Assembly: GCA_003153375.1 (NCBI GenBank)
Contig: PLYM01000202.1
Span: 62,001 to 126,000 of the forward strand
Length of the DNA stretch: 64,000 nucleotides
Origin: Planctomycetaceae bacterium
GTDB taxonomy: Bacteria; Planctomycetota; Planctomycetia; Pirellulales; PALSA-1355
Direction of reading: 5' to 3'
How positions within the stretch are numbered: the first letter of the stretch is position 1; every line of letters starts with the position of its first letter. The notes below the pieces were generated by a model. It ran no database searches. It worked only from the letters and a program-made list of their open reading frames with translations, and was not told where the DNA came from. Positions 1-64,000 of this stretch are shown here, one piece after another. The position numbers and the translations under genes were made by a program.

Positions 1-30
1 ACCACTAACCACCAGCCACTAATCACTACT
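1..30. other. Short degenerate CACTAA-type repeat tail
   Basis: The first 30 bases repeat the words CCACTAA, CCACCAG, CCACTAA and TCACTA in an imperfect 7-8 base rhythm, directly after the stop codon of the lipoprotein gene that begins the window. This may be the end of a longer simple-sequence tract lying outside the window. No gene is visible here. Confidence 0.3.
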
Positions 31-1356
31 TCACTGGCTCGTTACAATCTTCCCCACCAATCGCAGGTCCGGAAAATTGGCCAGCATGTAGGTGTTGCGG
101 CCGTTCACGATCGTGACGTTGGCCGTCTCTTCGCGACCCACGCCCGCCGAACCCTCGGCCTGCAGGGCAACCTGGTGCGGTCCGGCCGGCAATTCGACGC
201 GCAACACCTGAATTTTGTCGGGCAGCAATCCCCAACAGCGCGTGTCGGCCGCCTCGGTCGCTTCCCAGGCCACGCCGACCGCGTCCAGGCCAAAGTTCAG
301 CAGCGAATCGCGTTGGCCGCCGATCGCTTCCTTGGTGCCATAGATCACGCCCTTCTTGACGACTCGCCGCACGACGGCCGTGCCAATTACGCGCGGATAG
401 ATCGCCTCGTATTGTTCCGTGGCCATGTGGCCGATGTCGGTGATCGTGGCCGTCGAGCCGACGCGCCGCTGATCGACCGCCACGCGCACGTTGCTCACGC
501 CACTGTCACGGGTGACCACTTTCGGCACTTTGATCGGCGCGATCGTGGGCGGCAGCGTGTACTTGCTGTTGTTGCTCAGGATGCGGTCGGCCACCAGAAG
601 CGCCACGGTGCTGGGTATCTCAAGCGTTTCCTGCTTGTAGGGACCATGACCGGTCATCGAGAACACATAGAGCACGCCATTGCCCGGTCGCGAGTGATGG
701 CCATGCTGAGCCCGATCCAAATCCTGCCGGCCGTAGATAAAGTCGGGCTTCCAACTGACGACCATCATGCTCGCCCGAGCGACGTCGTCGAAGTTGGCGT
801 GCGTTTCCTCGCGAATCATGCCGTTGATATAAGGACCGAGCGCCACCTGCTTATAGGCCAGCTTGGGGTTCTCGCCGTGCTTGTCGAGTCCGGCCTGAAT
901 GATCTGCTGCTGCTTGTCGGTAATCTGCAGGCTGTAGGCCTGGGCGTCGGTGCCGCCCGTGAACAGGTTCGAGAGGGCCAGGAACGAGCGAATCAGGATC
1001 TTTTCATAATCCTCGCCGGCATAGCTCTTGACGTTCTCGTCGGTGAGCATCGACAGCGCGCCTTCGGCCAGGCTCTTCTGCTCCAGATAATCAAAACGGT
1101 CGCGCACTTCACGCAGCGTCTGCTCGGCCTCTTTGGGCCGGCCGGCCGAGAGATCGACCACGGCCCGTTCCAGCTTGAGCACGTCGGCGTCGTGGTGCGG
1201 GCTTTTGAGGGCCTTGTCGATGACCTCGGTCGTGTGGGCCAGGTCGCCGTTGTAGAAGCCCTGGCGAATGTCGACCAGCCGGTCGCTGTAGGTGGCACAG
1301 CCCGCCAGACAGAGCACCAGCCCGGCCAGGGCGACAACGCACGCGCGACACGACAT
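31..1356 (-). CDS. Predicted lipoprotein, COG3014-like partner of an LpoB-like protein
   Basis: A 441-residue predicted lipoprotein. The N-terminus is a short hydrophobic signal ending in the lipobox LAGC, so Cys20 should be lipidated. The following 120 residues are helical and TPR-like (ANTEC-free, rich in Leu/Ala/Glu); the C-terminal half is beta-rich and ends in an NGRNTYM segment. Large lipoproteins of this kind (COG3014) are known to sit beside LpoB-type genes in gammaproteobacteria, and here an LpoB-like gene ends 14 bases upstream on the same strand, so the two are probably one operon. I infer an envelope role; the biochemical function is unknown. The ATG start is chosen because it gives a complete lipoprotein signal. 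Confidence 0.7.
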   Translation of the reverse strand: MSCRACVVALAGLVLCLAGCATYSDRLVDIRQGFYNGDLAHTTEVIDKALKSPHHDADVLKLERAVVDLSAGRPKEAEQTLREVRDRFDYLEQKSLAEGALSMLTDENVKSYAGEDYEKILIRSFLALSNLFTGGTDAQAYSLQITDKQQQIIQAGLDKHGENPKLAYKQVALGPYINGMIREETHANFDDVARASMMVVSWKPDFIYGRQDLDRAQHGHHSRPGNGVLYVFSMTGHGPYKQETLEIPSTVALLVADRILSNNSKYTLPPTIAPIKVPKVVTRDSGVSNVRVAVDQRRVGSTATITDIGHMATEQYEAIYPRVIGTAVVRRVVKKGVIYGTKEAIGGQRDSLLNFGLDAVGVAWEATEAADTRCWGLLPDKIQVLRVELPAGPHQVALQAEGSAGVGREETANVTIVNGRNTYMLANFPDLRLVGKIVTSQ

Positions 1357-1370
1357 GGTTCACGCGACCT

Positions 1371-2045
1371 TTATTTGAACAAGCCCGTCTTGTGATAGCC
1401 CTTGGTCAGCGTGGCCGATTGCTTGTCATATTCGCCGGTGCGCACGTTGACCATTTCCATCGTCAACAGGTAGTCGCGCTGATAGTTCTGATTCTGCCGC
1501 GTCGTGCCCGAGGTGAGCGTGGCATAGAGCAGGAAGTCGAACGGCTGCCCTTGCTGTTCCATCACGGCCACGAAGGCCCGCATGTTGGCGGGCAGGAAGA
1601 GCTGATCGGGCCGCATCCGCGTCTGTTCCAGGCCGGCGTCGACAAACCGCTTGTTGACCGGCTGAAAGACGTGCGTCTCGACGATCCGCGTGTCGATCAC
1701 CTGGTAGATCTGGTCCTTGAAGTCGCCGATCTCCTCGGCACTCTTGTTTTCGACCGCCACGAAACAGATCCGCATCGGCGGCCGCGCGACGGCCTCGGGG
1801 CCCTGCGCCCCGGCTGGAGTGCTGACGGTCGTGAACTGCGGCGGCGGCGTGGCGTGTCGCGCCAGTAGGCTGCTCGTGGCCTCGTCGACCAGCGGCTTGA
1901 AGGTCTCGGAGCCGGCGGCATGGCTGCCGACCATTTGCTGGTCGCCCGGCTTGACGACCTTGCCCACCTGGCCGCTGCGGCAGCCGTTGAGAATCGCAGC
2001 GCCCAAACCCACGAAACCCGCGCGGATGAGCTGTCGCCTATTCAT
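1371..2045 (-). CDS. LpoB-like lipoprotein (penicillin-binding protein activator family)
   Basis: A 224-residue protein starting MNRRQLIRAG, with a twin-arginine-like motif and a lipobox LNGC at Cys22. The start at 2045 is preferred over the in-frame start 99 bases upstream because GGAAGGGAG precedes it and it begins the signal sequence. After a linker of about 80 residues the C-terminal domain has the alternating strand/helix pattern of LpoB/COG3417 proteins, with DYLLTMEMVNVRTGEYDKQS resembling the family's C-terminal strands. In E. coli LpoB activates the bifunctional synthase PBP1b from the outer membrane. Many planctomycetes have a reduced set of such synthases, so the partner here is uncertain. 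It is the first gene of a probable two-gene operon with the next lipoprotein. Confidence 0.65.
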   Translation of the reverse strand: MNRRQLIRAGFVGLGAAILNGCRSGQVGKVVKPGDQQMVGSHAAGSETFKPLVDEATSSLLARHATPPPQFTTVSTPAGAQGPEAVARPPMRICFVAVENKSAEEIGDFKDQIYQVIDTRIVETHVFQPVNKRFVDAGLEQTRMRPDQLFLPANMRAFVAVMEQQGQPFDFLLYATLTSGTTRQNQNYQRDYLLTMEMVNVRTGEYDKQSATLTKGYHKTGLFK

Positions 2046-2415
2046 CGGACTCCCTTCCGTTCCCTGCAACCTGATGCGAGTCAGGGCTAGCACGCCGGGC
2101 CGGCCCGGTCCCTCGGGCGCAGCGCGCGACGCTTCAACGATCAAGAATCGGTCCGCGCGACCCAGTGACTTGAACGGTTTTTCCGTCTTTGCTCGCTGGC
2201 GCGCCGCGGCCTTCGCAGAAGGATGCCAGCGGCGAAAAGCTAGCTGACAAATAGTGGCGTCCAGACGGCTTGCAGCCGCAATTTTTCTCTGGCGGTAACT
2301 AGTGGAAATCGCCCCTCGAATGGGCTAATTTGACTGCTAGCAAGATCGCACGGACGGGCAACCTGTTGCGGCAGTTTTTACACTTCGCCTGGGCCACTGT
2401 TGCGGAGAACTTCCG
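2046..2415. other. Intergenic region between divergent genes
   Basis: About 370 bases between the LpoB-like gene (leftward) and the exported HEAT gene (rightward). It must carry both promoters. I see a TTGACT at 2330-2335 but no good -10 element 16-18 bases from it, and a small hairpin ACGG/CCGT around 2172-2186. Nothing else can be supported. Confidence 0.4.
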
Positions 2416-4113
2416 ATGTTCGGCTTTCGTCGATCCACTCTCGCGCGCTTCGGCGTCTCGTTCCCTGTTTCACGTTGGATCGTGCTCGCCTGCTGGGCCG
2501 TGGTCGCACTCGCGCTGACGAACCCAACGAGCCACGCCAAGCCGGTTGATGACGATGCCGAAGCAGCGGACGAAATGCCCGACGAGACGCCGCCGAAGAA
2601 GGCATCGAGTGCCAAGGCGAAGAGCGCCCAGAGCAAAAGCGCGAAGGGCAAGTCGAGCGACGACAATTCGAAGGCCAAAACCAAAAAGCCGGCCAAGACC
2701 GCCGCGAGCGCGCCGTTGCGCTATGCCTTCCAGGAAGGCCAACGCTACGTGTACGAGATCGAAATCACGCTCGACCTGGGCGACGACACGCGCACGATCA
2801 ACGGGCACAGCACCTACACGGTCAAACGGGCCGATGACGACGAGATCGTGCTCGAGCACGACGGCCGATTGATCTCGCATGGCAAAACGCACGCCGGACG
2901 TTCGCGCATCGATCCCCGCCACCGCCAGGCCCTGACCAGTTTTCCCTCCTCGTTTGGCGGCTCGGGCGAGCTGACCGTCAGCACCACCGGTCAGGTGGTC
3001 AAGAACACGAGCAAGGAGCAATTGCCCTACTTGCTCGGGCCGGTGGCGATGCTGATTTTCGAACCACTCTCGGCCGACAACCTCACCGAATGGGAAGTCT
3101 CGAACAACGTGTCCGTCGAAGGCAAAGGAAGTCCGAAGCCAGCCACGGGCCCGACGGCGCGGATGCGATCACCCCGAATGCGGGCCGCGAGTCCCCAACC
3201 GCAGACGCCGGCCTTCGTCAGCGCCGCCACCGAGCACGCCACGTATTCGCGCGGTGCCGGCAAGGGCGATCTGGTGAAAATTAAAAAACATCTGGAGTTT
3301 CAGTCGCAGGCGGCCTCGGCTGAGATTCCCGGCATGGGCAAGGTGAGCGACGGCGAGATCACCTTCGACGCCAAAGCCGGCGTGCCGAAGAAGGCCACGC
3401 TCAGGGAAGTGCTGCAAGTTGGCGCCGCCACGGCGCCCCTGACCGTCACCTATCGCCTGCTGAGCGATGCCGAAGTGGCCAAGATGGACAAGGAAGCCGC
3501 CGACACCAAAGCCGAGCACGAGGCCAAGGTGGCCGAAGAGAAACGACCGCTGGACGATGACGATGTGCGCAAGCTGCTGGCCGAGTTGAAAGTGACCGAC
3601 AAGCGCCGCGCGGCGGCCGATCGGCTGGCCAAGGGTCCCGCCAATGACCAGCGTGACGAAGTGGCCAAGGCCCTAGGCAAGCTGCTCAACGATCGCGAAG
3701 ACTTGACTCGCAGCGTGGCCTGCAAAGCCCTGGTCGTCTGGGGCACGGCCGACAACGTCCCCGCGCTGGTCAAGCTGACCGAGACCGACAACGTGTTCCT
3801 CCGCTCCGACGCGATGCGCGCGCTGGGCGCGCTCAAGGACGAGCGCGGAGCCAAAGCGGTCGCCAATGTGTTTCCGGAGGACAAGCACGCCGCCGGCGAA
3901 GCGCTCAAGTCGATGGGCCCGGTGGCCGAACCTTACGTCGTGCCGCTGCTGGAAGATCGCGACACGGGTGTGCGCATCGACGCTTGCAAAATCCTGGCCA
4001 CGATCGGTGGCGAAAAGAGCCGCGCCGCACTCGAAGCCCTCTCCAAGAAGGGCCGTGGCGGCGACGCCCGCGAAGCCGAGAAAACGCTGCGCGAGATCGC
4101 TTCGCGCGAATAG
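2416..4113 (+). CDS. Exported HEAT-repeat protein
   Basis: A 565-residue protein. Residues 1-42 form an export signal (basic start, hydrophobic run, NPTSHAKP). Next comes a Lys/Ala/Ser-rich low-complexity linker to about residue 95, a beta-rich domain (about 95-330), a charged helix, and then four or five HEAT-like helical repeats (about 375-560) with the recurring pattern ALG.L.D.RG..AV. HEAT solenoids are protein-binding scaffolds, so I infer a periplasmic or membrane-associated assembly role, with no known substrate. GGAG lies about 10 bases upstream of the ATG. A second exported HEAT protein occurs at 16717, but the two share layout rather than obvious sequence identity. Confidence 0.75.
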   Translation: MFGFRRSTLARFGVSFPVSRWIVLACWAVVALALTNPTSHAKPVDDDAEAADEMPDETPPKKASSAKAKSAQSKSAKGKSSDDNSKAKTKKPAKTAASAPLRYAFQEGQRYVYEIEITLDLGDDTRTINGHSTYTVKRADDDEIVLEHDGRLISHGKTHAGRSRIDPRHRQALTSFPSSFGGSGELTVSTTGQVVKNTSKEQLPYLLGPVAMLIFEPLSADNLTEWEVSNNVSVEGKGSPKPATGPTARMRSPRMRAASPQPQTPAFVSAATEHATYSRGAGKGDLVKIKKHLEFQSQAASAEIPGMGKVSDGEITFDAKAGVPKKATLREVLQVGAATAPLTVTYRLLSDAEVAKMDKEAADTKAEHEAKVAEEKRPLDDDDVRKLLAELKVTDKRRAAADRLAKGPANDQRDEVAKALGKLLNDREDLTRSVACKALVVWGTADNVPALVKLTETDNVFLRSDAMRALGALKDERGAKAVANVFPEDKHAAGEALKSMGPVAEPYVVPLLEDRDTGVRIDACKILATIGGEKSRAALEALSKKGRGGDAREAEKTLREIASRE

Positions 4114-4226
4114 CCTGGCGACCAACCCTTCGCTTTCCATCGCGACATAAATAGCCGCTCTGCGGATTCGCAGCCCGCTCGGCTGGGCAACCGCCGCGCT
4201 CGTTCCCCCCGCCCGCGCCCTGCACG

Positions 4227-4253
4227 TTGACTGCTTGCGGGCGGCGTCATAAA
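4227..4253 (+). promoter_or_regulatory. Possible sigma-70 promoter upstream of transketolase
   Basis: TTGACT at 4227-4232 and CATAAA at 4248-4253 with a 15-base spacer, about 95 bases upstream of the transketolase ATG. The -35 matches five of six positions, but the spacer is short and the -10 is poor. Confidence 0.25.
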
Positions 4254-4348
4254 CTCACCGCCAGCCGCGCGCTCAGCGAGTCGACGCGAAGGGGCTGCCG
4301 CAAGATCGTAACACCTTACTACTCCGCGATATAGAAACGGACAATCGG

Positions 4349-6430
4349 ATGGCGCAGCAGACCGAACCAGTAGCCGGCAAGACGGGCATCTCGATCGACA
4401 CCCTGGCGATTAACACGATTCGCACACTGGCGATGGACGCCGTCGAGGCGGCCAAGAGCGGCCATCCCGGCACTCCGATGGCGCTGGCCCCGGTCGCTTA
4501 CACGCTCTGGAACGAAGTGCTGCGCTACGACCCCGATGATCCGACCTGGCCCAGCCGCGATCGCTTCGTCCTCTCCTGCGGCCATGCCTCGATGCTGCTC
4601 TACTCGCTGCTGCACCTGACGGGCGCGAAGCAGGTGGTCGACGGCCGACCGACCGGCGAACTGGCGGTGCCCCTGGACCAGATTCGCCGCTTTCGCCAGC
4701 TCGGCAGCCGTTGCCCGGGACATCCCGAGAGCCTCGACACCTCGGGCGTGGAAACGACGACCGGCCCACTGGGTCAGGGGCTCGGCAACAGCGTGGGCAT
4801 GGCGATCGCCGAGCGGTGGCTGGCCTCGCATTTCAATCGGCCCGGCTTCGATCTGTTCGACTACAACGTCTTTGCCCTGTGCAGCGACGGCGACATGATG
4901 GAAGGCATCAGCAACGAGGCGGGGTCACTGGCCGCTCACTTGCAGCTCTCGAACCTGTGCTGGATTTACGACGACAACCACATCACGATCGAAGGCCACA
5001 CGACGCTGGCCTTTGGCGAGGACGTCGGCCGGCGGTTCGAGGGCCTGGGTTGGAATGTCGTCCACGTGGCCGACGCGAACGATCTGGCCGCGCTGCGGGC
5101 GGCCTATCAGAGCTTTCTCAAGACCACCGACCGCCCGACGCTGATCATCGTGCGTTCGATCATCGCCTGGGGCGCGCCGCACAAGCAGGACACCGAAGAA
5201 GCACACGGCAGCCCGTTGGGCCCCGACGAAGTTCGCGCCACGAAGCTGGCCTATGGCTGGCCGCCCGATGCGCAGTTTCTGGTCCCGCCCGAAGTGCCGG
5301 CCCATTTCGACGCCGGCATCGGCCAGCGCGGCCGCGCGCTGCGCGCGGCGTGGCAAAAGAAGTTTGGCGACTATGCCAAGGCCCATCCCGATCTGGCCGG
5401 CCAATGGCAACAGATGCAAGCCCGCCAGTTGCCGCAAGGCTGGGATCAGGGACTAAAACCCTTTCCTGCCGACGCCAAGGGTATGGCCAGCCGCATCTCG
5501 TCGGGCAAGGTGCAGAACATGATCGCCCAGCACGTGCCCTGGCTGATCGGCGGCGCCGCCGACCTGGCCCCCTCGACCATGACGCGGATGACCTTCGACG
5601 GGGCGGGCGACTTCGAGCCAGGCAGCTATGGCGGCCGCAACTTCCACTTCGGCATCCGCGAGCACGGCATGGCCTCGTCGCTCAACGGCATGTCGCTGTC
5701 GTACATCCGTCCCTTCGGCGCCACATTCTTCGTGTTCACCGACTACCTGCGGCCTTCCTTGCGCCTCAGCGGCATCATGCACCTGCCGGTGATCTATATC
5801 ATGACCCACGACTCGATCGGCTTGGGCGAGGACGGCCCCACGCATCAGCCCATCGAGCACTTGGCCGCCGTGCGGGCGATTCCGAACGTCGTGTTGATTC
5901 GCCCCGGCGACGCCAACGAGGCGCTCGAGGCCTGGCGCGCGATCATGCCTATGAACAATCGGCCGGTCGTGCTCGTGCTCTCGCGGCAGAACCTGCCCAC
6001 GCTCGACCGCGCCAAATTCGCGCCGGCCGCCGGCACGGCCCGCGGGGCTTATGTGCTGGCCGACGCCCCGGGCGGAGCGCCCGAGCTGATTCTCATCGGC
6101 ACCGGCAGCGAGGTCTCGCTCTGTGTGCAAGCCCACGAGCAATTGACAGCCGCCGGCATTCGCGCGCGGTTGGTCAGCATGCCCAGTTGGCAACTCTTCG
6201 ACGAGCAGGACGAAGCCTATCGCCATAGCGTGCTGCCGCCGAGCGTCACGGCCCGCATCGCGGTCGAAGCTGGCGTCGAACAGGGCTGGGAAAAGTATCT
6301 CGGCCCCCAGGGAAAGTTCATCGGCATGCACGGCTATGGCGCCTCGGCGCCGGCGGCGGCCGTGTTCAAGCACTTTGGCTTCACGCCCGAGAATATCGTG
6401 GCGCAAGCCAAGAGCCTGTTGGGGCGCTAG
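4349..6430 (+). CDS. tkt: Transketolase
   Basis: A 693-residue transketolase, the normal length for the family. It transfers two-carbon ketol units between sugar phosphates in the pentose phosphate pathway, using thiamine diphosphate and Mg2+. The order of motifs is canonical: AKSGHPGTPMALAP near the N-terminus, TGPLGQGLGNSVGMA, the ThDP-binding GDGDMMEGISNEA region (here CSDGDMMEGISNEAGS) with Asn after about 27 residues, and the pyrimidine-domain motif FGIREHGMASSLNGM followed by THDSIGLGEDGPTHQP. The C-terminal domain is complete. It is monocistronic as far as can be seen: the gene before ends 235 bases upstream, and the gene after runs in the opposite direction. Confidence 0.97.
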   Translation: MAQQTEPVAGKTGISIDTLAINTIRTLAMDAVEAAKSGHPGTPMALAPVAYTLWNEVLRYDPDDPTWPSRDRFVLSCGHASMLLYSLLHLTGAKQVVDGRPTGELAVPLDQIRRFRQLGSRCPGHPESLDTSGVETTTGPLGQGLGNSVGMAIAERWLASHFNRPGFDLFDYNVFALCSDGDMMEGISNEAGSLAAHLQLSNLCWIYDDNHITIEGHTTLAFGEDVGRRFEGLGWNVVHVADANDLAALRAAYQSFLKTTDRPTLIIVRSIIAWGAPHKQDTEEAHGSPLGPDEVRATKLAYGWPPDAQFLVPPEVPAHFDAGIGQRGRALRAAWQKKFGDYAKAHPDLAGQWQQMQARQLPQGWDQGLKPFPADAKGMASRISSGKVQNMIAQHVPWLIGGAADLAPSTMTRMTFDGAGDFEPGSYGGRNFHFGIREHGMASSLNGMSLSYIRPFGATFFVFTDYLRPSLRLSGIMHLPVIYIMTHDSIGLGEDGPTHQPIEHLAAVRAIPNVVLIRPGDANEALEAWRAIMPMNNRPVVLVLSRQNLPTLDRAKFAPAAGTARGAYVLADAPGGAPELILIGTGSEVSLCVQAHEQLTAAGIRARLVSMPSWQLFDEQDEAYRHSVLPPSVTARIAVEAGVEQGWEKYLGPQGKFIGMHGYGASAPAAAVFKHFGFTPENIVAQAKSLLGR

Positions 6431-6440
6431 AGCCGATCGC

Positions 6441-8051
6441 TTAGCGCGTGCCGGCCGCTTGCATGAACTGCCGCAGCTCTTCAGCCGGGTAGAGGCAGAA
6501 GGCATACTCGCGCGAGACCAGAATGCTCTGCGTTCGCTGATTGCCGGCAATCCGGCTGCGTTCGTCGAGCAATTGCGTGCGTCGAGCGGCCACGGCCCCT
6601 TGTAATCCCTCGTTGGCGCTGTGAATCGCCTGATGCCGCCGCCGCGCATTTTCATACGTGCGCGGCGTTTCGATCCATTGCCGCTTCTGGCGTACCAGCA
6701 CTTCGGCGTCACCGGTGAGCTCACCGTCCAGATAGCGCTCGGGATGATATGTCAGCTCGCGCAACTCGCTGTCAACCCGACGGATGTCGCCGGCCGGGCC
6801 GTCTTCGCGCGCGATCGGCAACCGCAGCGTGGCCGTCAGGGTCATGTAGCCCGGCGGCTTGAGCCCGAAGAATCGCTCGATCAGCAGGTCGGTCACCTGG
6901 TCGTACTTGGCGCCGCCGATGCCGTGCATGAACAGATCACCCAGGAACAACCGGGCGAAAAGGGTTGTAATCAGCGCCCGCGTGCGCAACCGCACGCCGC
7001 TGGCGGCCAGCTCGGCCAATTGTTCGGCCGCGCGGTGGGCCTCGCCGTCGGGCGACAGCGACAACGCGCGCTCGATGCCTTGCCGGTCGGAGATCACAAT
7101 CTCGTCGCCCCGCTGCCGCACGAACAGCCGGCGGCGGCGCGGAATGTCGCGATCCCAAATCCAGAACGGCGCCTCGAGCCAATCATCTTCCATCGCCAGG
7201 TCGGGCACCGGGTGCGCACTGCTGCGCACATGATTGGCTCGGCGATAATCGGCCACCGAGCGGTTGTATTGCTCCCACAGCCGCGGCAGATTGGCCAGCA
7301 GGTGCGAGGTAAACCAATGGAACGCAGGCAGCCGGCACACGTGGCTCTGCGGAATCTCGAGCGTCACCGCGCCCCAAGCTTCCTCTTGCCGATGCCGGGC
7401 CTGCGCCAGACACTCGCCCAACGTGCTACACTCCCGCGCCCGTTCGACGGCCAGCGGCCAGAACTCGCGCACCAGCGGATTACTCACCAGCGAGCGGATC
7501 GTCTCAGTCGCCCGGGCCCCGAAGGAATCGAAACTCGCGCGGTCGATGATCGCCCGCTCTTCATAGGGAATCTCGGCCGTTTGCCGATCGAAGGCCAGGC
7601 TTTCGACGTGCGGCGCCTCGGGCGAACCGCCCGGCACGCGCAACGAGGCGGTCTTGATCGTGTCGCTGTCGATGGCCAGATTGACCGCCACGCCCGCGTG
7701 CTGCCGCGCGATCGCGCTCAGCACGAAATTCTTGAACCACACGCCGGGATGAAAGAGCTGCGGCTGATGCCCGGCTATGAATAACGGCAAGCCCCGCTGG
7801 CAGGCCGAGGTCGGCACGTCGCGATACGATCGCGTATAACCGCAGGCGGCCTGCACCAGTTCGACCCGCGCCTGCGCGGCCACGTCGACCAGTCGCTTGC
7901 CCTGCATGTCGTAGTCATAGTCGGCCGCCGCGGCACGATTGCGCTCGAAGAACGAAGCGACCGCCGACAAGGGGGGCTCGATCAATTGGCCGCCGTTTTC
8001 GCGCGGGGCTCGCAGGTGTCGGTGCTCGATGGCTTCACTCATAACCGTCAT
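6441..8051 (-). CDS. Conserved hypothetical protein, possible distant BshC-like fold
   Basis: A 536-residue cytosolic protein without signal or membrane segments. The motif FIAGHQPQLFHPGVWFKN (about residues 75-95) resembles the GGQQAGLLTGPLYT-type loop of the bacillithiol cysteine ligase BshC, and a second conserved block is HGIGGAKYDQVTDLL in the C-terminal half. The similarity is partial, so a BshC-type amide-forming reaction is only a suggestion. The ATG at 8051 is chosen because its first bases form a 4-base ATGA overlap with the stop codon of the glycosyltransferase gene, indicating translational coupling. An in-frame start 18 bases further upstream exists but lies inside that gene. Function is not assigned. 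Confidence 0.6.
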   Translation of the reverse strand: MTVMSEAIEHRHLRAPRENGGQLIEPPLSAVASFFERNRAAAADYDYDMQGKRLVDVAAQARVELVQAACGYTRSYRDVPTSACQRGLPLFIAGHQPQLFHPGVWFKNFVLSAIARQHAGVAVNLAIDSDTIKTASLRVPGGSPEAPHVESLAFDRQTAEIPYEERAIIDRASFDSFGARATETIRSLVSNPLVREFWPLAVERARECSTLGECLAQARHRQEEAWGAVTLEIPQSHVCRLPAFHWFTSHLLANLPRLWEQYNRSVADYRRANHVRSSAHPVPDLAMEDDWLEAPFWIWDRDIPRRRRLFVRQRGDEIVISDRQGIERALSLSPDGEAHRAAEQLAELAASGVRLRTRALITTLFARLFLGDLFMHGIGGAKYDQVTDLLIERFFGLKPPGYMTLTATLRLPIAREDGPAGDIRRVDSELRELTYHPERYLDGELTGDAEVLVRQKRQWIETPRTYENARRRHQAIHSANEGLQGAVAARRTQLLDERSRIAGNQRTQSILVSREYAFCLYPAEELRQFMQAAGTR

Positions 8052-8797
8052 CCGGCTACCTCTCCGCATAGAGACTTCTTCTGACCATGCGGCAGCGAGC
8101 TCTTCGCGGCAGCCATCGCCCGGTCCAACACTTCATAGTAAAACTTGAGCCGCGTTTTGGCGTTGTCAAGCGAACCGCCGAACGAACGAGCTTCGTCCAG
8201 ATAAATCAGCGGCACCGCCATCTCGACGATCGTCAGACCCGCGCACGCCGCCTGCACCCACAGCTCGAGCGGCATCGCATAGCCGGTCTCGGTGATGTGA
8301 AACCGCTCGAGCGCCGACCGTTGATACGCCTTGAAGCCGCAAAAACCGTCGGTCAGGTGCAAGCCCAAGCGGCGATTCAACTCGGCCGTGATCTCCATGT
8401 TGATCCCGCGGCGATCGGCCGGCGGAGCGCTTTCGCCAGCGAACTGCTGCAAGTAGCGGCTGCCCGAAACGATCTGCGCATCGGCCGCGGCGGTGACGAA
8501 GTCGGGAATGCGCCGCGGCTGGTGCTGGCCGTCGCAATCGATCGTTACCAGCACGTCGTAGCCGTGCGCGATCGTATAGTCGAACGCCGACCGCAGCGCC
8601 GCGCCATAACCCTGGTTGCGCTCATGCGTGACGCGCAGGATGTCCTGGCGCTCGTTCAGCAGGTCCGACGTGCCGTCGCTCGAACCATCGTCGACCACCA
8701 ACACGTCGGGCGAAAAGCGCAGCACTTGGTCCAGCACGCCGTTGACGTGCTTCACTTCGTTGTAGACGGGTAGCGCCGTTAGTGATTTGATTGTCAT
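8048..8797 (-). CDS. Family 2 glycosyltransferase (dolichol-phosphate-mannose-synthase-like)
   Basis: A 249-residue GT-A glycosyltransferase. Near the N-terminus are ALPVYNE and VVDDGSSDGT, the nucleotide-sugar binding strand and loop; the metal-binding DxD-like element is TIDCDGQHQP; a further conserved block is SGSRYLQ followed by GFCGFKAYQR. This pattern belongs to GT2 enzymes that transfer a sugar to a polyprenyl phosphate or similar acceptor. There is no C-terminal membrane domain, so it is a soluble or peripheral enzyme. The start at 8797 is preferred to one 90 bases upstream because GGGAGCGAG precedes it and the protein then begins at MTIKSLTALPVYNE. It is coupled by an ATGA overlap to the downstream BshC-like gene. 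Confidence 0.88.
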   Translation of the reverse strand: MTIKSLTALPVYNEVKHVNGVLDQVLRFSPDVLVVDDGSSDGTSDLLNERQDILRVTHERNQGYGAALRSAFDYTIAHGYDVLVTIDCDGQHQPRRIPDFVTAAADAQIVSGSRYLQQFAGESAPPADRRGINMEITAELNRRLGLHLTDGFCGFKAYQRSALERFHITETGYAMPLELWVQAACAGLTIVEMAVPLIYLDEARSFGGSLDNAKTRLKFYYEVLDRAMAAAKSSLPHGQKKSLCGEVAG

Positions 8798-8948
8798 GAA
8801 AACTCGCTCCCGCGATCGGTCGCCAACGACCCGTTCGCGTCTGTTTGCCTCGTGCGGTTGGTTCCAAGCCTTACCATTGTAAACCAATGTCTCGCCGAGG
8901 CGAGGTTTGCGACTGCCCGGCCCGTTGCCAGCGTCGCAACCCCTGACT

Positions 8949-9734
8949 TCAAAGCCAGATCACCGGATCGCTTTCTTGTTTGCTGGCCCAGACTTGCAAG
9001 GACGGGAACTGCTTGCCCAGGCATTCGGCCAGCGCTTCGACGGCAAACCGCTCGCTGGCGAAATGACCGGCCAGAACCAGGCCCAGGCCCAATGACTCAG
9101 CCTGCAAGCAGCCGTGAAAACGCACCTCGCCCGTCACCAGGCAATCGCAGCCGGCAGCCTTAGCCCCCTCCATGAACTCGCCCGCGCTGCCGCAGGCCAC
9201 GGCCACGCGCTGGACACTTTTTTCCAGCGATCCGACCGCTTGCACGCGTTCGATCGCCAGCAGACGCTTAACCCGTGCGGCCAACTCGGCCACGCTCAGC
9301 GGCGCCGGCAAGCGCCCCTGGCGACCCGCCCCCAACTCGGGCTCATCGCCGGGCACCAACGGCACGATCTCTGTCAGTTGCAAACCGGCGGCCAGCCGTT
9401 GATTGATTCCCTGCCGGGCCGAGTCGAACGCCGTGTGGGGACTGAAGATCGCGATCTTCGCGCCGATCAATTCCAACAGCAGCCGCCCTTCGCCGGTCTC
9501 GGTGGTCAAGCGGTTCAGCGGCCGGAACGGCAGCGGATGATGGCTGATGATCAAATCGGCACGCTCGGCCACGGCTTCGGCGGCGCTTTGCGGCGTGATT
9601 GTCAGGCACGTCATCACGCGCCGCGCGGGCTGCTCGTAGCCGCCGACCAGCAGGCCCACGTTATCCCACGACTCGGCCAGTTCGGGCGGAGCGATTTCGT
9701 TCAAGAATTGGGCGATGTCGGCGACAGAGAGCAT
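8949..9734 (-). CDS. Nif3-like dinuclear metal-centre protein (GTP cyclohydrolase 1 type 2 family)
   Basis: A 261-residue member of the widespread Nif3/YbgI family. Metal-binding landmarks are visible in order: ESWDNVGLLVG, the ISHHPLPF pair of histidines, FSPHTAFDSA, and near the C-terminus VTGEVRFH and VLAGHFASE. These residues coordinate two metal ions at the mouth of a hexameric toroid in known structures. Despite the database name the cellular substrate is not established. The start at 9734 (MLSVADIAQFLNEIAPPE) matches the usual N-terminus; a longer form would add 33 atypical residues. It is transcribed away from the TIM-barrel gene at 9874. Confidence 0.9.
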   Translation of the reverse strand: MLSVADIAQFLNEIAPPELAESWDNVGLLVGGYEQPARRVMTCLTITPQSAAEAVAERADLIISHHPLPFRPLNRLTTETGEGRLLLELIGAKIAIFSPHTAFDSARQGINQRLAAGLQLTEIVPLVPGDEPELGAGRQGRLPAPLSVAELAARVKRLLAIERVQAVGSLEKSVQRVAVACGSAGEFMEGAKAAGCDCLVTGEVRFHGCLQAESLGLGLVLAGHFASERFAVEALAECLGKQFPSLQVWASKQESDPVIWL

Positions 9735-9873
9735 GGATTCAATGGTAGCGAAAAGCCGGCGCGCCAGAAAGCAAATCCCGGCCCAGCGACCGCGGATCGC
9801 CTGAACGGCGCCAAGGTTTGCCGCTACAATCAATAAACCGTGCAGAAATGCCAGCCCTGAGTCCCCGAGAACC

Positions 9874-10662
9874 GTGCCCGTGCCTGCCCTGAAGATCGCG
9901 ATTCAACTCTCCTCGCTGCGGTTGCCATTTCGCAAAGCCATTGCCACGGCCAAGCGGTTGGGTACCGACGCCGTCGAGATCGACGCGCGGGGCGAGATTC
10001 GGCCAGCCGAATTGACGCAAACTGGGCTGCGCGAGTTGCGTCGCTTGCTGGACGACGCCGGGCTGCGCGTGGCAGCGGTCGGGTTTCACACACATCGCGG
10101 CTACGACTCGCCCGACGAGCTCGAGCGCCGTCTGGCCGCCACCAAAGCCGCCATGAAGTTTGCCGCCGACCTGCGCGCCTCGGTCGTCATCAACCAGGTG
10201 GGGCACGTGCCGGCCGAGCCGGGGGGGCCGGGCTGGAACCTGCTCGTGCAATCGCTCACCGATCTCAGCCGCCACGGGCAACACATCGGCGCCCTGCTGG
10301 CCGCACGCACCGGCTCGGAAAGCGGGCCCGACCTGGCCCGCCTGCTGGCCGCGCTGCCCGAGCGCGGCATCGGCATCGACTTGGATCCGGGCAACTTGAT
10401 CATCAACGGCTTTTCGCCGGCCGAGGCCGTCGAGCAACTGGGCGCGCACGTTCTGCACGTACACGCTCGCGATGGCGTGCGCGATCTGGCCCGCGGCCGG
10501 GGGCTCGAGGTGCCGCTGGGCCGGGGCTCGGCCGATTTTCCGGCGCTGTTGGGCGCCTTGGAAGAACACCAGTATCGCGGCTATGTCACGATCGCCCGGC
10601 AGGATGCGGAAGAGCCCGAGTTCGAGATCGGCCAGGCGGTCAAGTATTTGCAAAGTTTATGA
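9874..10662 (+). CDS. Sugar phosphate isomerase/epimerase-like TIM-barrel protein
   Basis: A 262-residue protein of the xylose isomerase/AP endonuclease 2 superfamily. The expected barrel strands can be followed: KIAIQLSSL, AVEIDARGEI, VAAVGFHTH, ASVVINQVGHVP, GIGIDLDPGNLI, and the metal-binding end HVLHVHARDGV followed by GYVTIAR. His and Asp residues at strand ends should hold a divalent metal. Members isomerise or epimerise sugars such as hydroxypyruvate, tagatose or inosose derivatives, but the substrate cannot be told from sequence. The start is GTG at 9874, with another GTG two codons later (9880) equally possible. It stands alone, divergent from the Nif3-like gene. Confidence 0.8.
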   Translation: MPVPALKIAIQLSSLRLPFRKAIATAKRLGTDAVEIDARGEIRPAELTQTGLRELRRLLDDAGLRVAAVGFHTHRGYDSPDELERRLAATKAAMKFAADLRASVVINQVGHVPAEPGGPGWNLLVQSLTDLSRHGQHIGALLAARTGSESGPDLARLLAALPERGIGIDLDPGNLIINGFSPAEAVEQLGAHVLHVHARDGVRDLARGRGLEVPLGRGSADFPALLGALEEHQYRGYVTIARQDAEEPEFEIGQAVKYLQSL

Positions 10663-10765
10663 GGCTTGTCGTGACCTGATTCGTTAAACTGGCCAACTGG
10701 CACGCCCGCCCCTGCAAGGTGCCGGGCCGTGGGAATTCTCACCGGTGAAGAACGAGGACCTTGCC

Positions 10766-11311
10766 ATGATTCGCTTGCACCGCTTTGCCTTGGTTTGCCT
10801 GTTACTGCTGCTGAGCCCGTTGGCACTGGCCGACGACAAGCCGGCTGACGCCAAGCCGGCCGCCCCCGCGCCTCTCGGCCAGGAAGAGCTCGAAAAGCAA
10901 CTCGCCGAGGCTCTGACCGATCACGTCATGATCGGCCAGTTCACGACCACTGGCGTTCCGACCGATCAGCCGGCCAAAGAAGACCGCTACGCGCTCGGCA
11001 AGGTCTATAAGATGAAGAACGGCATGTGGTCGTTCGAGGCGAACATGAAGAACGGCGACAAGGACGTCAAATTCACGATGGCCTTTCCGGTGAAGTGGGC
11101 CGGCGACACGCCGATCATCACGCTCACCGATTGGCCAATGCCCGGCATGGGCGTCTTCACGGCCCGCATCCTGATCTTTCGCGGTCAGTATGCCGGCACC
11201 TGGAGCGGCGGCGATCATGGCGGCTTGATGTTCGGCCGCATCGTCAAAGCGAGCGAAGTGCCGCCGGCGCCTGACAAGCCCACCGAGAAGCCGGCCGCGA
11301 AGAGCAACTGA
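10766..11311 (+). CDS. Small exported protein, unknown function
   Basis: A 181-residue protein with a clear signal peptide (MIRLHRFALVCLLLLLSPLA then LADDK), an Ala/Pro/Lys linker, and a compact beta-rich domain of about 120 residues with GQFTTTG, MKNGMWSFEANM and TWSGGDHGGLMFG. The last motif suggests a lipocalin-like barrel end, but I do not recognise a named family; similar small exported proteins occur in planctomycetes. The ATG at 10766 has GAGG eight bases upstream and begins the signal; the GTG 21 bases earlier is less likely. Lys/Pro-rich tails mark both ends of the mature protein. Confidence 0.75.
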   Translation: MIRLHRFALVCLLLLLSPLALADDKPADAKPAAPAPLGQEELEKQLAEALTDHVMIGQFTTTGVPTDQPAKEDRYALGKVYKMKNGMWSFEANMKNGDKDVKFTMAFPVKWAGDTPIITLTDWPMPGMGVFTARILIFRGQYAGTWSGGDHGGLMFGRIVKASEVPPAPDKPTEKPAAKSN

Positions 11312-11346
11312 CGTCGCAAAGGCCTTCTGGGTGCCGCTGCGTGGCC

Positions 11347-12072
11347 TCAGCCCCCGGCCACCCGGCCGAGCACCGCAGCGACCAGAGCCAGCGCGGCGGT
11401 TTCCACGCGCAGAATCCGTTGCCCCAAATCAACGCGCTGCCAGCCCTGGGCGACGGCCCGTTCGATTTCCGCCGCGCTGAAGCCTCCTTCGGGACCGATG
11501 GCCAACGCCACCGATTGCGGATCGGCCACGGCCAGCTCGTCGAGCACCCGGCTCAACGGGTGGCCATTGGGATGCGCCACCAGCCGGCAATCGGCCCTGG
11601 CTGCCGCACCGAGAAAATCCTCCAGTGGCTCGGGCGCCGCAATCTCGAGCAAGCGATTGCGGCCGCACTGCTTCGAAGCCTCGATCACGGCGCGGCGCAA
11701 CTTCTCCAGGCCGGCCGCGCTCTCGCGTTGATTGCTCCGCTCAGTCACCAGCGGCACCAGCCGCGCCACGCCCAACTCGGCCGCCTTCTCGACAAGCCAC
11801 CGCTGCCGGTCGCCTTTCGGCAACGCGACGCCCAATGTCACCGCCACGCGGGCCTCGCGATCGATCACCGAGCGGCTCACCATCGCCAGTTCGATTTCGG
11901 AACGACCGACGCGTTCGATTCGGGCCGTGAACTCGGCCCCGCTGCCATCGAACAGCACGACCTCATCCCCCGCCACGGCGCGCATCACGTGCGTCAGGTG
12001 ATGCGCTTCGGCGCCGCTCAACCGTGCCTGGTCACCGGTAATCGGCCTGTCGACAAAGTAGCGATCGGCCAT
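11347..12072 (-). CDS. rsmE: 16S rRNA (uracil1498-N3)-methyltransferase RsmE
   Basis: A 241-residue SPOUT methyltransferase, close to the usual 240-250. The N-terminal PUA-like domain contains AEAHHLTHVMRAVAGDEV and DGSGAEF. The C-terminal trefoil-knot domain has the SAM-binding signature AIGPEGGFSAAEIE and the closing motif RILRVETAA, both diagnostic of RsmE. The enzyme methylates U1498 (E. coli numbering) of 16S rRNA in the assembled 30S subunit. It converges on the small exported protein gene, ending 35 bases from it, and is transcribed away from the ATPase gene at 12270. Confidence 0.96.
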   Translation of the reverse strand: MADRYFVDRPITGDQARLSGAEAHHLTHVMRAVAGDEVVLFDGSGAEFTARIERVGRSEIELAMVSRSVIDREARVAVTLGVALPKGDRQRWLVEKAAELGVARLVPLVTERSNQRESAAGLEKLRRAVIEASKQCGRNRLLEIAAPEPLEDFLGAAARADCRLVAHPNGHPLSRVLDELAVADPQSVALAIGPEGGFSAAEIERAVAQGWQRVDLGQRILRVETAALALVAAVLGRVAGG

Positions 12073-12173
12073 GCGGGATGACAGCTGCGAGGATGGGATG
12101 GAAGACGCCCGCCGCTAGCGGCCGACTGGCAAGCTGCGGCAAGCGGGCGAAGGTTGCCGGCCGACGCGACCTT

Positions 12174-12202
12174 TTGACTCAAGCGGTTCGGCCAATTCTA
12201 CC
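12174..12202 (+). promoter_or_regulatory. Weak candidate promoter for the ExeA-like ATPase gene
   Basis: TTGACT at 12174-12179 followed after 17 bases by TCTACC. The -35 is good and the -10 poor (three of six). The position, about 65 bases before the ATG, is reasonable. Confidence 0.2.
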
Positions 12203-12269
12203 GAAGTCAACCATGATACGGAATTGTCCGTTAAACCGGCCACGCGTGCGCGCTTCGTGCGAGGAAATC

Positions 12270-13103
12270 ATGTATCAAGCCTATTGGGGTCTCGGCGAGT
12301 CGCCGTTCCGAGGCAACCTCGATCCACGATTCTTCCACCAGGGCCCGACGCAAGACGAGGCCCTGGCCCGCTTGCACTTCCTGGCCGACGAGCGGCGCAC
12401 GCTCGGCCTGCTGTTGGGCGAGTCGGGCAGTGGCAAGTCGCAGCTGCTCGAAGTCGTCGCCCCGCAACTGCGCAACATCGCTCGCCAGACGGCGCTGGTG
12501 AACGTGGCCGCGATCGATACGGCCGAATTCCTTTGGCTGCTCACCGGGCCCTTGGGCGTCGAAGTTTCAGAAAACGCCGGCCCCACGACGTTGTGGCGAG
12601 CACTGGTCGATCATGTGGCGGCGAACCGCTACCAGCAAATCGCTTCGATCCTGCTGATGGACGACGCCGACCTGGCGCGCGAGGAAGTGCTCGACCAGAT
12701 CATGCGGCTGGCGCAGCTCGACGCCGCGCGCGACGCCCAGTTGACGATCGTGCTGACGGCCCAACCGCGCCGCCAGAATCGCCTGGGAAGTCGCATCCTG
12801 GAACTGGCCGATCTGCGCATCGACCTGGCCGGCTGGGAAGCCGACGATACGGCCCAGTTCGTCAAGCAGGCCCTGGCCAAAGCCGGGCGCACCTCCCCGG
12901 TATTTACCGAAGCAGCACTCGTGCGGTTGCACGAAGTCTCGGGGGGCATTCCGCGGCGCGTCAAGCAATTGGCCGATCTGGCCCTGCTGGCCGGCGCCGG
13001 CGGCAATCTGGTGCAAATCGAAGCCGACGCGATCGATTCCGTCTTTCGCGAACTGGGCGTCGTCAACGCCCCGCGTCCGGCCAAAACCGCTGTCGGCCGC
13101 TAG
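12270..13103 (+). CDS. ExeA/GspA-like AAA ATPase
   Basis: A 277-residue P-loop ATPase. It starts with the ExeA-type MYQAYWGLGESPFRGNLDPR, followed by the Walker A motif GESGSGKS (about residue 50), the Walker B strand ASILLMDDAD, and a sensor region with TAQP. The C-terminal part (SGGIPRRVKQLADLALLAG) is the helical lid typical of ExeA/TnsC-like STAND ATPases. ExeA proteins help secretin assembly, but no secretion genes are nearby and no peptidoglycan-binding or membrane segment is present, so this short soluble form may have a different job. The ATG has GAGGAAA directly upstream; longer in-frame extensions lack the family pattern. Confidence 0.85.
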   Translation: MYQAYWGLGESPFRGNLDPRFFHQGPTQDEALARLHFLADERRTLGLLLGESGSGKSQLLEVVAPQLRNIARQTALVNVAAIDTAEFLWLLTGPLGVEVSENAGPTTLWRALVDHVAANRYQQIASILLMDDADLAREEVLDQIMRLAQLDAARDAQLTIVLTAQPRRQNRLGSRILELADLRIDLAGWEADDTAQFVKQALAKAGRTSPVFTEAALVRLHEVSGGIPRRVKQLADLALLAGAGGNLVQIEADAIDSVFRELGVVNAPRPAKTAVGR

Positions 13104-13168
13104 GCCGCGGGTTTCTTGCCGCTATCCGCTGGCAACCAGCCGATCTGGCGTTCCGCCCCAAGCGCGCC

Positions 13169-13174
13169 TAAAAT
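13169..13174 (+). promoter_or_regulatory. Candidate -10 element TAAAAT
   Basis: TAAAAT matches five of six bases of the sigma-70 -10 consensus, but no convincing -35 lies 16-18 bases upstream. If used, transcription would begin near 13181, which supports the GTG at 13219 rather than the ATG-equivalent codon at 13183 as start of the next gene. Confidence 0.25.
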
Positions 13175-13218
13175 GACGCACGGTGTGGCCGTTTCGTGTT
13201 CGAGATGAGGTCGTTGGC

Positions 13219-13770
13219 GTGTCGAAAGCAGTTGTCATCGGTACGAATCCACAGACCAGCCAGGTCGTGGAACTGAAAGACCCGTGGGTGGCCGCCGTGC
13301 TGGCATGGCTAGTGCCGGGGCTGGGCCACATCTATCAAGGTCGCACGGCCAAGGGCCTGCTGTTCATGATCTGCATTCTGTGCACGTTTTTCTACGGCCT
13401 CTACCTCAGCGATGGCCGCGCCGTCTACGCCTCGTGGGTCGAGGGAGACAAGCGGCTCTACTACTTGTGCCAGGTCTGCACGGGCCTGCCAGCGTTGCCG
13501 GCGCTGTTGCAGAATTACCTGGTCCGTAGCGGCAAGGCTCCCTTGTGGGGCGGCATCATGGCGCCGCCGGTCACTCCAGCCCAGTTGAGCGAATGGTACA
13601 AGTCGCTCAACGTCTATTTCGACCTGGGCACCGTCTACACCACGATCGCCGGACTGCTGAACGTGCTCGTGATCTACGACGCCTGGGGCGGCCCGGCTCC
13701 GCTGGACGTCGAAGAAGAAAAGAAAGAACCCAAGGGCGCCGCCGGACAACCTGTTCCGGCCGGCAACTAA
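13219..13770 (+). CDS. DUF6677-like multi-spanning membrane protein
   Basis: A 183-residue membrane protein. After a short soluble N-terminus comes DPWVAAVLAWLVPGLGHIYQGRTAKGLL, a first hairpin typical of TM2-like/DUF6677 proteins with the PGLGHIYQG turn, then further hydrophobic segments around FMICILCTFFYGLYL, and LGTVYTTIAGLLNVLVIYDAW near the end. The tail is Glu/Lys-rich. Such proteins are common in planctomycetes and have no known function. The GTG at 13219 (MSKAVVIGTN) is preferred because GAGATGAGG lies upstream; a start at 13183 would add 12 residues. A second small membrane gene follows after 18 bases, so the two probably form one operon. Confidence 0.75.
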   Translation: MSKAVVIGTNPQTSQVVELKDPWVAAVLAWLVPGLGHIYQGRTAKGLLFMICILCTFFYGLYLSDGRAVYASWVEGDKRLYYLCQVCTGLPALPALLQNYLVRSGKAPLWGGIMAPPVTPAQLSEWYKSLNVYFDLGTVYTTIAGLLNVLVIYDAWGGPAPLDVEEEKKEPKGAAGQPVPAGN

Positions 13771-13788
13771 CGAATCGTGGAGCCGTCG

Positions 13789-13995
13789 ATGCTGGGTTTG
13801 CCGCCGCTGCTGGGTGCCATCAACACGATGTGGTATGCGTTGCCGCTGATCGTCGTGATCAGCCTGGTCTACTCGGCCACGCGCCACGAGGCCATGCAGC
13901 CGATTCTGTCGCACTCTGCTCGGCTGGCCACGATGATCGTGCTCTTCATGGTCGTCATCATGGCCGTGCTGGCGTTCCTCTCCTGGCGGCTGTAA
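13789..13995 (+). CDS. Small two-helix membrane protein
   Basis: A 68-residue protein made almost entirely of two membrane helices: WYALPLIVVISLVYSATRHE and TMIVLFMVVIMAVLAFLSWR, with a short polar loop between (EAMQPILSHSAR). The ATG at 13789 has GGAG six bases upstream and is preferred to a GTG at 13777. It lies 18 bases after the DUF6677-like gene and is likely co-transcribed, so it may be a partner of that protein in the membrane. No family is recognised. Confidence 0.7.
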   Translation: MLGLPPLLGAINTMWYALPLIVVISLVYSATRHEAMQPILSHSARLATMIVLFMVVIMAVLAFLSWRL

Positions 13996-14062
13996 ACAGC
14001 CCGGCTGGAGCGCAGCCGCGCCGGTGAACGCGACACGATGACGGACCGAGATTCTCTCGCGT

Positions 14063-14887
14063 TCAGTCGAGAAAAAAGTCTGGCTGCAATTCCTCGCCCG
14101 GCGTCATCGCATAGTGGCCGAAATCCGTGACGCCCGCCGATCGCAGGACCTCTTCGTCGATGGCAAAGTTGCCCGTGTACTCGCGGCCGCTTCGCGTCAG
14201 GATCACGTGGGCCGCATCGGCCATGATCTCGGGCTTGCGCGAGCGGCGAACCACCTCATCGCCCCCCAGCAGGTTTTGCACGGCGGCCGTGGCGATCACG
14301 GTCTTGGGCCACAGCGCGTTAACGCCCACGCCCTTGTGCTTGAACTCCTCGGCCATGCCCAACACGCACATGCTCATGCCATACTTGGCCATCGTGTAGG
14401 CCACGTGATCGCCGAACCAGTGCGGCTTCATCGACAACGGCGGCGAGATATTCAAAATATGCGGATTGGCCGCCTTCAACAGATGCGGCAGGCAGACCTT
14501 CGAAGTCAGGAAGGTGCCGCGGGTGTTGATGCCGTGCATCAGGTCATAGCGCTTCATCGGCGTGTCGAGCGTGCCCGTCAGGCTGATCGCGCCGGCGTTG
14601 TTCACTAGAATGTCGATGCCGCCAAAGGTCTGGACCGCCTTGTCGACCGCGGCTTGAACCTGCTCCTCGAAGCGGATGTCAGTCAGACAGGCCAAGGCCT
14701 TGCCACCGGCGGCCTCGAGTTCCTTGACGGCGGTGTAGACCGTGCCGTCGAGCTTCGGATGGGGCTCGGCCGTCTTGGCCGCGACGATGATGTTCGCCCC
14801 GTCGCGTGCCGCGCGCAAACCGATCGCCTTGCCAATGCCGCGACTCGCTCCGGTAATGAAAATCGTCTTGCCCTGAAGGCTGGCCAT
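14063..14887 (-). CDS. Short-chain dehydrogenase/reductase, HSDL2-like
   Basis: A 274-residue classical SDR. The cofactor loop is TGASRGIGKAIGLRAA near the N-terminus, followed by AAKTAEPHPKL, NNAGAI, the catalytic Ser in ILNISPPLS, and the Tyr/Lys pair in YTMAKYGMS. The NISPP and YTMAKYG blocks and the HPKLPGTI-like segment resemble HSDL2-type proteins, a subgroup without a sterol-carrier domain here. It should be a cytosolic NAD(P)-dependent oxidoreductase acting on an unknown hydroxyacyl or ketone substrate. AGGCGAAAC precedes the ATG. It ends 68 bases from the convergent small membrane gene. Confidence 0.9.
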   Translation of the reverse strand: MASLQGKTIFITGASRGIGKAIGLRAARDGANIIVAAKTAEPHPKLDGTVYTAVKELEAAGGKALACLTDIRFEEQVQAAVDKAVQTFGGIDILVNNAGAISLTGTLDTPMKRYDLMHGINTRGTFLTSKVCLPHLLKAANPHILNISPPLSMKPHWFGDHVAYTMAKYGMSMCVLGMAEEFKHKGVGVNALWPKTVIATAAVQNLLGGDEVVRRSRKPEIMADAAHVILTRSGREYTGNFAIDEEVLRSAGVTDFGHYAMTPGEELQPDFFLD

Positions 14888-15313
14888 GATACGTTTCGCC
14901 TGTTTTTTGAAGGGTAGAATTGCCGCGAGTCGCCCATCCTACAGCGCGACATCGGCCGCCCGCAAATGTTCATCAAGACGCTCCGATGCGCTGAAATCTG
15001 GCCAGCGAGCCCTTCGTGCAGCGCGCTTGCCGAGCACGAAAGTGGACGGATCGCAAACTTTCTGCTGACAGCCGCGACGCGCCCCGCCCCGGGCCAGCGG
15101 TTTTTTCCGCGATTCGATCTCGGGCAAATGCTGCCTAGCCCCTGTGCAATCGCTACGGCTGTTGCCAGCCCACGGACCCTATTTATCGACCAGCGCGGAC
15201 GGGCTCGCCGGCGGCTAGGGTTCGTTGACACCTCGCCGTAAGCCATTTAGAGTAAAAGTCTTGGCGCATGTTGGCTGTCTTCAATTTCCCCGTCCCGGGG
15301 CCTGCGAGGGTTC
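14888..15313. other. Intergenic region, argH promoter region
   Basis: About 425 bases between the SDR gene (leftward) and argH (rightward). Apart from the promoter at 15225-15253 I see no gene, RNA structure or repeat. A leader peptide or ARG-box operator could not be identified by eye. Confidence 0.5.
15225..15253 (+). promoter_or_regulatory. Sigma-70-type promoter upstream of argH
   Basis: A perfect TTGACA at 15225-15230 and TAGAGT at 15248-15253 (four of six) with an ideal 17-base spacer. The predicted transcript start lies near 15260, about 55 bases before the GTG start of argH. Confidence 0.5.
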
Positions 15314-16708
15314 GTGGCTGAAAAGGCTTGGGGAGCCGTGTTCGAGCAAGCGACGGACGCGCGTGTCGAGAAGTTCACTGAAAGTGTGAGCTTCGATCGC
15401 CGTCTTTATGCGCACGACATCGATGCTTCGATCGCCCACGCGCAGATGTTAGCCAAAGTCGGCCTGCTGTCGCCCGACGAATGCCAGCAGATTGAGCAAG
15501 CCTTAGGCGACATCCGCCGTGAAATTGAGCAAGGCCGCTTCCAATTCAAAATCGAATTGGAAGACATTCACATGCACATCGAGCGCGCACTTATCGACCG
15601 TCTGGGCGATGTCGGTCGCAAGATTCATACCGCTCGCAGCCGCAATGATCAAGTTTCGACCGATTTGAGATTGTGGGTGCGCGACTCCATCGATCGCATC
15701 GACGCCCGGATCGTCGCCTTGCAAAAGGCGTTTGTCGGCCGGGCCGAGCGCGACCAGGGCTGCATCCTGCCAGCCTACACCCACCTGCGGCGCGCCCAAC
15801 CCGTGTTGGCCACCCACTACTGGCTCTGTTATTGCGAAAAACTGGAGCGCGACCGCGGCCGGCTGGCCGGTTGCCGTTCGCGTGCCAATGTGTTGGCGCT
15901 GGGGGCCGCGGCCGTGGCCGGCACCAGCTTGCCGATCGACCGTCAGCATGTGGCCACGAAGCTGGGCTTTGGGGCCGTGGCGGCCAACAGCATCGACGTG
16001 TCGAGCGATCGCGACTTCGTGCTCGAGTTCGCCTTCGCGCTGGCCATGATCGCCGAGCACTTGAGCACCTGGGCCGAGGAGTGGGTGCTGTGGTCGAGCG
16101 AGGAATTCGATTTTCTCAGCCTGCCTCAGCCGTTCTGCACGGGCTCATCGATCATGCCGCAAAAGGTGAATCCCGACGTGCTCGAGCTGACCCGCGGCAA
16201 GACGGCGCGCGTGATCGGCAACCTGACGGCCTTGCTGGTGCTCATCAAAGGCTTGCCGCTGGCCTACAACCGCGACTTGCAAGAAGACAAGGAGCGCATC
16301 TTCGACTCGTTCGACACGGTCGACGCCTGCCTGGAGCTGGCCGCGCCGCTGGTTGAGGGAGCCGAGTTGAATCGCAACTCGATCGCCGCGCGACTCGACG
16401 CCGGACATCTCGACGCCACGACCCTGATGGAACATCTGATTCGCCACGGAATGCCCCAGCGAACGGCGCACGACATGGCCGGCAAGCTGGTGCGCAAGGC
16501 TCTCAACCGCGGCGTGCGACTGAGCGATTTGCCGCTCGAGGAATTTCAAGCCGCTGATGCACTGCTCGATGCCAGCGTCTACGACATGCTGGGGCCTGAG
16601 CAGGCCGTGCGGGCGTTCGTCAGCTACGGCTCGACCGCGCCGGCGCAAGTGGCCGATCAGCTCCTGCACTGGAAACAAAAACTCAACGCGCCTGCGACCA
16701 TCTCCTAG
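15314..16708 (+). CDS. argH: Argininosuccinate lyase
   Basis: A 464-residue fumarase/aspartase superfamily enzyme that splits argininosuccinate into arginine and fumarate, the last step of arginine biosynthesis. The order of signatures is normal: IDASIAHAQML, HMHIERALIDRLGD, HTARSRNDQVSTDLRLW, THLRRAQPV, SDRDFVLEFAFA, and the flexible catalytic loop GSSIMPQKVNPD. In most family members the loop reads MPQKKNPD; the second Lys is Val here. The start is a GTG preceded by GCGAGGG. The next gene begins nine bases after the stop, but its product (exported HEAT protein) has no obvious link to arginine. Confidence 0.97.
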   Translation: MAEKAWGAVFEQATDARVEKFTESVSFDRRLYAHDIDASIAHAQMLAKVGLLSPDECQQIEQALGDIRREIEQGRFQFKIELEDIHMHIERALIDRLGDVGRKIHTARSRNDQVSTDLRLWVRDSIDRIDARIVALQKAFVGRAERDQGCILPAYTHLRRAQPVLATHYWLCYCEKLERDRGRLAGCRSRANVLALGAAAVAGTSLPIDRQHVATKLGFGAVAANSIDVSSDRDFVLEFAFALAMIAEHLSTWAEEWVLWSSEEFDFLSLPQPFCTGSSIMPQKVNPDVLELTRGKTARVIGNLTALLVLIKGLPLAYNRDLQEDKERIFDSFDTVDACLELAAPLVEGAELNRNSIAARLDAGHLDATTLMEHLIRHGMPQRTAHDMAGKLVRKALNRGVRLSDLPLEEFQAADALLDASVYDMLGPEQAVRAFVSYGSTAPAQVADQLLHWKQKLNAPATIS

Positions 16709-16716
16709 CCGAGGCT

Positions 16717-19158
16717 TTGGCAAACATGCACTCGATTGTTCGCCCAGCGATGGCCCTGCCGTGGTTCGCCGCCGGCTTTGCGCTCGCGGCTCTGGCGCTG
16801 GTGCTGCCCGCGCCCTTGTGGGCGCAGCCGGCTGACGATACGGCCATGGAACAGCCGGCCGAAGCCGCCGCCGAAGAACCGGCCATGACCGAGGAGCCCG
16901 CGACCGAAGAACCCGCCGCGGACGAACCGGCTGCCGACGAGGCCACCATGGCCGAGGAACCGGCCGCCGACGAGGCACTGCCCGACGAAGCCCCGGCCGA
17001 TGAGAAACCGGCTGCCGCCGCCAGGCGCAGGCCAGCTCGCGCTGGCGACGAAGAGGCCGCGGCCGCGATGCCCGACGATCCGGCGGTCAAAGCCGTGCTC
17101 GAGTCGCAGCCCAAGACGCCCCAGCAACTCCTGCGCGCCATCGACATCCTGGTCGACCTGGGTCATGCCGAACTGGCCAAGCCGCTGGTCGACCAATTGA
17201 CCACGATCAAGCTCGACCTGCAGGCCAAGGCGGTGCTCAGCGGACAGTTCAACTCGGCCACGCTGATGAAGCTGGCCCATGACGAACAGTTGTCGGCCGT
17301 GCTCGGTCCCTTCATTGATGACTTGTTGAAAGCCTCGGACAAGTTTCGCCGCGATGCCAAGCGGCTGGCCGGCTGGGCCAGGCAATTGAGCGATCCGGAC
17401 GAGACGATTCGCGCTCAAGCGATGGTCGCGCTGCTGCGAGCACGCGAAGCCGCGGTCGCGCCGCTCGTAACCATCCTGGCCGATCCGCAGCGCACCAGCG
17501 AACATCGCGGCGCACAACGCATTTTGCTCCAGCTCGGCGACCTGGCCGTGCCGCCGCTATTGGGCGTGTTGGAAAGCCCCGATGCCGATTTGAAGGTGCA
17601 AGTCATCGAAGTCCTCGGTCGATTGCAGGCCGCGCCCGCCACGGCCCAGCTTCTGGCGCCGATGCTCGCCAGCACCAGTTCGCCCCGTTTGCGTATCGCC
17701 CCCACCGCGGCGCTCGCGCACATGGCCGGCAACGCGCCCACGCCGAGCGAAGCCTTGCAACTGCTGGAACATGCCGCCTGGCGCGGACTGCGCGAATCGC
17801 AGCGCGACGACGACGGCACGGCCGCGCCCGCGGTGCTCTGGCACTGGAACGCGAAGCGCAAAGAGAGCATGCCGCTGCAATACGACGTCACCGGCGCCGC
17901 GCTAGCCGAATCGACGCGGTTGGCTCGTGATCTGTATCATCTCGACACCACGCACGCCGCTCACCGCCGCCTGTTTCTGCAGTCGCTGCTGCAAGCGACC
18001 AAGTTCCGCCTGGGCCTCGACAAGCCGCTTCCGACCGGCGAGGGCACGGCCTATGCAATTGCCGCGCGGCAGGGAGCCGACGTGCTCGATGATGTTCTGA
18101 GCGATTCGATCGCCAAGGGCTACATTCCCGCGGCCACCGCCGCGGCCCAGATTTTGGGCGATATCGGCCGCCCCGAGCTGCTGACGCGCAGCGGCGCGGC
18201 TCCCTCGCCGTTGGTCGTGGCCGCTCAGCATGCCGACCGCCGCCTGCGCTTCGCGGCGATCGACGCCATTCTGAAACTCAAGCCCACGACGCCCTTCGCC
18301 GGCTCCAGTCGCGTCGTCGATGGTCTGGGCTTTTTCGCCACCTCCTACGGCGTGCCGCGCGTGCTGGTCGTGCATCCTCGCAGCGACGAAGCCCGCGAAA
18401 TGGCTGGTCTGGCCGCCGAGTTGGGCTATGAAGCCGACATCGCCACGAATGGCCGCCGGGCCTTCGAGTTGGCCGGCCATTCGGCCGACTATCAGTTCGC
18501 GCTGATCCACTCGACCATCGATCGCCCGGCGGTCGACGAGTTGCTGGCCCAGTTCCGCCGCGACCGTCGCACGCGGTTGTTGCCGGTCGGCGTCGTCGCG
18601 CCGCTGGAGGATATCGAGCGCGTCAAGCGATTTGCCAGCAACTCCAGCCGCGCCGAAGCGTTCTTGCAGCCGAAAACGGTCGACGAGATGAAGCTGTTCA
18701 GCGGCAACGTGCTGGCTCGCGCGGGCCGCTGGCACGTCTCGCCCGCCGAACGCCAGGCCCAGGCCATCGCGGCCCTCGATTGGATCGCGACCGTGGGCAA
18801 GCAGTCGAACCGGGTGTTCGACATCACGCGCTTGGAGCCCACCGTGACGCGGGCCCTGTTCTCGGGCGACCTGGCGCCCCGCGCGATCGAAGTGCTGGGG
18901 CACTTGGGCACGGCCAACGGGCAGCGCAGCCTGCTCGAAGTGGCCAACATGCCGACCAATCCCTTGGCCACGCGCAAGGCGGCCGTGTCGGCCCTGTTCG
19001 AGAGCATTCATGGCCACGGCATCATGCTCGACAGCGACGAAATTCGGCAACAGTACAGTCTCTATAACCTCAACGGCGGCCGCGACGCCGACACCCACGC
19101 GATCTCGACCGCGATCCTCGACGCACTCGAGCAGAAGAAAACCTCGGCCACCGATTGA
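16717..19158 (+). CDS. Exported HEAT-repeat protein with a degenerate receiver-like domain
   Basis: An 813-residue protein. Residues 1-37 form a signal peptide, followed by a long Ala/Pro/Glu repeat linker (to about 115, built from EEPA and DEPA units). Residues about 125-520 contain HEAT-like helical repeats, for example VPPLLGVLESPDADLKVQV. Residues about 546-668 follow the beta-alpha pattern of a response-regulator receiver (VPRVLVVHPRSDEAREMAG, then LGYEADIATNGRRAFEL), but the phosphoacceptor position in FALIHSTIDRP is His, the acidic pocket reads VVHPR, and the Lys region reads LQPK. The last 140 residues are helical. A receiver-like fold behind an export signal is unusual. The gene ends 39 bases before a sigma-54 activator. 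Confidence 0.7.
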   Translation: MANMHSIVRPAMALPWFAAGFALAALALVLPAPLWAQPADDTAMEQPAEAAAEEPAMTEEPATEEPAADEPAADEATMAEEPAADEALPDEAPADEKPAAAARRRPARAGDEEAAAAMPDDPAVKAVLESQPKTPQQLLRAIDILVDLGHAELAKPLVDQLTTIKLDLQAKAVLSGQFNSATLMKLAHDEQLSAVLGPFIDDLLKASDKFRRDAKRLAGWARQLSDPDETIRAQAMVALLRAREAAVAPLVTILADPQRTSEHRGAQRILLQLGDLAVPPLLGVLESPDADLKVQVIEVLGRLQAAPATAQLLAPMLASTSSPRLRIAPTAALAHMAGNAPTPSEALQLLEHAAWRGLRESQRDDDGTAAPAVLWHWNAKRKESMPLQYDVTGAALAESTRLARDLYHLDTTHAAHRRLFLQSLLQATKFRLGLDKPLPTGEGTAYAIAARQGADVLDDVLSDSIAKGYIPAATAAAQILGDIGRPELLTRSGAAPSPLVVAAQHADRRLRFAAIDAILKLKPTTPFAGSSRVVDGLGFFATSYGVPRVLVVHPRSDEAREMAGLAAELGYEADIATNGRRAFELAGHSADYQFALIHSTIDRPAVDELLAQFRRDRRTRLLPVGVVAPLEDIERVKRFASNSSRAEAFLQPKTVDEMKLFSGNVLARAGRWHVSPAERQAQAIAALDWIATVGKQSNRVFDITRLEPTVTRALFSGDLAPRAIEVLGHLGTANGQRSLLEVANMPTNPLATRKAAVSALFESIHGHGIMLDSDEIRQQYSLYNLNGGRDADTHAISTAILDALEQKKTSATD

Positions 19159-19197
19159 CCTGAAGCGACGCCTGCCGTCGCGCGACGTGGTAATTTC

Positions 19198-20265
19198 ATG
19201 AGCAACTCCTTGCGTGGTTACGATCCGAACAAGACGGGGCCTCCCATCCCGGGGCTCATCGGCTCGAGCGCGGCCATGCACCACGTCTATGACACCACGC
19301 GGCAAGTGGCCCGCTCCAATGCGTCGGTGCTGCTGCTGGGCGAAACGGGCACCGGCAAGGAGCTGATCGCCAAGGCGATTCACGTCACCAGCAACCGGGC
19401 CAGCGGCCCCTTCGTGCGGGTCAACTGCGGCGCGCTCAGCGAGAGCCTGCTCGAAAGCGAACTGTTCGGCCACGTCCGCGGGTCGTTCACCGGCGCAATC
19501 GCCAACCGCACCGGCCGTTTCGAAGCCGCCCACACCGGCACGATCTTTCTCGACGAAATCAACTCGACCACCCCCAAGCTGCAAGTCAAATTGCTCCGCG
19601 TGCTGCAAGAGCGCGAGTTCGAACGCGTCGGCGACACGCAAACCGTGCGCGTCAACACCCGCGTCGTGGCGGCCAGCAATCGCGACCTGATGTCCGAGAT
19701 CGAAGCCGAGCGGTTCCGCGAGGATCTGTACTATCGGCTCAACGTGGTGCCCATCTACTTGCCGCCGCTGCGCGAGCGGGCCCAGGACATCGCCGAGCTG
19801 GTCGGTCATTTTCTCAACGTCTACAATGAAGAAAACGACCGCTACGTGGTACACATCGAACCCAAAGCGCTCGAGGCCCTGCAAAACTACCACTGGCCGG
19901 GCAACGTGCGCGAATTGCAAAACTATGTCGAGCGCGCCGTGGTGATGGCCACGGGCGACGAGTTGACCTGTGAACTGCTGCCCGAGGCCGTGCTGCGCGG
20001 ACCCAAGACCCGCGCGATGGGCCGCCCCCGCGCCGCCGATTTGGAGACCCTGACCTACGAGCTCGTGCAACAAGGCTTGGCGACCGCCGGGCCGCAGGAA
20101 GACAACTTGCACGCCAAGGTGGTCAATCGGGTCGAGCGCGAGTTGATTGCGCAGGTCATGACCTCCTGCGAAAGTGTACAAACCAAGGCCGCCACCAAGT
20201 TGGGCATCAATCGCAACACGCTGCACAAGAAGCTGAAAGAATACGGGCTCGACGGCGAGCAGTAG
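19198..20265 (+). CDS. Sigma-54-dependent transcriptional activator without receiver domain
   Basis: A 355-residue bacterial enhancer-binding protein consisting of an AAA+ domain and a Fis-type helix-turn-helix. Walker A is GETGTGKE (residues 48-55), the sigma-54 contact loop is GSFTGA (95-100, a variant of GAFTGA), Walker B is GTIFLDEI, and the R-finger region is FREDLYYRLNV. The C-terminal HTH is AATKLGINRNTLHKKLKEYG. There is no sensory or phosphorylated domain: only about 20 residues precede the AAA+ core, so activity is probably controlled by a partner protein or by expression. The upstream neighbour with a pseudoreceiver-like domain is the obvious candidate partner, although it is predicted to be exported. 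Confidence 0.95.
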   Translation: MSNSLRGYDPNKTGPPIPGLIGSSAAMHHVYDTTRQVARSNASVLLLGETGTGKELIAKAIHVTSNRASGPFVRVNCGALSESLLESELFGHVRGSFTGAIANRTGRFEAAHTGTIFLDEINSTTPKLQVKLLRVLQEREFERVGDTQTVRVNTRVVAASNRDLMSEIEAERFREDLYYRLNVVPIYLPPLRERAQDIAELVGHFLNVYNEENDRYVVHIEPKALEALQNYHWPGNVRELQNYVERAVVMATGDELTCELLPEAVLRGPKTRAMGRPRAADLETLTYELVQQGLATAGPQEDNLHAKVVNRVERELIAQVMTSCESVQTKAATKLGINRNTLHKKLKEYGLDGEQ

Positions 20266-20333
20266 GCCCGCAGCCAACGGCGCCCGGCCCGCCGAGCGCT
20301 GTTCCCACCCTCAGACACCGTTGCCAGTTGCCC

Positions 20334-21221
20334 ATGGGATGGTTTATTGCCCACATCAGCCTGGTTTGCTTTGGCGCCAGCTATGCCGTGGCCTGGGCGC
20401 TCGAGCTGTCGCAACTGGTTCGCCGCAACAAAGCGGGCCAGTTCTTGTCGTTCGGCTTCGTCGTCGCGGGGCTCCTGGCCCACACGCTCTACCTGGGCTA
20501 TCGCGTCGTCGAGAACTCGGTGTCGCCGTTGTCGAGCAGTTTTGACTGGTGCCTGGTGGCCGCCTGGCTACTGGTCGGCGCCTACCTGTATTTGAGTTGG
20601 TACTATCCTCGCGCGGCACTGGGCGTTTACATGCTGCCGTTGGTCGTGGCCCTGGTCGTGGCCGCGGCTTTTGCCGATCGCACGCCGTTCGACACGCCTG
20701 GGGCGTCGCGGGTGTGGGGCGCGGTACACGGCATCGCGCTACTGATCGGCACGCTGGCCGTGGCCGTGGGGTTCGTGGCCGGAGTGATGTACCTGGTGCA
20801 AGCCCGGCGGCTGAAGCGCAAGCTGCCGCCGATGCCCGGCATCGGGCTGCCCAGCCTGGAGTGGCTCGAGAAAGTGAACAGCCGGGTGATCATCCTCTCG
20901 GCGCTGATGGTCGGCGTCGGCTTCCTGGCCGGCATCATCCTCAAGCTGGTGGCCCAACCTGGCGCGGCCCAGTTGCCCTGGAGCGATCCGGTGATCTGGA
21001 GCTCGGCCTTGATGTTGGGCTGGCTGGTGGCCGCGGCGCTGTTCAACGGCATCTATCGCCCCTCGCGGCGGGGTCGCAAAGTGGCCTACCTGACCGTGGT
21101 CAGCTTCGTGTTCCTGGTCGTCGCCCTGTGCGTGCTGCTGCTGGTCAACACCGGCCATGTCGGCCAGAAGTCCCACCCGCAAGCGCTGCTCGCGCCCGGC
21201 ACGCTGGGAGACCGATCATGA
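20334..21221 (+). CDS. CcsA/HemX-family membrane protein
   Basis: A 295-residue integral membrane protein with about eight hydrophobic segments, of the cytochrome c assembly family (CcsA/CcmC/HemX). Histidines occur in WFIAHISLV, LLAHTLYL and VHGIALLIG, and could serve heme ligation, but the WGxxW heme-handling signature of true CcsA is not evident. In Bacillus, HemX is encoded next to hemA and affects HemA levels. Here the stop codon overlaps the hemA start as ATGA, so the two are translationally coupled, which favours the HemX reading over a c-type cytochrome maturation role. The ATG at 20334 is preferred to a TTG two codons earlier. Confidence 0.8.
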   Translation: MGWFIAHISLVCFGASYAVAWALELSQLVRRNKAGQFLSFGFVVAGLLAHTLYLGYRVVENSVSPLSSSFDWCLVAAWLLVGAYLYLSWYYPRAALGVYMLPLVVALVVAAAFADRTPFDTPGASRVWGAVHGIALLIGTLAVAVGFVAGVMYLVQARRLKRKLPPMPGIGLPSLEWLEKVNSRVIILSALMVGVGFLAGIILKLVAQPGAAQLPWSDPVIWSSALMLGWLVAAALFNGIYRPSRRGRKVAYLTVVSFVFLVVALCVLLLVNTGHVGQKSHPQALLAPGTLGDRS

Positions 21222-22492
21222 AATTGCAAATGATCGGTTGCAGCCATCACAACTCGCCGCTCTCGGTGCGCGAACGGCTGGCCTTCAGCCCCGTGCAAAT
21301 CGGCCTGGCGCTCGATGGGCTGCGCGAGCGGTTCCCGCTGAGCGAGGCCGTGCTGCTCTCCACCTGCAACCGGGTCGAAATTTACACCGCCTCGGAAGAT
21401 CCCGAGGGCACGCCCAGCCACGAGCAAGTGGCCCAGTTCGTGGCCGACTTTCACCAGTTGCCGATCTACGAGATTTTTGACGACCTGTTCGAACGCACCG
21501 GCGATGACGCCGTGCGGCACCTGTTCACCGTGGCCGCCAGCCTCGACAGCATGGTGGTCGGCGAACCGCAAATCCTCTCGCAGGTCAAGGCGGCCTATGA
21601 GCTGGCCAAGGACCGCCAGAGCGCCGGCCCCTTGACGCACGGCATCTTTCAAACGGCCGTCCGCGTCGCCAAGCGCGTGGCCACCGAGACCACGCTGCAC
21701 CAGCGCCGCGTCAGCATTCCCAGCGTGGCCGTGGGCGATTTCGCCCGGGCGATCTTCGAGCGCTTCGACGACAAGAAGGTGCTGATTCTGGGCGCCGGCG
21801 AAATGGGCGAAGAAACCCTCCGCTATCTGCAAGACGAGGGCGCCCACGACATCACGGTCATCAACCGCAGCTTCGAGCGGGCTCGCGAGCTGGCCCAGCG
21901 CTGGCAAGGCCAGGCCCGGCCGTGGGAGCAGCTGCCCGCGCATTTGACGTCGGCCGATCTGGTGATCGGCACCACGGGCGCCACCGAGCCGATCGTCACG
22001 CTGGCCCAGTACAAGCAGATCGAAGCCGCGCGCTATCAACGGCCGCTGTTTATTCTCGATTTGGCCGTGCCGCGCGATTTCGATCCCGCGATCGGCGACC
22101 GCCTGGGCGTGTATCTGTATTCGATCGACGACCTGCAAGCCGCCTGTCAGAAGAATCGCCACGACCGCGATCAGGAGCTGCCGGCCGCCATCCACATCGT
22201 CGAGCACGAGACGGCCCGCTTCATGGCCGACCTGCACCACCGGGCCACCGCCCCCATCATCCGCCGCCTGCGCGAAGGCTGGCAACAACCGAAAGACGAC
22301 GAGCTGCGCCGCCTGTTCAACAAGCTGCCCGAGCTGGACGAAACCTCGCGCCGCGAAATCGCCCAATCCTTCGACCGCCTCGTCAACAAGCTGTTGCATC
22401 CTCCGCTGGAATCGCTGCGCAGCGAAGCCGAAAAAGGCCCGCCGCACGGGCTGCTGGATGCGCTGAAGCGGTTGTTTCAGTTGAAGGATTGA
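21218..22492 (+). CDS. hemA: Glutamyl-tRNA reductase
   Basis: A 424-residue enzyme that reduces glutamyl-tRNA to glutamate-1-semialdehyde, the first step of C5 tetrapyrrole biosynthesis. The catalytic Cys is Cys50 in LLSTCNRVEIY. Further signatures are DSMVVGEPQILSQVK, the NADPH-binding strand VLILGAGEMGEETL, TVINRSFERARELA and FILDLAVPRDFDP, and a C-terminal dimerisation helix with RRLFNKLP. The start ATG at 21218 overlaps the stop of the HemX-like gene by four bases. No hemC or hemD follows; the next feature is a repeat-rich intergenic region and a convergent gene. Confidence 0.97.
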   Translation: MKLQMIGCSHHNSPLSVRERLAFSPVQIGLALDGLRERFPLSEAVLLSTCNRVEIYTASEDPEGTPSHEQVAQFVADFHQLPIYEIFDDLFERTGDDAVRHLFTVAASLDSMVVGEPQILSQVKAAYELAKDRQSAGPLTHGIFQTAVRVAKRVATETTLHQRRVSIPSVAVGDFARAIFERFDDKKVLILGAGEMGEETLRYLQDEGAHDITVINRSFERARELAQRWQGQARPWEQLPAHLTSADLVIGTTGATEPIVTLAQYKQIEAARYQRPLFILDLAVPRDFDPAIGDRLGVYLYSIDDLQAACQKNRHDRDQELPAAIHIVEHETARFMADLHHRATAPIIRRLREGWQQPKDDELRRLFNKLPELDETSRREIAQSFDRLVNKLLHPPLESLRSEAEKGPPHGLLDALKRLFQLKD

Positions 22493-22548
22493 GGGTTCGA
22501 GGGGAGTTGCACCGGCACCCCCTCATCCGGCCTCACTTCGTTCGGCCA

Positions 22549-22675
22549 CCTTCTCCCGCAAGGGGAGAAGGACAGCGTCGTTCGACATCCGGGCCGATGG
22601 TTCGCATATCCCCTCCCTCGCCCCTCTCGGGAGAGGGACCGCTCGCCGGTCAACGCGCAGCGTTGGCCGGCGAGC
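22549..22675. repeat. Cluster of three palindromic intergenic hairpins
   Basis: Three perfect or near-perfect inverted repeats lie in a row between the convergent hemA and membrane-protein genes. First, CCTTCTCCC/GGGAGAAGG at 22549-22557 and 22563-22571 (9-base stem, 5-base loop). Second, CCCTCTC/GAGAGGG at 22622-22628 and 22631-22637. Third, GCTCGCCGGTCAACGC at 22641-22656 pairing with 22660-22675, 16 bases with one G-T-type mismatch and a 3-base loop. The arrangement resembles the REP-like intergenic repeats common in such genomes. They could also act as a bidirectional terminator, although no T-run follows. Confidence 0.6.
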
Positions 22676-22847
22676 AGGGTGAGGGCCGACGCAACCATCA
22701 ACCGACAACCAACCACACCTCGACACATCAATTCGTCGCGGGCGGCCCTGCATTCGCGACGCCACCACGCCACCGACGTGCCCAGCAATTGGGACACGCA
22801 ATCTTCGGCAAGACTCCACACGGACGAGACGCCAGCGGCACCCCGAA

Positions 22848-24716
22848 TCAAGGCTCCGAGGCAGGTACTTCCGAGTTCGCGGCGGCGTTCGAGTTCTGGG
22901 CCTCTGGATTGTCGTAGGGAGCGTCGAAGAATAGATCGCCCTTGTTTTCCGTTGTAGCCTCAAGAAACGAGACTCGCTGTCCGCCATCATCGACCCGATT
23001 GCTGCCGACGCTGTAGAGCAGATAGCCATCGTCGGTGCGGCGATACACCAGCGGCCGATTGCTGTACGGGTCGATGGGGACCCATGCCAGATATTCAGGC
23101 ACAATGCTGGCAAGCGATTGCGGCGGCGCTCCCTGGAGCAACACATGCCGCCGCACGGCCGCTTCGGCAGTAAGCAGTCGACTTCTCGTCTCGCTTCGTG
23201 TTCGGATCTCGCTTATTCTGTAATCACTTTCCGTGAGCTCGTCGATCCAGTGAAAGTATCGCCCATACCAGCCGAATGCCAATCGATTCCAGGCCCATTC
23301 CCTTTCAAGGATCGCGCCTAGCGGCTCCCGTCTATTGCTGAACTCTTCCAGCCCCAATCTCATTCTGTTCAGGGCAACTGGATCGAGCTTCGTCAAACAC
23401 CTGGTAATGCGATCGAAGGTGTCTCCGGCGATGGCCTCTGCGACAAAGTATTTATTGGTGCTCGACCCGTGCGAGAGTTTCTCAGACAGACGAACGGCAT
23501 CCAAATATGCGGTTATCGCACTGCCCGGGCAGTCTCCAGCAGTCGCAGCCTTAGCCTCAATCCACAAAGCTCGGCATAGACTCCGCATGGCCTGGTCGGT
23601 TGCGAGGTCACCACTCATTGATGCCATAGTGAAGTCAAACGGACATCGGCACGGCGTGTCGAGTCCTTCTCGCAGCAACGACAATTGGGCAGCATTATCT
23701 CGCATGAAGGCCTGGCAGGCATCCATCGTCGCTTCATCGCCGTCAGCATTCGGCACAGCTGTCCAGTTCAACGAGTTGCCCGCTCGCACCAGATCGTCAA
23801 AACCATTCGGACTCGGCAACGCCTCCAGCGGAGGCGGCACTGGCGGCAGCAACGCCCAATACGTCGCCCCCAGGGAGGAAGCGACTACGAATAGAATTCC
23901 CAAGAGCGCTAATCGGACCGGCTGCCGCCAAAGACTCGATAACGTTGCGAGTGCGATGCCTCGCTCCGCGGCGTCGTTCCCACCTCCGCGGTTCGTGACA
24001 CGAGCCCGACCAAGCAAACACAATACGGTCAGAGTCAATATCTCTTGGCTAAAAATCTCAAGCGTCCACCAGCCCACGGTCAACCGAGTGAGGTAGTTGA
24101 AAAAGTCAATGAAACCTAACGACACTTGAAATCCCTCGAGCAACGCGCAAACACATGCCGTTGCGATCAGCAATGCGAGCCCGCGAATATTCCTCGACCC
24201 GCGTCCCCAGGCACCCCACGCGGCCGCAACTGTTACCGCACCCAGCAGAGCGCCGACTGCAATCCACGGCAGGAAGTCGTCTATGGTTCCAATGAGCTCG
24301 GTGTCTACCGCATGCCGTAGAATCGCCAGCCCCGCGCACGCCAGAAGCACACCCTTCAATACATCGCCCAGATGAAATTGCGGCGCACGGAGGGCCGGTG
24401 ATAATGCCGCAGCCTGGGCACGCTCAGAAAACTCGCCGCTCGATCTTCGTGCCGCAAACCACCTGTCGACTCCGGGCCCAAGCCCCAGGGCAACAACGAC
24501 GACAATTACTTCGGAGGCATAAACGGCTAGCAGCTCGTATGCCCCAATAGGTGTGAGAGCCGCCAGCAGCAATACGACCGGCGACCAGCGCCACAGCCAA
24601 CTCACCGGGCCGCGCATCGCCCACAGCGCCGCCAAACCAAAAAGTGAGGCCGTCAGGACGGCCGTCCCGCCGGCGAGCAACGTGATCATCAAGAATCGCG
24701 TTTCGAACCAGGACAT
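22848..24716 (-). CDS. Lower-GC multi-spanning membrane protein, unknown function
   Basis: A 622-residue protein. The N-terminal 290 residues contain eight or more membrane segments (for example LMITLLAGGTAVLTASLFGL and LALLGILFVVASSLGATYWA). The C-terminal 330 residues are soluble and helical and end in PIDPYSNRPLVYRRTDDGYL followed by LYSVGSNRVDDGGQ, a tail seen in many planctomycete proteins of unknown function. Base composition differs from its neighbours: a 60-base sample at 23161-23220 has 32 G/C, against 39 in 22141-22200 inside hemA. The gene is bordered by palindromic repeats on its downstream side. I do not recognise a function. The ribosome-binding site is weak, and an ATG eight codons downstream is an alternative start. 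Confidence 0.75.
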   Translation of the reverse strand: MSWFETRFLMITLLAGGTAVLTASLFGLAALWAMRGPVSWLWRWSPVVLLLAALTPIGAYELLAVYASEVIVVVVALGLGPGVDRWFAARRSSGEFSERAQAAALSPALRAPQFHLGDVLKGVLLACAGLAILRHAVDTELIGTIDDFLPWIAVGALLGAVTVAAAWGAWGRGSRNIRGLALLIATACVCALLEGFQVSLGFIDFFNYLTRLTVGWWTLEIFSQEILTLTVLCLLGRARVTNRGGGNDAAERGIALATLSSLWRQPVRLALLGILFVVASSLGATYWALLPPVPPPLEALPSPNGFDDLVRAGNSLNWTAVPNADGDEATMDACQAFMRDNAAQLSLLREGLDTPCRCPFDFTMASMSGDLATDQAMRSLCRALWIEAKAATAGDCPGSAITAYLDAVRLSEKLSHGSSTNKYFVAEAIAGDTFDRITRCLTKLDPVALNRMRLGLEEFSNRREPLGAILEREWAWNRLAFGWYGRYFHWIDELTESDYRISEIRTRSETRSRLLTAEAAVRRHVLLQGAPPQSLASIVPEYLAWVPIDPYSNRPLVYRRTDDGYLLYSVGSNRVDDGGQRVSFLEATTENKGDLFFDAPYDNPEAQNSNAAANSEVPASEP

Positions 24717-24894
24717 TAGCCGTCTCAGAAACCGCCAATCGAAAGCTCTCAGCCGATCTCATCGGCGACAGTCGCTCCCCATCAATTACACCCACCCGCT
24801 AGTCAAAAGTCGAATTCCCCACGCCCTTCTCGCTGTATCCCTCCTTCCTGCCGACTATACTGCCGAAACACGCGGTCTCTGGGGGCGATCGATC

Positions 24895-27108
24895 ATGAGT
24901 CGGACGGTTTTTCGCACGTGTACGCTTTGCGAGGCGATGTGTGGGCTGAAGTTCGAGGTCGATGGCGAGCGCGTGCTGGCGGTGCTGCCGGACGAAGAGG
25001 ACGTTTTTTCTCAGGGCTTCATCTGCCCCAAGGGCACGGCGATCGCCGCGGTACACGATGACCCGGATCGGCTGCGCACGCCGATGCGGCGCATGGCCAG
25101 CGGCGACTTCGAGCCGATCGGCTGGGAGGAAGCCTTCTCGCTGGTGGCTCGGCGGCTCAAGGAAATCCGCGCCCAGCATGGCGGCGACGCGACGGCCGTT
25201 TACATGGGCAACCCGGTGGCGCACAACTATGGCGCGTTGGCGCTGCGCAATGCCGTGTTCGCGGCCCTGGGCACGCGCAATTGCACCAGCGCCGGCTCGC
25301 AAGACACCAGTCCCCGCTTCGCGGTCTCTTATTATCTGTACGGCGCCTCGCTGATCGTGCCGGTGCCCGACATCGATCACACGCAGTATTTTCTCTGCGT
25401 GGGCGCCAACCCGCGGATCTCGAACGGCAGCCTGCTGGCCGCGCCGGACATTCGCAAGCGGATGCTGGCCATCCGCCAGCGCGGCGGCCGCGTGGTGGTG
25501 GTCGATCCGCGCCGCAGCGAAACGGCCCGCGAGGCCGATGAGCATCTGGCCATCCTGCCCGGCGGCGACGCGGCCTTTCTGCTGTCGCTGGTTCAGGTGC
25601 TAGTCGCCGAGGGCCGGATCGATCGGGCCAAGATTGCCACGCTGGCCCGGGGTTGGGACGAGATCGAACGCCGGATCGCGCCATTCGCGCCCGAGCGCGT
25701 CGAGGCCATGACCGGCATCGACGCCGGCACGATTCGCCGCGTGGCCCGCGAGTTTGCCGACGCGCCGTCGTCCGCGGCCTATTCGCGGGTCGGCGTCTGC
25801 AACAATGCACACGGCACGGTCGCCTCGCTGGCTACCGATCTGCTCAATCTGGCCGCCGGGCGGATGGGCGAGGTCGGTGGATCGATGTTCGCCACGCCGC
25901 CGTTCGATACGAGGCCCATTCTCAAGCTGACCGGAGCTGATGGCCACGCGCGCTGGCACAGCCGGGTGCGCAAGCTGCCCGAAACGTTTGGCGACCTGCC
26001 GGCATCGATCCTGGCCGAAGAAATGGAGACGCCCGGGCCGGGCCAAGTGCGGGCGCTGGTCACGTTCGCCGGCAACCCGGTGCTCTCGACCCCCAACGGC
26101 CGGCGTCTCGACGCGGCGCTCGAGCTCTTGGAGTTCATGGTCTCGATCGACCTCTACATCAACGAGACCACACGGCACGCCGACGTGATTCTGCCGCCGG
26201 CCTGGGGGCTGGCCGAAGACCACGTCGACTTCATCAACACGGCCGTCGCCACCCGCAACACGGTCCGCTGGTCGCCGCCGGTCTTCGAGAAGCCCGCCGG
26301 CTCCTGGGCCGATTGGCAGATCCTGCTGGAGTTGATCTATCGCCTGGGCGGCGGCCCGACGGGCCTGAAAAGCCTTGACTGGCTCTATCGCCTCGGGCGG
26401 CGCGTGGGCATTCACTGGAAGCCAGAATCGACGGCCGACATGCTGTTGCGGCTGGGCCCCTATGGCGATCGATTCCTTCCCTGGTCGCGCGGGCTGAACC
26501 TGAAGAAGCTCAAACGCGCCCCGCACGGCATTGACCTGGGCCCCTTGCGGCCGGGCGTCGCCCATCGCATTCTGCACCGCGATCGCCTGATGCACCTGGA
26601 TGTGCCGGTGCTGTTGAAGGCCATCGACGAACTGGCTGACTCACTAGAGTCCGCGCCCTCGGGCGACGACGCGCTGCTCTTGATTGGCCGTCGCGAGCTG
26701 CGCTCGAACAACTCGTGGATGCACAACGTGCCCGAGCTGGTTTCCGGGCGCGCTCGGTGCGTGCTGTTGGTTCACCCCGCGGATGCCCAGCGCGCGGGCG
26801 TGGGGGACGGCGAAACGGCCGTGCTCGAAAACCACATCCACACGGGCGAGGTCACAGTGCGCATCAGCGACGAAATGCGGCCGGGCGTGGTCAGCTTGCC
26901 GCACGGCTGGGGGCACGTGGCCAGCGCCCGTTGGCAGCGCACCGCCGGGGCACATGCCGGGGTCTCGATCAACGACTGGACCGACGATCAACGGGTCGAG
27001 TCGGTCGTCGGTCAATCAATTCTCAACGGGTTGCCGGTGCGCCTGAAAGCGAAAATGCCCGACAGCGGCGACGCCCACTCGGCATCCCCCGCGCGGGCAC
27101 AGATTTAA
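24895..27108 (+). CDS. Molybdopterin-dependent oxidoreductase with [4Fe-4S] site
   Basis: A 737-residue member of the DMSO reductase/formate dehydrogenase superfamily. An N-terminal iron-sulfur motif uses Cys9, Cys12, Cys16 and Cys44 (CTLCEAMC and GFICPKG). Mo-bis-MGD-binding regions follow, including YMGNPVAHNYGAL, CVGANPRISNGS, VVVDPRRSETA and, in the C-terminal domain, RSNNSWMHNVPEL and LPHGWGH. There is no Tat signal, so it should be cytosolic. No electron-transfer subunit or cofactor gene is adjacent, so redox partner and substrate are unknown; formate, or a substrate of the assimilatory or acetylene-hydratase-like side groups, cannot be distinguished. The ATG has a GGGGG stretch 10 bases upstream and gives the expected Cys spacing. 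Confidence 0.9.
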   Translation: MSRTVFRTCTLCEAMCGLKFEVDGERVLAVLPDEEDVFSQGFICPKGTAIAAVHDDPDRLRTPMRRMASGDFEPIGWEEAFSLVARRLKEIRAQHGGDATAVYMGNPVAHNYGALALRNAVFAALGTRNCTSAGSQDTSPRFAVSYYLYGASLIVPVPDIDHTQYFLCVGANPRISNGSLLAAPDIRKRMLAIRQRGGRVVVVDPRRSETAREADEHLAILPGGDAAFLLSLVQVLVAEGRIDRAKIATLARGWDEIERRIAPFAPERVEAMTGIDAGTIRRVAREFADAPSSAAYSRVGVCNNAHGTVASLATDLLNLAAGRMGEVGGSMFATPPFDTRPILKLTGADGHARWHSRVRKLPETFGDLPASILAEEMETPGPGQVRALVTFAGNPVLSTPNGRRLDAALELLEFMVSIDLYINETTRHADVILPPAWGLAEDHVDFINTAVATRNTVRWSPPVFEKPAGSWADWQILLELIYRLGGGPTGLKSLDWLYRLGRRVGIHWKPESTADMLLRLGPYGDRFLPWSRGLNLKKLKRAPHGIDLGPLRPGVAHRILHRDRLMHLDVPVLLKAIDELADSLESAPSGDDALLLIGRRELRSNNSWMHNVPELVSGRARCVLLVHPADAQRAGVGDGETAVLENHIHTGEVTVRISDEMRPGVVSLPHGWGHVASARWQRTAGAHAGVSINDWTDDQRVESVVGQSILNGLPVRLKAKMPDSGDAHSASPARAQI

Positions 27109-27197
27109 CGCCCGCGAACGCATCGCCCACGAGCCGTTTTCAGATTGCGATTCGCGATGCGGCGCGCGAGATGACCGGCGCGGCGATCACGGCTTGA

Positions 27198-27545
27198 TCA
27201 ATCCTCGCCTTCCTCTTCCCACTCCTCGTCTTCGTCCTCGTCGTCGTCGTCGTCATCATCCCAATCGTCGTCGTCATCGTCCTCCCACTCCTCGTCGTCG
27301 TCTTCCTCTTCGTCGTCCTCCTCCTCCTCTTCATCGTCGTCCTCGACCTCTTCCCACTCGTCCTCCTCGAGGTCGTCCTCTTCATCGTCATCCGCTTCGT
27401 CGTCGTCTTCCTCGTCCTCGTCGTCATCTTCGTCTTCGGCGCGCAGACCGTCGAACGAACTGCCGGGCAGCAGTTCGCCATGCGGCGGGGCGTGGAGGTT
27501 GAGCAATTCCTCGAGTGTGTCTTCAGACAGGACGGTGGTGGTCAC
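27198..27545 (-). CDS. Extremely acidic low-complexity protein coupled to ScpB
   Basis: A 115-residue protein. The first 36 residues are ordinary (VLSEDTLEELLNLHAPPHGE), but from about residue 37 to the end roughly nine of ten residues are Asp or Glu, interrupted mainly by four Trp residues. The start is a GTG that overlaps the stop of scpB as GTGA, so translation is probably coupled to scpB. Acidic tails of this sort can mimic DNA or bind basic proteins such as histone-like proteins; this is inference only. The coding strand is highly repetitive (GAC/GAA/GAT/GAG), so length variation between strains would be expected. The predicted protein is not in a family I recognise. Confidence 0.65.
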   Translation of the reverse strand: MTTTVLSEDTLEELLNLHAPPHGELLPGSSFDGLRAEDEDDDEDEEDDDEADDDEEDDLEEDEWEEVEDDDEEEEEDDEEEDDDEEWEDDDDDDWDDDDDDDEDEDEEWEEEGED

Positions 27546-28405
27546 GGTTCAGTTTCCTCCTCAAGATCATCAAGAATATAGTCGTCGTTGGTTCGATTCA
27601 GTTTATTTTCGCTCGCGGGGTTCGCGAGGGACGGGTCGGTTGTTGGCTGGGGTGCGGCCGATGGCGTTCTGAGCAAGTCGGCTCGCGGCAGGTCATCCAG
27701 ATGTCGCAGCCCAAATACTTGCAGGAAGCGTTTTGTCGTGGCGTAACGGTACGGGCGTCCCAGCTCCGCGGCACGACCCGCCGTGCGCACCAGGCCGCGG
27801 TCCATCAATTGTCGCAGGATCTCACCGCAATCGACTCCTCGGATGCCTTCAATTTCCGCCCGCAGCACCGGTTGACGATACGCGACAACGGCCAAAGTTT
27901 CCAGGGCTGGCGCCGACAGGCGAATTTCGACCGGAGATTTCTGCATTCGCCGCAGCCAGGCCCCGAATTTGGGGCGCGACATCAACTGAAATCCACCGGC
28001 CGCTTCCTCCGCCCGAAAGGCACTTCCTGTCTCATCGTACCAGAGGTTGAGCCGGCGAATTAATGTACGTGCTTCAGTTCCGTCCGCCAAGCCGGCAAAT
28101 TGGGCCAGCTTGCGCGTCGTCAGCGGTTCCCGAGCCAAAAACAGCACGGCTTCCAGGCGTGCCGCGCGGGGATCGCGCGCGGCGGCGGCCGTAGCCAGCG
28201 ATTGCTGCACACGCGGTGCCAAACGCAGCCGCCAATCGGTGCGTTTCCGCTCCAAGGCCTCGAGCCGGGCGCCCGGGTTGCCGGAAAATCCGCCCGAGCG
28301 CGCGATACTGTGCAGTTGCTGGGCTGGCCAGCGGCGGATTTTGTCGCAGCGCGAAAAAATGGCAGCCGACCCTCGGGGGTTGAGCCAAACGGAACGGAAG
28401 TCCAA
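27542..28405 (-). CDS. scpB: SMC-ScpAB complex subunit ScpB
   Basis: A protein of up to 287 residues with two winged-helix domains of ScpB. Recognisable parts are RLEAVLFLAREPLTTRKLAQ (about residue 82 on), the conserved core RLSAPALETLAVVAYRQPVL then RAEIEGIRGVD, and GRPYRYATTKRFLQVFGL. ScpB dimers bind ScpA and regulate the SMC ATPase in chromosome segregation. About 80 Arg-rich residues precede the domain. The assumed start is TTG at 28405; another TTG at 28255 would remove most of the extension, so the N-terminus is uncertain. scpA is not adjacent. The downstream acidic gene overlaps the stop by four bases. Confidence 0.88.
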   Translation of the reverse strand: MDFRSVWLNPRGSAAIFSRCDKIRRWPAQQLHSIARSGGFSGNPGARLEALERKRTDWRLRLAPRVQQSLATAAAARDPRAARLEAVLFLAREPLTTRKLAQFAGLADGTEARTLIRRLNLWYDETGSAFRAEEAAGGFQLMSRPKFGAWLRRMQKSPVEIRLSAPALETLAVVAYRQPVLRAEIEGIRGVDCGEILRQLMDRGLVRTAGRAAELGRPYRYATTKRFLQVFGLRHLDDLPRADLLRTPSAAPQPTTDPSLANPASENKLNRTNDDYILDDLEEETEP

Positions 28406-28551
28406 TAGGGTACGGTAAAGTTAAGCGCCGGATAGCCGACTGGCAAGGGCCGAGATAGGGGCGAAGGGGCGCGAGACGGACCGTACTTCTTGCCCCCTGG
28501 CACTGGCGACAAATCGCCCGCGGGGCTTAAAAATACTTACGCGCCGGGTGC

Positions 28552-29373
28552 CTATTGCAGCCGGCCCGAGCGCCACGCCTCGACCCGCTCCAAAACTTGC
28601 GCCATGGCCTTGAGCGAATCGTGATCCGTGGCTTCGAACTGGCGCGTGTAGTTGGGGTTGTTGCCGATGGCCATGCGGCAATGGAAGCGATACATCTCGC
28701 CGTCGTTGCCCCAGGTCTCGAGCAGATAATACGTCGCCCCATAGTCCCGCAACTTGCGCTCCATCGCGGTGAACCGGTCCGACGACTCCAATGGCCGCGG
28801 CGCGCCGCGACTCGCCGACGCGGCGGGATCGGCAACCGCCCCGGGAGACGGACCGCCAGGCGCGCCATAGGGCTGCTTGCTCGCCACGGGATTGTCGAGG
28901 GGTGGATTGCGATAGGGCATGTCGACCGGCGGACGCTCGGGCGGATGACCCGCCGGCGTAGCCCGGGCGACATCGGTCGCCACGACCGGCACGATGCTGC
29001 CTGGCGGCGGTGTACCTGGCGGACCCTGCACCCCCGGTGAAGCTAGTGCTCCTGGCGCAGCCTGTTGCGGGGCAACCGCCGTGCTGTTGCCGGCGCCCCA
29101 GCGCGGGGCTTCCCAATTGCTGGCAGCCGTGGCCCCCGGCGCGATCACGGCGCTGAAACCGCCACTCTCGCCGGCCGGCTTGGGTTCATAGGGCTTGCCC
29201 GAGCTCCAAGCCACGATCCGATCGACCAACACGCTTTTCACGACGTCGGGGAAGGCGCTGCCAAAGATCGCGGCCATCGGCACGATGATCAGGCAGCTCA
29301 ACATGACAAAGATGCGGAAGGCGAGCACGGTCGAGGTTTCCACTTGCGGAGGGTCTGGGTTGCCCACTGCCAA
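28552..29373 (-). CDS. Membrane-anchored Pro-rich protein with conserved C-terminal domain
   Basis: A 273-residue protein. One membrane helix lies near the N-terminus (AFRIFVMLSCLIIVPMAAIF), followed by about 130 Pro/Gly/Ala-rich, probably disordered residues. The C-terminal 70 residues form a compact domain with GATYYLLETWGNDGEMYRFH, RMAIGNNPNYTRQFEAT and a closing helix ending VEAWR. I know similar domains only from planctomycete hypothetical proteins, and no function is established. Topology suggests the C-terminal domain lies outside the cytoplasm. The gene is alone between scpB and the dehydrogenase, all on the same strand but with gaps of about 150 bases or more. Confidence 0.75.
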   Translation of the reverse strand: MAVGNPDPPQVETSTVLAFRIFVMLSCLIIVPMAAIFGSAFPDVVKSVLVDRIVAWSSGKPYEPKPAGESGGFSAVIAPGATAASNWEAPRWGAGNSTAVAPQQAAPGALASPGVQGPPGTPPPGSIVPVVATDVARATPAGHPPERPPVDMPYRNPPLDNPVASKQPYGAPGGPSPGAVADPAASASRGAPRPLESSDRFTAMERKLRDYGATYYLLETWGNDGEMYRFHCRMAIGNNPNYTRQFEATDHDSLKAMAQVLERVEAWRSGRLQ

Positions 29374-29550
29374 GCCAACTCACCCTCGCGCGCTCAACAA
29401 ACTCGGGAACGAATTCCGAGAGGCGCGCCGGGGACGAATTTGCGGGCGGGATCATAGCGGCGGATAGGAAACCGTCGCAATGGCAGAACCGCCGCGCCGA
29501 CGCTAGCAGTGCTGCGCGCGGACAGCGGTAACTCGACCGCCCCATCGACC

Positions 29551-30579
29551 CTACGGCTGCAACACGGCTTTGGCGATCGCGCCGGAGTGCATCGCCTCGA
29601 ACGCCTCGCGCCACTGTTCCAGCGGCCAGACGCCGCCGATCACTGGGTCGATGTTCAACATGCCGGTCGAGAGCAAGCGAATGATCCGCTCCCAGATGGG
29701 CCAGTTATGGCTGAAGCTGCCCTGCAACGTGATGTTCTTCTGCACCAGCGCGTCGAGGCTGAAGCCGAGTGGCTGCGGGCCCCAGCCGACTTTGCTGATC
29801 CAGCCGGCCGGCCGCACCAGGTCGATGGCCATCTTCAGCGTGGCCGACACGCCCGCCGCGTCGATCACCCCTTCGACGCCCAGCCCGTCTCCTTCGCGGG
29901 CCCAATCTTCGACGCCACCCACCAGCGAAACGCAGCCGTATCCCTCGGCAATCTTCAGCCGCGGCCGGTCGCGCTCCAGCCCCGAGACACCGACAATCGC
30001 TCCTTGCAGCCGGGCCATCGCCGCGCACAGCAGGCCAATCGATCCGGGGCCGAGCACCAGGATGCGGTCTCCGGGCTTGATGCGGCCGTTGTTCACCACC
30101 GCGTTAAAGGCCACGCAGCAGGGCTCGGTGAGCGCGGCCTTCTCGAACGACAAGTTGTCGGGCACGCGGTGCAGGATGCGCGACGGCACCGGCACATAGC
30201 GGCGCATCGCGCCATCGACCGCCGCGCCGTAGCCGCGCCGCGTGGGATCGAGATTGTAAAGTCCCTGACGCGACAACGGGCTGTCCGGATCGATCACGGC
30301 GGCCGTCTCGCTCACCACGCGATCGCCGGCTTTCCAGCCGCGGACCGCCGAGCCGACTTCCTCGATCACGCCGCCAAACTCGTGACCCAGCACCACGGGA
30401 TAGTTCATCGGCCAACTGTGGGTCGACTCCCACATGTGCAGATCGCTGCCGCAAACGCTCACGGCCCGCACGGCCAACAGCACCTCGTCCGGGCGGATCG
30501 TGGCTTTCGGAATATCGCGCAGCTCGACGCTGAATTTCTCGGGTGCGTAATTGACAACTCCCACGTCGCCCGCGGCCAT
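29551..30579 (-). CDS. Zinc-type MDR alcohol dehydrogenase lacking the structural zinc site
   Basis: A 342-residue medium-chain dehydrogenase of the sorbitol/threonine/glucose dehydrogenase type. The catalytic zinc ligands are present: Cys43 in VCGSDLHMWE, and His66-Glu67 in LGHEFGG. The NAD(P) fold is at ILVLGPGSIGLL. The loop that normally carries four Cys for the structural zinc (about residues 91-112) contains none. AAAGGAG precedes the ATG. The hexulose-phosphate-synthase-like gene ends 12 bases upstream on the same strand, so the two form an operon and likely act in one sugar or formaldehyde pathway. The substrate is unknown. Confidence 0.88.
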   Translation of the reverse strand: MAAGDVGVVNYAPEKFSVELRDIPKATIRPDEVLLAVRAVSVCGSDLHMWESTHSWPMNYPVVLGHEFGGVIEEVGSAVRGWKAGDRVVSETAAVIDPDSPLSRQGLYNLDPTRRGYGAAVDGAMRRYVPVPSRILHRVPDNLSFEKAALTEPCCVAFNAVVNNGRIKPGDRILVLGPGSIGLLCAAMARLQGAIVGVSGLERDRPRLKIAEGYGCVSLVGGVEDWAREGDGLGVEGVIDAAGVSATLKMAIDLVRPAGWISKVGWGPQPLGFSLDALVQKNITLQGSFSHNWPIWERIIRLLSTGMLNIDPVIGGVWPLEQWREAFEAMHSGAIAKAVLQP

Positions 30580-30591
30580 GACAAAGCTCCT

Positions 30592-31272
30592 TTAGACGCG
30601 CGGCCGATAGGCGGCGCGGACTTCTTTGACAAATCGACTCAACTCCGCCAGTGGATCGGCCGCGCTGATCACCGGGTGGCCGATGGCAATCAACTCGGCC
30701 CCCATTTGCGCGGCCTTGACGCCGTCTTCGACCTGGAAACAGCCCACGCCGACCGGAATCCCCACCGACCGCTGCACCTCGGAAAGCCATTGGGTCGAAT
30801 CGCGGCTAGCATCGTTTTTGCGTTGGTCGGCGCCATAGTGCAGATAGATCATGTCGACGCCCCACGAGGCACATTCCCGCGAGCGGGCCGACTGGTTCTT
30901 GACTCCGATCGTGTCGGCCACGACCCAGACGCCGTTTTTCTTGGCCTCGGCCACGGCACTTTTGACCGTCTCGTCCGGCGCGTTGGCACAGACGGTCATC
31001 ACATGCCCCCCTTGCAGCGCCGTGCGTTCGACGTTCTTCCAGCCCGAGTCCATGGTCTTATAGTCGGCCAGCACCGGATAATCAGGAAAGGCGCGAACCA
31101 TCTGGCCGATGGGCGCGATGCCCTGAGCGACGATCAGCGGCGTGCCGATTTCGAGCCAGTCGACGCCGGCCTGGACGCCGATTTTGGCCATCGCCAGCGC
31201 CTCTTCGATCGTGGCGTAGTCGAGCGCGATTTGAATGACCGGTGGTTTCGCTAGCTTGAGCGTCAGTTGCAT
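30592..31272 (-). CDS. 3-hexulose-6-phosphate synthase / KGPDC-like enzyme
   Basis: A 226-residue TIM-barrel protein of the orotidine-phosphate-decarboxylase suprafamily. The first strand is VIQIALDYATIEEAL (Asp18), then WLEIGTPLI (Glu41), and the signature LADYKTMD with Asp70, Lys72 and Asp75, followed by VCANAPDETVK and VADTIGVKN. This motif set is shared by hexulose-6-phosphate synthase (formaldehyde plus ribulose 5-phosphate) and 3-keto-L-gulonate-6-phosphate decarboxylase. The Mg2+-binding DxKxxD is intact, so it should be active. No hexulose-phosphate isomerase is adjacent; instead an MDR dehydrogenase follows 12 bases later. The start at 31272 (MQLTLKLAKP) fits family length; the frame stays open far upstream, but that part is antisense to speA and is not coding. 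Confidence 0.85.
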   Translation of the reverse strand: MQLTLKLAKPPVIQIALDYATIEEALAMAKIGVQAGVDWLEIGTPLIVAQGIAPIGQMVRAFPDYPVLADYKTMDSGWKNVERTALQGGHVMTVCANAPDETVKSAVAEAKKNGVWVVADTIGVKNQSARSRECASWGVDMIYLHYGADQRKNDASRDSTQWLSEVQRSVGIPVGVGCFQVEDGVKAAQMGAELIAIGHPVISAADPLAELSRFVKEVRAAYRPRV

Positions 31273-31560
31273 CGTCGATGGTTCCCCATGTTGCCCTCTC
31301 AAAGAGCAAATAATAGCCGCCCGCGACCCGCAGTGGCTAGTGGCTGTTGCTCGGCGGCCCCCTTCGCGCGGCACGCGCGCGCCGGCCGGCGCCGCGTCGG
31401 TCGGTCGCGGCCCGTTGCCTCGCGCGCACCACGGAGCCGAGCGATCGCGAATTTCTTGCCCCGCCACGGCTTTTTGCCATGGTGCGGCGTCGACCCGGGG
31501 TGAATAATTCGCTACTATGGAAAGCTTGCCTTGGGCTTGAACCACAGAGGAAAGGGTGCC

Positions 31561-33480
<1,920 letters not shown>

Positions 33481-33516
33481 TCGCCCCAAGGAATCGACGC
33501 CCGGTAGTCGACACTG

Positions 33517-34140
33517 ATGCCTATCCGCGGCGTGATCTTCGACCTGGACAACACGCTGGTCGCCTCGGACCTGGACTTCGAGTTGATGCGCCGCGAGATG
33601 GGGCTTTCCGGTAGCCTGCCCCTGTTGGAGGCCATCGCCGAGCTGCCGCCGGCCGATGCCGAGCGCTGCTGGGATATCCTGGCCGCGCACGAACAACAGG
33701 GTGCCCAGCGCGCCACGCTCTTCGCGGGCGTTGCCGATTTCTTGCAGATGGCTGCGGATCGCGGACTGGCCCGCGCGGTGCTCACCCGCAATAGTCGCGC
33801 GCACACGCTTTCGACTCTCGCGCGGCTGGCGCTCGACTTCAACCCGGTGATCTGCCGCGAAGATGGCCCGGTGAAGCCCGATCCGGCGGCGATCTGGAAA
33901 ATTTGCGCAGCGTGGGGATTTGCGCCCTCCGAGTGCGTCATGATCGGCGACTATCGCTTCGATATCGAAGCCGGCCAGCGGGCGGGCACCCACACCGTGC
34001 TCTTCACCGGTGGCGGCGGACCGAGCGATCTCGAGCATTGCCGGCCGCCCTGCTTCGTGCTGGCATCGTTCGCCGAGCCCGCCGAACTGTGGCAATGGCT
34101 GGAGCGAATCGGTCTGGAGGGTTCCGGGGGTTGTTGCTAA
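33517..34140 (+). CDS. HAD-superfamily hydrolase, phosphoglycolate-phosphatase-like
   Basis: A 207-residue haloacid dehalogenase-type phosphatase. Motif I is IFDLDNTLVASDLD, motif II is AVLTRNSR, motif III Lys is in GPVKPDP, and motif IV is MIGDYRFDIEAG. The Asp nucleophile and the general acid Asp two residues later are present. A small helical cap follows motif I. Substrates of such enzymes range from phosphoglycolate to nucleotides and sugar phosphates and cannot be assigned here. It follows speA by 36 bases and may be co-transcribed. The last three residues include two Cys in a Gly-rich tail. Confidence 0.85.
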   Translation: MPIRGVIFDLDNTLVASDLDFELMRREMGLSGSLPLLEAIAELPPADAERCWDILAAHEQQGAQRATLFAGVADFLQMAADRGLARAVLTRNSRAHTLSTLARLALDFNPVICREDGPVKPDPAAIWKICAAWGFAPSECVMIGDYRFDIEAGQRAGTHTVLFTGGGGPSDLEHCRPPCFVLASFAEPAELWQWLERIGLEGSGGCC

Positions 34141-34222
34141 TATCCCGCCCCCACGACTGCCCCAAAGCAAAACTTGGAGCGGTCGTTGTCCCAATCCTCT
34201 GCCTCTTAACGATGTGGTGTCC

Positions 34223-35314
34223 ATGCGCATCCCTTCGCTGCTGCCGGTTGTCGTGCTCGCGATCCTCGGGTTGCTGTCGATCGGCGTGCCTGCCGAGGCA
34301 CAAACTCCGGCGCCCAGTGGCACAGGCAACGCGGCCGGTGCGCCGCGCTCGCAGGGCCGCGCTCCGGCACGGCCGGAACCGCAGCCCGTGGCCGCCAACA
34401 CGCGCGGCGCTGCCGGGCGTGGCCAGGCCGAGGCGGCCGATTCCCCGTCCATGCCTGCCAAAGTCGCTCCCAAGGCGCCGCCGTCGCAGCCGATCGTGCC
34501 CAAGGGGTTCAACCTCAGCGAATCGCAGCAAAGGCTGCTCGACCAGGTGTTGTTGAAGTGGGAGCAGCAAAGTGACAAGGTCAAGACCTTCAAGTGCTCG
34601 TTTACGCGCTGGGAGTATGACCCGACCTGGGGCCCCAAGGCCCACGACTTTCAAACGTCGAAGGGCGAGGGGGAAATCAAGTACGCCGCGCCCGACCGGG
34701 GCGAATTCCAGATCACCGAACTGTTCGAATACGATTCCAAGAAGGTCGACTTCGTTCGCAAGACCGAAGGGCTCGACTATTGGGTCTGCAACGGCAAGGC
34801 CATTTTCGAATTCAACAGCCAGAAGAAGCAGTTGATCGAGCGACGGCTGCCCCCGGAACTGCAAGGCAAGGCAATCACCGATGGCCCCCTGCCGTTCATC
34901 TTTGGCGCCAACGCCGATCAACTGAAACGTCGCTACTGGATGCGCGATGCCACGCCCAAGGAAGAAGTGGGCAAGACGATCTGGCTCGACGCGGTGCCCA
35001 AATTCCAGCAAGACGCCGCCAACTATCAGCGGGCCACGGTCGTGCTGACCGAAACGGACTGCATGCCCTTTGCCTTGCGCATCTTCCTGCCCGGCGGCAA
35101 CAGCGACACGGCCTACAAGTTCAAGAATATCAAGGTGAACGACATCCTCGGCAAATGGGATTTCACCGCGCCCCGTCTCTCGGCCACTCAGGTGCTCGGC
35201 GGCTGGAAGCACATCGTCGAGAAGGACCCCGCCGAGGAGCAAAAAGTAGCTCCTCCTGCTCCCGAAGAGCCCAAGCAAGCCAAGCGGCCTGCCCCCGCGG
35301 CGCAGCGCAAGTAA
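34223..35314 (+). CDS. Exported TIGR03009-like protein (planctomycete family)
   Basis: A 363-residue exported protein. The signal peptide is MRIPSLLPVVVLAILGLLSI ending near VPAEAQ. A Pro/Ala-rich linker runs to about residue 90, followed by the conserved domain: LDQVLLKWEQQSDKVKTFKC, SFTRWEYDP, EGEIKYAAPDRGEFQI, YWVCNGKAIFEFNSQ and FLPGGNSDTAYKF. The fold resembles LolA-type lipoprotein carriers, as in other outer-membrane lipoprotein-sorting-like families, but with planctomycete-specific features matching TIGR03009. Lipid or lipoprotein binding is an inference. The ATG at 34223 begins the signal; the open frame upstream overlaps the HAD gene and is not coding. Confidence 0.8.
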   Translation: MRIPSLLPVVVLAILGLLSIGVPAEAQTPAPSGTGNAAGAPRSQGRAPARPEPQPVAANTRGAAGRGQAEAADSPSMPAKVAPKAPPSQPIVPKGFNLSESQQRLLDQVLLKWEQQSDKVKTFKCSFTRWEYDPTWGPKAHDFQTSKGEGEIKYAAPDRGEFQITELFEYDSKKVDFVRKTEGLDYWVCNGKAIFEFNSQKKQLIERRLPPELQGKAITDGPLPFIFGANADQLKRRYWMRDATPKEEVGKTIWLDAVPKFQQDAANYQRATVVLTETDCMPFALRIFLPGGNSDTAYKFKNIKVNDILGKWDFTAPRLSATQVLGGWKHIVEKDPAEEQKVAPPAPEEPKQAKRPAPAAQRK

Positions 35315-35389
35315 GCTCTGCCTGGCCAGCGCAAGTAATGTCGCCCAAACGACAAACAATCGTCGGCGATCTGCCGCTTCCGGCCGAAT

Positions 35390-35417
35390 TTGACTCCCCT
35401 TTCGGCCGCGCTATAAT
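35390..35417 (+). promoter_or_regulatory. Near-consensus sigma-70 promoter for the NfeD/FloA cluster
   Basis: TTGACT at 35390-35395 (five of six) and a perfect TATAAT at 35412-35417 separated by 16 bases. Transcription should start near 35424, leaving an untranslated leader of about 90 bases before the long NfeD gene. This is the strongest promoter visible in the window and probably drives the whole cluster to 40327. Confidence 0.75.
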
Positions 35418-35516
35418 CTCTCAGCCGACAAGAGATACCGCGATAAGTAGTTACGTTTAGCTCACAGTCGCATGTTTGCCTTCCCGTCATGGCTGTGAAG
35501 CGGGATTCTTCGTGCC

Positions 35517-37772
35517 ATGATCCGACGTCGCATCCGAAGTCTGGCCGCGCTTTCGACGTGCCTGGCGGGCCTCGTCCTGTTGGTCGCCGACGTTCCCCAC
35601 ACATCCTCGACGCGGCAAGCCGTGGCCGCCCCCGAGCCGGCTGAGCCACTCGCCAAACCTGCCGAGGCTCCCCAGTTTCCCGAAGCTGCGAAGCCGATGG
35701 GCCGTCTGATCCGCATTCCATTGCCGATCACCGGCGCGGCCGACACGCAAGTCAAGCGGGCCGTGCAAAAAGTGCTGGCCGAGATGCCCGCCGGTGGACC
35801 CCGCGGCGTGCTGGTGCTCGACTTCTCGGGCACCCAGAACCAGTTCGGCCAAGGCAGCGACTTTGGCCGCGCGCTGGCGCTGGCCCGGTATCTGTCGAGC
35901 CTGGAAGTCAGCCCGTTGAAAACCGTGGCCTACATTCCCAAGGCCGTCAAAGGCCACGCGGTGCTGGTGGCCATGGCCTGCGAGGAGATTATCGCGGCGC
36001 CCGACGCTCAGATCGGTCCGGCGGGCATCGATGAACCGGCCGACGAAGCCATCGGAGCCACGGTGCGCACGGGCTATCAGGAAATCGCCAACCGACGCCG
36101 CACCATTCCCGGCGAAGTGGCGCTGGCCATGCTCGACAAGAATCTGGAAGTCCTGAAAGTGGAAACCGAGGTCAGCCCGGAGTTCGTCCTCCGCGACGAT
36201 CTCGACGAGCTGAAGAAGAAGCACACCATTCAGTCCGAACGGCCACTCAACCGGCCGGGCGAGCTAGCGCAGTTCTCGGGTCGCGAGGCGCGCGAGTTGG
36301 GATTCGTGAAATACCTGGCCGCCGACCGCGCGGCGCTGGCGCACGCGCTGTCGCTTGCGCCGCGCGACCTGGACGACGACCCTTCGCTCTCCGGCGATTG
36401 GCACCCGGTGTGCGTCACCCTCAAAGGGCCCATCAACGCGCAGAACGTCAACAGCCTCGAGCGCACCATCAATGACCAGGTGCAGGAGCAAGGAGCTAAC
36501 TTCATCTGCCTGTGGCTCGACAGCCCCGGCGGCTCGCTGAGCGACAGCATGAATCTGGCCAACTTCCTGGCCGAGTTGGATCGCGCGAAGGTGCGCACCG
36601 TGGCCTATGTACCGGCCGAGGCACGGGCCGACGCGGCGATCGTGGCCCTGGCCTGCGATCAACTGGTCATGACGCACCGCGCCGTGTTGGGCGGGCCGGG
36701 CGCGGCCAATTTCTCGGCCGAGGATCTGCAATTGGCCAGCGAAACCCTGCGCAGCACCTTGGCGCCCAAGAAGGGCCGCTCCTGGTCTCTGATCGCGGCG
36801 CTGGTGGATCCCGAGCTCCACGTGTTTCGCTATACGCATCGCGACAACGGCCGCGTCGACTATTTCTCGGACGAAGAATTCAAAGCACGGGGCGATCAGG
36901 CCGCCTGGACACGCGGCGATGAAGTGAGCAAGCCCGGCTCGGCGTTGCGCGTCTCGGGTGATGCCGCGCACGAGTTGGGACTGGCGACCCCCGCGGTCGA
37001 CGACTTCACGGCGTTCAAGCAACGTTACAACCTCGAGAACGATCTGCTAATGGCCGAGCCGGGCTGGGCGCACTACTTGATCGACGCGCTGGCCGAACCG
37101 GCCGTGGCCTGGTTGCTGCTGCTGATTGGTGGCGCGGCGTTGTATGCCGAGCTGCAAGCGCCGGGCATCGGCATCGGCGGCTTCGTGGCCGGCGTTTGCT
37201 TCCTGCTTTACTTTTGGAGCAAGCATCTCGACGGCACCGCCGGCTGGCTCGAGGTGTTGCTGTTCGCGGCCGGAGTGTGTTGCATCCTGCTCGAGCTGTT
37301 CGTCCTTCCCGGCTCGGCCATTTTTGGATTTGGCGGCGGCGCGCTGGTGATCGCTTCGTTGGTGCTGGCCAGTCAGACGTTCGTCGTGCCGCACAATGAA
37401 TATCAAATGGCCCAGTTGCAAAACTCACTGCTGGGGCTGCTGGGCGTGGGCGTCGGCGTTCTGGCGGCGGCGGTGCTGATGCACCGCTATTTGCCCCATA
37501 CGCCGCTGTTCAGCCACATGATGCTCGAACCGCCCAGCGACGCCGAACTCGAGGTGCTGTCGCATCGCGAGTCGATGATCGATCTCGAACACCTGCTGGG
37601 CCGTCAGGGCGTGGCCACCACGCAGTTAACTCCTTCCGGCAAAGCGCGTTTCGACGGGCAGTTGGTCGACGTGATGGCCGACGGCGAAGTGATCGAGCGC
37701 GGCGCCGAAGTCGTGGTTACGGCCGTACACGGCAACTACCTGGTGGTCCGCTCCGGGGTGGCCCGCGCGTAG
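35517..37772 (+). CDS. Long NfeD-family membrane protein with two degenerate ClpP-like domains
   Basis: A 751-residue protein: signal or anchor (residues 10-28), a first ClpP/crotonase-like domain (about 62-175), a helical spacer, a second ClpP-like domain (about 297-405, with DSPGGSLSDSMNLANFL), a membrane region with five or so helices (about 520-640), and a C-terminal OB-fold NfeD domain (about 675-751). In active NfeD proteases the nucleophile is Ser in a small-residue motif. The equivalent positions here appear to be His147 (KGHAV) and Asp372 (RADAA), so both domains look inactive. NfeD proteins pair with flotillin-type FloA, encoded two genes downstream. The role is probably scaffolding in membrane microdomains. 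Confidence 0.88.
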   Translation: MIRRRIRSLAALSTCLAGLVLLVADVPHTSSTRQAVAAPEPAEPLAKPAEAPQFPEAAKPMGRLIRIPLPITGAADTQVKRAVQKVLAEMPAGGPRGVLVLDFSGTQNQFGQGSDFGRALALARYLSSLEVSPLKTVAYIPKAVKGHAVLVAMACEEIIAAPDAQIGPAGIDEPADEAIGATVRTGYQEIANRRRTIPGEVALAMLDKNLEVLKVETEVSPEFVLRDDLDELKKKHTIQSERPLNRPGELAQFSGREARELGFVKYLAADRAALAHALSLAPRDLDDDPSLSGDWHPVCVTLKGPINAQNVNSLERTINDQVQEQGANFICLWLDSPGGSLSDSMNLANFLAELDRAKVRTVAYVPAEARADAAIVALACDQLVMTHRAVLGGPGAANFSAEDLQLASETLRSTLAPKKGRSWSLIAALVDPELHVFRYTHRDNGRVDYFSDEEFKARGDQAAWTRGDEVSKPGSALRVSGDAAHELGLATPAVDDFTAFKQRYNLENDLLMAEPGWAHYLIDALAEPAVAWLLLLIGGAALYAELQAPGIGIGGFVAGVCFLLYFWSKHLDGTAGWLEVLLFAAGVCCILLELFVLPGSAIFGFGGGALVIASLVLASQTFVVPHNEYQMAQLQNSLLGLLGVGVGVLAAAVLMHRYLPHTPLFSHMMLEPPSDAELEVLSHRESMIDLEHLLGRQGVATTQLTPSGKARFDGQLVDVMADGEVIERGAEVVVTAVHGNYLVVRSGVARA

Positions 37773-37846
37773 TCAGCAGCGCGAAAATCGACTAAGCTGC
37801 ACGTCTCCGCCGTTCCGCATCAAAGCCGCCCCATTCGTCGCATCTT

Positions 37847-38419
37847 ATGGATCCGTTGGCTTGGTCCGCGCTGCTGCTGTTCCTGGGTTTGCTGCTGGTT
37901 GTGGTCGAAGTTTTCGTCCCCTCGGGCGGCATCCTGGGTTTGCTGTCGATCGTGCTGCTGTTGGCCGGCATCGGTTCGGCCTTTTGGTATCACGGCATCG
38001 AGACGGGCTTCGTGTTTCTGGCCATCACGGCGGTCATGGTGCCCGCCTCGCTGGGCATGGCCTTTCGCTGGTGGCCGAAGACTCCCATGGGCCGGCGGCT
38101 GCTGCTGAGCGTGCCGAACAGCGAAGAGGTGTTGCCCGACTCACCCCAGCGGCGCACCCTGCGGCAGTTGGTCGGCAAATTCGGCGTTGCCAAAACCGTC
38201 ATGCTGCCCAGCGGGGCCGTGCTGATCGAAGGCCAGGTCTTCGACGCCCTCAGCGACGGAATGCCGATCGAGGAGGGGCAGCGCGTGCGGGTGATTGAAG
38301 TCCGCGGCAACCGGGTGCTGGTCCGCCCCGACGACTCGGTGCCGGCCAAAACCGACGATATCCTGTCCCAGCCGATCGAATCGCTGGGGCTCGACGGCCT
38401 GGACGAACCGCTGGCTTGA
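37847..38419 (+). CDS. Short NfeD-family protein
   Basis: A 190-residue protein with two or three membrane segments near the N-terminus ([20 protein letters not shown] and [20 protein letters not shown]) and a C-terminal OB fold of the NfeD type ([20 protein letters not shown], ending [10 protein letters not shown]). Short NfeD proteins lack a protease domain and form complexes with stomatin/flotillin-like proteins. It lies 74 bases after the long NfeD gene and 133 bases before floA. The start ATG directly begins the first helix. Confidence 0.9.
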
Positions 38420-38552
38420 CGCCCCGGCGGCTGGCTTGACACTCCGCTGTCGGCCCCCGGACAATACCACCGTTGCATCACCTGGGCCCCCAATCCACGC
38501 CAAGCCGGCGCGCGACCGCCGGGCCCGCTGGCAAAAAGCCGGAGAACGCCCC

Positions 38553-39599
38553 GTGTTCCCACTCCTCGCTCAGGCCAATCCCTATCCCTTCATCCTCCTG
38601 CTCGCCGTGGGCTTGGGGGTGGTGGTGATGCTGATTGTCTTCGCCGTGTTTGCTCGTTACTTCCGGCTGTGGATCCAATCGAAGATGACCGGCGCCCGCA
38701 TCGGCATCTTCGACCTGCTGGGCATGACCTTTCGCAAGGTGAACCCGTCGGTCATCGTGCGCAGCAAGATCATGGCCGTGCAGGCGGGCCTGACCGACGA
38801 AACCGGAATCACGAGCAAGAGCCTCGAGGCCCATTATCTGGCTGGCGGCAACGTGCCGTTGGTGATTCGCTCGATCATCGCCGCCAAGAAGGCCAAGACG
38901 ATCGATCTCGACTTCAAGTTGGCCACGGCCATCGACCTGGCCGGCCGCAACGTGCTGGAAGCCGTGCAGACGAGCGTCTATCCGAAGGTGATCGACTGCC
39001 CGGCCCGCGGCGCGGCCCGCGAGTCGCTCGACGCCGTGGCCAAAAACGGCATCCAACTCAAGGTCAAAGCACGCGTCACGGTGCGGGCTAACCTGAACGG
39101 GCTGATCGGCGGAGCGACGGAAGAAACGATCATCGCCCGGGTGGGTGAAGGCATCGTCAGCGCCATCGGCTCGTCGGATTCGCACACGCAAGTGCTGCAA
39201 AACCCCGATCGCATTTCCAAGACCGTGCTGGCTCGCCGGCTCGATTCGCAAACGGCGTTCGAGATCGTGTCGATCGACATCGCCGACATCGACGTGGGCG
39301 ACAACATCGGCGCCCGGCTGCAAGCCGATCAGGCCGAGGCCGACACCCGCGTGGCCCGGGCCAACGCCGAGGGGCGCCGTGCGATGGCCGTCTCGCAGGA
39401 ACAGGAGATGATCGCCCAGATCGAAGAAAGCCGTTCACAGGTGGTGGCTGCCGAGGCCGAGATTCCCAAAGCCATCGCCGCGGCCTTTCGCGGCGGTCAA
39501 TTGAGCGTGATGGACTATTACAAGCTGCGTAACGTGCAGGCCGACACCGACATGCGAAGGTCGATCGCCGGCGTGCCCGCCAACAAAGCGACCACGTAA
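38553..39599 (+). CDS. floA: Flotillin-like protein FloA
   Basis: A 348-residue membrane-microdomain scaffold. The single N-terminal hydrophobic region ([20 protein letters not shown]) is followed by a PHB/SPFH-type domain with [17 protein letters not shown] and [20 protein letters not shown], and a coiled region with the EA-rich repeats [20 protein letters not shown]. This matches FloA (YqfA), which organises functional membrane microdomains in Bacillus. The start is GTG at 38553 with GGAG eight bases upstream; the longer open frame overlaps the short NfeD gene. The gene order nfeD-nfeD-floA mirrors yqeZ-yqfA. Confidence 0.95.
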
Positions 39600-39637
39600 G
39601 CCCCGCCTCGTTTGCGGTAAAATCGAGGACTGCCCTC

Positions 39638-40327
39638 ATGGTTCCCTTGCTGCTTGCCGCCAACGACTGGCTGAGCGCGATCGGTCTCATCCTGTTCTTT
39701 GCTTTCTGGTTGATCAGCAAAATGATTTCCGGCTCGAAGGCCATTAATCAGCAAGCCCGCAAAGTGCCCCGCCGGCCCGGCGAACCGGTGGCACCCGCCG
39801 CGCAGCCCAAGCAGGCTGGCCCGGCCCCGCCCAAGCAATCGCAATTGAACGCCGAGATCGAGCGCTTTCTCAAGCGTGCCAGCGGCCAGCGCAGCGAGCG
39901 CGCCCGGCGCGAAGCCGCCCCGCCGCAGCAGGCTCAACGCCGATCGGTCAGCCCGCCCGCCCGCAAGCCGTTGTCCGAACAAGGGCCAGCCGGTCGCCGC
40001 GGATTCGATAGCGTGGCCGATTCGGTCGATAAGCATCTGGCCGATCGCGGCTTTGAGAATCGGGCCGAACACCTGGCCGATGATATCGTGAAGGCCGACC
40101 AGCAGATGGAGGAACATCTGCAAAAATCGTTCAACCGCCGCGTCGGCACGTTGGGCGACAATCAGACCGAAGCGGCTCGGCCCGTCACCGACGTCACCAC
40201 CACGCCCGAGCTGCCCACGTCCTCGTCGGCCGCCGCCAGTCTGTCTGCCTTGCTCTCGAATCCGCAAAGCATCAAGCAAGCCATCATCCTCAACGAGATC
40301 CTCGCCCGCCCCAAGCACCGTTGGTAA
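39638..40327 (+). CDS. Single-span membrane protein following floA, unknown function
   Basis: A 229-residue protein with one N-terminal membrane helix ([20 protein letters not shown]), then a long basic, Pro/Gln/Arg-rich cytoplasmic part with a predicted helix [18 protein letters not shown] and a conserved-looking end, [16 protein letters not shown]. It lies 38 bases after floA on the same strand, in the place of yqfB in the Bacillus operon, but is not similar to YqfB in any way I can see. I infer a client or partner of the FloA microdomain. Confidence 0.7.
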
Positions 40328-40401
40328 GATCGCCGCCAGAGCGCAACGCACTGCTCGGTTTCACCAACCCCGAATCCCTAGCCCCCAACCCCCTTTCCCC
40401 A

Positions 40402-41319
40402 ATGTCCATCAAAAAAATAGCTCCTGGCGAAACACGCATTGGCTGGATCGGCACCGGCGTCATGGGCAGCAGCATGTGCGGCCATTTGATCGCCGCCGGC
40501 TTTGCCGCCACGGTCTATAACCGCAGCCGCGAAAAGGCGCAAGGACTGTTGGATCGCGGCGCCCAGTGGGCCGACTCGCCCAAGGCCGTGGCCGCCACCT
40601 CGGACGTGGTGTTCTCGATCGTGGGCTTTCCCTCCGACGTGCGGTCCGTGCTGCTGGGCAATGACGGCGCCTTGGCCGGCAGCCGCGCGGGCACGATCCT
40701 GGTCGACATGACCACCAGCGAGCCCTCGCTGGCCGTCGAAATCGCCGAGCGCGCCGCCAAGGCTAACGTGTACAGCGTCGACGCCCCGGTCTCGGGCGGC
40801 GACGTCGGCGCCCGCGAGGCGCGGCTGTCGATCATGATCGGCGGCGACAAGCAAGTGGTCGACGCCTTGAATCCCTGCTGGCAAGCGATGGGCAAGACGA
40901 TCGTACACCAGGGCGGACCCGGCGCCGGCCAGCACACCAAAATGGTCAATCAAATCCTGATCGCCACCAACATGATCGGCGTCTGCGAAGCTTTGCTCTA
41001 TGGCTATCGCGCGGGGCTCGATCTGAACGTGGTCCTGCAATCCGTGGCTTCGGGCGCGGCGGGCAGTTGGTCGCTGTCGAACCTGGGGCCGCGAATCATC
41101 GCCGGCAATTTCGCGCCCGGCTTTTTGGTCGAGCACTTCATCAAGGACATGGGCATCGCGCTGGCCGAATCGAAACGCCTGTCGCTCTCTATGCCCGGGC
41201 TGGCACTGGCACATCAGCTCTATCTGTCACTACAGGCCCAAGGCCATGGGCGCGACGGCACGCACGCCCTGGAGTTGGCATTGGCCTCGATGGCCGGATT
41301 CGACTGGAGCAAGCGCTAA
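40402..41319 (+). CDS. 3-hydroxyisobutyrate dehydrogenase family oxidoreductase
   Basis: A 305-residue beta-hydroxyacid dehydrogenase. The NAD(P)-binding motif is [21 protein letters not shown]; Arg in YNRSREKA suggests NADP preference. The substrate signature is [15 protein letters not shown], and the catalytic Lys lies in [13 protein letters not shown]. Members act on 3-hydroxyisobutyrate, tartronate semialdehyde, glyoxylate or similar compounds; the exact substrate is not determined. The ATG at 40402 is preferred because the upstream in-frame part is low in family-like sequence. A serine hydrolase gene starts two bases after its stop. Confidence 0.9.
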
Positions 41320-41321
41320 GC

Positions 41322-42443
41322 GTGTACGCGTCATCTTTCGCCGCGCCTGGCGACGCCCTGCCCCGCAGCCTGGCGGTCATCGACAACGGCGTGCAAGTCG
41401 GCCTGCACGTGGGCGCGCAGGTTTTCGCGGCAGTCGACGGACGCACGATTGCGGACTTTGGCGTCGGCGAAGCCCGAGCGGGCGTGCCCATGACCGCCGA
41501 CACCGTCATGCTCTGGCTCTCATCGGGCAAACCGGTGGGCACCGTGGCCGTGTTGCAACTGCGCGAGCGAGGCCGCCTCGAGCTGGACGAGCCGGTGGCC
41601 AGCTATCTGCCCGAGTTCGGCCAGCACGGCAAGGACTCGATCACACTCTGGCACATTCTGACGCACACCGGCGGCTTCCGCTGGGTCGATATCGACTGGC
41701 CGCACTCGTCGTGGGATGAGATTATCGCCCGCATCTGCGCGGCCCCGCCCGAGCAGGGCTGGGTGCCGGGCAACAAGGCCGGTTACCACCCTTACACGAG
41801 CTGGTACATCCTGGGCGAGATCGTGCGCCGCGTCGACGGCCGGCCCTACTCGCAGTATGTCCGCGAAGAGATCTTTCTGCCGCTGGGCATGATCGATTCC
41901 TGGATCGGAGTGCCGCTGCAGCAATACGCGGCCTACGGCAACCGTTTCGGCATCATGCTGCACACCGAAAAGCGCGAGCCGTACACCCATCGCTACGATT
42001 CGCCCGAGGGAGCCGCCACGTGTGTGCCAGGTGGCAATGGTCACGGCCCGATGCACGACCTGGGCCGCTTCTATCAGATGCTGCTGGGCGGCGGATCGCT
42101 CGACGGGCGGCACATCCTGTCAGACGACAGCGTCGAGCTGATGACGACTCCCCAGCGCGTCGGCATGTTCGATGACACCTTCAAGCACATCATCGACTGG
42201 GGCGCCGGCACGATCCTCGAATCCAACCGCTACGGCATCGACACCGTGCCCTACGGCTATGGCCCGCACAGCTCGCCGCGCACCTTCGGCCACGGCGGCA
42301 GCCAATCGTCGGTCGCCTTCGCCGACCCCCGGTCGAACCTGGTCGCCGCCATCGTCTTCAACGGCATGCCCGGCGAGCGCAAACACGACCTCCGCATGCG
42401 CGCGTTTCTCAAGGCGCTTTATGAAGACTTGGGATTGGCCTAA
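41322..42443 (+). CDS. Serine hydrolase, beta-lactamase class C / esterase family
   Basis: A 373-residue penicillin-binding-protein-like hydrolase. The catalytic Ser-x-x-Lys motif is SSGK in MLWLSSGKPVGTVA. The second motif region is AGYHPYTSWYILGEIVRR, where the usual Tyr-x-Asn is not exact. The third motif region is FGHGGSQSSVAFADP, with HGG as in class C esterases. No signal peptide is visible, so it is probably cytosolic, more like family VIII esterases than a periplasmic beta-lactamase. The start is GTG at 41322, two bases after the stop of the dehydrogenase gene, so the two are co-transcribed and may share a pathway. Confidence 0.85.
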   Translation: MYASSFAAPGDALPRSLAVIDNGVQVGLHVGAQVFAAVDGRTIADFGVGEARAGVPMTADTVMLWLSSGKPVGTVAVLQLRERGRLELDEPVASYLPEFGQHGKDSITLWHILTHTGGFRWVDIDWPHSSWDEIIARICAAPPEQGWVPGNKAGYHPYTSWYILGEIVRRVDGRPYSQYVREEIFLPLGMIDSWIGVPLQQYAAYGNRFGIMLHTEKREPYTHRYDSPEGAATCVPGGNGHGPMHDLGRFYQMLLGGGSLDGRHILSDDSVELMTTPQRVGMFDDTFKHIIDWGAGTILESNRYGIDTVPYGYGPHSSPRTFGHGGSQSSVAFADPRSNLVAAIVFNGMPGERKHDLRMRAFLKALYEDLGLA

Positions 42444-42476
42444 GCGAAGCGATTCGGCATGTGGTATAACTAGACT

Positions 42477-42800
42477 ATGAACCCGATCACCGGCCATGGT
42501 CCTACCCTCCGCGAAGCCTCACCTTATCTGCGCAATGACGCGGAGTGCATCGCCCGAATCTTGGATGTTGTCGAGCGCAACAGTGTGATCGAAGGCTTGC
42601 CGCCGTTCGACGATGCCTTACTACAATCGCTTCGTCAAGAACTTCAAGCGATCTTCACCGGCTCCTCGCAAGCGGCTCATGGTTGCGCCGAAACGCTCTT
42701 TTTGTGGCCTCGATATAGTCATCGACCCCGCTTGCGGACTCGTCGTAGGCTAGCAAGGGCCTCCCGCTCTGCACTGCCAAAAGATCGGTCAGCAGCTTAA
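42477..42800 (+). CDS. Small VbhA-like protein, candidate antitoxin for the Fic gene
   Basis: A 107-residue reading frame. Residues 1-60 look like a real small protein: helix ECIARILDVVERN, then NSVIEGLPPFDD, then ALLQSLRQELQAIF. This resembles the VbhA-type antitoxin layout, whose inhibitory helix has S/T-x-x-x-E-G/N; here the motif is Asn35-Ser-Val-Ile-Glu39-Gly40, with Asn replacing the Ser/Thr. From about residue 60 on, the frame is antisense to the end of the convergent Fic gene, with 146 bases of overlap. The start is ATG at 42477. VbhA genes are normally on the same strand as fic, so the convergent placement is unusual. The identification rests on a short motif. Confidence 0.4.
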   Translation: MNPITGHGPTLREASPYLRNDAECIARILDVVERNSVIEGLPPFDDALLQSLRQELQAIFTGSSQAAHGCAETLFLWPRYSHRPRLRTRRRLARASRSALPKDRSAA

Positions 42801-43191
42801 TGGTCCTCGCGTTTCCCTCACGAAACGGGTGGATCGTCAGAAATTCGCCCTGAATCTCCGCCGCGGCTCGGCAAAAATCTACGTCATCGTTGACCACGTT
42901 CACGGGCCAGCGCGACAATGTCTCGCGCTCAAACTCAATCATCAGCCGATCCAAAAAATCAGGCGGCGGCCACGTGATCCCCGGCTTGCGAATCCAGACG
43001 GTCCGCCAATGGCCAGCCCATTCATACAGGTCGCCAAAGACAATCGCATGAATGTGCCGCACCAAACCACATGTGAGCGGCGTGTCCGTGCGAATTTCGC
43101 CCAAGAGCCTGGCGTAGGCACGTGCCAGCCCCTGTTCCTCGGCCGACTGAAGCACCGACAGCTCGGCAATACCCAGTTTGTTGACCAGCAC
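42655..43191 (-). CDS. Fic/DOC family protein, N-terminus apparently frameshifted
   Basis: A 178-residue Fic-domain protein from a GTG at 43191. The Fic motif at residues 121-132 is HPFREGNARTIK; compared with HxFx(D/E)GNGRxxR the second Gly is Ala and the last Arg is Lys, while the catalytic His and the anion-hole loop are kept. Before it, YEWAGHWRTVWIRKPG is a flap-like block. Fic enzymes transfer AMP or other nucleotides to target proteins. The frame upstream of the GTG encodes EAQYVDDAQTV, and a plausible N-terminus MAKKPRKHRDRYDG continues in another frame. One base lost from a G run at 43221-43223 would explain this. Confidence 0.7.
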   Translation of the reverse strand: MLVNKLGIAELSVLQSAEEQGLARAYARLLGEIRTDTPLTCGLVRHIHAIVFGDLYEWAGHWRTVWIRKPGITWPPPDFLDRLMIEFERETLSRWPVNVVNDDVDFCRAAAEIQGEFLTIHPFREGNARTIKLLTDLLAVQSGRPLLAYDESASGVDDYIEATKRAFRRNHEPLARSR

Positions 43192-43220
43192 GGTTTGTGC
43201 ATCGTCAACGTACTGGGCCT

Positions 43221-43262
43221 CCCGTCGTAGCGATCACGGTGCTTGCGAGGCTTCTTGGCCAT
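43221..43262 (-). pseudogene. Out-of-frame N-terminal segment of the Fic gene
   Basis: ATG at 43262 opens MAKKPRKHRDRYDG, which fits the start of Fic proteins of this type. After this the frame runs into unrelated residues, while the Fic frame carries EAQYVDDAQTVLVNKLGI immediately afterwards. Adding one G to the three-G run (43221-43223, read on the minus strand) joins the two into a 202-residue protein. The break could be a sequencing error, a pseudogene, or a phase-variable homopolymer. Confidence 0.5.
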
Positions 43263-43340
43263 CCGAGTTCGGCCCGTGCTTTTCGAGGTTGTTAGAACAT
43301 TCTCGCGCCGTGGACAGAACCTCGTTGCATCCCTCTCTTG

Positions 43341-43880
43341 TTACCCCAGCGGCTTCTCAATCACCGTGGCCTTGGTGATCGTCACCGGCTTGACCGGGCG
43401 ATCCTGGCCGCCGGTCTGCACGGCGCCGATGGCTTTGACGACATTCAGGCTGGCGGCGTCGGCTGTTTTTCCGAAGGCGGTGTACTGGCGGTCGAGGTGA
43501 GGCACTTTTTCCAGGCAGATGAAAAACTGCGAGCCCGCTGAATTCGGATCGGCGGTGCGGGCCATCGACAGCACGCCGGGCTCGTGCTTCGTGGCGTTGA
43601 ACTCGGCGGGAATCGTGTAGCCGGGACCACCCGTGCCGGTGCCTTCGGGGCAGCCGCCTTGAATCATGAAGCCGCTGATCACGCGGTGGAAAACAGCGCC
43701 GTCATAGAAGCCGAGCTTTGCCAGGCCGAGCATATTGTTGACGTGCCCCGGCGCGACGTTGGGCAGCATGTCGAGCGTGATCTTGCCCATGTTCGTGTCG
43801 AGCTCGACCTGATACTTGTGCTTGGAAAAGTCGATCTTCTTGATTTCGGCGTCGACTTCGGGCTTGCGATTCTTGGCCAT
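43341..43880 (-). CDS. Cyclophilin-type peptidyl-prolyl cis-trans isomerase
   Basis: A 179-residue single-domain cyclophilin without a signal peptide, so cytosolic. The core carries the active-site Arg in AVFHRVISGFMIQGG, then GYTIPAEF, the conserved block GVLSMARTADPNSAGSQFFI and YTAFGKT. The usual active-site Trp is replaced by His/Leu (VPHLDRQY). It assists proline isomerisation during folding. GAGGAAAG lies just before the ATG at 43880; an in-frame start 51 bases upstream is less likely. The gene is transcribed away from the permease gene at 44027. Confidence 0.95.
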   Translation of the reverse strand: MAKNRKPEVDAEIKKIDFSKHKYQVELDTNMGKITLDMLPNVAPGHVNNMLGLAKLGFYDGAVFHRVISGFMIQGGCPEGTGTGGPGYTIPAEFNATKHEPGVLSMARTADPNSAGSQFFICLEKVPHLDRQYTAFGKTADAASLNVVKAIGAVQTGGQDRPVKPVTITKATVIEKPLG

Positions 43881-44026
43881 TTTCTTTCCTCGCCGGGGAA
43901 GCTGGTTGTTTTCGTGTGGTTTGCCAGCCATTAGACTAGCAACCGACTCGGCCGCTCGATAGCGCCATTTTGGCGCCGGCGGGCACGGGGCGCAGCAGTG
44001 CCGAACGCAAAAGGGTGACGGGCCGG

Positions 44027-45721
<1,695 letters not shown>

Positions 45722-45722
45722 A

Positions 45723-46748
45723 TCAGGCAGCCAGCCACCGCGTGTACCGCGACTGGCTCAACGACCAGGCCAGCGACGTGCTGCCGACGACGGCCACCAG
45801 GAAGACCGCGACGTCGACCGATGCACTGGGGCCCGCGCCCAATTTGGCCAGCACCGATTCGGCAGTCTTGATGAACAGCAAGTGCGACAGATAAATGCCA
45901 TAGGCAAGCGGTCCGAAGCGACCGACCGCTTGCAACAAGCGGTTGCTCCAGGGCGCCAAGGCCACGACCGTGCAGCCGATTCCCGCCGTGGTCTCGGCCA
46001 TCGTGTTGCGGCCGAAATGCCACAACCAGGCCAGCCCCGCGGCCATCGTCAGCAGCCCCAGCACGCCGGCCTCGGTCGTCTCGAGCAGTTTGGCCGGACA
46101 GCGATGCACGACCACGCTCAAGGCCACGCCCCAAAACACGGCCGGCATCGCCTGGTAAATGAGCGACAACTGCGGACCCTGAAACCAGGGACCCTGCGGC
46201 CACAGCGCGATGCCTTCGCCCAGCACCAGGCAGCCAAATCCCACCAGCCACTCGAGCACGGGCCGCTCAATGACTGCTTGCCCCAACTTGAACACGCCCA
46301 GGCTGACGACCAGGATGAAGGGCATGAACCACAAGTGATAGAACGAGCCGGTCCAGAGAAATTCCCAGCCCGGAAAATCGTTCGGCTGATCGGGCAGGGC
46401 CACGCCCTTGGCCGCCTTGAACGCCAGGTAAATCGCGCTCCACGCCAAAAACGGCAAATAGATGCGCGTGAATCGCGACCAGGCATAGCTGCCGAAATCG
46501 CGATCCGGTTTAGCGATCAGCCCCTGCCAGACGAAGAACACCGTGGCGGCCACGAAGAACGGCACCGCGAAACGGCCCAAGACCGTCGAGCCCGCCAATT
46601 CGGCCGATCGAGGCGTGTGCAGCCAGATGATGCTATAGGCCGCCAGCAAACGAGTGACGTCGAACATCGTGCGCCGCGAAGCGGTTGCGCGCGGCGCCCG
46701 CACTTCGGGCATGGCATCCATCGGTCCGGGCAAAACGGCTGTGCTCAT
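45723..46748 (-). CDS. Acyltransferase 3 family membrane protein
   Basis: A 341-residue protein with about ten membrane helices, of the OafA/NodX-type acyltransferase family. The conserved His/Arg region lies in DVTRLLAAYSIIWLHTPRSAE, followed by AVPFFVAATVFF and SRFTRIYLPFLAWSAIYLAF. These enzymes O-acetylate or acylate sugars of surface polysaccharides using acyl-CoA from the cytosol. It follows the O-antigen ligase gene by 34 bases on the same strand, so both probably act in surface glycan modification. GAGCGA precedes the ATG. Confidence 0.9.
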   Translation of the reverse strand: MSTAVLPGPMDAMPEVRAPRATASRRTMFDVTRLLAAYSIIWLHTPRSAELAGSTVLGRFAVPFFVAATVFFVWQGLIAKPDRDFGSYAWSRFTRIYLPFLAWSAIYLAFKAAKGVALPDQPNDFPGWEFLWTGSFYHLWFMPFILVVSLGVFKLGQAVIERPVLEWLVGFGCLVLGEGIALWPQGPWFQGPQLSLIYQAMPAVFWGVALSVVVHRCPAKLLETTEAGVLGLLTMAAGLAWLWHFGRNTMAETTAGIGCTVVALAPWSNRLLQAVGRFGPLAYGIYLSHLLFIKTAESVLAKLGAGPSASVDVAVFLVAVVGSTSLAWSLSQSRYTRWLAA

Positions 46749-46782
46749 GATCGATTCGCTCGCATTGTTTAATGTGCACTGC

Positions 46783-48183
46783 TTAGTGCGCTGCCAACGC
46801 CAATTCGCCTTCGGGCTCCCAAACCCGCAATGGCCGCGGCGCGTCGGCCGCAGCCAGCCAGGGGGTGAGACTGAACACTGCGCCGGCCAGAAAAAACAAA
46901 ATCATGTTGACCATGGGAATGATCGACATGTCCTGGAACATCGCGTTGGGCAGATAGACGCCCTCGCAGGCCAGGAACAGCAGACCCATCTGCCGCACCC
47001 AATCGGGCGCCCGGGGGCTGGTCCAAAGCTGCCAGGCGATCCGCGTCCACGAGAACATCAATGCCGTGAACAGTCCCATGCCGATCAAGCCGGTTTCCGT
47101 GAGCAGCGACAGCCAGACGTTGTGCTGCCGATAGGGCCGCGCCTTTTCCAGCGGCAGGTCGCTGGTGCGATCGTCCAGATAGGCCGGGCTCTCTTCGATG
47201 TACTGTCCATAGCCGCAGCCCAGCAGCGGCCGATCCAAAAACATGTTCCAGGCAACCACCAACAGAATGGGCCGCAGCCTGGCCGACTCGGCGGTGTCTT
47301 CCACGCTGACATACTTGTCGCGCTTGAAGGCCACGAGGTGTTCCCAGCCGCCCGCCACGATCGCCAGCGAGACCAGCATCGCGCCGCCGACGACCGGCAA
47401 CCGCCAGCCGCGCGGAGTCGTTAGCGCCACCACGACCAGCAGGCCCAAACCCGCGCCCAGCCAGGCGCTGCGAGTGAATGTGCTGTAGACGCCATAGGCA
47501 AAGACAGGCAGGCTCGCCAGCAATAGCAGCTTGCCGCGGCGACGCAACTGGGGCCACCACATCAAGGCAGCGCACATGCCCAGGCCCAACACCATGCCGT
47601 TGGCTGCAGGATTCAAAAACGGTCCGCGGCCCCGGCCCAAAAACTCAGAATACTCCGGCGAGGCAATGTACTTGGGATAAACGAGCGACCAGACTTGGTG
47701 CGTCTCGGCCATGGCCGTGATGCTCAAGTAGACGGCGAACAAGCCCAGCGACGCAAACAGGCAGCCGGCGCCCTGGGCGGTCCACCGCGTCTGCCGCATC
47801 ACCCAATACATCGCGGCCGGCAGGAAATAGAAGAAGATCAACTGCGACGCCGGCAGCCAATTGCGATAGCGATAGTCGTGCGTCAGCGTGCTCACGGTCA
47901 ACACGATCAGAAACGCCACCAGCAGATAATCCGTCTTGGTCGCCGGCTTGGGATCGGTCAGTCCCCAGCGACGATAGACGACGCACTGCGCCAGGAGCAC
48001 CACCAGCAACATCCGATCGAGTGTCAGCGGCACGGGCCCCGCCGGCAGGTTAAAAAACGGATGCCCCAGGCAACTGCCCGCCAACAACACCAGCAGCGCC
48101 GTCGCCACCAATCCGCCGCGCACACAAATCACGGTGGCCCAGCACAGCCCTGCCAACGCGCCGATCGCCAGCAAGAATTCCAC
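46783..48183 (-). CDS. O-antigen ligase family membrane protein
   Basis: A 466-residue membrane protein with about 11-12 helices of the WaaL/Wzy family. The family domain contains the periplasmic-loop block RPLLGCGYGQYIEES and the conserved RQHNVWLSLLTETGLIGMGL. Such enzymes transfer or polymerise undecaprenyl-linked glycans at the periplasmic face. It is encoded with the acyltransferase gene, suggesting a surface glycan locus, but no glycosyltransferases or sugar-nucleotide genes are adjacent. The start is GTG at 48183. Confidence 0.88.
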   Translation of the reverse strand: MEFLLAIGALAGLCWATVICVRGGLVATALLVLLAGSCLGHPFFNLPAGPVPLTLDRMLLVVLLAQCVVYRRWGLTDPKPATKTDYLLVAFLIVLTVSTLTHDYRYRNWLPASQLIFFYFLPAAMYWVMRQTRWTAQGAGCLFASLGLFAVYLSITAMAETHQVWSLVYPKYIASPEYSEFLGRGRGPFLNPAANGMVLGLGMCAALMWWPQLRRRGKLLLLASLPVFAYGVYSTFTRSAWLGAGLGLLVVVALTTPRGWRLPVVGGAMLVSLAIVAGGWEHLVAFKRDKYVSVEDTAESARLRPILLVVAWNMFLDRPLLGCGYGQYIEESPAYLDDRTSDLPLEKARPYRQHNVWLSLLTETGLIGMGLFTALMFSWTRIAWQLWTSPRAPDWVRQMGLLFLACEGVYLPNAMFQDMSIIPMVNMILFFLAGAVFSLTPWLAAADAPRPLRVWEPEGELALAAH

Positions 48184-48284
48184 GGGCTTGATCTCTCGGA
48201 AGGCGGGGCTTGTTATGGGGTGGGAGTCGACGAGCGCACGCAGCGGCGTTCACTGCAAACATAGGCCACCGGGCCGCTTAGTGG

Positions 48285-48365
48285 GTGCCACTGCTGACTT
48301 GTCCAGCAGTGCGCGTGGCATCCTGCTGTGGCGTCTATCACTGCTGGACAAGCCAGCAGCGGCAC
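48285..48365. repeat. Nested inverted repeat of CACTGCTGGACAAG type
   Basis: A 27-base arm at 48285-48311 (GTGCCACTGCTGACTTG...) is the inverse of another at 48339-48365 with 25 of 27 positions matching, separated by 27 bases. Each arm is also partly self-complementary: CACTGCTG against CAGCAGTG around a 7-9 base centre. The element lies in the 306-base gap between the O-antigen ligase and SMP-30 genes. It resembles intergenic repeats I know from planctomycete genomes and may be a REP/MITE-like element. The rest of the gap holds nothing else recognisable. Confidence 0.65.
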
Positions 48366-48489
48366 ACAGGATGGTAGCGCCGACTTTGACGATTATCCGG
48401 CATTCGGCCCAGCAACTTGCGGTGGAGCGCAGCCGGGCACACAATATCGTCGCATCTGGCTAGCACCCTGAACCGTCGTGAGGCGATCC

Positions 48490-49515
48490 ATGAAATTAAA
48501 GCGGCTCTTGATTGTTTTGCTCGCGATGGCGGTTGGAGCTGACGCAGGCGCGGCCGAACCAGCGGTGATCGGCAACTTTCGTCCGACGGCGCAGGACAAG
48601 ATCGTTCCCGCCGACGCCAAGATCGAGATGCTGTGGAACGAGGGCGAGTTCACTGAAGGCCCGGTGGCCGCGGCCGATGGCGCGATCCTGTTTTCCGACA
48701 TCGGCAATCGCATCCTGCGGTTCGATCCGCGCACCGACAAGACCACGGTGTTTCGTTCGCCGAGCGGAAAGTCCAACGGGCTCAAGTTCGACCCGCAGGG
48801 CAACCTCGTGGCTTGCGAAGGCGCGGCGCCGGGGGGCAATCGACGCATCTCGATCACCGACAGCAAGGGCAACACGCGCACGCTGGCCGATCGCTTTGAA
48901 GGCCACCGCTTCAACAGCCCTAACGATCTGGCGATCAATGGCGGTGGCAGTATCTATTTCACCGACCCTCGCTACGTCGGCGACGAGCCGCGCGAGTTGG
49001 ATTTCGAAGGCGTGTTTCTCGTCGAGCCCGACGGCTCGGTGCGCGTGGCCACGCGCGACGTGCAAAAGCCCAACGGCATCATCGTCACGCCCGACGAAGG
49101 GACCGTGTATGTCGCCGATAACAACAACAAGTCCGACGGCAACCATCACCTGCTAGCCTTCACCGTGCAAAACGACGGCACCCTGGGCCAGAAGCGGTTA
49201 CTCTTCGATTTCGGTTCCGGCCATCGCGGCATCGACGGCATGACGCTCGACACCAAGGGCAACATCTATGCCACGGCCGGCGGCGGCGCCGAGGGGGGCA
49301 TCTATGTCTTCGGCCCCCGCGGCGAAAACCTGGCCTTCATCGCCACGCCGGGCGATCCGAGCAATTGCGTCTTCGGCATCGGCTCGGAAGCGTCGACCCT
49401 CTACATCACCGCCGCGGGCCCAAAAACCGCCGAGGCCGAGAAACCGCGCTACGCGCTCTATCGCATCCGCCTCAAGACGCCCGGCTATCACGTCTTTCCG
49501 CCGACAGGCAAGTAA
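48490..49515 (+). CDS. Exported SMP-30/gluconolactonase family protein
   Basis: A 341-residue six-bladed beta-propeller with a signal peptide (LKRLLIVLLAMAVGADAGAA). Family marks are the N-terminal metal Glu in EFTEGPVAAADGAILFSD, then NGLKFDPQGNLVACEG, the ligand block NSPNDLAINGGGSIYFTDPR and PNGIIVTPDEGTVYVAD. The Glu, Asn and Asp residues should bind one divalent metal. Substrates are sugar lactones such as glucono-1,5-lactone. GAGGCGATCC precedes the ATG at 48490. It converges on the sulfatase gene, with only eight bases between stops. Confidence 0.93.
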   Translation: MKLKRLLIVLLAMAVGADAGAAEPAVIGNFRPTAQDKIVPADAKIEMLWNEGEFTEGPVAAADGAILFSDIGNRILRFDPRTDKTTVFRSPSGKSNGLKFDPQGNLVACEGAAPGGNRRISITDSKGNTRTLADRFEGHRFNSPNDLAINGGGSIYFTDPRYVGDEPRELDFEGVFLVEPDGSVRVATRDVQKPNGIIVTPDEGTVYVADNNNKSDGNHHLLAFTVQNDGTLGQKRLLFDFGSGHRGIDGMTLDTKGNIYATAGGGAEGGIYVFGPRGENLAFIATPGDPSNCVFGIGSEASTLYITAAGPKTAEAEKPRYALYRIRLKTPGYHVFPPTGK

Positions 49516-49523
49516 CGCCTGGC

Positions 49524-51377
49524 TCATTTCGCGTCGCTGGGCATCAACCGCACCTGGCGCAAATCCATCACGGCCGCGCCGGGCTTGCTGCGCGGCTTGA
49601 CGCTGAGCGTATGCCGCCCGGCCTGCGCCAGTTTGACCGTGCCGATCCGGCGAGCGATGAAATCCTGAAAGCCGCCGGTCTCCTGCACCCTCGCGGTCGC
49701 GGTCTGGTCGCCGATGCTGAACTCGACCTGGCTGCCGCCGCTGCCGGGACCGCAGCCTTGCAGGATCTCGATCTCAAACGTGCCCGGCCGGCTGACGTCG
49801 AAATCCCAGCTCGCCCAATCGTCCTGGCGAACCCAAAAGCCGAGCGTGTTCTTGTGCGGCAGCGGTTCGTAGCGCAGCATCACGCCGTGAACGTCGGCCG
49901 TGCGGGCCGGCAATGTGATCGTGCCGTTGTCGTCCTGGGCGTCCGGTCGAAAATCGGGATTCACCGCCGGCATGTGGGCATCGACCGCTTTCCGCCAGGC
50001 GGCCAGCTTCGCGGCCAATTCCTCGGCCCGCTGGGGCTCGCGATCGATGAGGTTCGTGCTCTCGCCCGTATCTCGGGTGATGTTGTACAACTCGCGGCGG
50101 CCTTGTTCGTAAAACTCGATGAGCTTGAAATCGCCTTGGCGAATCGCTCCGCCGGGCTTGCCGCCTTGGGGCGAATAGTGCGGATAGTGCCAATAGAGCG
50201 CATCGCGCTGGAACGCGCCCGGCAGCTGCAAGAGGGGCACCACGCTGACGCCGTCGACCTTTTGCGTGAGCGGAAGCTCGCAGATTTCGGCCAGGGTCGG
50301 CAGCAGATCGACGCTGCTGACCGGCGTGGCGCACGTCGACCCCGATACGATGGTGCTCGGCCAGCGCACCAAGAGCGGGATGCGAATACCCCCTTCGTAC
50401 AACCAGCCTTTTCCTTCGCGCAGCGGGCCGTTGTACGTGGCCGGCGTGTTGGGGCTCTCGGCCGTGGCCAATCCGCCGTTGTCGGAGCTGAAAACGACGA
50501 TTGTGTTGTCCGCCAATCCCAGCTTGTCGAGCTGCGCGAGCACCCGGCCCACACTTTCGTCCAAGTTTTCGATCATCGCCGCATAGATCGGATTGCGCTG
50601 CAAGCCCGAGGGCTTCTCGGCCGAGGTGTATTTGGCCACCAGATCGGGCTTGCCCATGATCGGCGTGTGGACGGCGTAGTGCGGCAGATACAGGAAGAAC
50701 GGCTGCTCGCGATGCGCGGCGATGAATCGTTCGGCCTCGCTCGTCAGTCGATCGGCCAGATACTCGCCCGGCGGCGCCTCTTCGAGCCCCGGCAGTTTGC
50801 GCCCCTCGAGCAGGTAGGGCGCGAAATGGCTCGACACCGAGCCGGCGGCGATGCCCCCTTTCGCCACATCAAATCCTTGCCGCGTCGGCTCAAACCGCTC
50901 GCCGCCGAGATGCCACTTGCCAATCGCGGCCGTGGCATAGCCGGCCGAACGGAGCATCTCGGCCACGGTCGTCTGCTCGAGCGGCAACTGCTGCAAGAAT
51001 TCGAGCCGCAACATTTTGTGCTCGGGCGAGCTCTTCTGACCGGGGATGTAGTCGGTCAGGTGCAGCCGCGCCGGATACTGCCCCGTCAACAGCGCGGCGC
51101 GCGTCGGCGAACAGACCGGGCAGGCCGCATAAGCTTGCGTGAATCGCATGCCCTCGGCGGCCAGCTTGTCGAGGTTCGGCGTGCGATAGAACTTGCTGCC
51201 ATAGCACCCCAAGTCGGCCCAGCCCAGGTCGTCGATCAGGATCACGACGATATTCGGTCGCGTCGCCGTCGCGGCGGCGTCGACCTGCCCAACGACACCG
51301 AACACGATCAGCAAGCCGGCACTTGCCCCGGCCGCCAGCATGACAATTCGTCGAGATTCTCGTTGCGCAAAGTCCAT
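49524..51377 (-). CDS. Exported sulfatase with extra C-terminal beta domain
   Basis: A 617-residue type I sulfatase. It has a signal peptide, then the metal-binding start NIVVILIDDLGWADLGCYG and the formylglycine motif CSPTR in CPVCSPTRAALLTGQYPAR, whose Cys must be oxidised by a maturation enzyme (not in this window). Other family blocks are SSDNGG and KLIEFYEQGRRELYNI. After about residue 470 an additional beta-rich domain of about 140 residues follows (FEIEILQGCGPGSGGSQVEF), perhaps for carbohydrate binding. Such enzymes remove sulfate from algal polysaccharides. ATG 51377 with AGGTG upstream is preferred to the GTG nine bases before. Confidence 0.95.
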   Translation of the reverse strand: MDFAQRESRRIVMLAAGASAGLLIVFGVVGQVDAAATATRPNIVVILIDDLGWADLGCYGSKFYRTPNLDKLAAEGMRFTQAYAACPVCSPTRAALLTGQYPARLHLTDYIPGQKSSPEHKMLRLEFLQQLPLEQTTVAEMLRSAGYATAAIGKWHLGGERFEPTRQGFDVAKGGIAAGSVSSHFAPYLLEGRKLPGLEEAPPGEYLADRLTSEAERFIAAHREQPFFLYLPHYAVHTPIMGKPDLVAKYTSAEKPSGLQRNPIYAAMIENLDESVGRVLAQLDKLGLADNTIVVFSSDNGGLATAESPNTPATYNGPLREGKGWLYEGGIRIPLLVRWPSTIVSGSTCATPVSSVDLLPTLAEICELPLTQKVDGVSVVPLLQLPGAFQRDALYWHYPHYSPQGGKPGGAIRQGDFKLIEFYEQGRRELYNITRDTGESTNLIDREPQRAEELAAKLAAWRKAVDAHMPAVNPDFRPDAQDDNGTITLPARTADVHGVMLRYEPLPHKNTLGFWVRQDDWASWDFDVSRPGTFEIEILQGCGPGSGGSQVEFSIGDQTATARVQETGGFQDFIARRIGTVKLAQAGRHTLSVKPRSKPGAAVMDLRQVRLMPSDAK

Positions 51378-51551
51378 GACTGGCACCTGTGTTCGCGAAC
51401 AAAACGGCCCGCTGACAGCGTCAGTCTAACCCAAGCTCCACGGAGTTTGCAGCGAATATTTTCTCCCTCGCAGATGTCGCACCGTCACTCCGTTCCCGCG
51501 GAATCTGCTAGATTGACAGAGCACGGAGGTCGGAACTTGGGAGGCACCAAT

Positions 51552-53240
51552 ATGGCTGGCTGGCGCGCGACCGACTTGCCGCACCCATCGTGGCGACTGA
51601 GCTATTGGGCAGCCGCGATTCTTCTGATCGCCTGCCCACTGTCGCTGCTCGCCGAAGAAGCGGCTGCCCCTTCCCCCGCAAAGCCGCTCGGTCCGCTGGT
51701 ACGCGATCAGGCTGCCATTCCCTCCGATACGACGCTGGCAATTTTCGTGCGCCCTGCCGAACTGGCCCAAGCCAAGATCGCCCAACCCATCGTGGCCGCG
51801 TTTGAGCAGGTGCTCGAGCCGGCCGCCTTGGGCCTGAAAGTCAGCGAACTGGAGCAAGTCAAAATCGTCGTGGTCGGCGGGTTCAATGAACCCGGCAACG
51901 ACACGATCAGCCTCTACATCCTCCTGCGCAGCCGCCAGCCGCACGACTGGAAGAAAGTTTGCGCCAAACTGCTCGACGCCAACGAGCAAGCCGAGATGGA
52001 TGGACACGCGTATTTCAAGGCGCCCAACGCCGACGACGGTCTCACCAATTTCTGGTGTCCCGACGCCCGCACCGTCATCCTGGGCACTCCCTCGGGCATC
52101 GCGCTGACCTTCACCACGCCCGATCCCAACGATCGACCCGCCTGGGCCGATCGCTGGAAGCTCGCGGTCGAAAGCCCGTTGGCCGTGATGATGGGCATGC
52201 AATTCTTCAAGGCCTTCGACTCGATCACGATCACGGGCGATTTCGAACAGCGGCTCGAAGACGAGTACGCCGCGTTGACTGACGATGGTGAGTATGCCGT
52301 GGCTCAAGGCGACGTCACCGAACATGGCTTTGCCCTCACGGCCGACGCCGTCTGCCGTTCGGCCGAAGGAGCCAAGCGCGTCGCGGCCGCGTTGCAAAAA
52401 CTGCTCGACCAGTTCGTCGGTCGCATCGCCCCGCCTCGAGCGCTCGACGAACCCGCGGACGACCATGGACTGAGCGAACAAATGCCCAAGCTGGTCGAGG
52501 CCACCACGATCTCCCACCAAGGGTCGCTAGTCCACGTCGAATCGATGCTCTCGGGTGAGCTGCTGGCCGTCATCGGCGAGTCGATCGAAGCGGCCGTGGC
52601 CACCGGCGCGCAGCAGCGCGCGACCCAAAAGAAAATGGAGCAACTGGCCGCCGCGCTCAACAAGTATCACGAGGCCCACGGCCATTATCCGGCGCCGTCG
52701 ATCATGGGGACCGACGGCCGCACGCCGCACAGTTGGCGCGTCTCGATCCTGCCTTATCTCGAAGGGGGCGCCGAGCTGTCGGGCCGCTATCGCATGGACG
52801 AGCCCTGGGATAGCGATCACAACCGGCAAGTCATGCTCGATGGGGCCAGCCTGTTTGCCGTGCCCTCGGAGACGGCCGATGACGATCCGCCCACCTGCGG
52901 ATACTTTCTCATCGTCGGCAAGGGCACGCTGTTCGACGGCGACAGCGAGGCCACGCGCGCCAGCGTCACCGATCCGGCCGCCGCGACGATCCTGCTGGTC
53001 GAAGCTCGCCGGCCGACGCCCTGGAGCAAGCCCGAGGATATCGAGTACGACCCCCAATCTCCGCTCCCCACCCTGGGCGGAAATTTCCCCTCGCAGTTTG
53101 CCGCGGCGTTTGTCGATGGCACCGTGCGGATGCTGCCCGCCGAAGGCGATGAAGCCGAGCTGCGGGCCATGTTCTCCAAAGCCGCCGGCGACGGAGCCGC
53201 TCAGCCGGCCGCCGCCGAAGCCGTTCCGGACGCGGAGTAG
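51552..53240 (+). CDS. Exported DUF1559-type protein with extra N-terminal domain
   Basis: A 562-residue protein with a signal peptide (SYWAAAILLIACPLSLLAE). Residues about 50-340 form an alpha/beta domain of unknown type (DTTLAIFVRPAELAQAKIAQ); the C-terminal part is a DUF1559-like domain, with LNKYHEAHGHYPAPS, HSWRVSILPYLEGG, YRMDEPWDSDHNRQ and ILLVEARRPTPWSKPED. DUF1559 proteins are abundant in planctomycetes, usually with an N-terminal pilin-like methylation helix; here this helix is not visible and a different domain stands in its place. GGGAGG lies before the ATG. Function is unknown. Confidence 0.85.
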   Translation: MAGWRATDLPHPSWRLSYWAAAILLIACPLSLLAEEAAAPSPAKPLGPLVRDQAAIPSDTTLAIFVRPAELAQAKIAQPIVAAFEQVLEPAALGLKVSELEQVKIVVVGGFNEPGNDTISLYILLRSRQPHDWKKVCAKLLDANEQAEMDGHAYFKAPNADDGLTNFWCPDARTVILGTPSGIALTFTTPDPNDRPAWADRWKLAVESPLAVMMGMQFFKAFDSITITGDFEQRLEDEYAALTDDGEYAVAQGDVTEHGFALTADAVCRSAEGAKRVAAALQKLLDQFVGRIAPPRALDEPADDHGLSEQMPKLVEATTISHQGSLVHVESMLSGELLAVIGESIEAAVATGAQQRATQKKMEQLAAALNKYHEAHGHYPAPSIMGTDGRTPHSWRVSILPYLEGGAELSGRYRMDEPWDSDHNRQVMLDGASLFAVPSETADDDPPTCGYFLIVGKGTLFDGDSEATRASVTDPAAATILLVEARRPTPWSKPEDIEYDPQSPLPTLGGNFPSQFAAAFVDGTVRMLPAEGDEAELRAMFSKAAGDGAAQPAAAEAVPDAE

Positions 53241-53255
53241 ACGCTCTCGGCGATC

Positions 53256-53277
53256 GAGCCTTAGGACGGCAAGGCTC
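53256..53277. terminator. Possible bidirectional hairpin between convergent genes
   Basis: GAGCCTT at 53256-53262 and AAGGCTC at 53271-53277 form a perfect 7-base stem with an 8-base loop in the 35-base gap between two convergent stop codons. No T-run follows on either side, so factor-independent termination is not certain. Confidence 0.35.
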
Positions 53278-54367
53278 AGGCCGACAGATGCGGAATGTGG
53301 TGCCGCGTCAGTGTCGAGCGGTCACCAATCCACTGCGTGGGCGGACTGGCGAAAAATGTCGCCAGCATGTTCAGCCGCGCGGCATAGACGCTGCGCCGAT
53401 CGGCAAAAGCCAGCCACGATGCCTCGCTGCAATCGGTCGCGAAGCCGGCGTCGTTCAATCGCTGGCAGGCGGTTTCGAACTCCGACCGCTCGATGCCCGG
53501 TTGTCCGCGCTGGGCCTCAAACACGACCCGCGGCATGCGCAACTGCGTCAGATCGATCAGCGCATGGCAGCCGACCGAGTACATCATCGCGGCGGCGGCC
53601 CTGGCCTGACGCATGGGTCCCTGATCGCCGGCTGGCTCGCGCACGCTGGCGGTGCCCAGCAGCGTGGCCGCATCGAGCACCGCCCCCAGGGCACTGACCC
53701 ACGATTGGCCGTCGTGAGACGAGCGGAAGAACGGCAGCAGCGGAAAGGCCAGGTGGCTGTCGAGCATTTCGGCGGTCCAGATTTCGTAGCGGGCGAACAG
53801 CGGCGCTAACTCGTCGAGGACGTCATGCCGGGCAAAGGTTTCCAACAGCATCACGCCCGACGGCGGCACGCCAGCCCGCGCATCGAGCAGCAGCACCAGC
53901 ACCTCGCGACGTGCGAATGACGCGTACAAATTGAACACCAGCGAGATCACCAGTGCCACCACGGCCAGTCCCGAGGCTCCGGCCACGAGCGCCACGATGC
54001 GGGCCGATGGCCCCACCGGAATGACGTCGGCAAAACCGAGGGTGAACAGCGACGTGCCGGCCAGGTAGAAAGACGTCTGATAGCCGATCGAGCGGGGCGC
54101 AATTTGCTCTTCCAAGGCGTGCAACATCAGGCCGAAGCCGAAGATCAGCGCCAAGACCCAAGTCACGAGCAGCACCACGATGGTCATGGGCGCGAACGTG
54201 GCCAAAAAGTCCTCGCGCCGCCAGGCCGGTTGCAGCCGCAGCCCAATCCGCCGCCAGACCGGCCAGGCGAGAATCGTCACCAATGGGGCCATGCGAAAGC
54301 GGCGGCCGGTCTTGCGCGGCACGACCACCGTCTCGAAGACGTCATACAAGACAATCGCAACCAGCAC
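53276..54367 (-). CDS. Ion-channel family membrane protein (two-helix potassium-channel-like)
   Basis: A protein of at least 363 residues. It has a first helix (LVAIVLYDVFETVVVP), two further helices with a pore-like segment SLFTLGFADVIPVG (selectivity-filter-like TLGFAD), and a large cytosolic helical C-terminus of about 200 residues. This fits two-pore-type ion channels, but the filter is not the exact TVGYGD, so K+ selectivity is uncertain. The GTG start at 54367 truncates the first helix. The frame continues 15 codons upstream to a stop (FVFELLCGIVLV...), where no ATG, GTG or TTG exists; ATT at 54397 follows GGAG by eight bases and may be the true start. Confidence 0.75.
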   Translation of the reverse strand: MLVAIVLYDVFETVVVPRKTGRRFRMAPLVTILAWPVWRRIGLRLQPAWRREDFLATFAPMTIVVLLVTWVLALIFGFGLMLHALEEQIAPRSIGYQTSFYLAGTSLFTLGFADVIPVGPSARIVALVAGASGLAVVALVISLVFNLYASFARREVLVLLLDARAGVPPSGVMLLETFARHDVLDELAPLFARYEIWTAEMLDSHLAFPLLPFFRSSHDGQSWVSALGAVLDAATLLGTASVREPAGDQGPMRQARAAAAMMYSVGCHALIDLTQLRMPRVVFEAQRGQPGIERSEFETACQRLNDAGFATDCSEASWLAFADRRSVYAARLNMLATFFASPPTQWIGDRSTLTRHHIPHLSA

Positions 54368-54498
54368 GATCCCGCACAGCAGCTCGAAGACGAAAATGGC
54401 GCGTTCTCCTCATGGAAGTCCCCACCGAGCCGCGCTCGGCAACGCCGCCGTTTTACCACGAATGGGCCGGGACGTGCAGCCGCCCGGTCAAGCCCGCG

Positions 54499-56325
54499 TT
54501 AGCGGCCCACGGCCACGGGAGTCTTGGCCGGCAGGATGCGCTCGAGCGCGTCGACGGCGCCGGCCAAGGAAGTGACGACCTGGCTGGCGCCCCGCTTCTC
54601 GAGTCCCGCGGTCATTTTGGCCGAGTCTTCGGGATATCCCCAGCGGCCGACCAGAATGCGCAAGTCGGCATAGCGCTGCCGAATGCGTTTGCAGAGATAG
54701 CGAGTCTGGCCGATGCCGCCGGGCCCCAGCGCCGAAACGCAGATCACTTGCGCCGGCGAGTCGGCCAGTAGATCCACCAGCTCCGAGGCCAGCGTGACCG
54801 TGGGCACCTGTTTGATCACGGTCCGCGGCGGGGTGAGCCGGACGAGCATGTTGAGCGCCAATTCGTCGCCTCGATCCTTGGCCGGCACGCCGACCACGAC
54901 CAGGGTGCGCTCGCCGGTCGTGTCGTCGGACTCGGGATCGGCCGCCTTGGCTTCGACGAATTCGTCGATCATGTGTTCGATCGTGGTCCACACGAATTGT
55001 TGTTCCGACTCGGTCAACTCGCCGCGGCTGCGATCGCGCTGGGCTCGAACCATGGCCGGTATCAGCAGGTCGTCGCAAATCTGCAACGGCGTGTGATCGC
55101 CGGCAAAGTCATCGACGATCTCGGCCGCCTCGTCGGCGTCGCCGGCCAGCAGCCGCTGGTACAACAGCGCATCGGGTTTGAGCGGCGGGGCATCGCCCAG
55201 CAGAATCCACAAGGGCTCCAACGGCGGCACATACTTGCCCAACACCGCCAACACCACGGTCAGCGGCACCGACAGGATCAGCCCGATCGGTCCCCAAATC
55301 CAGCTCCAAAAAATCGCCGCCACCAACAACGCCACGGCCGACACGCCGCTGCTCTTGCCATACGTCAGCGGCTCGACGACATAATTGGTGATCAACTCGA
55401 CGACGATGAACAGCCCCATCGCCAGCAGCGGCTCGGTCCAGTTGGGCGATTGGATGATGGCCATGCCGATCGGCAGCGCCGAACCGAGGACGCCGCCGAT
55501 GTAAGGCAGAAAGCGAAACATCGCCGCCAGAAAGCCCCACAACACGGCATACTGCACCCCAATGGCATAAAGCCCCAATCCGACCACGACGCCAAAGCCG
55601 CCGTTCACGATCGCGTTGGTCATCAGGTAGCGGCTCACCCGCGTGCCCAGCTCATCAAGCGTTCGGGTGGTGAGTGTCAGTCGCCCGGTGCCGGCCAGGC
55701 GCATCATGCGATTGCGGATGTCTTCGCGCGCACAGAGCATGAAGATCACCAGCACCAGCACCAGCCCGCCTTCGAGAACCGGGCCCGCCAGCGCTGACAG
55801 GGTCGATTGCACGGCCGCCAGCGGATTCAGCGGCTCGGGCATGACGCGCACCGCCACCGGCGGCTGGGGGTCGGCATCGGGCTTTTCAGTTTTCTCCACC
55901 GCCTGCCGGGCGTTCTTCGCACTGGTTTGCAGATCGCTCGAGACATCCGAGACGACCTGCTCGAGGCCTCGCAGCACGCCGGAGTCGGAACCGGCTTTCA
56001 ATTGGCCGACCTTCTCGCGCAAATTCTGTCGATAGGTGGGCAGATTGATGAGCAGATCGGAAAACTCGTCGACCGTCTTCCAGACCACCAGCCCCAGGGT
56101 GGTAAACAGTAGCAGAACGACCACGCCCACCGACGCCACGCGATGCAACCCGCGTCGCTGCAAGGCACTGACGGCCGGCGTGAGTGCAAAGGATATCAAC
56201 ACGGCCAGAGCGACCGGCATCAGGATCGGGCGTGCAAAGTACAACACGCCGACGACCAATACGGTCCCTTCGAGCCCCCGCAGCCAGCGGCTCGCTTGCA
56301 GCGATGGGGCATTTGCCATGGCCAT
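54499..56325 (-). CDS. AI-2E family transporter with C-terminal cobalamin-binding-like module
   Basis: A 608-residue protein. Residues 1-375 form the AI-2E/PerM transporter domain: two N-terminal helices, a periplasmic coiled region, and a C-terminal helix bundle with RFLPYIGGVLGSALPIGMAI and NYVVEPLTYGKSSGVSAVAL. After this comes an extra 230 residues: a helical bundle (about 386-456, LLYQRLLAGDADEAAEI) and a Rossmann-like fold (about 473-600, TLVVVGVPAKDRGDELALNM) like MerR-type B12-binding modules. The cobalamin-ligating His of the D-x-H-x-x-G motif is missing (RGDELA). AGGCGG precedes the ATG. The gene follows a five-gene envelope-stress operon by 47 bases and may be part of it. Confidence 0.88.
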   Translation of the reverse strand: MAMANAPSLQASRWLRGLEGTVLVVGVLYFARPILMPVALAVLISFALTPAVSALQRRGLHRVASVGVVVLLLFTTLGLVVWKTVDEFSDLLINLPTYRQNLREKVGQLKAGSDSGVLRGLEQVVSDVSSDLQTSAKNARQAVEKTEKPDADPQPPVAVRVMPEPLNPLAAVQSTLSALAGPVLEGGLVLVLVIFMLCAREDIRNRMMRLAGTGRLTLTTRTLDELGTRVSRYLMTNAIVNGGFGVVVGLGLYAIGVQYAVLWGFLAAMFRFLPYIGGVLGSALPIGMAIIQSPNWTEPLLAMGLFIVVELITNYVVEPLTYGKSSGVSAVALLVAAIFWSWIWGPIGLILSVPLTVVLAVLGKYVPPLEPLWILLGDAPPLKPDALLYQRLLAGDADEAAEIVDDFAGDHTPLQICDDLLIPAMVRAQRDRSRGELTESEQQFVWTTIEHMIDEFVEAKAADPESDDTTGERTLVVVGVPAKDRGDELALNMLVRLTPPRTVIKQVPTVTLASELVDLLADSPAQVICVSALGPGGIGQTRYLCKRIRQRYADLRILVGRWGYPEDSAKMTAGLEKRGASQVVTSLAGAVDALERILPAKTPVAVGR

Positions 56326-56372
56326 ACGTTCCGCCTACTTCCTTGATCTCGAGCCTTGCAGTGCGGAGCCTA

Positions 56373-56564
56373 TCACCAGGGCTTGAGCTTCCAGCCCAGG
56401 ACGAAACCGACGCCAATGCAGCCCAGCGCGGCATAGCCGGGATTCTCTTTGGCATATTCGATCAAGTAATTCACCACGTCCTCGGTGATCTTCCGCGGAT
56501 CTTCCACTTCCTGCTTCCGCGGCGCGCGGCTTTGGTTCTGGCGATTGGCGGTTGTAGTCGGCAT
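56373..56564 (-). CDS. Small ElaB/YqjD-tail-like membrane protein
   Basis: A 63-residue protein: a polar basic N-terminus, then VVNYLIEYAKENPGYAALGC and a membrane helix IGVGFVLGWKLKPW. The pattern of a helix, the NPxxA turn and one glycine-rich membrane span is that of the C-terminus of ElaB/YqjD/DUF883 proteins that anchor to the inner membrane and can bind ribosomes. A perfect AAGGAG lies eight bases before the ATG. It is the last of five small membrane genes on the minus strand. Confidence 0.8.
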   Translation of the reverse strand: MPTTTANRQNQSRAPRKQEVEDPRKITEDVVNYLIEYAKENPGYAALGCIGVGFVLGWKLKPW

Positions 56565-56576
56565 GATCGGCTCCTT

Positions 56577-57074
56577 TCAAAGTTGCGTTGATGACGATCG
56601 GTAATTCTCGTCGCCCGCGGGCGAACGAGCAGCATGTCGTTCCAGAATTTGTTTCAGTGTGTTGAGGTTTTGGCGCAGCTCGCGGCGCGAGCGCTGGAGG
56701 CCGGCCACCTGCTCGCGCAGATGCCACCAGCCGGCGCCGAGCAAACCGCAGGTCACGATGAGCGCGGCCAGCACAACCCACAGCATGCCCGCCGCGGGAC
56801 TGAGTCCCGTCGCGTCGGCCAACAGCAGGCCCAATGCCGCCAGCATCACGGGCAACGCGGCCACGGCAAGCAGGAGTGCCACGATCGTGGCTCCCACGGC
56901 CACGACCGCGCCGCTCCACACGCCGCGCAGGTCGGCCATCAGCAATTGCCATTGCAGCTCGGCGAGGCTCACCAGGTCATAGGCCATGGCCGCGGCATTG
57001 GATGCCAGAGTCCGACTGGGAGACGCGCGCTCGGCGCCGTTTTGACGGCCTTCTAGCGTCGTTTCATCAACCAT
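56577..57074 (-). CDS. YqjE/phage-holin-3-6-like membrane protein
   Basis: A 165-residue protein. Residues about 30-50 form an amphipathic helix (DLVSLAELQWQLLMADLRGV); two membrane helices follow (AVVAVGATIVALLLAVAALP and AGMLWVVLAALIVTCGLLGA), then a coiled C-terminus (LREQVAGLQRSRRELRQNLN). This is the layout of the YqjE/actinobacterial holin-X family, which in E. coli is encoded next to yqjD. Its start overlaps the end of the preceding gene by 22 bases, indicating co-translation. It probably supports the membrane envelope; lytic holin activity is not implied. Confidence 0.85.
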   Translation of the reverse strand: MVDETTLEGRQNGAERASPSRTLASNAAAMAYDLVSLAELQWQLLMADLRGVWSGAVVAVGATIVALLLAVAALPVMLAALGLLLADATGLSPAAGMLWVVLAALIVTCGLLGAGWWHLREQVAGLQRSRRELRQNLNTLKQILERHAARSPAGDENYRSSSTQL

Positions 57075-57253
57075 CCCAACAACACCCCGGCGACCAAGGC
57101 GGCCGCTAAACTGGTTTTTGGATTCTTGGCAATCACCTCGTGGAACCGGCCACCCATTCCCAGCGCGAACTCCTTGGCTGCTCGCGGCTCGGCCGTTTCA
57201 GCGGCTGCTTGCGGACGTGCGGCATGAACGCCGTTGCTCAGGCGATTGATCAT
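57053..57253 (-). CDS. Small single-span membrane protein of the stress operon
   Basis: A 66-residue protein with an Ala/Glu-rich N-terminal half and one C-terminal helix (NPKTSLAAALVAGVLLGWLM ending KRR), again with the NPxxS turn seen in the ElaB-like gene. It starts at ATG 57253, which overlaps the stop of the upstream gene as ATGA, and GAGGGAAG is upstream. Its end overlaps the next gene by 22 bases. The tail is like the anchors of DUF883/ElaB proteins. Confidence 0.8.
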   Translation of the reverse strand: MINRLSNGVHAARPQAAAETAEPRAAKEFALGMGGRFHEVIAKNPKTSLAAALVAGVLLGWLMKRR

Positions 57254-57702
57254 GACACTTCCCTCGGTTCGTTCGACGGTTCGACCTCGGCCGCCGTTTC
57301 CCGCGAGCGTTGGCTCGCGCGGGCAGCCAGAAAACTCTCCACGAACTCTCTGCCACGCGCGGCCACGATGGCCGTGGCCTGCCGCGCCACCACGTTCGCC
57401 GCCATTCCCAGCGCCACCGCCATCAACGATTTCCGCTCCGCTGCCTGCACCCGCGACTCGCCGGTTGAGTCCACCGGCGGCGCGCTTGCCGGCGGCGCGG
57501 GTTTCGCGCCTCGCGGCACGAGCACAAATCCGATCGTCGCGGCCACCGCGCAAAAAAGCCCCGGATGCGCGCGAAAATGGTAGCGCCAATCGCTCAGCGT
57601 CTGCGCGCTGCTGACGACGCCCTGGGCTTCCTGCTCCAAGGCACCGCGCAGCTTCGCCATCTGACGTTGGATTTCCTCGGCGCTGGGCTCAGCGTGGCTC
57701 AT
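57250..57702 (-). CDS. Small membrane protein with N-terminal DUF3618-like helix
   Basis: A 150-residue protein. The N-terminus SAEEIQRQMAKLRGALEQEA resembles DUF3618-type helices; one hydrophobic segment follows (FCAVAATIGFVLVPRGA), then a Pro/Ala linker and a second weakly hydrophobic helix (SLMAVALGMAANVVARQATA) before a polar tail. It lies 17 bases after the CsbD-domain gene and is followed by an ATGA overlap. Function is inferred from the operon only: stabilising or anchoring proteins at the inner membrane. Confidence 0.75.
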   Translation of the reverse strand: MSHAEPSAEEIQRQMAKLRGALEQEAQGVVSSAQTLSDWRYHFRAHPGLFCAVAATIGFVLVPRGAKPAPPASAPPVDSTGESRVQAAERKSLMAVALGMAANVVARQATAIVAARGREFVESFLAARASQRSRETAAEVEPSNEPREVS

Positions 57703-57719
57703 GAACGGATACCGATCTA

Positions 57720-58229
57720 TTAGCCACGACGTTTTTCGGGCAACAGGTTCGACAGAGCGTCGAGCATTTGTCGTCCGAATTGCTCGGCCGCGCCACGCCC
57801 ATGGGCATAGGTCGATTCGGGCGTTCGCTCGCGCAGCAACAAGGTCACGCCGACTCCGGCCAGCAGGCCGATGCCAAACGCCACAGCCAACGATTGGCCC
57901 GGACGCGCTTGAACCATCTTGCCGGCCTCGGCATAACCCTCGCGTAGACCTTGATAGCCTTGCCGCACTTCGTCAGTCACCTGGCCGGCCGCTTCTTGCA
58001 CGCGTTCGCGAGCCGCCTCCAGGAATTCGGAGCCTTCGCCGGCCACCTGGCAGAGAAAATGTTCGATTGCTTCCCGGCTTTCGCCGGTCTTGCGCTGAAT
58101 GCGGCCGATCAACTGATCGACGTTGCCATCGAAATTGCGCAACTCGTCGTCGGTCAGCTTGCCCCACTTCTCCTTAAGCTTGCCACGGAGCTCATTCCAG
58201 TGGCCGGCTAGCACTTGTTGATTGACCAT
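57720..58229 (-). CDS. CsbD-domain protein fused to an ElaB/DUF883-like tail
   Basis: A 169-residue protein. The first 60 residues are a CsbD domain (LAGHWNELRGKLKEKWGKLT then DDELRNFDGNVDQLIGRIQ), a family induced by general stress. The rest is a helical DUF883/ElaB-type part (EFLEAARERVQEAAGQVTDE) with one membrane helix (PGQSLAVAFGIGLLAGVGVT). So a normally soluble stress protein is anchored to the inner membrane. GGGAGAA precedes the ATG. It is the first gene of the operon running to 56373 and probably beyond to the AI-2E transporter gene. Confidence 0.9.
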   Translation of the reverse strand: MVNQQVLAGHWNELRGKLKEKWGKLTDDELRNFDGNVDQLIGRIQRKTGESREAIEHFLCQVAGEGSEFLEAARERVQEAAGQVTDEVRQGYQGLREGYAEAGKMVQARPGQSLAVAFGIGLLAGVGVTLLLRERTPESTYAHGRGAAEQFGRQMLDALSNLLPEKRRG

Positions 58230-58796
58230 GATTCGATTCTCCCGCTCGCGAAAGGAAAGTTTCCCACATCAGGACGCTCATTTCAGCAATCAGCCAATTG
58301 CAAATCGTATGCCGCCCCAGGAACCAAGTCGAATCGCGCGGGGACACGGGCCCGACTGAACCACGGGTGACTGTCCGCATGAGAAGGGGCGCATGAAAAG
58401 GGGCATAAGAGTTTAGCCCGGGTTGGGGCCCCTGCGCCCCAGCGCAAGAACAATGGGTTGTGGAACGGCACTTGCTTAGGAGTTTCCATGGGTCGAAAAG
58501 ACTCTCAAACACGCTGGAAAGGCCACTTCTGATTGCCCGCCGCTGAGCTGGATTAGACCACCCTGAGGGTCTGACAACCGGATTGGCTTGTCCTCGCCCC
58601 GATAGCGGGGTAAAGAATAGACGGTCGCTTTAAATTATTGCGGATTAAAACTTTATCGATCGGCACCCTGCTATCTTTTGCTCCGAATACCGGCAAATTC
58701 CCCCCTGCAAATGCATTCGCAGGCTCGATCACACGATTACGAGGCAGCTACCATTGAGTGCCTACTGGCGGGGCTGAGTTGCCCACGCGCTAGTCG
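58230..58796. other. Divergent regulatory region with a tandem 14-base repeat
   Basis: About 570 bases without a gene between the CsbD operon (leftward) and the histidine kinase (rightward). Two adjacent copies of GCATGARAAGGGGC lie at 58377-58390 and 58391-58404 (13 of 14 identical), followed by a hairpin TGGGGC/GCCCCA at 58424-58441. An AT-rich stretch at 58629-58660 could hold a promoter, but no clean -35/-10 pair is seen. The repeats are candidate operator sites. Confidence 0.4.
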
Positions 58797-61586
58797 GTGT
58801 CCCCTTTTGATTTCGAGTCGCGCATGCATTTGAGTCTCCGCTATGTTTGTCTCGTGCCGGCCCGCTGCCGACAGCGGACACAGCACGTGGCTAGGCGTCC
58901 CATCGGCCAGGGTGTGCTGGGCGCGCTGACCTGCCTGGGGTTGCCGCGCGCTTTGCCCTTGGACGTCGCGGACGTCGACGCCTCATCGGCCGCCATCTGG
59001 TCCGTGACCGGCTGGGCCCTCTGCGGTTTTCTGATCGTGCTGTTGGGCGTGGCGATCTACAAATTGACGCAATCGCATGGCAAGCATGCCGACTGTTTGC
59101 AGCAACTCGACACCCACAAACTGCGGATCGAAGCCAGCGCGATCGATCATCGCCGCGGCGAGAATCGATTTCGCACCCTGATCGAGGCCACGGGCAGTGT
59201 TGTGTGGGCCACCGACGCCGCGGGACGCGTCATCGAAGCGCAGCCTTCATGGGAGCGGTACACCGGCTCTCGCTGGCCCAAGTATCAAGGCGAAAGCTGG
59301 CTCGAAGCGGTCCACCCGGAAGATCGCCCTCGCATTCAGGCCGAGTGGCGCGCAGCCCTGGCCGCGCGCACGATCTGCCAGGTTTCGGGCCGCTTGTGGC
59401 ACGGGCCTTCGAACGACTACCGGCACGTTACCTCGCGTGGCTTGCCGCTGCTCGAGGCCGACGGCCAACTCATCGGCTGGATCTGTACCGTGGCCGACGC
59501 CGATCTCGCAACCCGCGCGGCCGAGCGGGTGCGCGCGGCGCAGATCGCGGCCGAAGTTGCCAACCGGGCCAAGGGCGAGTTCCTGGCCAACGTGAGTCAT
59601 GAGTTGCGCACGCCAATGCACGCGATCGTGGGCATGACCGAGTTGGCGCTCGACGAGGAGCTGTCGCCGCTGGTGCGCGACTATCTGGAGACGGCCAAGG
59701 GGTCGGCCGAGGTCCTGCTGAAGCTGGTCAACGAGATCCTCGACTTCTCCAAGCTGGAATCGGGCAAATTCACGCTCGACACCGCCCCCTTCCGCCTGCC
59801 GCAATTGCTCGACGAATCGATCAAGGCGATCTGCCTGCCGGCGGCCGAAAAGGGTCTGGAACTGGTGTGCGAAGTGGCCCCCGACGTCCCCGATGCCGTG
59901 GTCGGCGATAGCCTGCGGCTGCGGCAAATCCTGGTGAATCTGCTGAATAACGCCGTCAAATTCAGCAGCGAGGGAGACGTCTTGCTGCGAGCCATGGTCG
60001 AACATCGCGACCGGCACGACGTCACTTTGCGCTTCGAGGTTTGCGACACCGGCATCGGCATTCCACAAGCCGATCAGGATCGCATTTTCGACCCGTTCAC
60101 GCAGGTCGACGCCACGACCACGCGGCAGCACGGCGGCACGGGCTTGGGGCTGGCCATCGCCACCGAACTCGTGCGGCTGATGGGAGGCCGCATCGGCGTT
60201 CACAGCACGCTCGGCCGAGGGAGCACGTTCTATTTCACCGTCACGCTGCCCGAAACACCCGCGGTTGTGGGAGATGGAGCTCACCGAGCCCGGCCGCTCA
60301 CCCAGCTGGCCGGCTTGCGCGTACTGATCGTCGACGACAATGCGACGAACCGTCGCATCCTGGAGAATACGCTGCGCCACGGGCATCTGAACCCGGTGCT
60401 GGCGACCAACGGACCCGCTTGCCTTGCTGCGCTGCGCCAAGCGGTTGCCGAGGAGAATCCCTTTCAGGTGTTGATCGCCGACGCCTTGATGCCGGGCATG
60501 GACGGATTCACGCTCGTTGAGCAGGTCAAGGCTGAGCCGCAGTTGGTCAAAGCCGTGATCATGATGATTTCCTCGGCCGACCGTCACACGTTTCGCCAGC
60601 GCTGCGACGAACTGGGCATTGATCTCTATCTGGAGAAGCCGGTCTCGCAGGCAGCCATGTGGGAGGCGATCGCCACGGCCACCGGCGGCAAGCGCCACGA
60701 GTCGACGACCGCGCCCGCGGCGTCGCAGGCCTGGGGGCCGACGCAGTCGTTGCGCGTGCTGGTGGCCGAAGACACACTGGCCAATCAGAAGATCGTGAAG
60801 AGCATTCTCAGCAAGCGCGGCCACGCCGTGGAGATCGCCCGCAACGGCCGCGAAGTGGTGGAAATGATTCGTCATGAGCCCTTCGATATCATTCTGATGG
60901 ACGTGCAGATGCCGATCATGGACGGCTTTCAGGCCACGAGCACGATCCGCTCACTCGAGGCCCACTTGGGTCGCCGCGTGCCCATCATCGCGCTGACGGC
61001 CCACGCTCGACAAGGCGACCGCGAACGCTGTCTGGCCGCGGGCATGGACGATTACCTGGTCAAGCCGGTGAGCGCGGCCGTGTTGGTCGAACGGGTCGAG
61101 CACTTCCGCCCGGCCAGCGAGGCGACGAGCCAAACGCTTCGCGGTCGAACCGACCAGACGATCAGCGAGTCACGGCCGGCGGAACCGTCGGAGGCCAATC
61201 CCGAGCGCCGCGCGGCTTTTGACCTGGAGGCGGCACTGGCGCGACTCGGCAACGATCGGGCCTTTTTCGCGAATCTGGTTGAATTCTTCGTCGAGGATTA
61301 TCCCCAACTGCTCGGCCAGATTCGCTCCGCCCTGCAGGCCCAGGACGCTCCGGCCGTGGCCCATGCCGCGCACAGCCTGAAGGGACTCGTCGCCAACTTC
61401 GACGCGCACCCCACGGTGCGGGTGGTCAGTCGCATGGAAAAGGCGGGCTTCGACAACGACCTGACCACGGTCGCGGTGTTGATGGAGTCGCTTGAACACG
61501 AGCTCGTGCGGCTGCTCAACGCCTTGCTGCCCTATCGCGGCAAGCTTTCAGCCTCGGGAGGCTGCGGCGAACCTCGCGAGGGCTGA
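58797..61586 (+). CDS. Hybrid sensor histidine kinase with PAS, two receivers and Hpt
   Basis: A protein of up to 929 residues. One membrane helix is clear (about 68-90, [20 protein letters not shown]), followed by a PAS domain (about 122-235), a HisKA domain with His268 in [19 protein letters not shown], an HATPase domain ([10 protein letters not shown], then DTGIGIP and GGTGLGLAI), a receiver with the phospho-Asp in [12 protein letters not shown], a second receiver ([13 protein letters not shown]), and an Hpt domain with AHAAHSLKG. This is a complete phosphorelay in one chain. GTG at 58797 is assumed; ATG at 58824 is an alternative. It converges on a sigma-54 response regulator with ten bases between stops; they may be partners. 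Confidence 0.93.
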
Positions 61587-61596
61587 GAGCCAAACC

Positions 61597-63060
61597 CTAA
61601 ACGCGGGCCGCTTCGTCGGGCTCGTCTTCTCCGATGTTGACCGTGTGTTCCATCGAGATGTGCAAGGCTCGCAGCTTGTGCCGCAAGCTGGCGCGGGTGA
61701 TGCCTAAAATCTTCGAAGCCTTCGACTGATTGCCGTCGGTCAACGTCAGAATGCGCCGCAGCAGATTCCGCTCCATCAACTCCAACGACTCGGCATACAC
61801 CTGGTTGGAGCCGGACGCGATACGGCTTTCGATGAAGCTGCCCAGCTCATCGGCCAACGGCTTCGACGGCTTCGTGGCTTCGCTCTCGGTGTGGAACCGC
61901 ACCGACTTGGTGAGAAACTCAGGCAGCACCACCGGTCCGGTGGTTTGCAAGACAGCCTGCTTGATGACACTCTGCAATTCGCGCACGTTGCCGGGCCAGC
62001 CGTAGCTCAAGAGCAGATCGAGTGCGTCGGGCGCGATCGTGCGCACGTCCTTGCCCATCTTGCGACTGCAAATCGGCAGAAAATGTTCGATCAGCAGCTG
62101 CACGTCGCCTTGGCGCTTCCGCAGCGGCGGCAACTCGATCGTGAACCCGTTGAGCCGATAGAAAAGATCTTCGCGGAATGTGCCCTCGGCGACCATCTCG
62201 GCCAGATCGCGATTCGTGGCCGCCAGCACGCGGGTATCGATTTCGATCGACGTATTGCCGCCGACACGTTCGAATTTCTGTTCCTGCAAAATGCGCAGCA
62301 ATTTGCTTTGCACCATCAACGACATGTCGCCGACTTCGTCGAGAAACAGCGTTCCGCCCGAGCAATGCTCGAACTTGCCGATGCGCCGCTGATCGGCGCC
62401 GGTGAACGATCCCTTTTCGTGACCGAATAATTCGCTTTCGAGCAGCGTTTCGTGAATCGCCGCGCAATTGACGGCCAAAAAGGGCGCCCGTGCCCGTTGG
62501 CTGTGTTGATAAATGGCGCGAGCGATCAGCTCCTTGCCGGTGCCGCTCTCGCCGCAAATCAGCACGGTCACGTCTTGCGGAGCAACCCGGCCAATGGCCT
62601 TGTAGACTTCCAGCATCTGCGGGCTGCAACCCACCAGGTTGTCGGGCCCCGTCGCTGAGTCACTGCCCGTGGGCATGATCACCGGCACGTTCATCAGCCG
62701 GCGCATCTCCAGGGCTTTGGCCACGCACTGCCGCACCTTGAAAACGTCGAGCGGCTTGTAGAGATAGTCATACGCCCCGCCCTTCATGGCCTCGATCGCC
62801 GTTTCGCTGTCGCCCGAGGCGGTGATGAAGATCACCGGCAGCTTGGCGTCGAACTTGCGAATCTGCTCGAACACCTCAAGCCCGGAAGTCGTGGGCAGCA
62901 TGACGTCCAACAGCACGACGTCCGGGTGGTCGCGCTCGAGGGCGGCCAGCCCTTCCTCGGCCGACATCGCCGCCGAAACCTGCACGTCGCTCGCTTTGAA
63001 CGTTTCCTGGATGAAATAGCGAACGCCTCGGTCGTCGTCGATCGCCAGCACGGTCGGCAT
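61597..63060 (-). CDS. NtrC-family response regulator (sigma-54 activator)
   Basis: A 487-residue activator. The receiver domain (1-120) has Asp8/Asp9/Asp10 (AIDDD) and the phospho-Asp52 in VVLLDVMLP, plus Lys in LYKPLD. The AAA+ domain has Walker A GESGTGKE, the GSFTGA loop (variant of GAFTGA), Walker B GGTLFLDEVGD and FREDLFYRLN. The C-terminal Fis-type HTH is ASKILGITRASLRHKLRAL. It drives sigma-54 promoters after phosphorylation. The start at 63060 (MPTVLAIDDD) with GGGGGA upstream is preferred to one 51 bases earlier. The likely kinase is the convergent hybrid kinase, but this is an inference. Confidence 0.96.
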   Translation of the reverse strand: MPTVLAIDDDRGVRYFIQETFKASDVQVSAAMSAEEGLAALERDHPDVVLLDVMLPTTSGLEVFEQIRKFDAKLPVIFITASGDSETAIEAMKGGAYDYLYKPLDVFKVRQCVAKALEMRRLMNVPVIMPTGSDSATGPDNLVGCSPQMLEVYKAIGRVAPQDVTVLICGESGTGKELIARAIYQHSQRARAPFLAVNCAAIHETLLESELFGHEKGSFTGADQRRIGKFEHCSGGTLFLDEVGDMSLMVQSKLLRILQEQKFERVGGNTSIEIDTRVLAATNRDLAEMVAEGTFREDLFYRLNGFTIELPPLRKRQGDVQLLIEHFLPICSRKMGKDVRTIAPDALDLLLSYGWPGNVRELQSVIKQAVLQTTGPVVLPEFLTKSVRFHTESEATKPSKPLADELGSFIESRIASGSNQVYAESLELMERNLLRRILTLTDGNQSKASKILGITRASLRHKLRALHISMEHTVNIGEDEPDEAARV

Positions 63061-63476
63061 CGTAGAATCCCCCGAAAAAGCTGAGAAAGTGGGCGGAATG
63101 GATCCTCCCACGAGCCATTATTGACGTCTGCTTGCGGAATTGACAGCTTGCCCCGACAGGCCGCCGACGGCAGCAGTCCCGCCGTGTCTCCATTTAAGCA
63201 CAACGCGTGCCGGGCGGGGCGATTTCGCCGAAAGTGCGGTTTAGCAGGCACTTCTGTCCGCAGAGACTGGAGAATTCCGCGGCGAAATCCGTTTCACCTG
63301 GCTGCCAGGCTATCACCCTGGGCGATGGCCGCCCAGGGTGGATCGGAGAGTTAGCTCCAGGTGGAACGCCAGCCGCGGGCGACACTCGGAAAGCGCAATA
63401 AAAAGGCCGGTTGAGACCTCGTCCCCATCGCTGAGATGAGGCTGTCTCAACCGGCCCGAGGCAATCTCGAGGTGAC
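63061..63476. other. Intergenic region with hairpins, no gene
   Basis: About 415 bases between the NtrC-type gene and the PRC-barrel gene, both on the minus strand. It holds the terminator of the PRC-barrel gene (63398-63456) and a second perfect 10-base inverted repeat CACCCTGGGC/GCCCAGGGTG at 63314-63323 and 63331-63340 without a T-run. Nothing else is supported. Confidence 0.5.
63398..63456 (-). terminator. Rho-independent terminator of the PRC-barrel gene
   Basis: A perfect 13-base stem GGCCGGTTGAGAC at 63405-63417 pairs with 63444-63456. Read on the minus strand, the stem is followed by TTTTTATTG. The long 26-base loop itself can pair partly (CCTC/GAGG). Position, 21 bases after the stop codon, and T-run direction fit the PRC-barrel gene. 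Confidence 0.85.
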
Positions 63477-63971
63477 CTAGTCCTTCTTCGACGTGGTCAC
63501 GGTCGTTGTCGTCGTCGTCTTGCCGGTTGGCTGGTAATAGTTGTCGACTTCCTGAGCCCAATTGGGATTGGCGAAGTCGGGCCAGTGACTCTTATCGAAG
63601 CCCGGCGCTGCCTTGAGCTTTTCCTTGGACACGTTGACCACGAAGTAGCTGTCATTATTCGTGTCGTGGGCGACCTTCATTTGATTGAAGGGAACGGCAA
63701 ACAACTTTTCGCCGATGCCTAGCACGCCGCCGTAACCCAGCGCCGCATAGGCGATCTGTCCGGTCTGCATATTGATCACGAAGTCTTCGACGGTGCCGAC
63801 CCTTTCGCCCTGGTCGTTGTGCACGGCCATGCCGATCAACTTGCTAGCGCGATGGGTGTTGTGCGGAGCGGCTTTGTCTGCCTGCGTATCCGCTGCTCCC
63901 GCCATCGTGCTCCATCCGATAATCGCTGCAAAGGCCGCGAGGCCCAGTGTGGTGTGAATTGCTCTGTTCAT
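63477..63971 (-). CDS. Exported PRC-barrel domain protein
   Basis: A 164-residue protein with a signal peptide (TTLGLAAFAAIIGWSTMAGA). The PRC-barrel lies at about residues 40-115: KLIGMAVHNDQGERVGTVED then FVINMQTGQIAYAALGYGGV and KLFAVPFNQMKV. A Thr/Lys-rich tail ends the protein. PRC-barrel domains bind RNA or proteins (RimM, photosynthetic reaction centre H chain); exported single-domain versions are common near stress genes but have no known role. AAGGAG lies eight bases before the ATG. It is followed by a strong terminator. Confidence 0.9.
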   Translation of the reverse strand: MNRAIHTTLGLAAFAAIIGWSTMAGAADTQADKAAPHNTHRASKLIGMAVHNDQGERVGTVEDFVINMQTGQIAYAALGYGGVLGIGEKLFAVPFNQMKVAHDTNNDSYFVVNVSKEKLKAAPGFDKSHWPDFANPNWAQEVDNYYQPTGKTTTTTTVTTSKKD

Positions 63972-64000
63972 GACTTGGCTCCTTGAATTGAAATCTCGAA

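Follow-up and report, generated by a model that had tools for sequence, protein, structure and literature searches.

The window, by which we mean the whole 64-kb stretch of DNA that was analysed, comes from a 6.7-Mb draft genome (G000) and carries on its minus strand an scpB gene followed directly by a short gene for an extremely acidic protein. The features of this locus are as follows:

27542..28405, minus strand: scpB, 287 residues when read from a TTG at 28405, the start codon being unconfirmed
27683..28159, minus strand: winged-helix core of ScpB (Pfam SMC_ScpB), residues 83-241
27704..28132, minus strand: clade-specific Arg/Lys positions of ScpB (R92, R98, R117, R144, R152 and R234), mostly missing in other planctomycetes
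27556..27561, minus strand: Shine-Dalgarno (SD) sequence AGGAGG of the acidic gene, within the scpB coding sequence, duplex energy -12.2
27543..27545, minus strand: GTG start codon of the acidic gene, overlapping the scpB TGA (27542-27544) as GTGA
27198..27545, minus strand: acidic gene, 115 residues, GTG start, stop codon at 27198-27200, read as an ORF and with counterparts in relatives
27201..27437, minus strand: hyperacidic tail, the last 79 residues, defined by composition, with disorder predicted from a fused relative
27345..27356, minus strand: WEEV tetrapeptide, residues 64-67, the sole conserved motif of the acidic family

A molybdopterin oxidoreductase gene on the plus strand (window 24553-27108) is convergent with the acidic gene and ends about 90 nt away from it.

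The initial annotation had described a GTG start overlapping the scpB stop codon and a protein whose last 79 residues, four of them Trp, are about 90% Asp or Glu. This description is borne out: 71 of the 79 residues are D or E (90%), four are W and none is K or R, and the acidic ORF behind scpB is confirmed as real. The whole protein contains 77 D/E among its 115 residues, with a net charge of -76 and a pI of 4.05, and its gene is the sole place in the six frames of the window with at least 20 D/E per 30 residues. Given that the D/E codons are mixed (31 GAC, 22 GAG, 15 GAA and 9 GAT), the gene is not a pure DNA microsatellite. The protein has no Pfam match at E ≤ 0.01, the window has no Rfam match, and neither the acidic protein nor ScpB matches any family among the PADLOC anti-phage defence models. 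A search for homologues elsewhere with the N-terminal 40 residues gave weak matches only, because the N-terminus is poorly conserved.

The upstream gene encodes the SMC-Scp subunit ScpB, its tandem winged-helix domain scoring well above the curated cut-off (Pfam SMC_ScpB, PF04079, E 3.6e-48, 163.6 bits against a cut-off of 27.4). NCBIfam TIGR00281 agrees (111.1 bits, cut-off 89.2), and the PDB matches are 4i98, 3w6j and 1t6s. Since the named loci whose ScpB comes closest belong to a Blastopirellula marina isolate, a Pirellulales bacterium and Rhodopirellula maiorica SM1, the order of the window genome and its relatives is probably Pirellulales. Of 39 near relatives, 38 have a ScpB, and among 176 genomes from the order, 168 have one at E ≤ 1e-40. 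In all, 149 genomes (148 of the 168 plus G038; the other 20 ScpB-positive genomes were left out) contributed the 150 scpB loci that we read, representing 20 families.

An acidic partner was scored when 24 D/E in 30 residues occurred in the 1.5 kb that follow the ScpB core. At this threshold, 79 loci have a separate acidic ORF and 57 (in 14 families) an acidic ORF fused in frame to scpB, while 11 have none and 3 lie at a contig edge. Six of these last 14 fall just under the threshold or are cut by a contig end, yet carry an acidic ORF with SD and GTG (L188, L203, L206, L221, L281 and L230, the last at a contig edge), and two are not assessable, the contig ending within ScpB (L250) or as the acidic stretch begins (L025). 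Loss of the reading frame in relatives had been named beforehand as the outcome that would count against the gene; the pair and its frame are kept in 142 of the 148 assessable loci (136 at threshold and 6 more). The six loci without an acidic gene beside scpB all belong to family f17. Other neighbours vary between genomes while scpB stays.

No acidic partner was seen after scpB in Gemmata, in Singulisphaera or in most of the other loci examined from planctomycetes and other phyla. A DNA pattern for [DE]3W[DE]3 occurs in 34 of 38 relatives, with most matches at the scpB locus. Of 294 genomes from across the phylum, a strict DNA pattern for WEEV matched two, each a member of the order, although this pattern also misses motif-bearing members of the order and only five order genomes were drawn. 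The looser [DE]3W[DE]3 pattern has at least one match in 100 of the 294; the out-of-order matches that were inspected, a part of all matches, are other proteins (FtsK/SpoIIIE-like linkers, ATPase tails and others) or acidic ORFs not tied to scpB (L295, L298, L309 and L326). D/E-rich, Trp-containing stretches are present in FtsK/SpoIIIE-like proteins of other planctomycetes (L283, L284 and L325), and a PilT-like ATPase and another protein from the same class but another order (L324 and L328) have short D/E/Trp C-terminal tails (DDEDWDDEDDWD).

Two loci deserve separate mention. One from an uncultured Pirellulaceae (L074) has a fused acidic ScpB tail and, behind it, a separate acidic gene bearing WEEV, which is possibly a duplication in progress. 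A draft genome (G335) holds two scpB-acidic loci, one fused and one split (L173 and L223), the split one resembling family f7; the two locus types in one draft are perhaps due to contamination.

The split genes start at GTG in 66 of 79 cases, at ATG in 12 and at TTG in one, and in 67 the SD energy is -7 or lower. The GTGA overlap, from which the initial annotation had proposed translational coupling, is confined to the window and a few genomes, 3 of the 79 split loci having it (gap of -4). As a general rule such coupling is ruled out: the distance from the scpB stop to the acidic gene ranges from -35 to 569 nt with a median of 121, and most split genes have a gap of tens to hundreds of nucleotides and a strong SD of their own.

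The same initiation site is found inside the fused ORFs. For in-frame SD-starts of the linker, the best energy is -8 or lower in 47 of the 57; the two remaining frames give 5 and 1 such ORFs. In a protein-only alignment of the 57, the start column holds 50 Val (all GTG), 4 Met (ATG), 2 Leu (TTG and CTG) and 1 Ala, so that it reads GTG, ATG or TTG in 55; elsewhere in these genes, 320 of 901 Val codons are GTG. The 50 Val come from 13 families, and shared descent is left in these codon counts. All six fused named loci outside the main set (L066-L070 and L075) have the same arrangement. When synonymous codons were shuffled, support for the internal start was modest gene by gene (median p 0.13; p ≤ 0.05 in 10 of 57), and Fisher's method over the 14 family medians gave 0.0027. 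An SD and start codon conserved inside a longer ORF, the hallmark of a nested in-frame gene, are thus present in the fused relatives, the window's own gene being split. With an in-frame SD before this start column, the free acidic protein is probably made in the fused species too.

On a tree of the ScpB core, the fused or split state needs at least 18 changes, of which 4-5 are forced by well supported branches; by this tree, the two forms interconvert repeatedly. Given that the start is kept in both forms while the state changes, the comparison indicates that selection acts on what both forms share, an acidic ORF with an initiation site of its own, and that it is variable whether ScpB continues into this ORF.

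For comparison of the proteins, 134 complete acidic sequences were used; two cut by a contig end were left out, and for L185, L212 and L216 we placed the start at an arbitrary 30 residues ahead of the point where the acidic region begins. Median length is 129 residues, and the N-terminus is poorly conserved throughout. The tails have a median of 83% D/E, 3.8% W, 2.7% Y and 0.8% K+R. W[ED]EV occurs in 123 of the 134 proteins, where 200 residue shuffles of the tails gave 2.6 on average and 7 at most, and 122 have exactly one WEEV, placed a median of 45 residues from the C-terminus. It is kept in fused and split forms alike. When 54 fused ORFs are aligned, the four motif residues hardly vary and the rest of the tail keeps its composition only. 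AlphaFold2 applied to a fused relative (single chain, 54 alignment rows) gives a confident ScpB core and a pLDDT of about 50 over the whole tail, WEEV included; the tail is thus predicted to be disordered, and docking of the tail or WEEV onto ScpB is not seen in this single-chain model.

Where the acidic gene is absent from scpB, it can be found elsewhere. In three genomes of one genus (G397, G421 and G436), scpB lacks an acidic neighbour and an acidic gene lies 330-425 nt behind smc on the same strand, before polA; smc was identified by TIGR02168 (E 6e-102 to 2e-104), and the acidic ORF is D/E- and Trp-rich, with an SD and a GTG or ATG start. We located smc in 30 genomes, and in the stretches read around it, some of which end in or near smc, an acidic gene adjoins it in these three alone. 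The remaining unlinked genomes have the gene next to one for an ASCH protein (G448), next to one for a HEAT-repeat protein (G452) or at the end of a contig (G464). Even at a distance from scpB, the gene retains an SD of its own. A search of 22 genomes for the D/E-Trp pattern, whose single matches were inspected in part, gave no match in G456 and, in G424, only a fragment at a contig edge. The tie to the SMC complex that had been suggested from the gene order of the window is therefore reinforced, both by the 57 in-frame ScpB fusions and by the relocation to smc.

ScpB itself differs where it is linked to the acidic gene. The mean net charge of the core is +8.4 in fused loci (n=56) and +7.4 in split loci (n=79), the corresponding means being +2.7 for 26 other planctomycetes and +1.2 for 23 loci from other phyla. 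A second, distant ScpB is present in almost every genome of the order, and no acidic stretch is present at any of 30 of its loci. Within genomes, the linked ScpB averages +8.4 and the second ScpB +1.4 (n=30, Wilcoxon 3.6e-6); all of these are raw values with shared descent left in. The shift comes from clade-specific Arg/Lys residues, including R92 (Asp in most others), R98, R117, R144, R152 and R234. Of the roles first considered for the acidic protein, namely a DNA mimic, a binder of basic nucleoid proteins or a regulator of SMC loading, the charge shift favours mimicry or loading regulation. No scpA adjoins either ScpB in the ScpA loci that were read. A match to ScpA was found in 18 of 19 genomes searched and not in the window's draft genome, probably owing to an assembly gap.

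Smc-ScpAB, one of the most thoroughly studied chromosome machines of bacteria, is generally depicted as a complex of three subunits. We propose, with a probability of roughly 45%, that the acidic ORF encodes a real, order-wide conserved, disordered polyanion which is a dedicated partner of Smc-ScpAB and competes with DNA at ScpB. As to binding and mechanism, we infer the following from the sequences. The free acidic protein would be the conserved product, and fused genomes would make two products per gene, the ScpB-acidic fusion and a free acidic protein from the internal start. WEEV may anchor the protein to its partner, most likely ScpB or the Smc head, while the D/E tail could act as a flexible mimic of DNA and cover the basic winged-helix face with which ScpB contacts DNA. 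Occupancy of ScpB by the tail would then delay or gate DNA capture and loading, or would prevent non-specific sticking of the complex to DNA.

A precedent exists for such competition. ScpB and MukE are equivalent KITE subunits. The phage T7 protein gp5.9 binds MukE in its DNA-binding cleft and inhibits the loading of DNA by MukBEF (PMC7617805). Like gp5.9, the acidic protein is small, strongly acidic and tied to the small winged-helix subunit of a bacterial SMC complex, with a DNA-contacting face as the proposed target here, although gp5.9 comes from a virus, acts as an inhibitor and has a defined structure when bound to MukE. The acidic protein, in contrast, is chromosomal, predicted to be disordered and encoded with or fused to ScpB, which would be its putative binding partner. 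It shares the high negative charge of the DNA mimics gp5.9 and Ocr (-76 in 115 residues); as to their folded, DNA-phosphate-like shape, the tail has a pLDDT of about 50 in the AlphaFold2 model of the fused relative. It may thus be an endogenous, tunable counterpart of gp5.9 acting on MukE. For the nested start, the parallel is Cas11 (Cas11b), which is made by internal in-frame translation of cas8 (PMC11899642). There, and probably here too, one gene yields both a large subunit and, from a start inside it, a free C-terminal product. Unlike Cas11, the nested product here would be a disordered polyanion, and the order shows many switches between the fused and the separate state.

Eukaryotic acidic histone chaperones hold histones off DNA, and the acidic protein could likewise serve as a chaperone for basic nucleoid proteins (histone- or HU-like), keeping them off DNA while condensin acts. 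We know of no histone partner for it, nor of any counterpart of WEEV or of the ScpB fusion in acidic histone chaperones. The tail does have the make-up of such a chaperone, a D/E-rich, predicted disordered segment with aromatic anchors (83% D/E, 3.8% W, 2.7% Y). Its spaced Trp, Tyr and Phe recall APLF-type chaperones, and in the APLF acidic domain the aromatic anchors are needed for histone binding (PMC9328677). Linkage to SMC genes would also place the protein on the chromosome. Nevertheless, this alone leaves unexplained both the fusion to ScpB and the basic shift of the linked ScpB but not of its paralogue, and we consider it unlikely; it predicts co-variation with a basic nucleoid protein.

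The relocated genes bear on another account, in which the protein is a general acidic factor unrelated to condensin (an RNA polymerase delta-like tail, a cation buffer or a ribosome factor) that hitchhikes in an operon behind scpB. Three of the six unlinked genomes, with the gene by the ASCH gene, by the HEAT-repeat gene or at the contig edge, fit this account. Yet scpB stays while other neighbours change, and three further observations (the ScpB fusion, the move to smc and the charge shift specific to ScpB) speak for the SMC complex, which makes this account fairly improbable. The delta subunit of Firmicute RNA polymerase is likewise a small bacterial protein with an acidic D/E tail, but it has an N-terminal globular domain; no such domain is recognised in the acidic protein, which lacks any Pfam domain, nor did we see a link to genes for RNA polymerase.

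The 57 fused ORFs, the frequent interconversion of the two forms and the co-occurrence of a fused tail and a separate gene in L074 would also be expected if the stretch were merely an acidic, disordered tail of ScpB with a role in solubility or phase behaviour, the separate gene being a translated remnant and the internal start a fossil. A fossil start should decay, however, and this one reads GTG, ATG or TTG in 55 of the 57; the gene also persists with its own SD where scpB is distant, and WEEV is retained in both forms. We therefore regard this account as quite improbable. A low-complexity artefact, that is, a meaningless ORF in an expanded GA-rich repeat, would be suggested by composition alone, has a negligible chance of being correct, and is ruled out by the conserved WEEV, start site and frame, with the mixed D/E codons, the one WEEV per protein, the SD and start and the order-wide conservation all against it.

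The proposal of a dedicated, DNA-competing partner of Smc-ScpAB can be taken one step further, to a tentative and rather doubtful version in which the acidic protein is a built-in, tunable DNA-mimic regulator. Tethered and free forms from one locus would set, by their ratio, how often the basic face of ScpB is open to capture DNA; WEEV would be the docking motif, and the extra ScpB arginines would have co-evolved with it. Both nested in-frame genes and acidic proteins that compete at SMC subunits have precedents. As far as our literature searches reach, a chromosomal acidic protein built into the ScpB loci of a whole order is new, and term searches returned no description of a ScpB-linked acidic protein.

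If this further version is correct, the acidic protein would be the first DNA mimic to be an endogenous subunit of a bacterial SMC complex. A conserved fourth, hyperacidic partner of Smc-ScpAB in one order would show how an SMC complex can acquire its own DNA competitor. The concrete residues to mutate are WEEV and, in ScpB, R92, R98, R117, R144, R152 and R234. The nested start of the acidic gene appears to survive repeated gene fusion and fission, and the fused, split and smc-linked states found within one order offer a natural experiment on the part played by the ScpB/KITE surface in DNA capture.

Follow-up and report, generated by a model that had tools for sequence, protein, structure and literature searches.

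A candidate family of convergent Fic–antitoxin gene pairs with an altered Fic signature, and its probably decayed copy in a planctomycete

A locus in the window (the whole stretch of 64,000 nucleotides analyzed here) very probably represents a family of convergent Fic toxin–antitoxin pairs, in which the predicted inhibitor is encoded by a small gene with its own promoter, and whose toxin half has decayed in this copy. Judging from sequence comparisons, what appears to be new is a GNARxxK subfamily of Fic proteins of the convergent Fic–antitoxin kind, in which the active site is altered and the promoters are predicted to give leaderless mRNAs; its small protein would bind and inhibit a toxic Fic enzyme. 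The described inhibitory motif of Fic systems is (S/T)xxxE(G/N), the glutamate of which competes with the γ-phosphate of ATP for the second arginine (Arg-2) of the Fic signature (PMC3667792). The classification of Fic proteins sought this inhibitory helix upstream of or inside Fic, and 90% of canonical Fics were so classified (PMC3667792). The convergent layout, which the initial annotation regarded as undescribed for Fic systems, is already known from one characterized pair, FicY–AntY of Yersinia pseudotuberculosis, where AntY acts in vitro as an inhibitor of FicY and prevents it from AMPylating ParE (Lu et al., 2020, PMC7479194).

The Locus in the Window

The Fic frame (Table 1) matches the Pfam family Fic (PF02661, E=5e-13) and the PADLOC model PDC-S04 (PDLC04839), the latter with E=7e-45, compared to E=2e-51 for the Fic of locus L039. 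The FIC fold is present in this subfamily, as seen from the PF02661 match and from a model of the L039 Fic (pLDDT 81), which matches VbhT, Fic-1 and EcFicT, with VbhT (3shg, E 2.6e-7) and Fic-1/AntF (8wt0) as best fold matches. The opposite small frame, proposed earlier on account of its N-S-V-I-E-G-L-P-P segment, was confirmed and is conserved in other genomes; in the window, the two frames share 146 bases at their 3' ends. A scan of the window for terminators gave no excess over shuffles, and a sigma-70 scan returned one weak promoter-like site, which lies elsewhere.

Table 1. Features of the Fic–antitoxin locus, in window coordinates.
Feature	Position	Strand	Remarks
Antitoxin-side promoter, extended -10, TGG-TATAAC	42462–42476 (hexamer 42465–42470)	+	directly 5' of antitoxin ATG; predicted leaderless transcript
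Small VbhA/AntY-like antitoxin gene	42477–42800	+	107 aa; conserved protein = residues 1–64
Predicted inhibitory loop N35-S-V-I-E39-G-L-P-P	42579–42605	+	invariant residues among homologues
24-nt deletion site relative to L007 and L038	42665–42666		antitoxin stop and 8 Fic residues gone
Fic domain frame	42655–43230	-	first start codon GTG 43191; 178 aa; truncated or decayed HPFREGNAR[TA][IV]K member
Fic signature HPFREGNARTIK	42796–42831	-	Gly-2 to Ala, Arg-2 to Lys
13-nt deletion site relative to L007	43222–43223		frame shifted between ATG 43262 and Fic domain
Original Fic start codon position	43260–43262	-	preceding 12 nt = GGCCGAACTCGG, without -10 box

A Conserved Small Protein With an Inhibitor-Like Motif

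By its conservation, the small gene is a genuine protein gene. A search with the first 65 residues found 20 loci in 14 of the 398 genomes of the class, and the antitoxin alignment, run against 84,980 species genomes, found 22 loci in Planctomycetota and Patescibacteria (Peribacteria/Peregrinibacteria); the two sets merge into 34 distinct antitoxin loci. Homologues of the window protein, with E-values down to 9e-23, lie at the equivalent convergent position elsewhere. Antitoxins of the family are 58–80 aa long, and from residue 65 onward the window protein consists of sequence translated beyond its lost native stop. Searches of Pfam, NCBIfam, PADLOC and PHROGs assigned the antitoxin to no family, and the plasmid records searched with it contained none.

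Ser36, Ile38, Glu39, Gly40, Leu41 and Pro42 are invariant in 18 homologues, and equally in 23, and position 35 is Asn or Asp in all of them (consensus [ND]S-x-IEGLP). The VbhA-like loop with Asn35 and Glu39 of the initial annotation is thereby supported as a prediction, as residues 36 and 38–42 behave as would be expected of an inhibitory helix. The canonical inhibitor motif is nevertheless departed from: its Glu and Gly are invariant, while the S/T position is always Asn or Asp. In a model of the L039 antitoxin (pLDDT 85), a long helix spans residues 20–37 and ends directly before E38-G39 (L039 numbering), and motif and homology together suggest that the loop may contact the Fic active site. 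An hhalign comparison to other convergent antitoxins gave a probability of 71.5 (E 3.6e-5) over NPYLKD...IEG, in a mixed alignment where the match is carried by planctomycete NPYLKD-type members. VbhA was not found among PDB sequences with the antitoxin profile (best E 0.17), and a PDB fold search with the antitoxin model gave nothing below E 1.9, which is uninformative for a two-helix protein.

Convergent Pairing Across Genomes

A convergent Fic or Fic remnant accompanies 29 of the 34 antitoxin loci, such that the small gene is indeed conserved beside homologous fic genes, which had been proposed as a test of the pairing; five loci have no Fic, and a Fic in any other orientation was found at none of the 34. 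Approached from the other side, Fic was found at 12 loci in 11 of 298 genomes (E≤1e-20), and the small gene faces it at every one (12/12), in agreement with the type II toxin–antitoxin rule that no toxin is kept without its antitoxin. All 29 distinct GNARxxK Fic rows, counting L001, L013 and L014, are convergent. The antitoxin gene of class I Fic proteins lies immediately upstream on the same strand, whereas here it lies downstream and convergent. A long antisense overlap was considered as a conserved feature and rejected, because intact relatives overlap by 8–50 nt at their 3' ends, the exceptions being L014/L043 (134 nt) and the window.

The antitoxins without a nearby Fic are L009, L019, L024, L025 and L042. 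L009 and L025 belong to a single genome (G109), where about 1 kb separates them, and the four orphans whose upstream DNA was read (L009, L019, L024, L042) keep a -10 box. Among phage records, no close Fic was found.

The Altered Fic Signature

All members of the subfamily carry the signature HPFREGNAR[TA][IV]K. Compared to the canonical HxFx(D/E)GNGRxxR, the His, Phe, Glu, Asn and first Arg are kept, but Gly-2 is replaced by Ala and Arg-2 by Lys, which turns GNGRxxR into GNARxxK. The catalytic loop, initially annotated as intact, is therefore intact with respect to the five retained residues, but not canonical in any member, and with Ala and Lys in the motif the use of ATP is not assured. Since the S/T of the inhibitor is changed to Asn or Asp and Arg-2 of the Fic protein to Lys, both sides of the predicted Glu/Arg-2 contact are non-canonical. 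This pattern, which comes from one branch of the Fic tree only, might reflect co-evolution of inhibitor motif and Fic active site, and would make the family an enzyme–inhibitor pair in which both contact sides have changed.

Predicted Promoters at the Start Codons

The hexamer TAnnnT stands exactly at -12 to -7 from the ATG in 28 of 31 antitoxin genes, 22 of which have the extended form TGnTAnnnT (usually TGnTATAAT). It occupies the same position in 14 of 20 Fic genes, mostly without the TG, with three more one base off. The control frequencies in this DNA are 2/129 for long ORFs and 1.06% across all ATGs; the genes counted are related sequences and not independent trials, and neighboring positions are far less conserved. 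The box is also present at L081, L083, L085 and L091, which lie outside the set in which the pattern was found, and in four planctomycetota SSxIEG-type genes; the STAIET-type genes read (L073, L077, L092, L108) have no -10 box at -12. In the window, the antitoxin promoter is the sole match with at most two mismatches, where about two are expected by chance, and the last base of its hexamer is C.

A -10 hexamer occupies positions -12 to -7 relative to the transcription start. Both mRNAs are therefore predicted to start at the ATG, i.e., to be leaderless, and fic and antitoxin are probably each read from their own promoter right at the start codon. As the -10 box of the antitoxin is stronger than that of fic, an excess of antitoxin over Fic would be expected without an operon, and convergent promoters might thus offer toxin–antitoxin genes a simple means of control other than an operon. 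A precedent for leaderlessness exists in M. tuberculosis, where leaderless mRNAs are common among toxin–antitoxin modules (PMC3898074).

Probable Decay of the Window Copy

Compared to its closest relative, L007, the window has lost 13 nt at about 43222/43223, which breaks the reading frame. The ATG at 43262, initially annotated as the Fic start, is consequently in a different frame from the Fic domain; the open Fic frame begins no earlier than 43230, and the conserved N-terminus is removed. The old ATG also lacks its -10 box, while the antitoxin keeps TGGTATAAC. A second deletion relative to L007 and L038, of 24 nt at about 42665/42666 in the overlap, took the stop of the small gene together with eight Fic residues. 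The overlap of 146 bases results from this loss of the stop codon; it is present in the window as first described, but is a local feature.

Because fic is frameshifted and its -10 box lost, the window pair is probably not functional, and the copy is best read as a probably decayed toxin with a retained antitoxin. Damaged fic genes beside intact antitoxins occur at six loci (the window, L023, L038, L045, L054 and L056), and loss of the toxin half with retention of the antitoxin half is what is expected of a toxin–antitoxin pair; errors in draft or metagenome assemblies may be behind some of the broken genes. A similar asymmetry is seen on the Citrobacter plasmid pNFYY328-1 (L152, 1501–1989), where fic is broken and unannotated and the convergent antitoxin is still annotated.

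Alternative Readings

The proposal that the small ORF is a chance frame antisense to the 3' end of fic, with a coincidental IEG motif, could draw on its overlap with the Fic frame and on its last ~40 residues, which are read-through without homology. It has next to no chance of being correct, given homologues in two phyla, invariant residues located in the N-terminal half outside the overlap, orphan copies that persist where Fic is absent, and a positioned promoter; conservation refutes it. It is also quite improbable that the window still holds a functional pair, with Fic translated from the GTG at 43191 and the enlarged overlap providing antisense control of both transcripts. The 178-aa frame retains the conserved residues, departing at 2 of 49 columns that are otherwise invariant, and core helix 1 of the Fic fold begins, in the L039 model, beyond the segment that was lost, but the frameshift cuts into a conserved N-terminus, the old start has lost its -10 box and the C-terminus its eight residues.

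Another reading concerns the whole subfamily, the Fic proteins of which might not be AMPylating toxins but perform other chemistry, with the small protein acting as a regulator or cofactor instead of an antitoxin. The invariance of GNARxxK is in its favor, and so are two precedents: EcFicT, which has an altered motif and showed no detectable AMPylation (PMC5033356), and the complex of Fic-1 and AntF, which is reported to be a deAMPylase (PMC13327609). However, the motif retains His, Glu, Asn and Arg-1, AMPylation is inhibited by the related AntY, and the loss of fic beside a surviving antitoxin is the pattern seen for toxins; we consider this reading unlikely, though worth keeping in mind. A convergent toxin–antitoxin family with a decayed window copy is hence the preferred reading.

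Proposed Mechanism and Comparison With Known Systems

According to the toxin–antitoxin reading, the fic and antitoxin genes, which face each other with their 3' ends overlapping by a few codons, would be transcribed into separate leaderless mRNAs, the antitoxin from a stronger extended -10 and fic from a weaker box. The antitoxin would present a helix ending in [ND]-S-x-I-E-G-L-P, the glutamate of which might reach into the active site of Fic and pair with the Lys that stands in place of Arg-2. There it would displace the γ-phosphate of ATP, in the manner of VbhA, SoFic and NmFic.

The family resembles FicY–AntY in its small gene, which meets fic convergently at its downstream end and carries a Glu motif that is predicted to be inhibitory here (S22TAIET27 in AntY). 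It differs from that pair in the motif [ND]SxIEGLP, the signature GNARxxK, the -10 boxes at -12, overlaps of 8–50 nt (mostly 4 in the FicY–AntY type) and its hosts, Planctomycetota and Patescibacteria. With VbhT–VbhA, EcFicT–EcFicA and Fic-1–AntF it shares a stand-alone Fic domain and a separate small protein with a Glu that is predicted to be inhibitory here too, and VbhT, EcFicT and Fic-1 are the closest solved folds to its Fic proteins; in these class I pairs, however, the antitoxin is upstream and co-directional (PMC3667792). PDC-S04 matches the Fic protein and no PADLOC model matches the small partner; the naming suggests that PDC-S04 is a single-gene candidate, and a PDC-S04 system had no defence activity when assayed (PMC12409345). 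AS1 of Sofic (PMC12249575) was weighed as a precedent and set aside; the accessible part of that text gives no strand.

A Wider Group of Convergent Fic Pairs

Distant Fics with the canonical HPFREGNGR[LIVF][AS]R also face a convergent small gene, which bears SSxIEGIYC or SSTAIETG. Their hosts include other planctomycetota classes, Proteus, Aeromonas, enterobacterial plasmids, integrative elements and IMG/VR contigs, and in a Marinomonas plasmid record the small gene likewise faces Fic; the E. coli and plasmid records consulted label it "hypothetical protein". STAIET-type pairs (L073, L077, L092, L149 and others) have the motif and layout of AntY and fall inside the convergent clade. Among 44 control rows of Fics with other motifs, the antitoxin either precedes fic in the same direction or was not found, and none is convergent (0/44).

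In a maximum-likelihood tree of 68 Fic domains (36 convergent and 19 upstream rows; midpoint root only), where FicY itself is represented by its STAIET-type relatives only, convergent and upstream Fics are split by one branch (support 98/94), and a single change is needed. The nearest upstream group are the Patescibacterial L088–L090, of SSALEG type, consistent with a single relocation of the antitoxin gene from one end of fic to the other. Tentatively, then, these pairs could possibly constitute a distinct cross-phylum class of Fic systems: two facing leaderless genes with an Asn/Asp inhibitor matched to GNARxxK, perhaps with a different chemistry or nucleotide, which would have arisen once, when an antitoxin gene located upstream, as in L088–L090, moved to the convergent position. 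Convergent pairs of this sort may cover part of the approximately 10% of canonical Fics in which no inhibitory helix had been identified, and a search of the opposite strand downstream of fic gave a partner for every Fic of the two subfamilies examined.

L093 and L097 (IMG/VR), in which a Fic with HPFREGNGRAAF directly follows a large methyltransferase-like ORF and no small partner was found, form a long branch on the convergent side of the tree. In E. coli ET151 (L149, 1680–3770) and on a Citrobacter plasmid (L150, 1680–3767), an AntY-type convergent pair directly follows an integrase gene, and this place within integrative elements and plasmids looks like a cargo spot.
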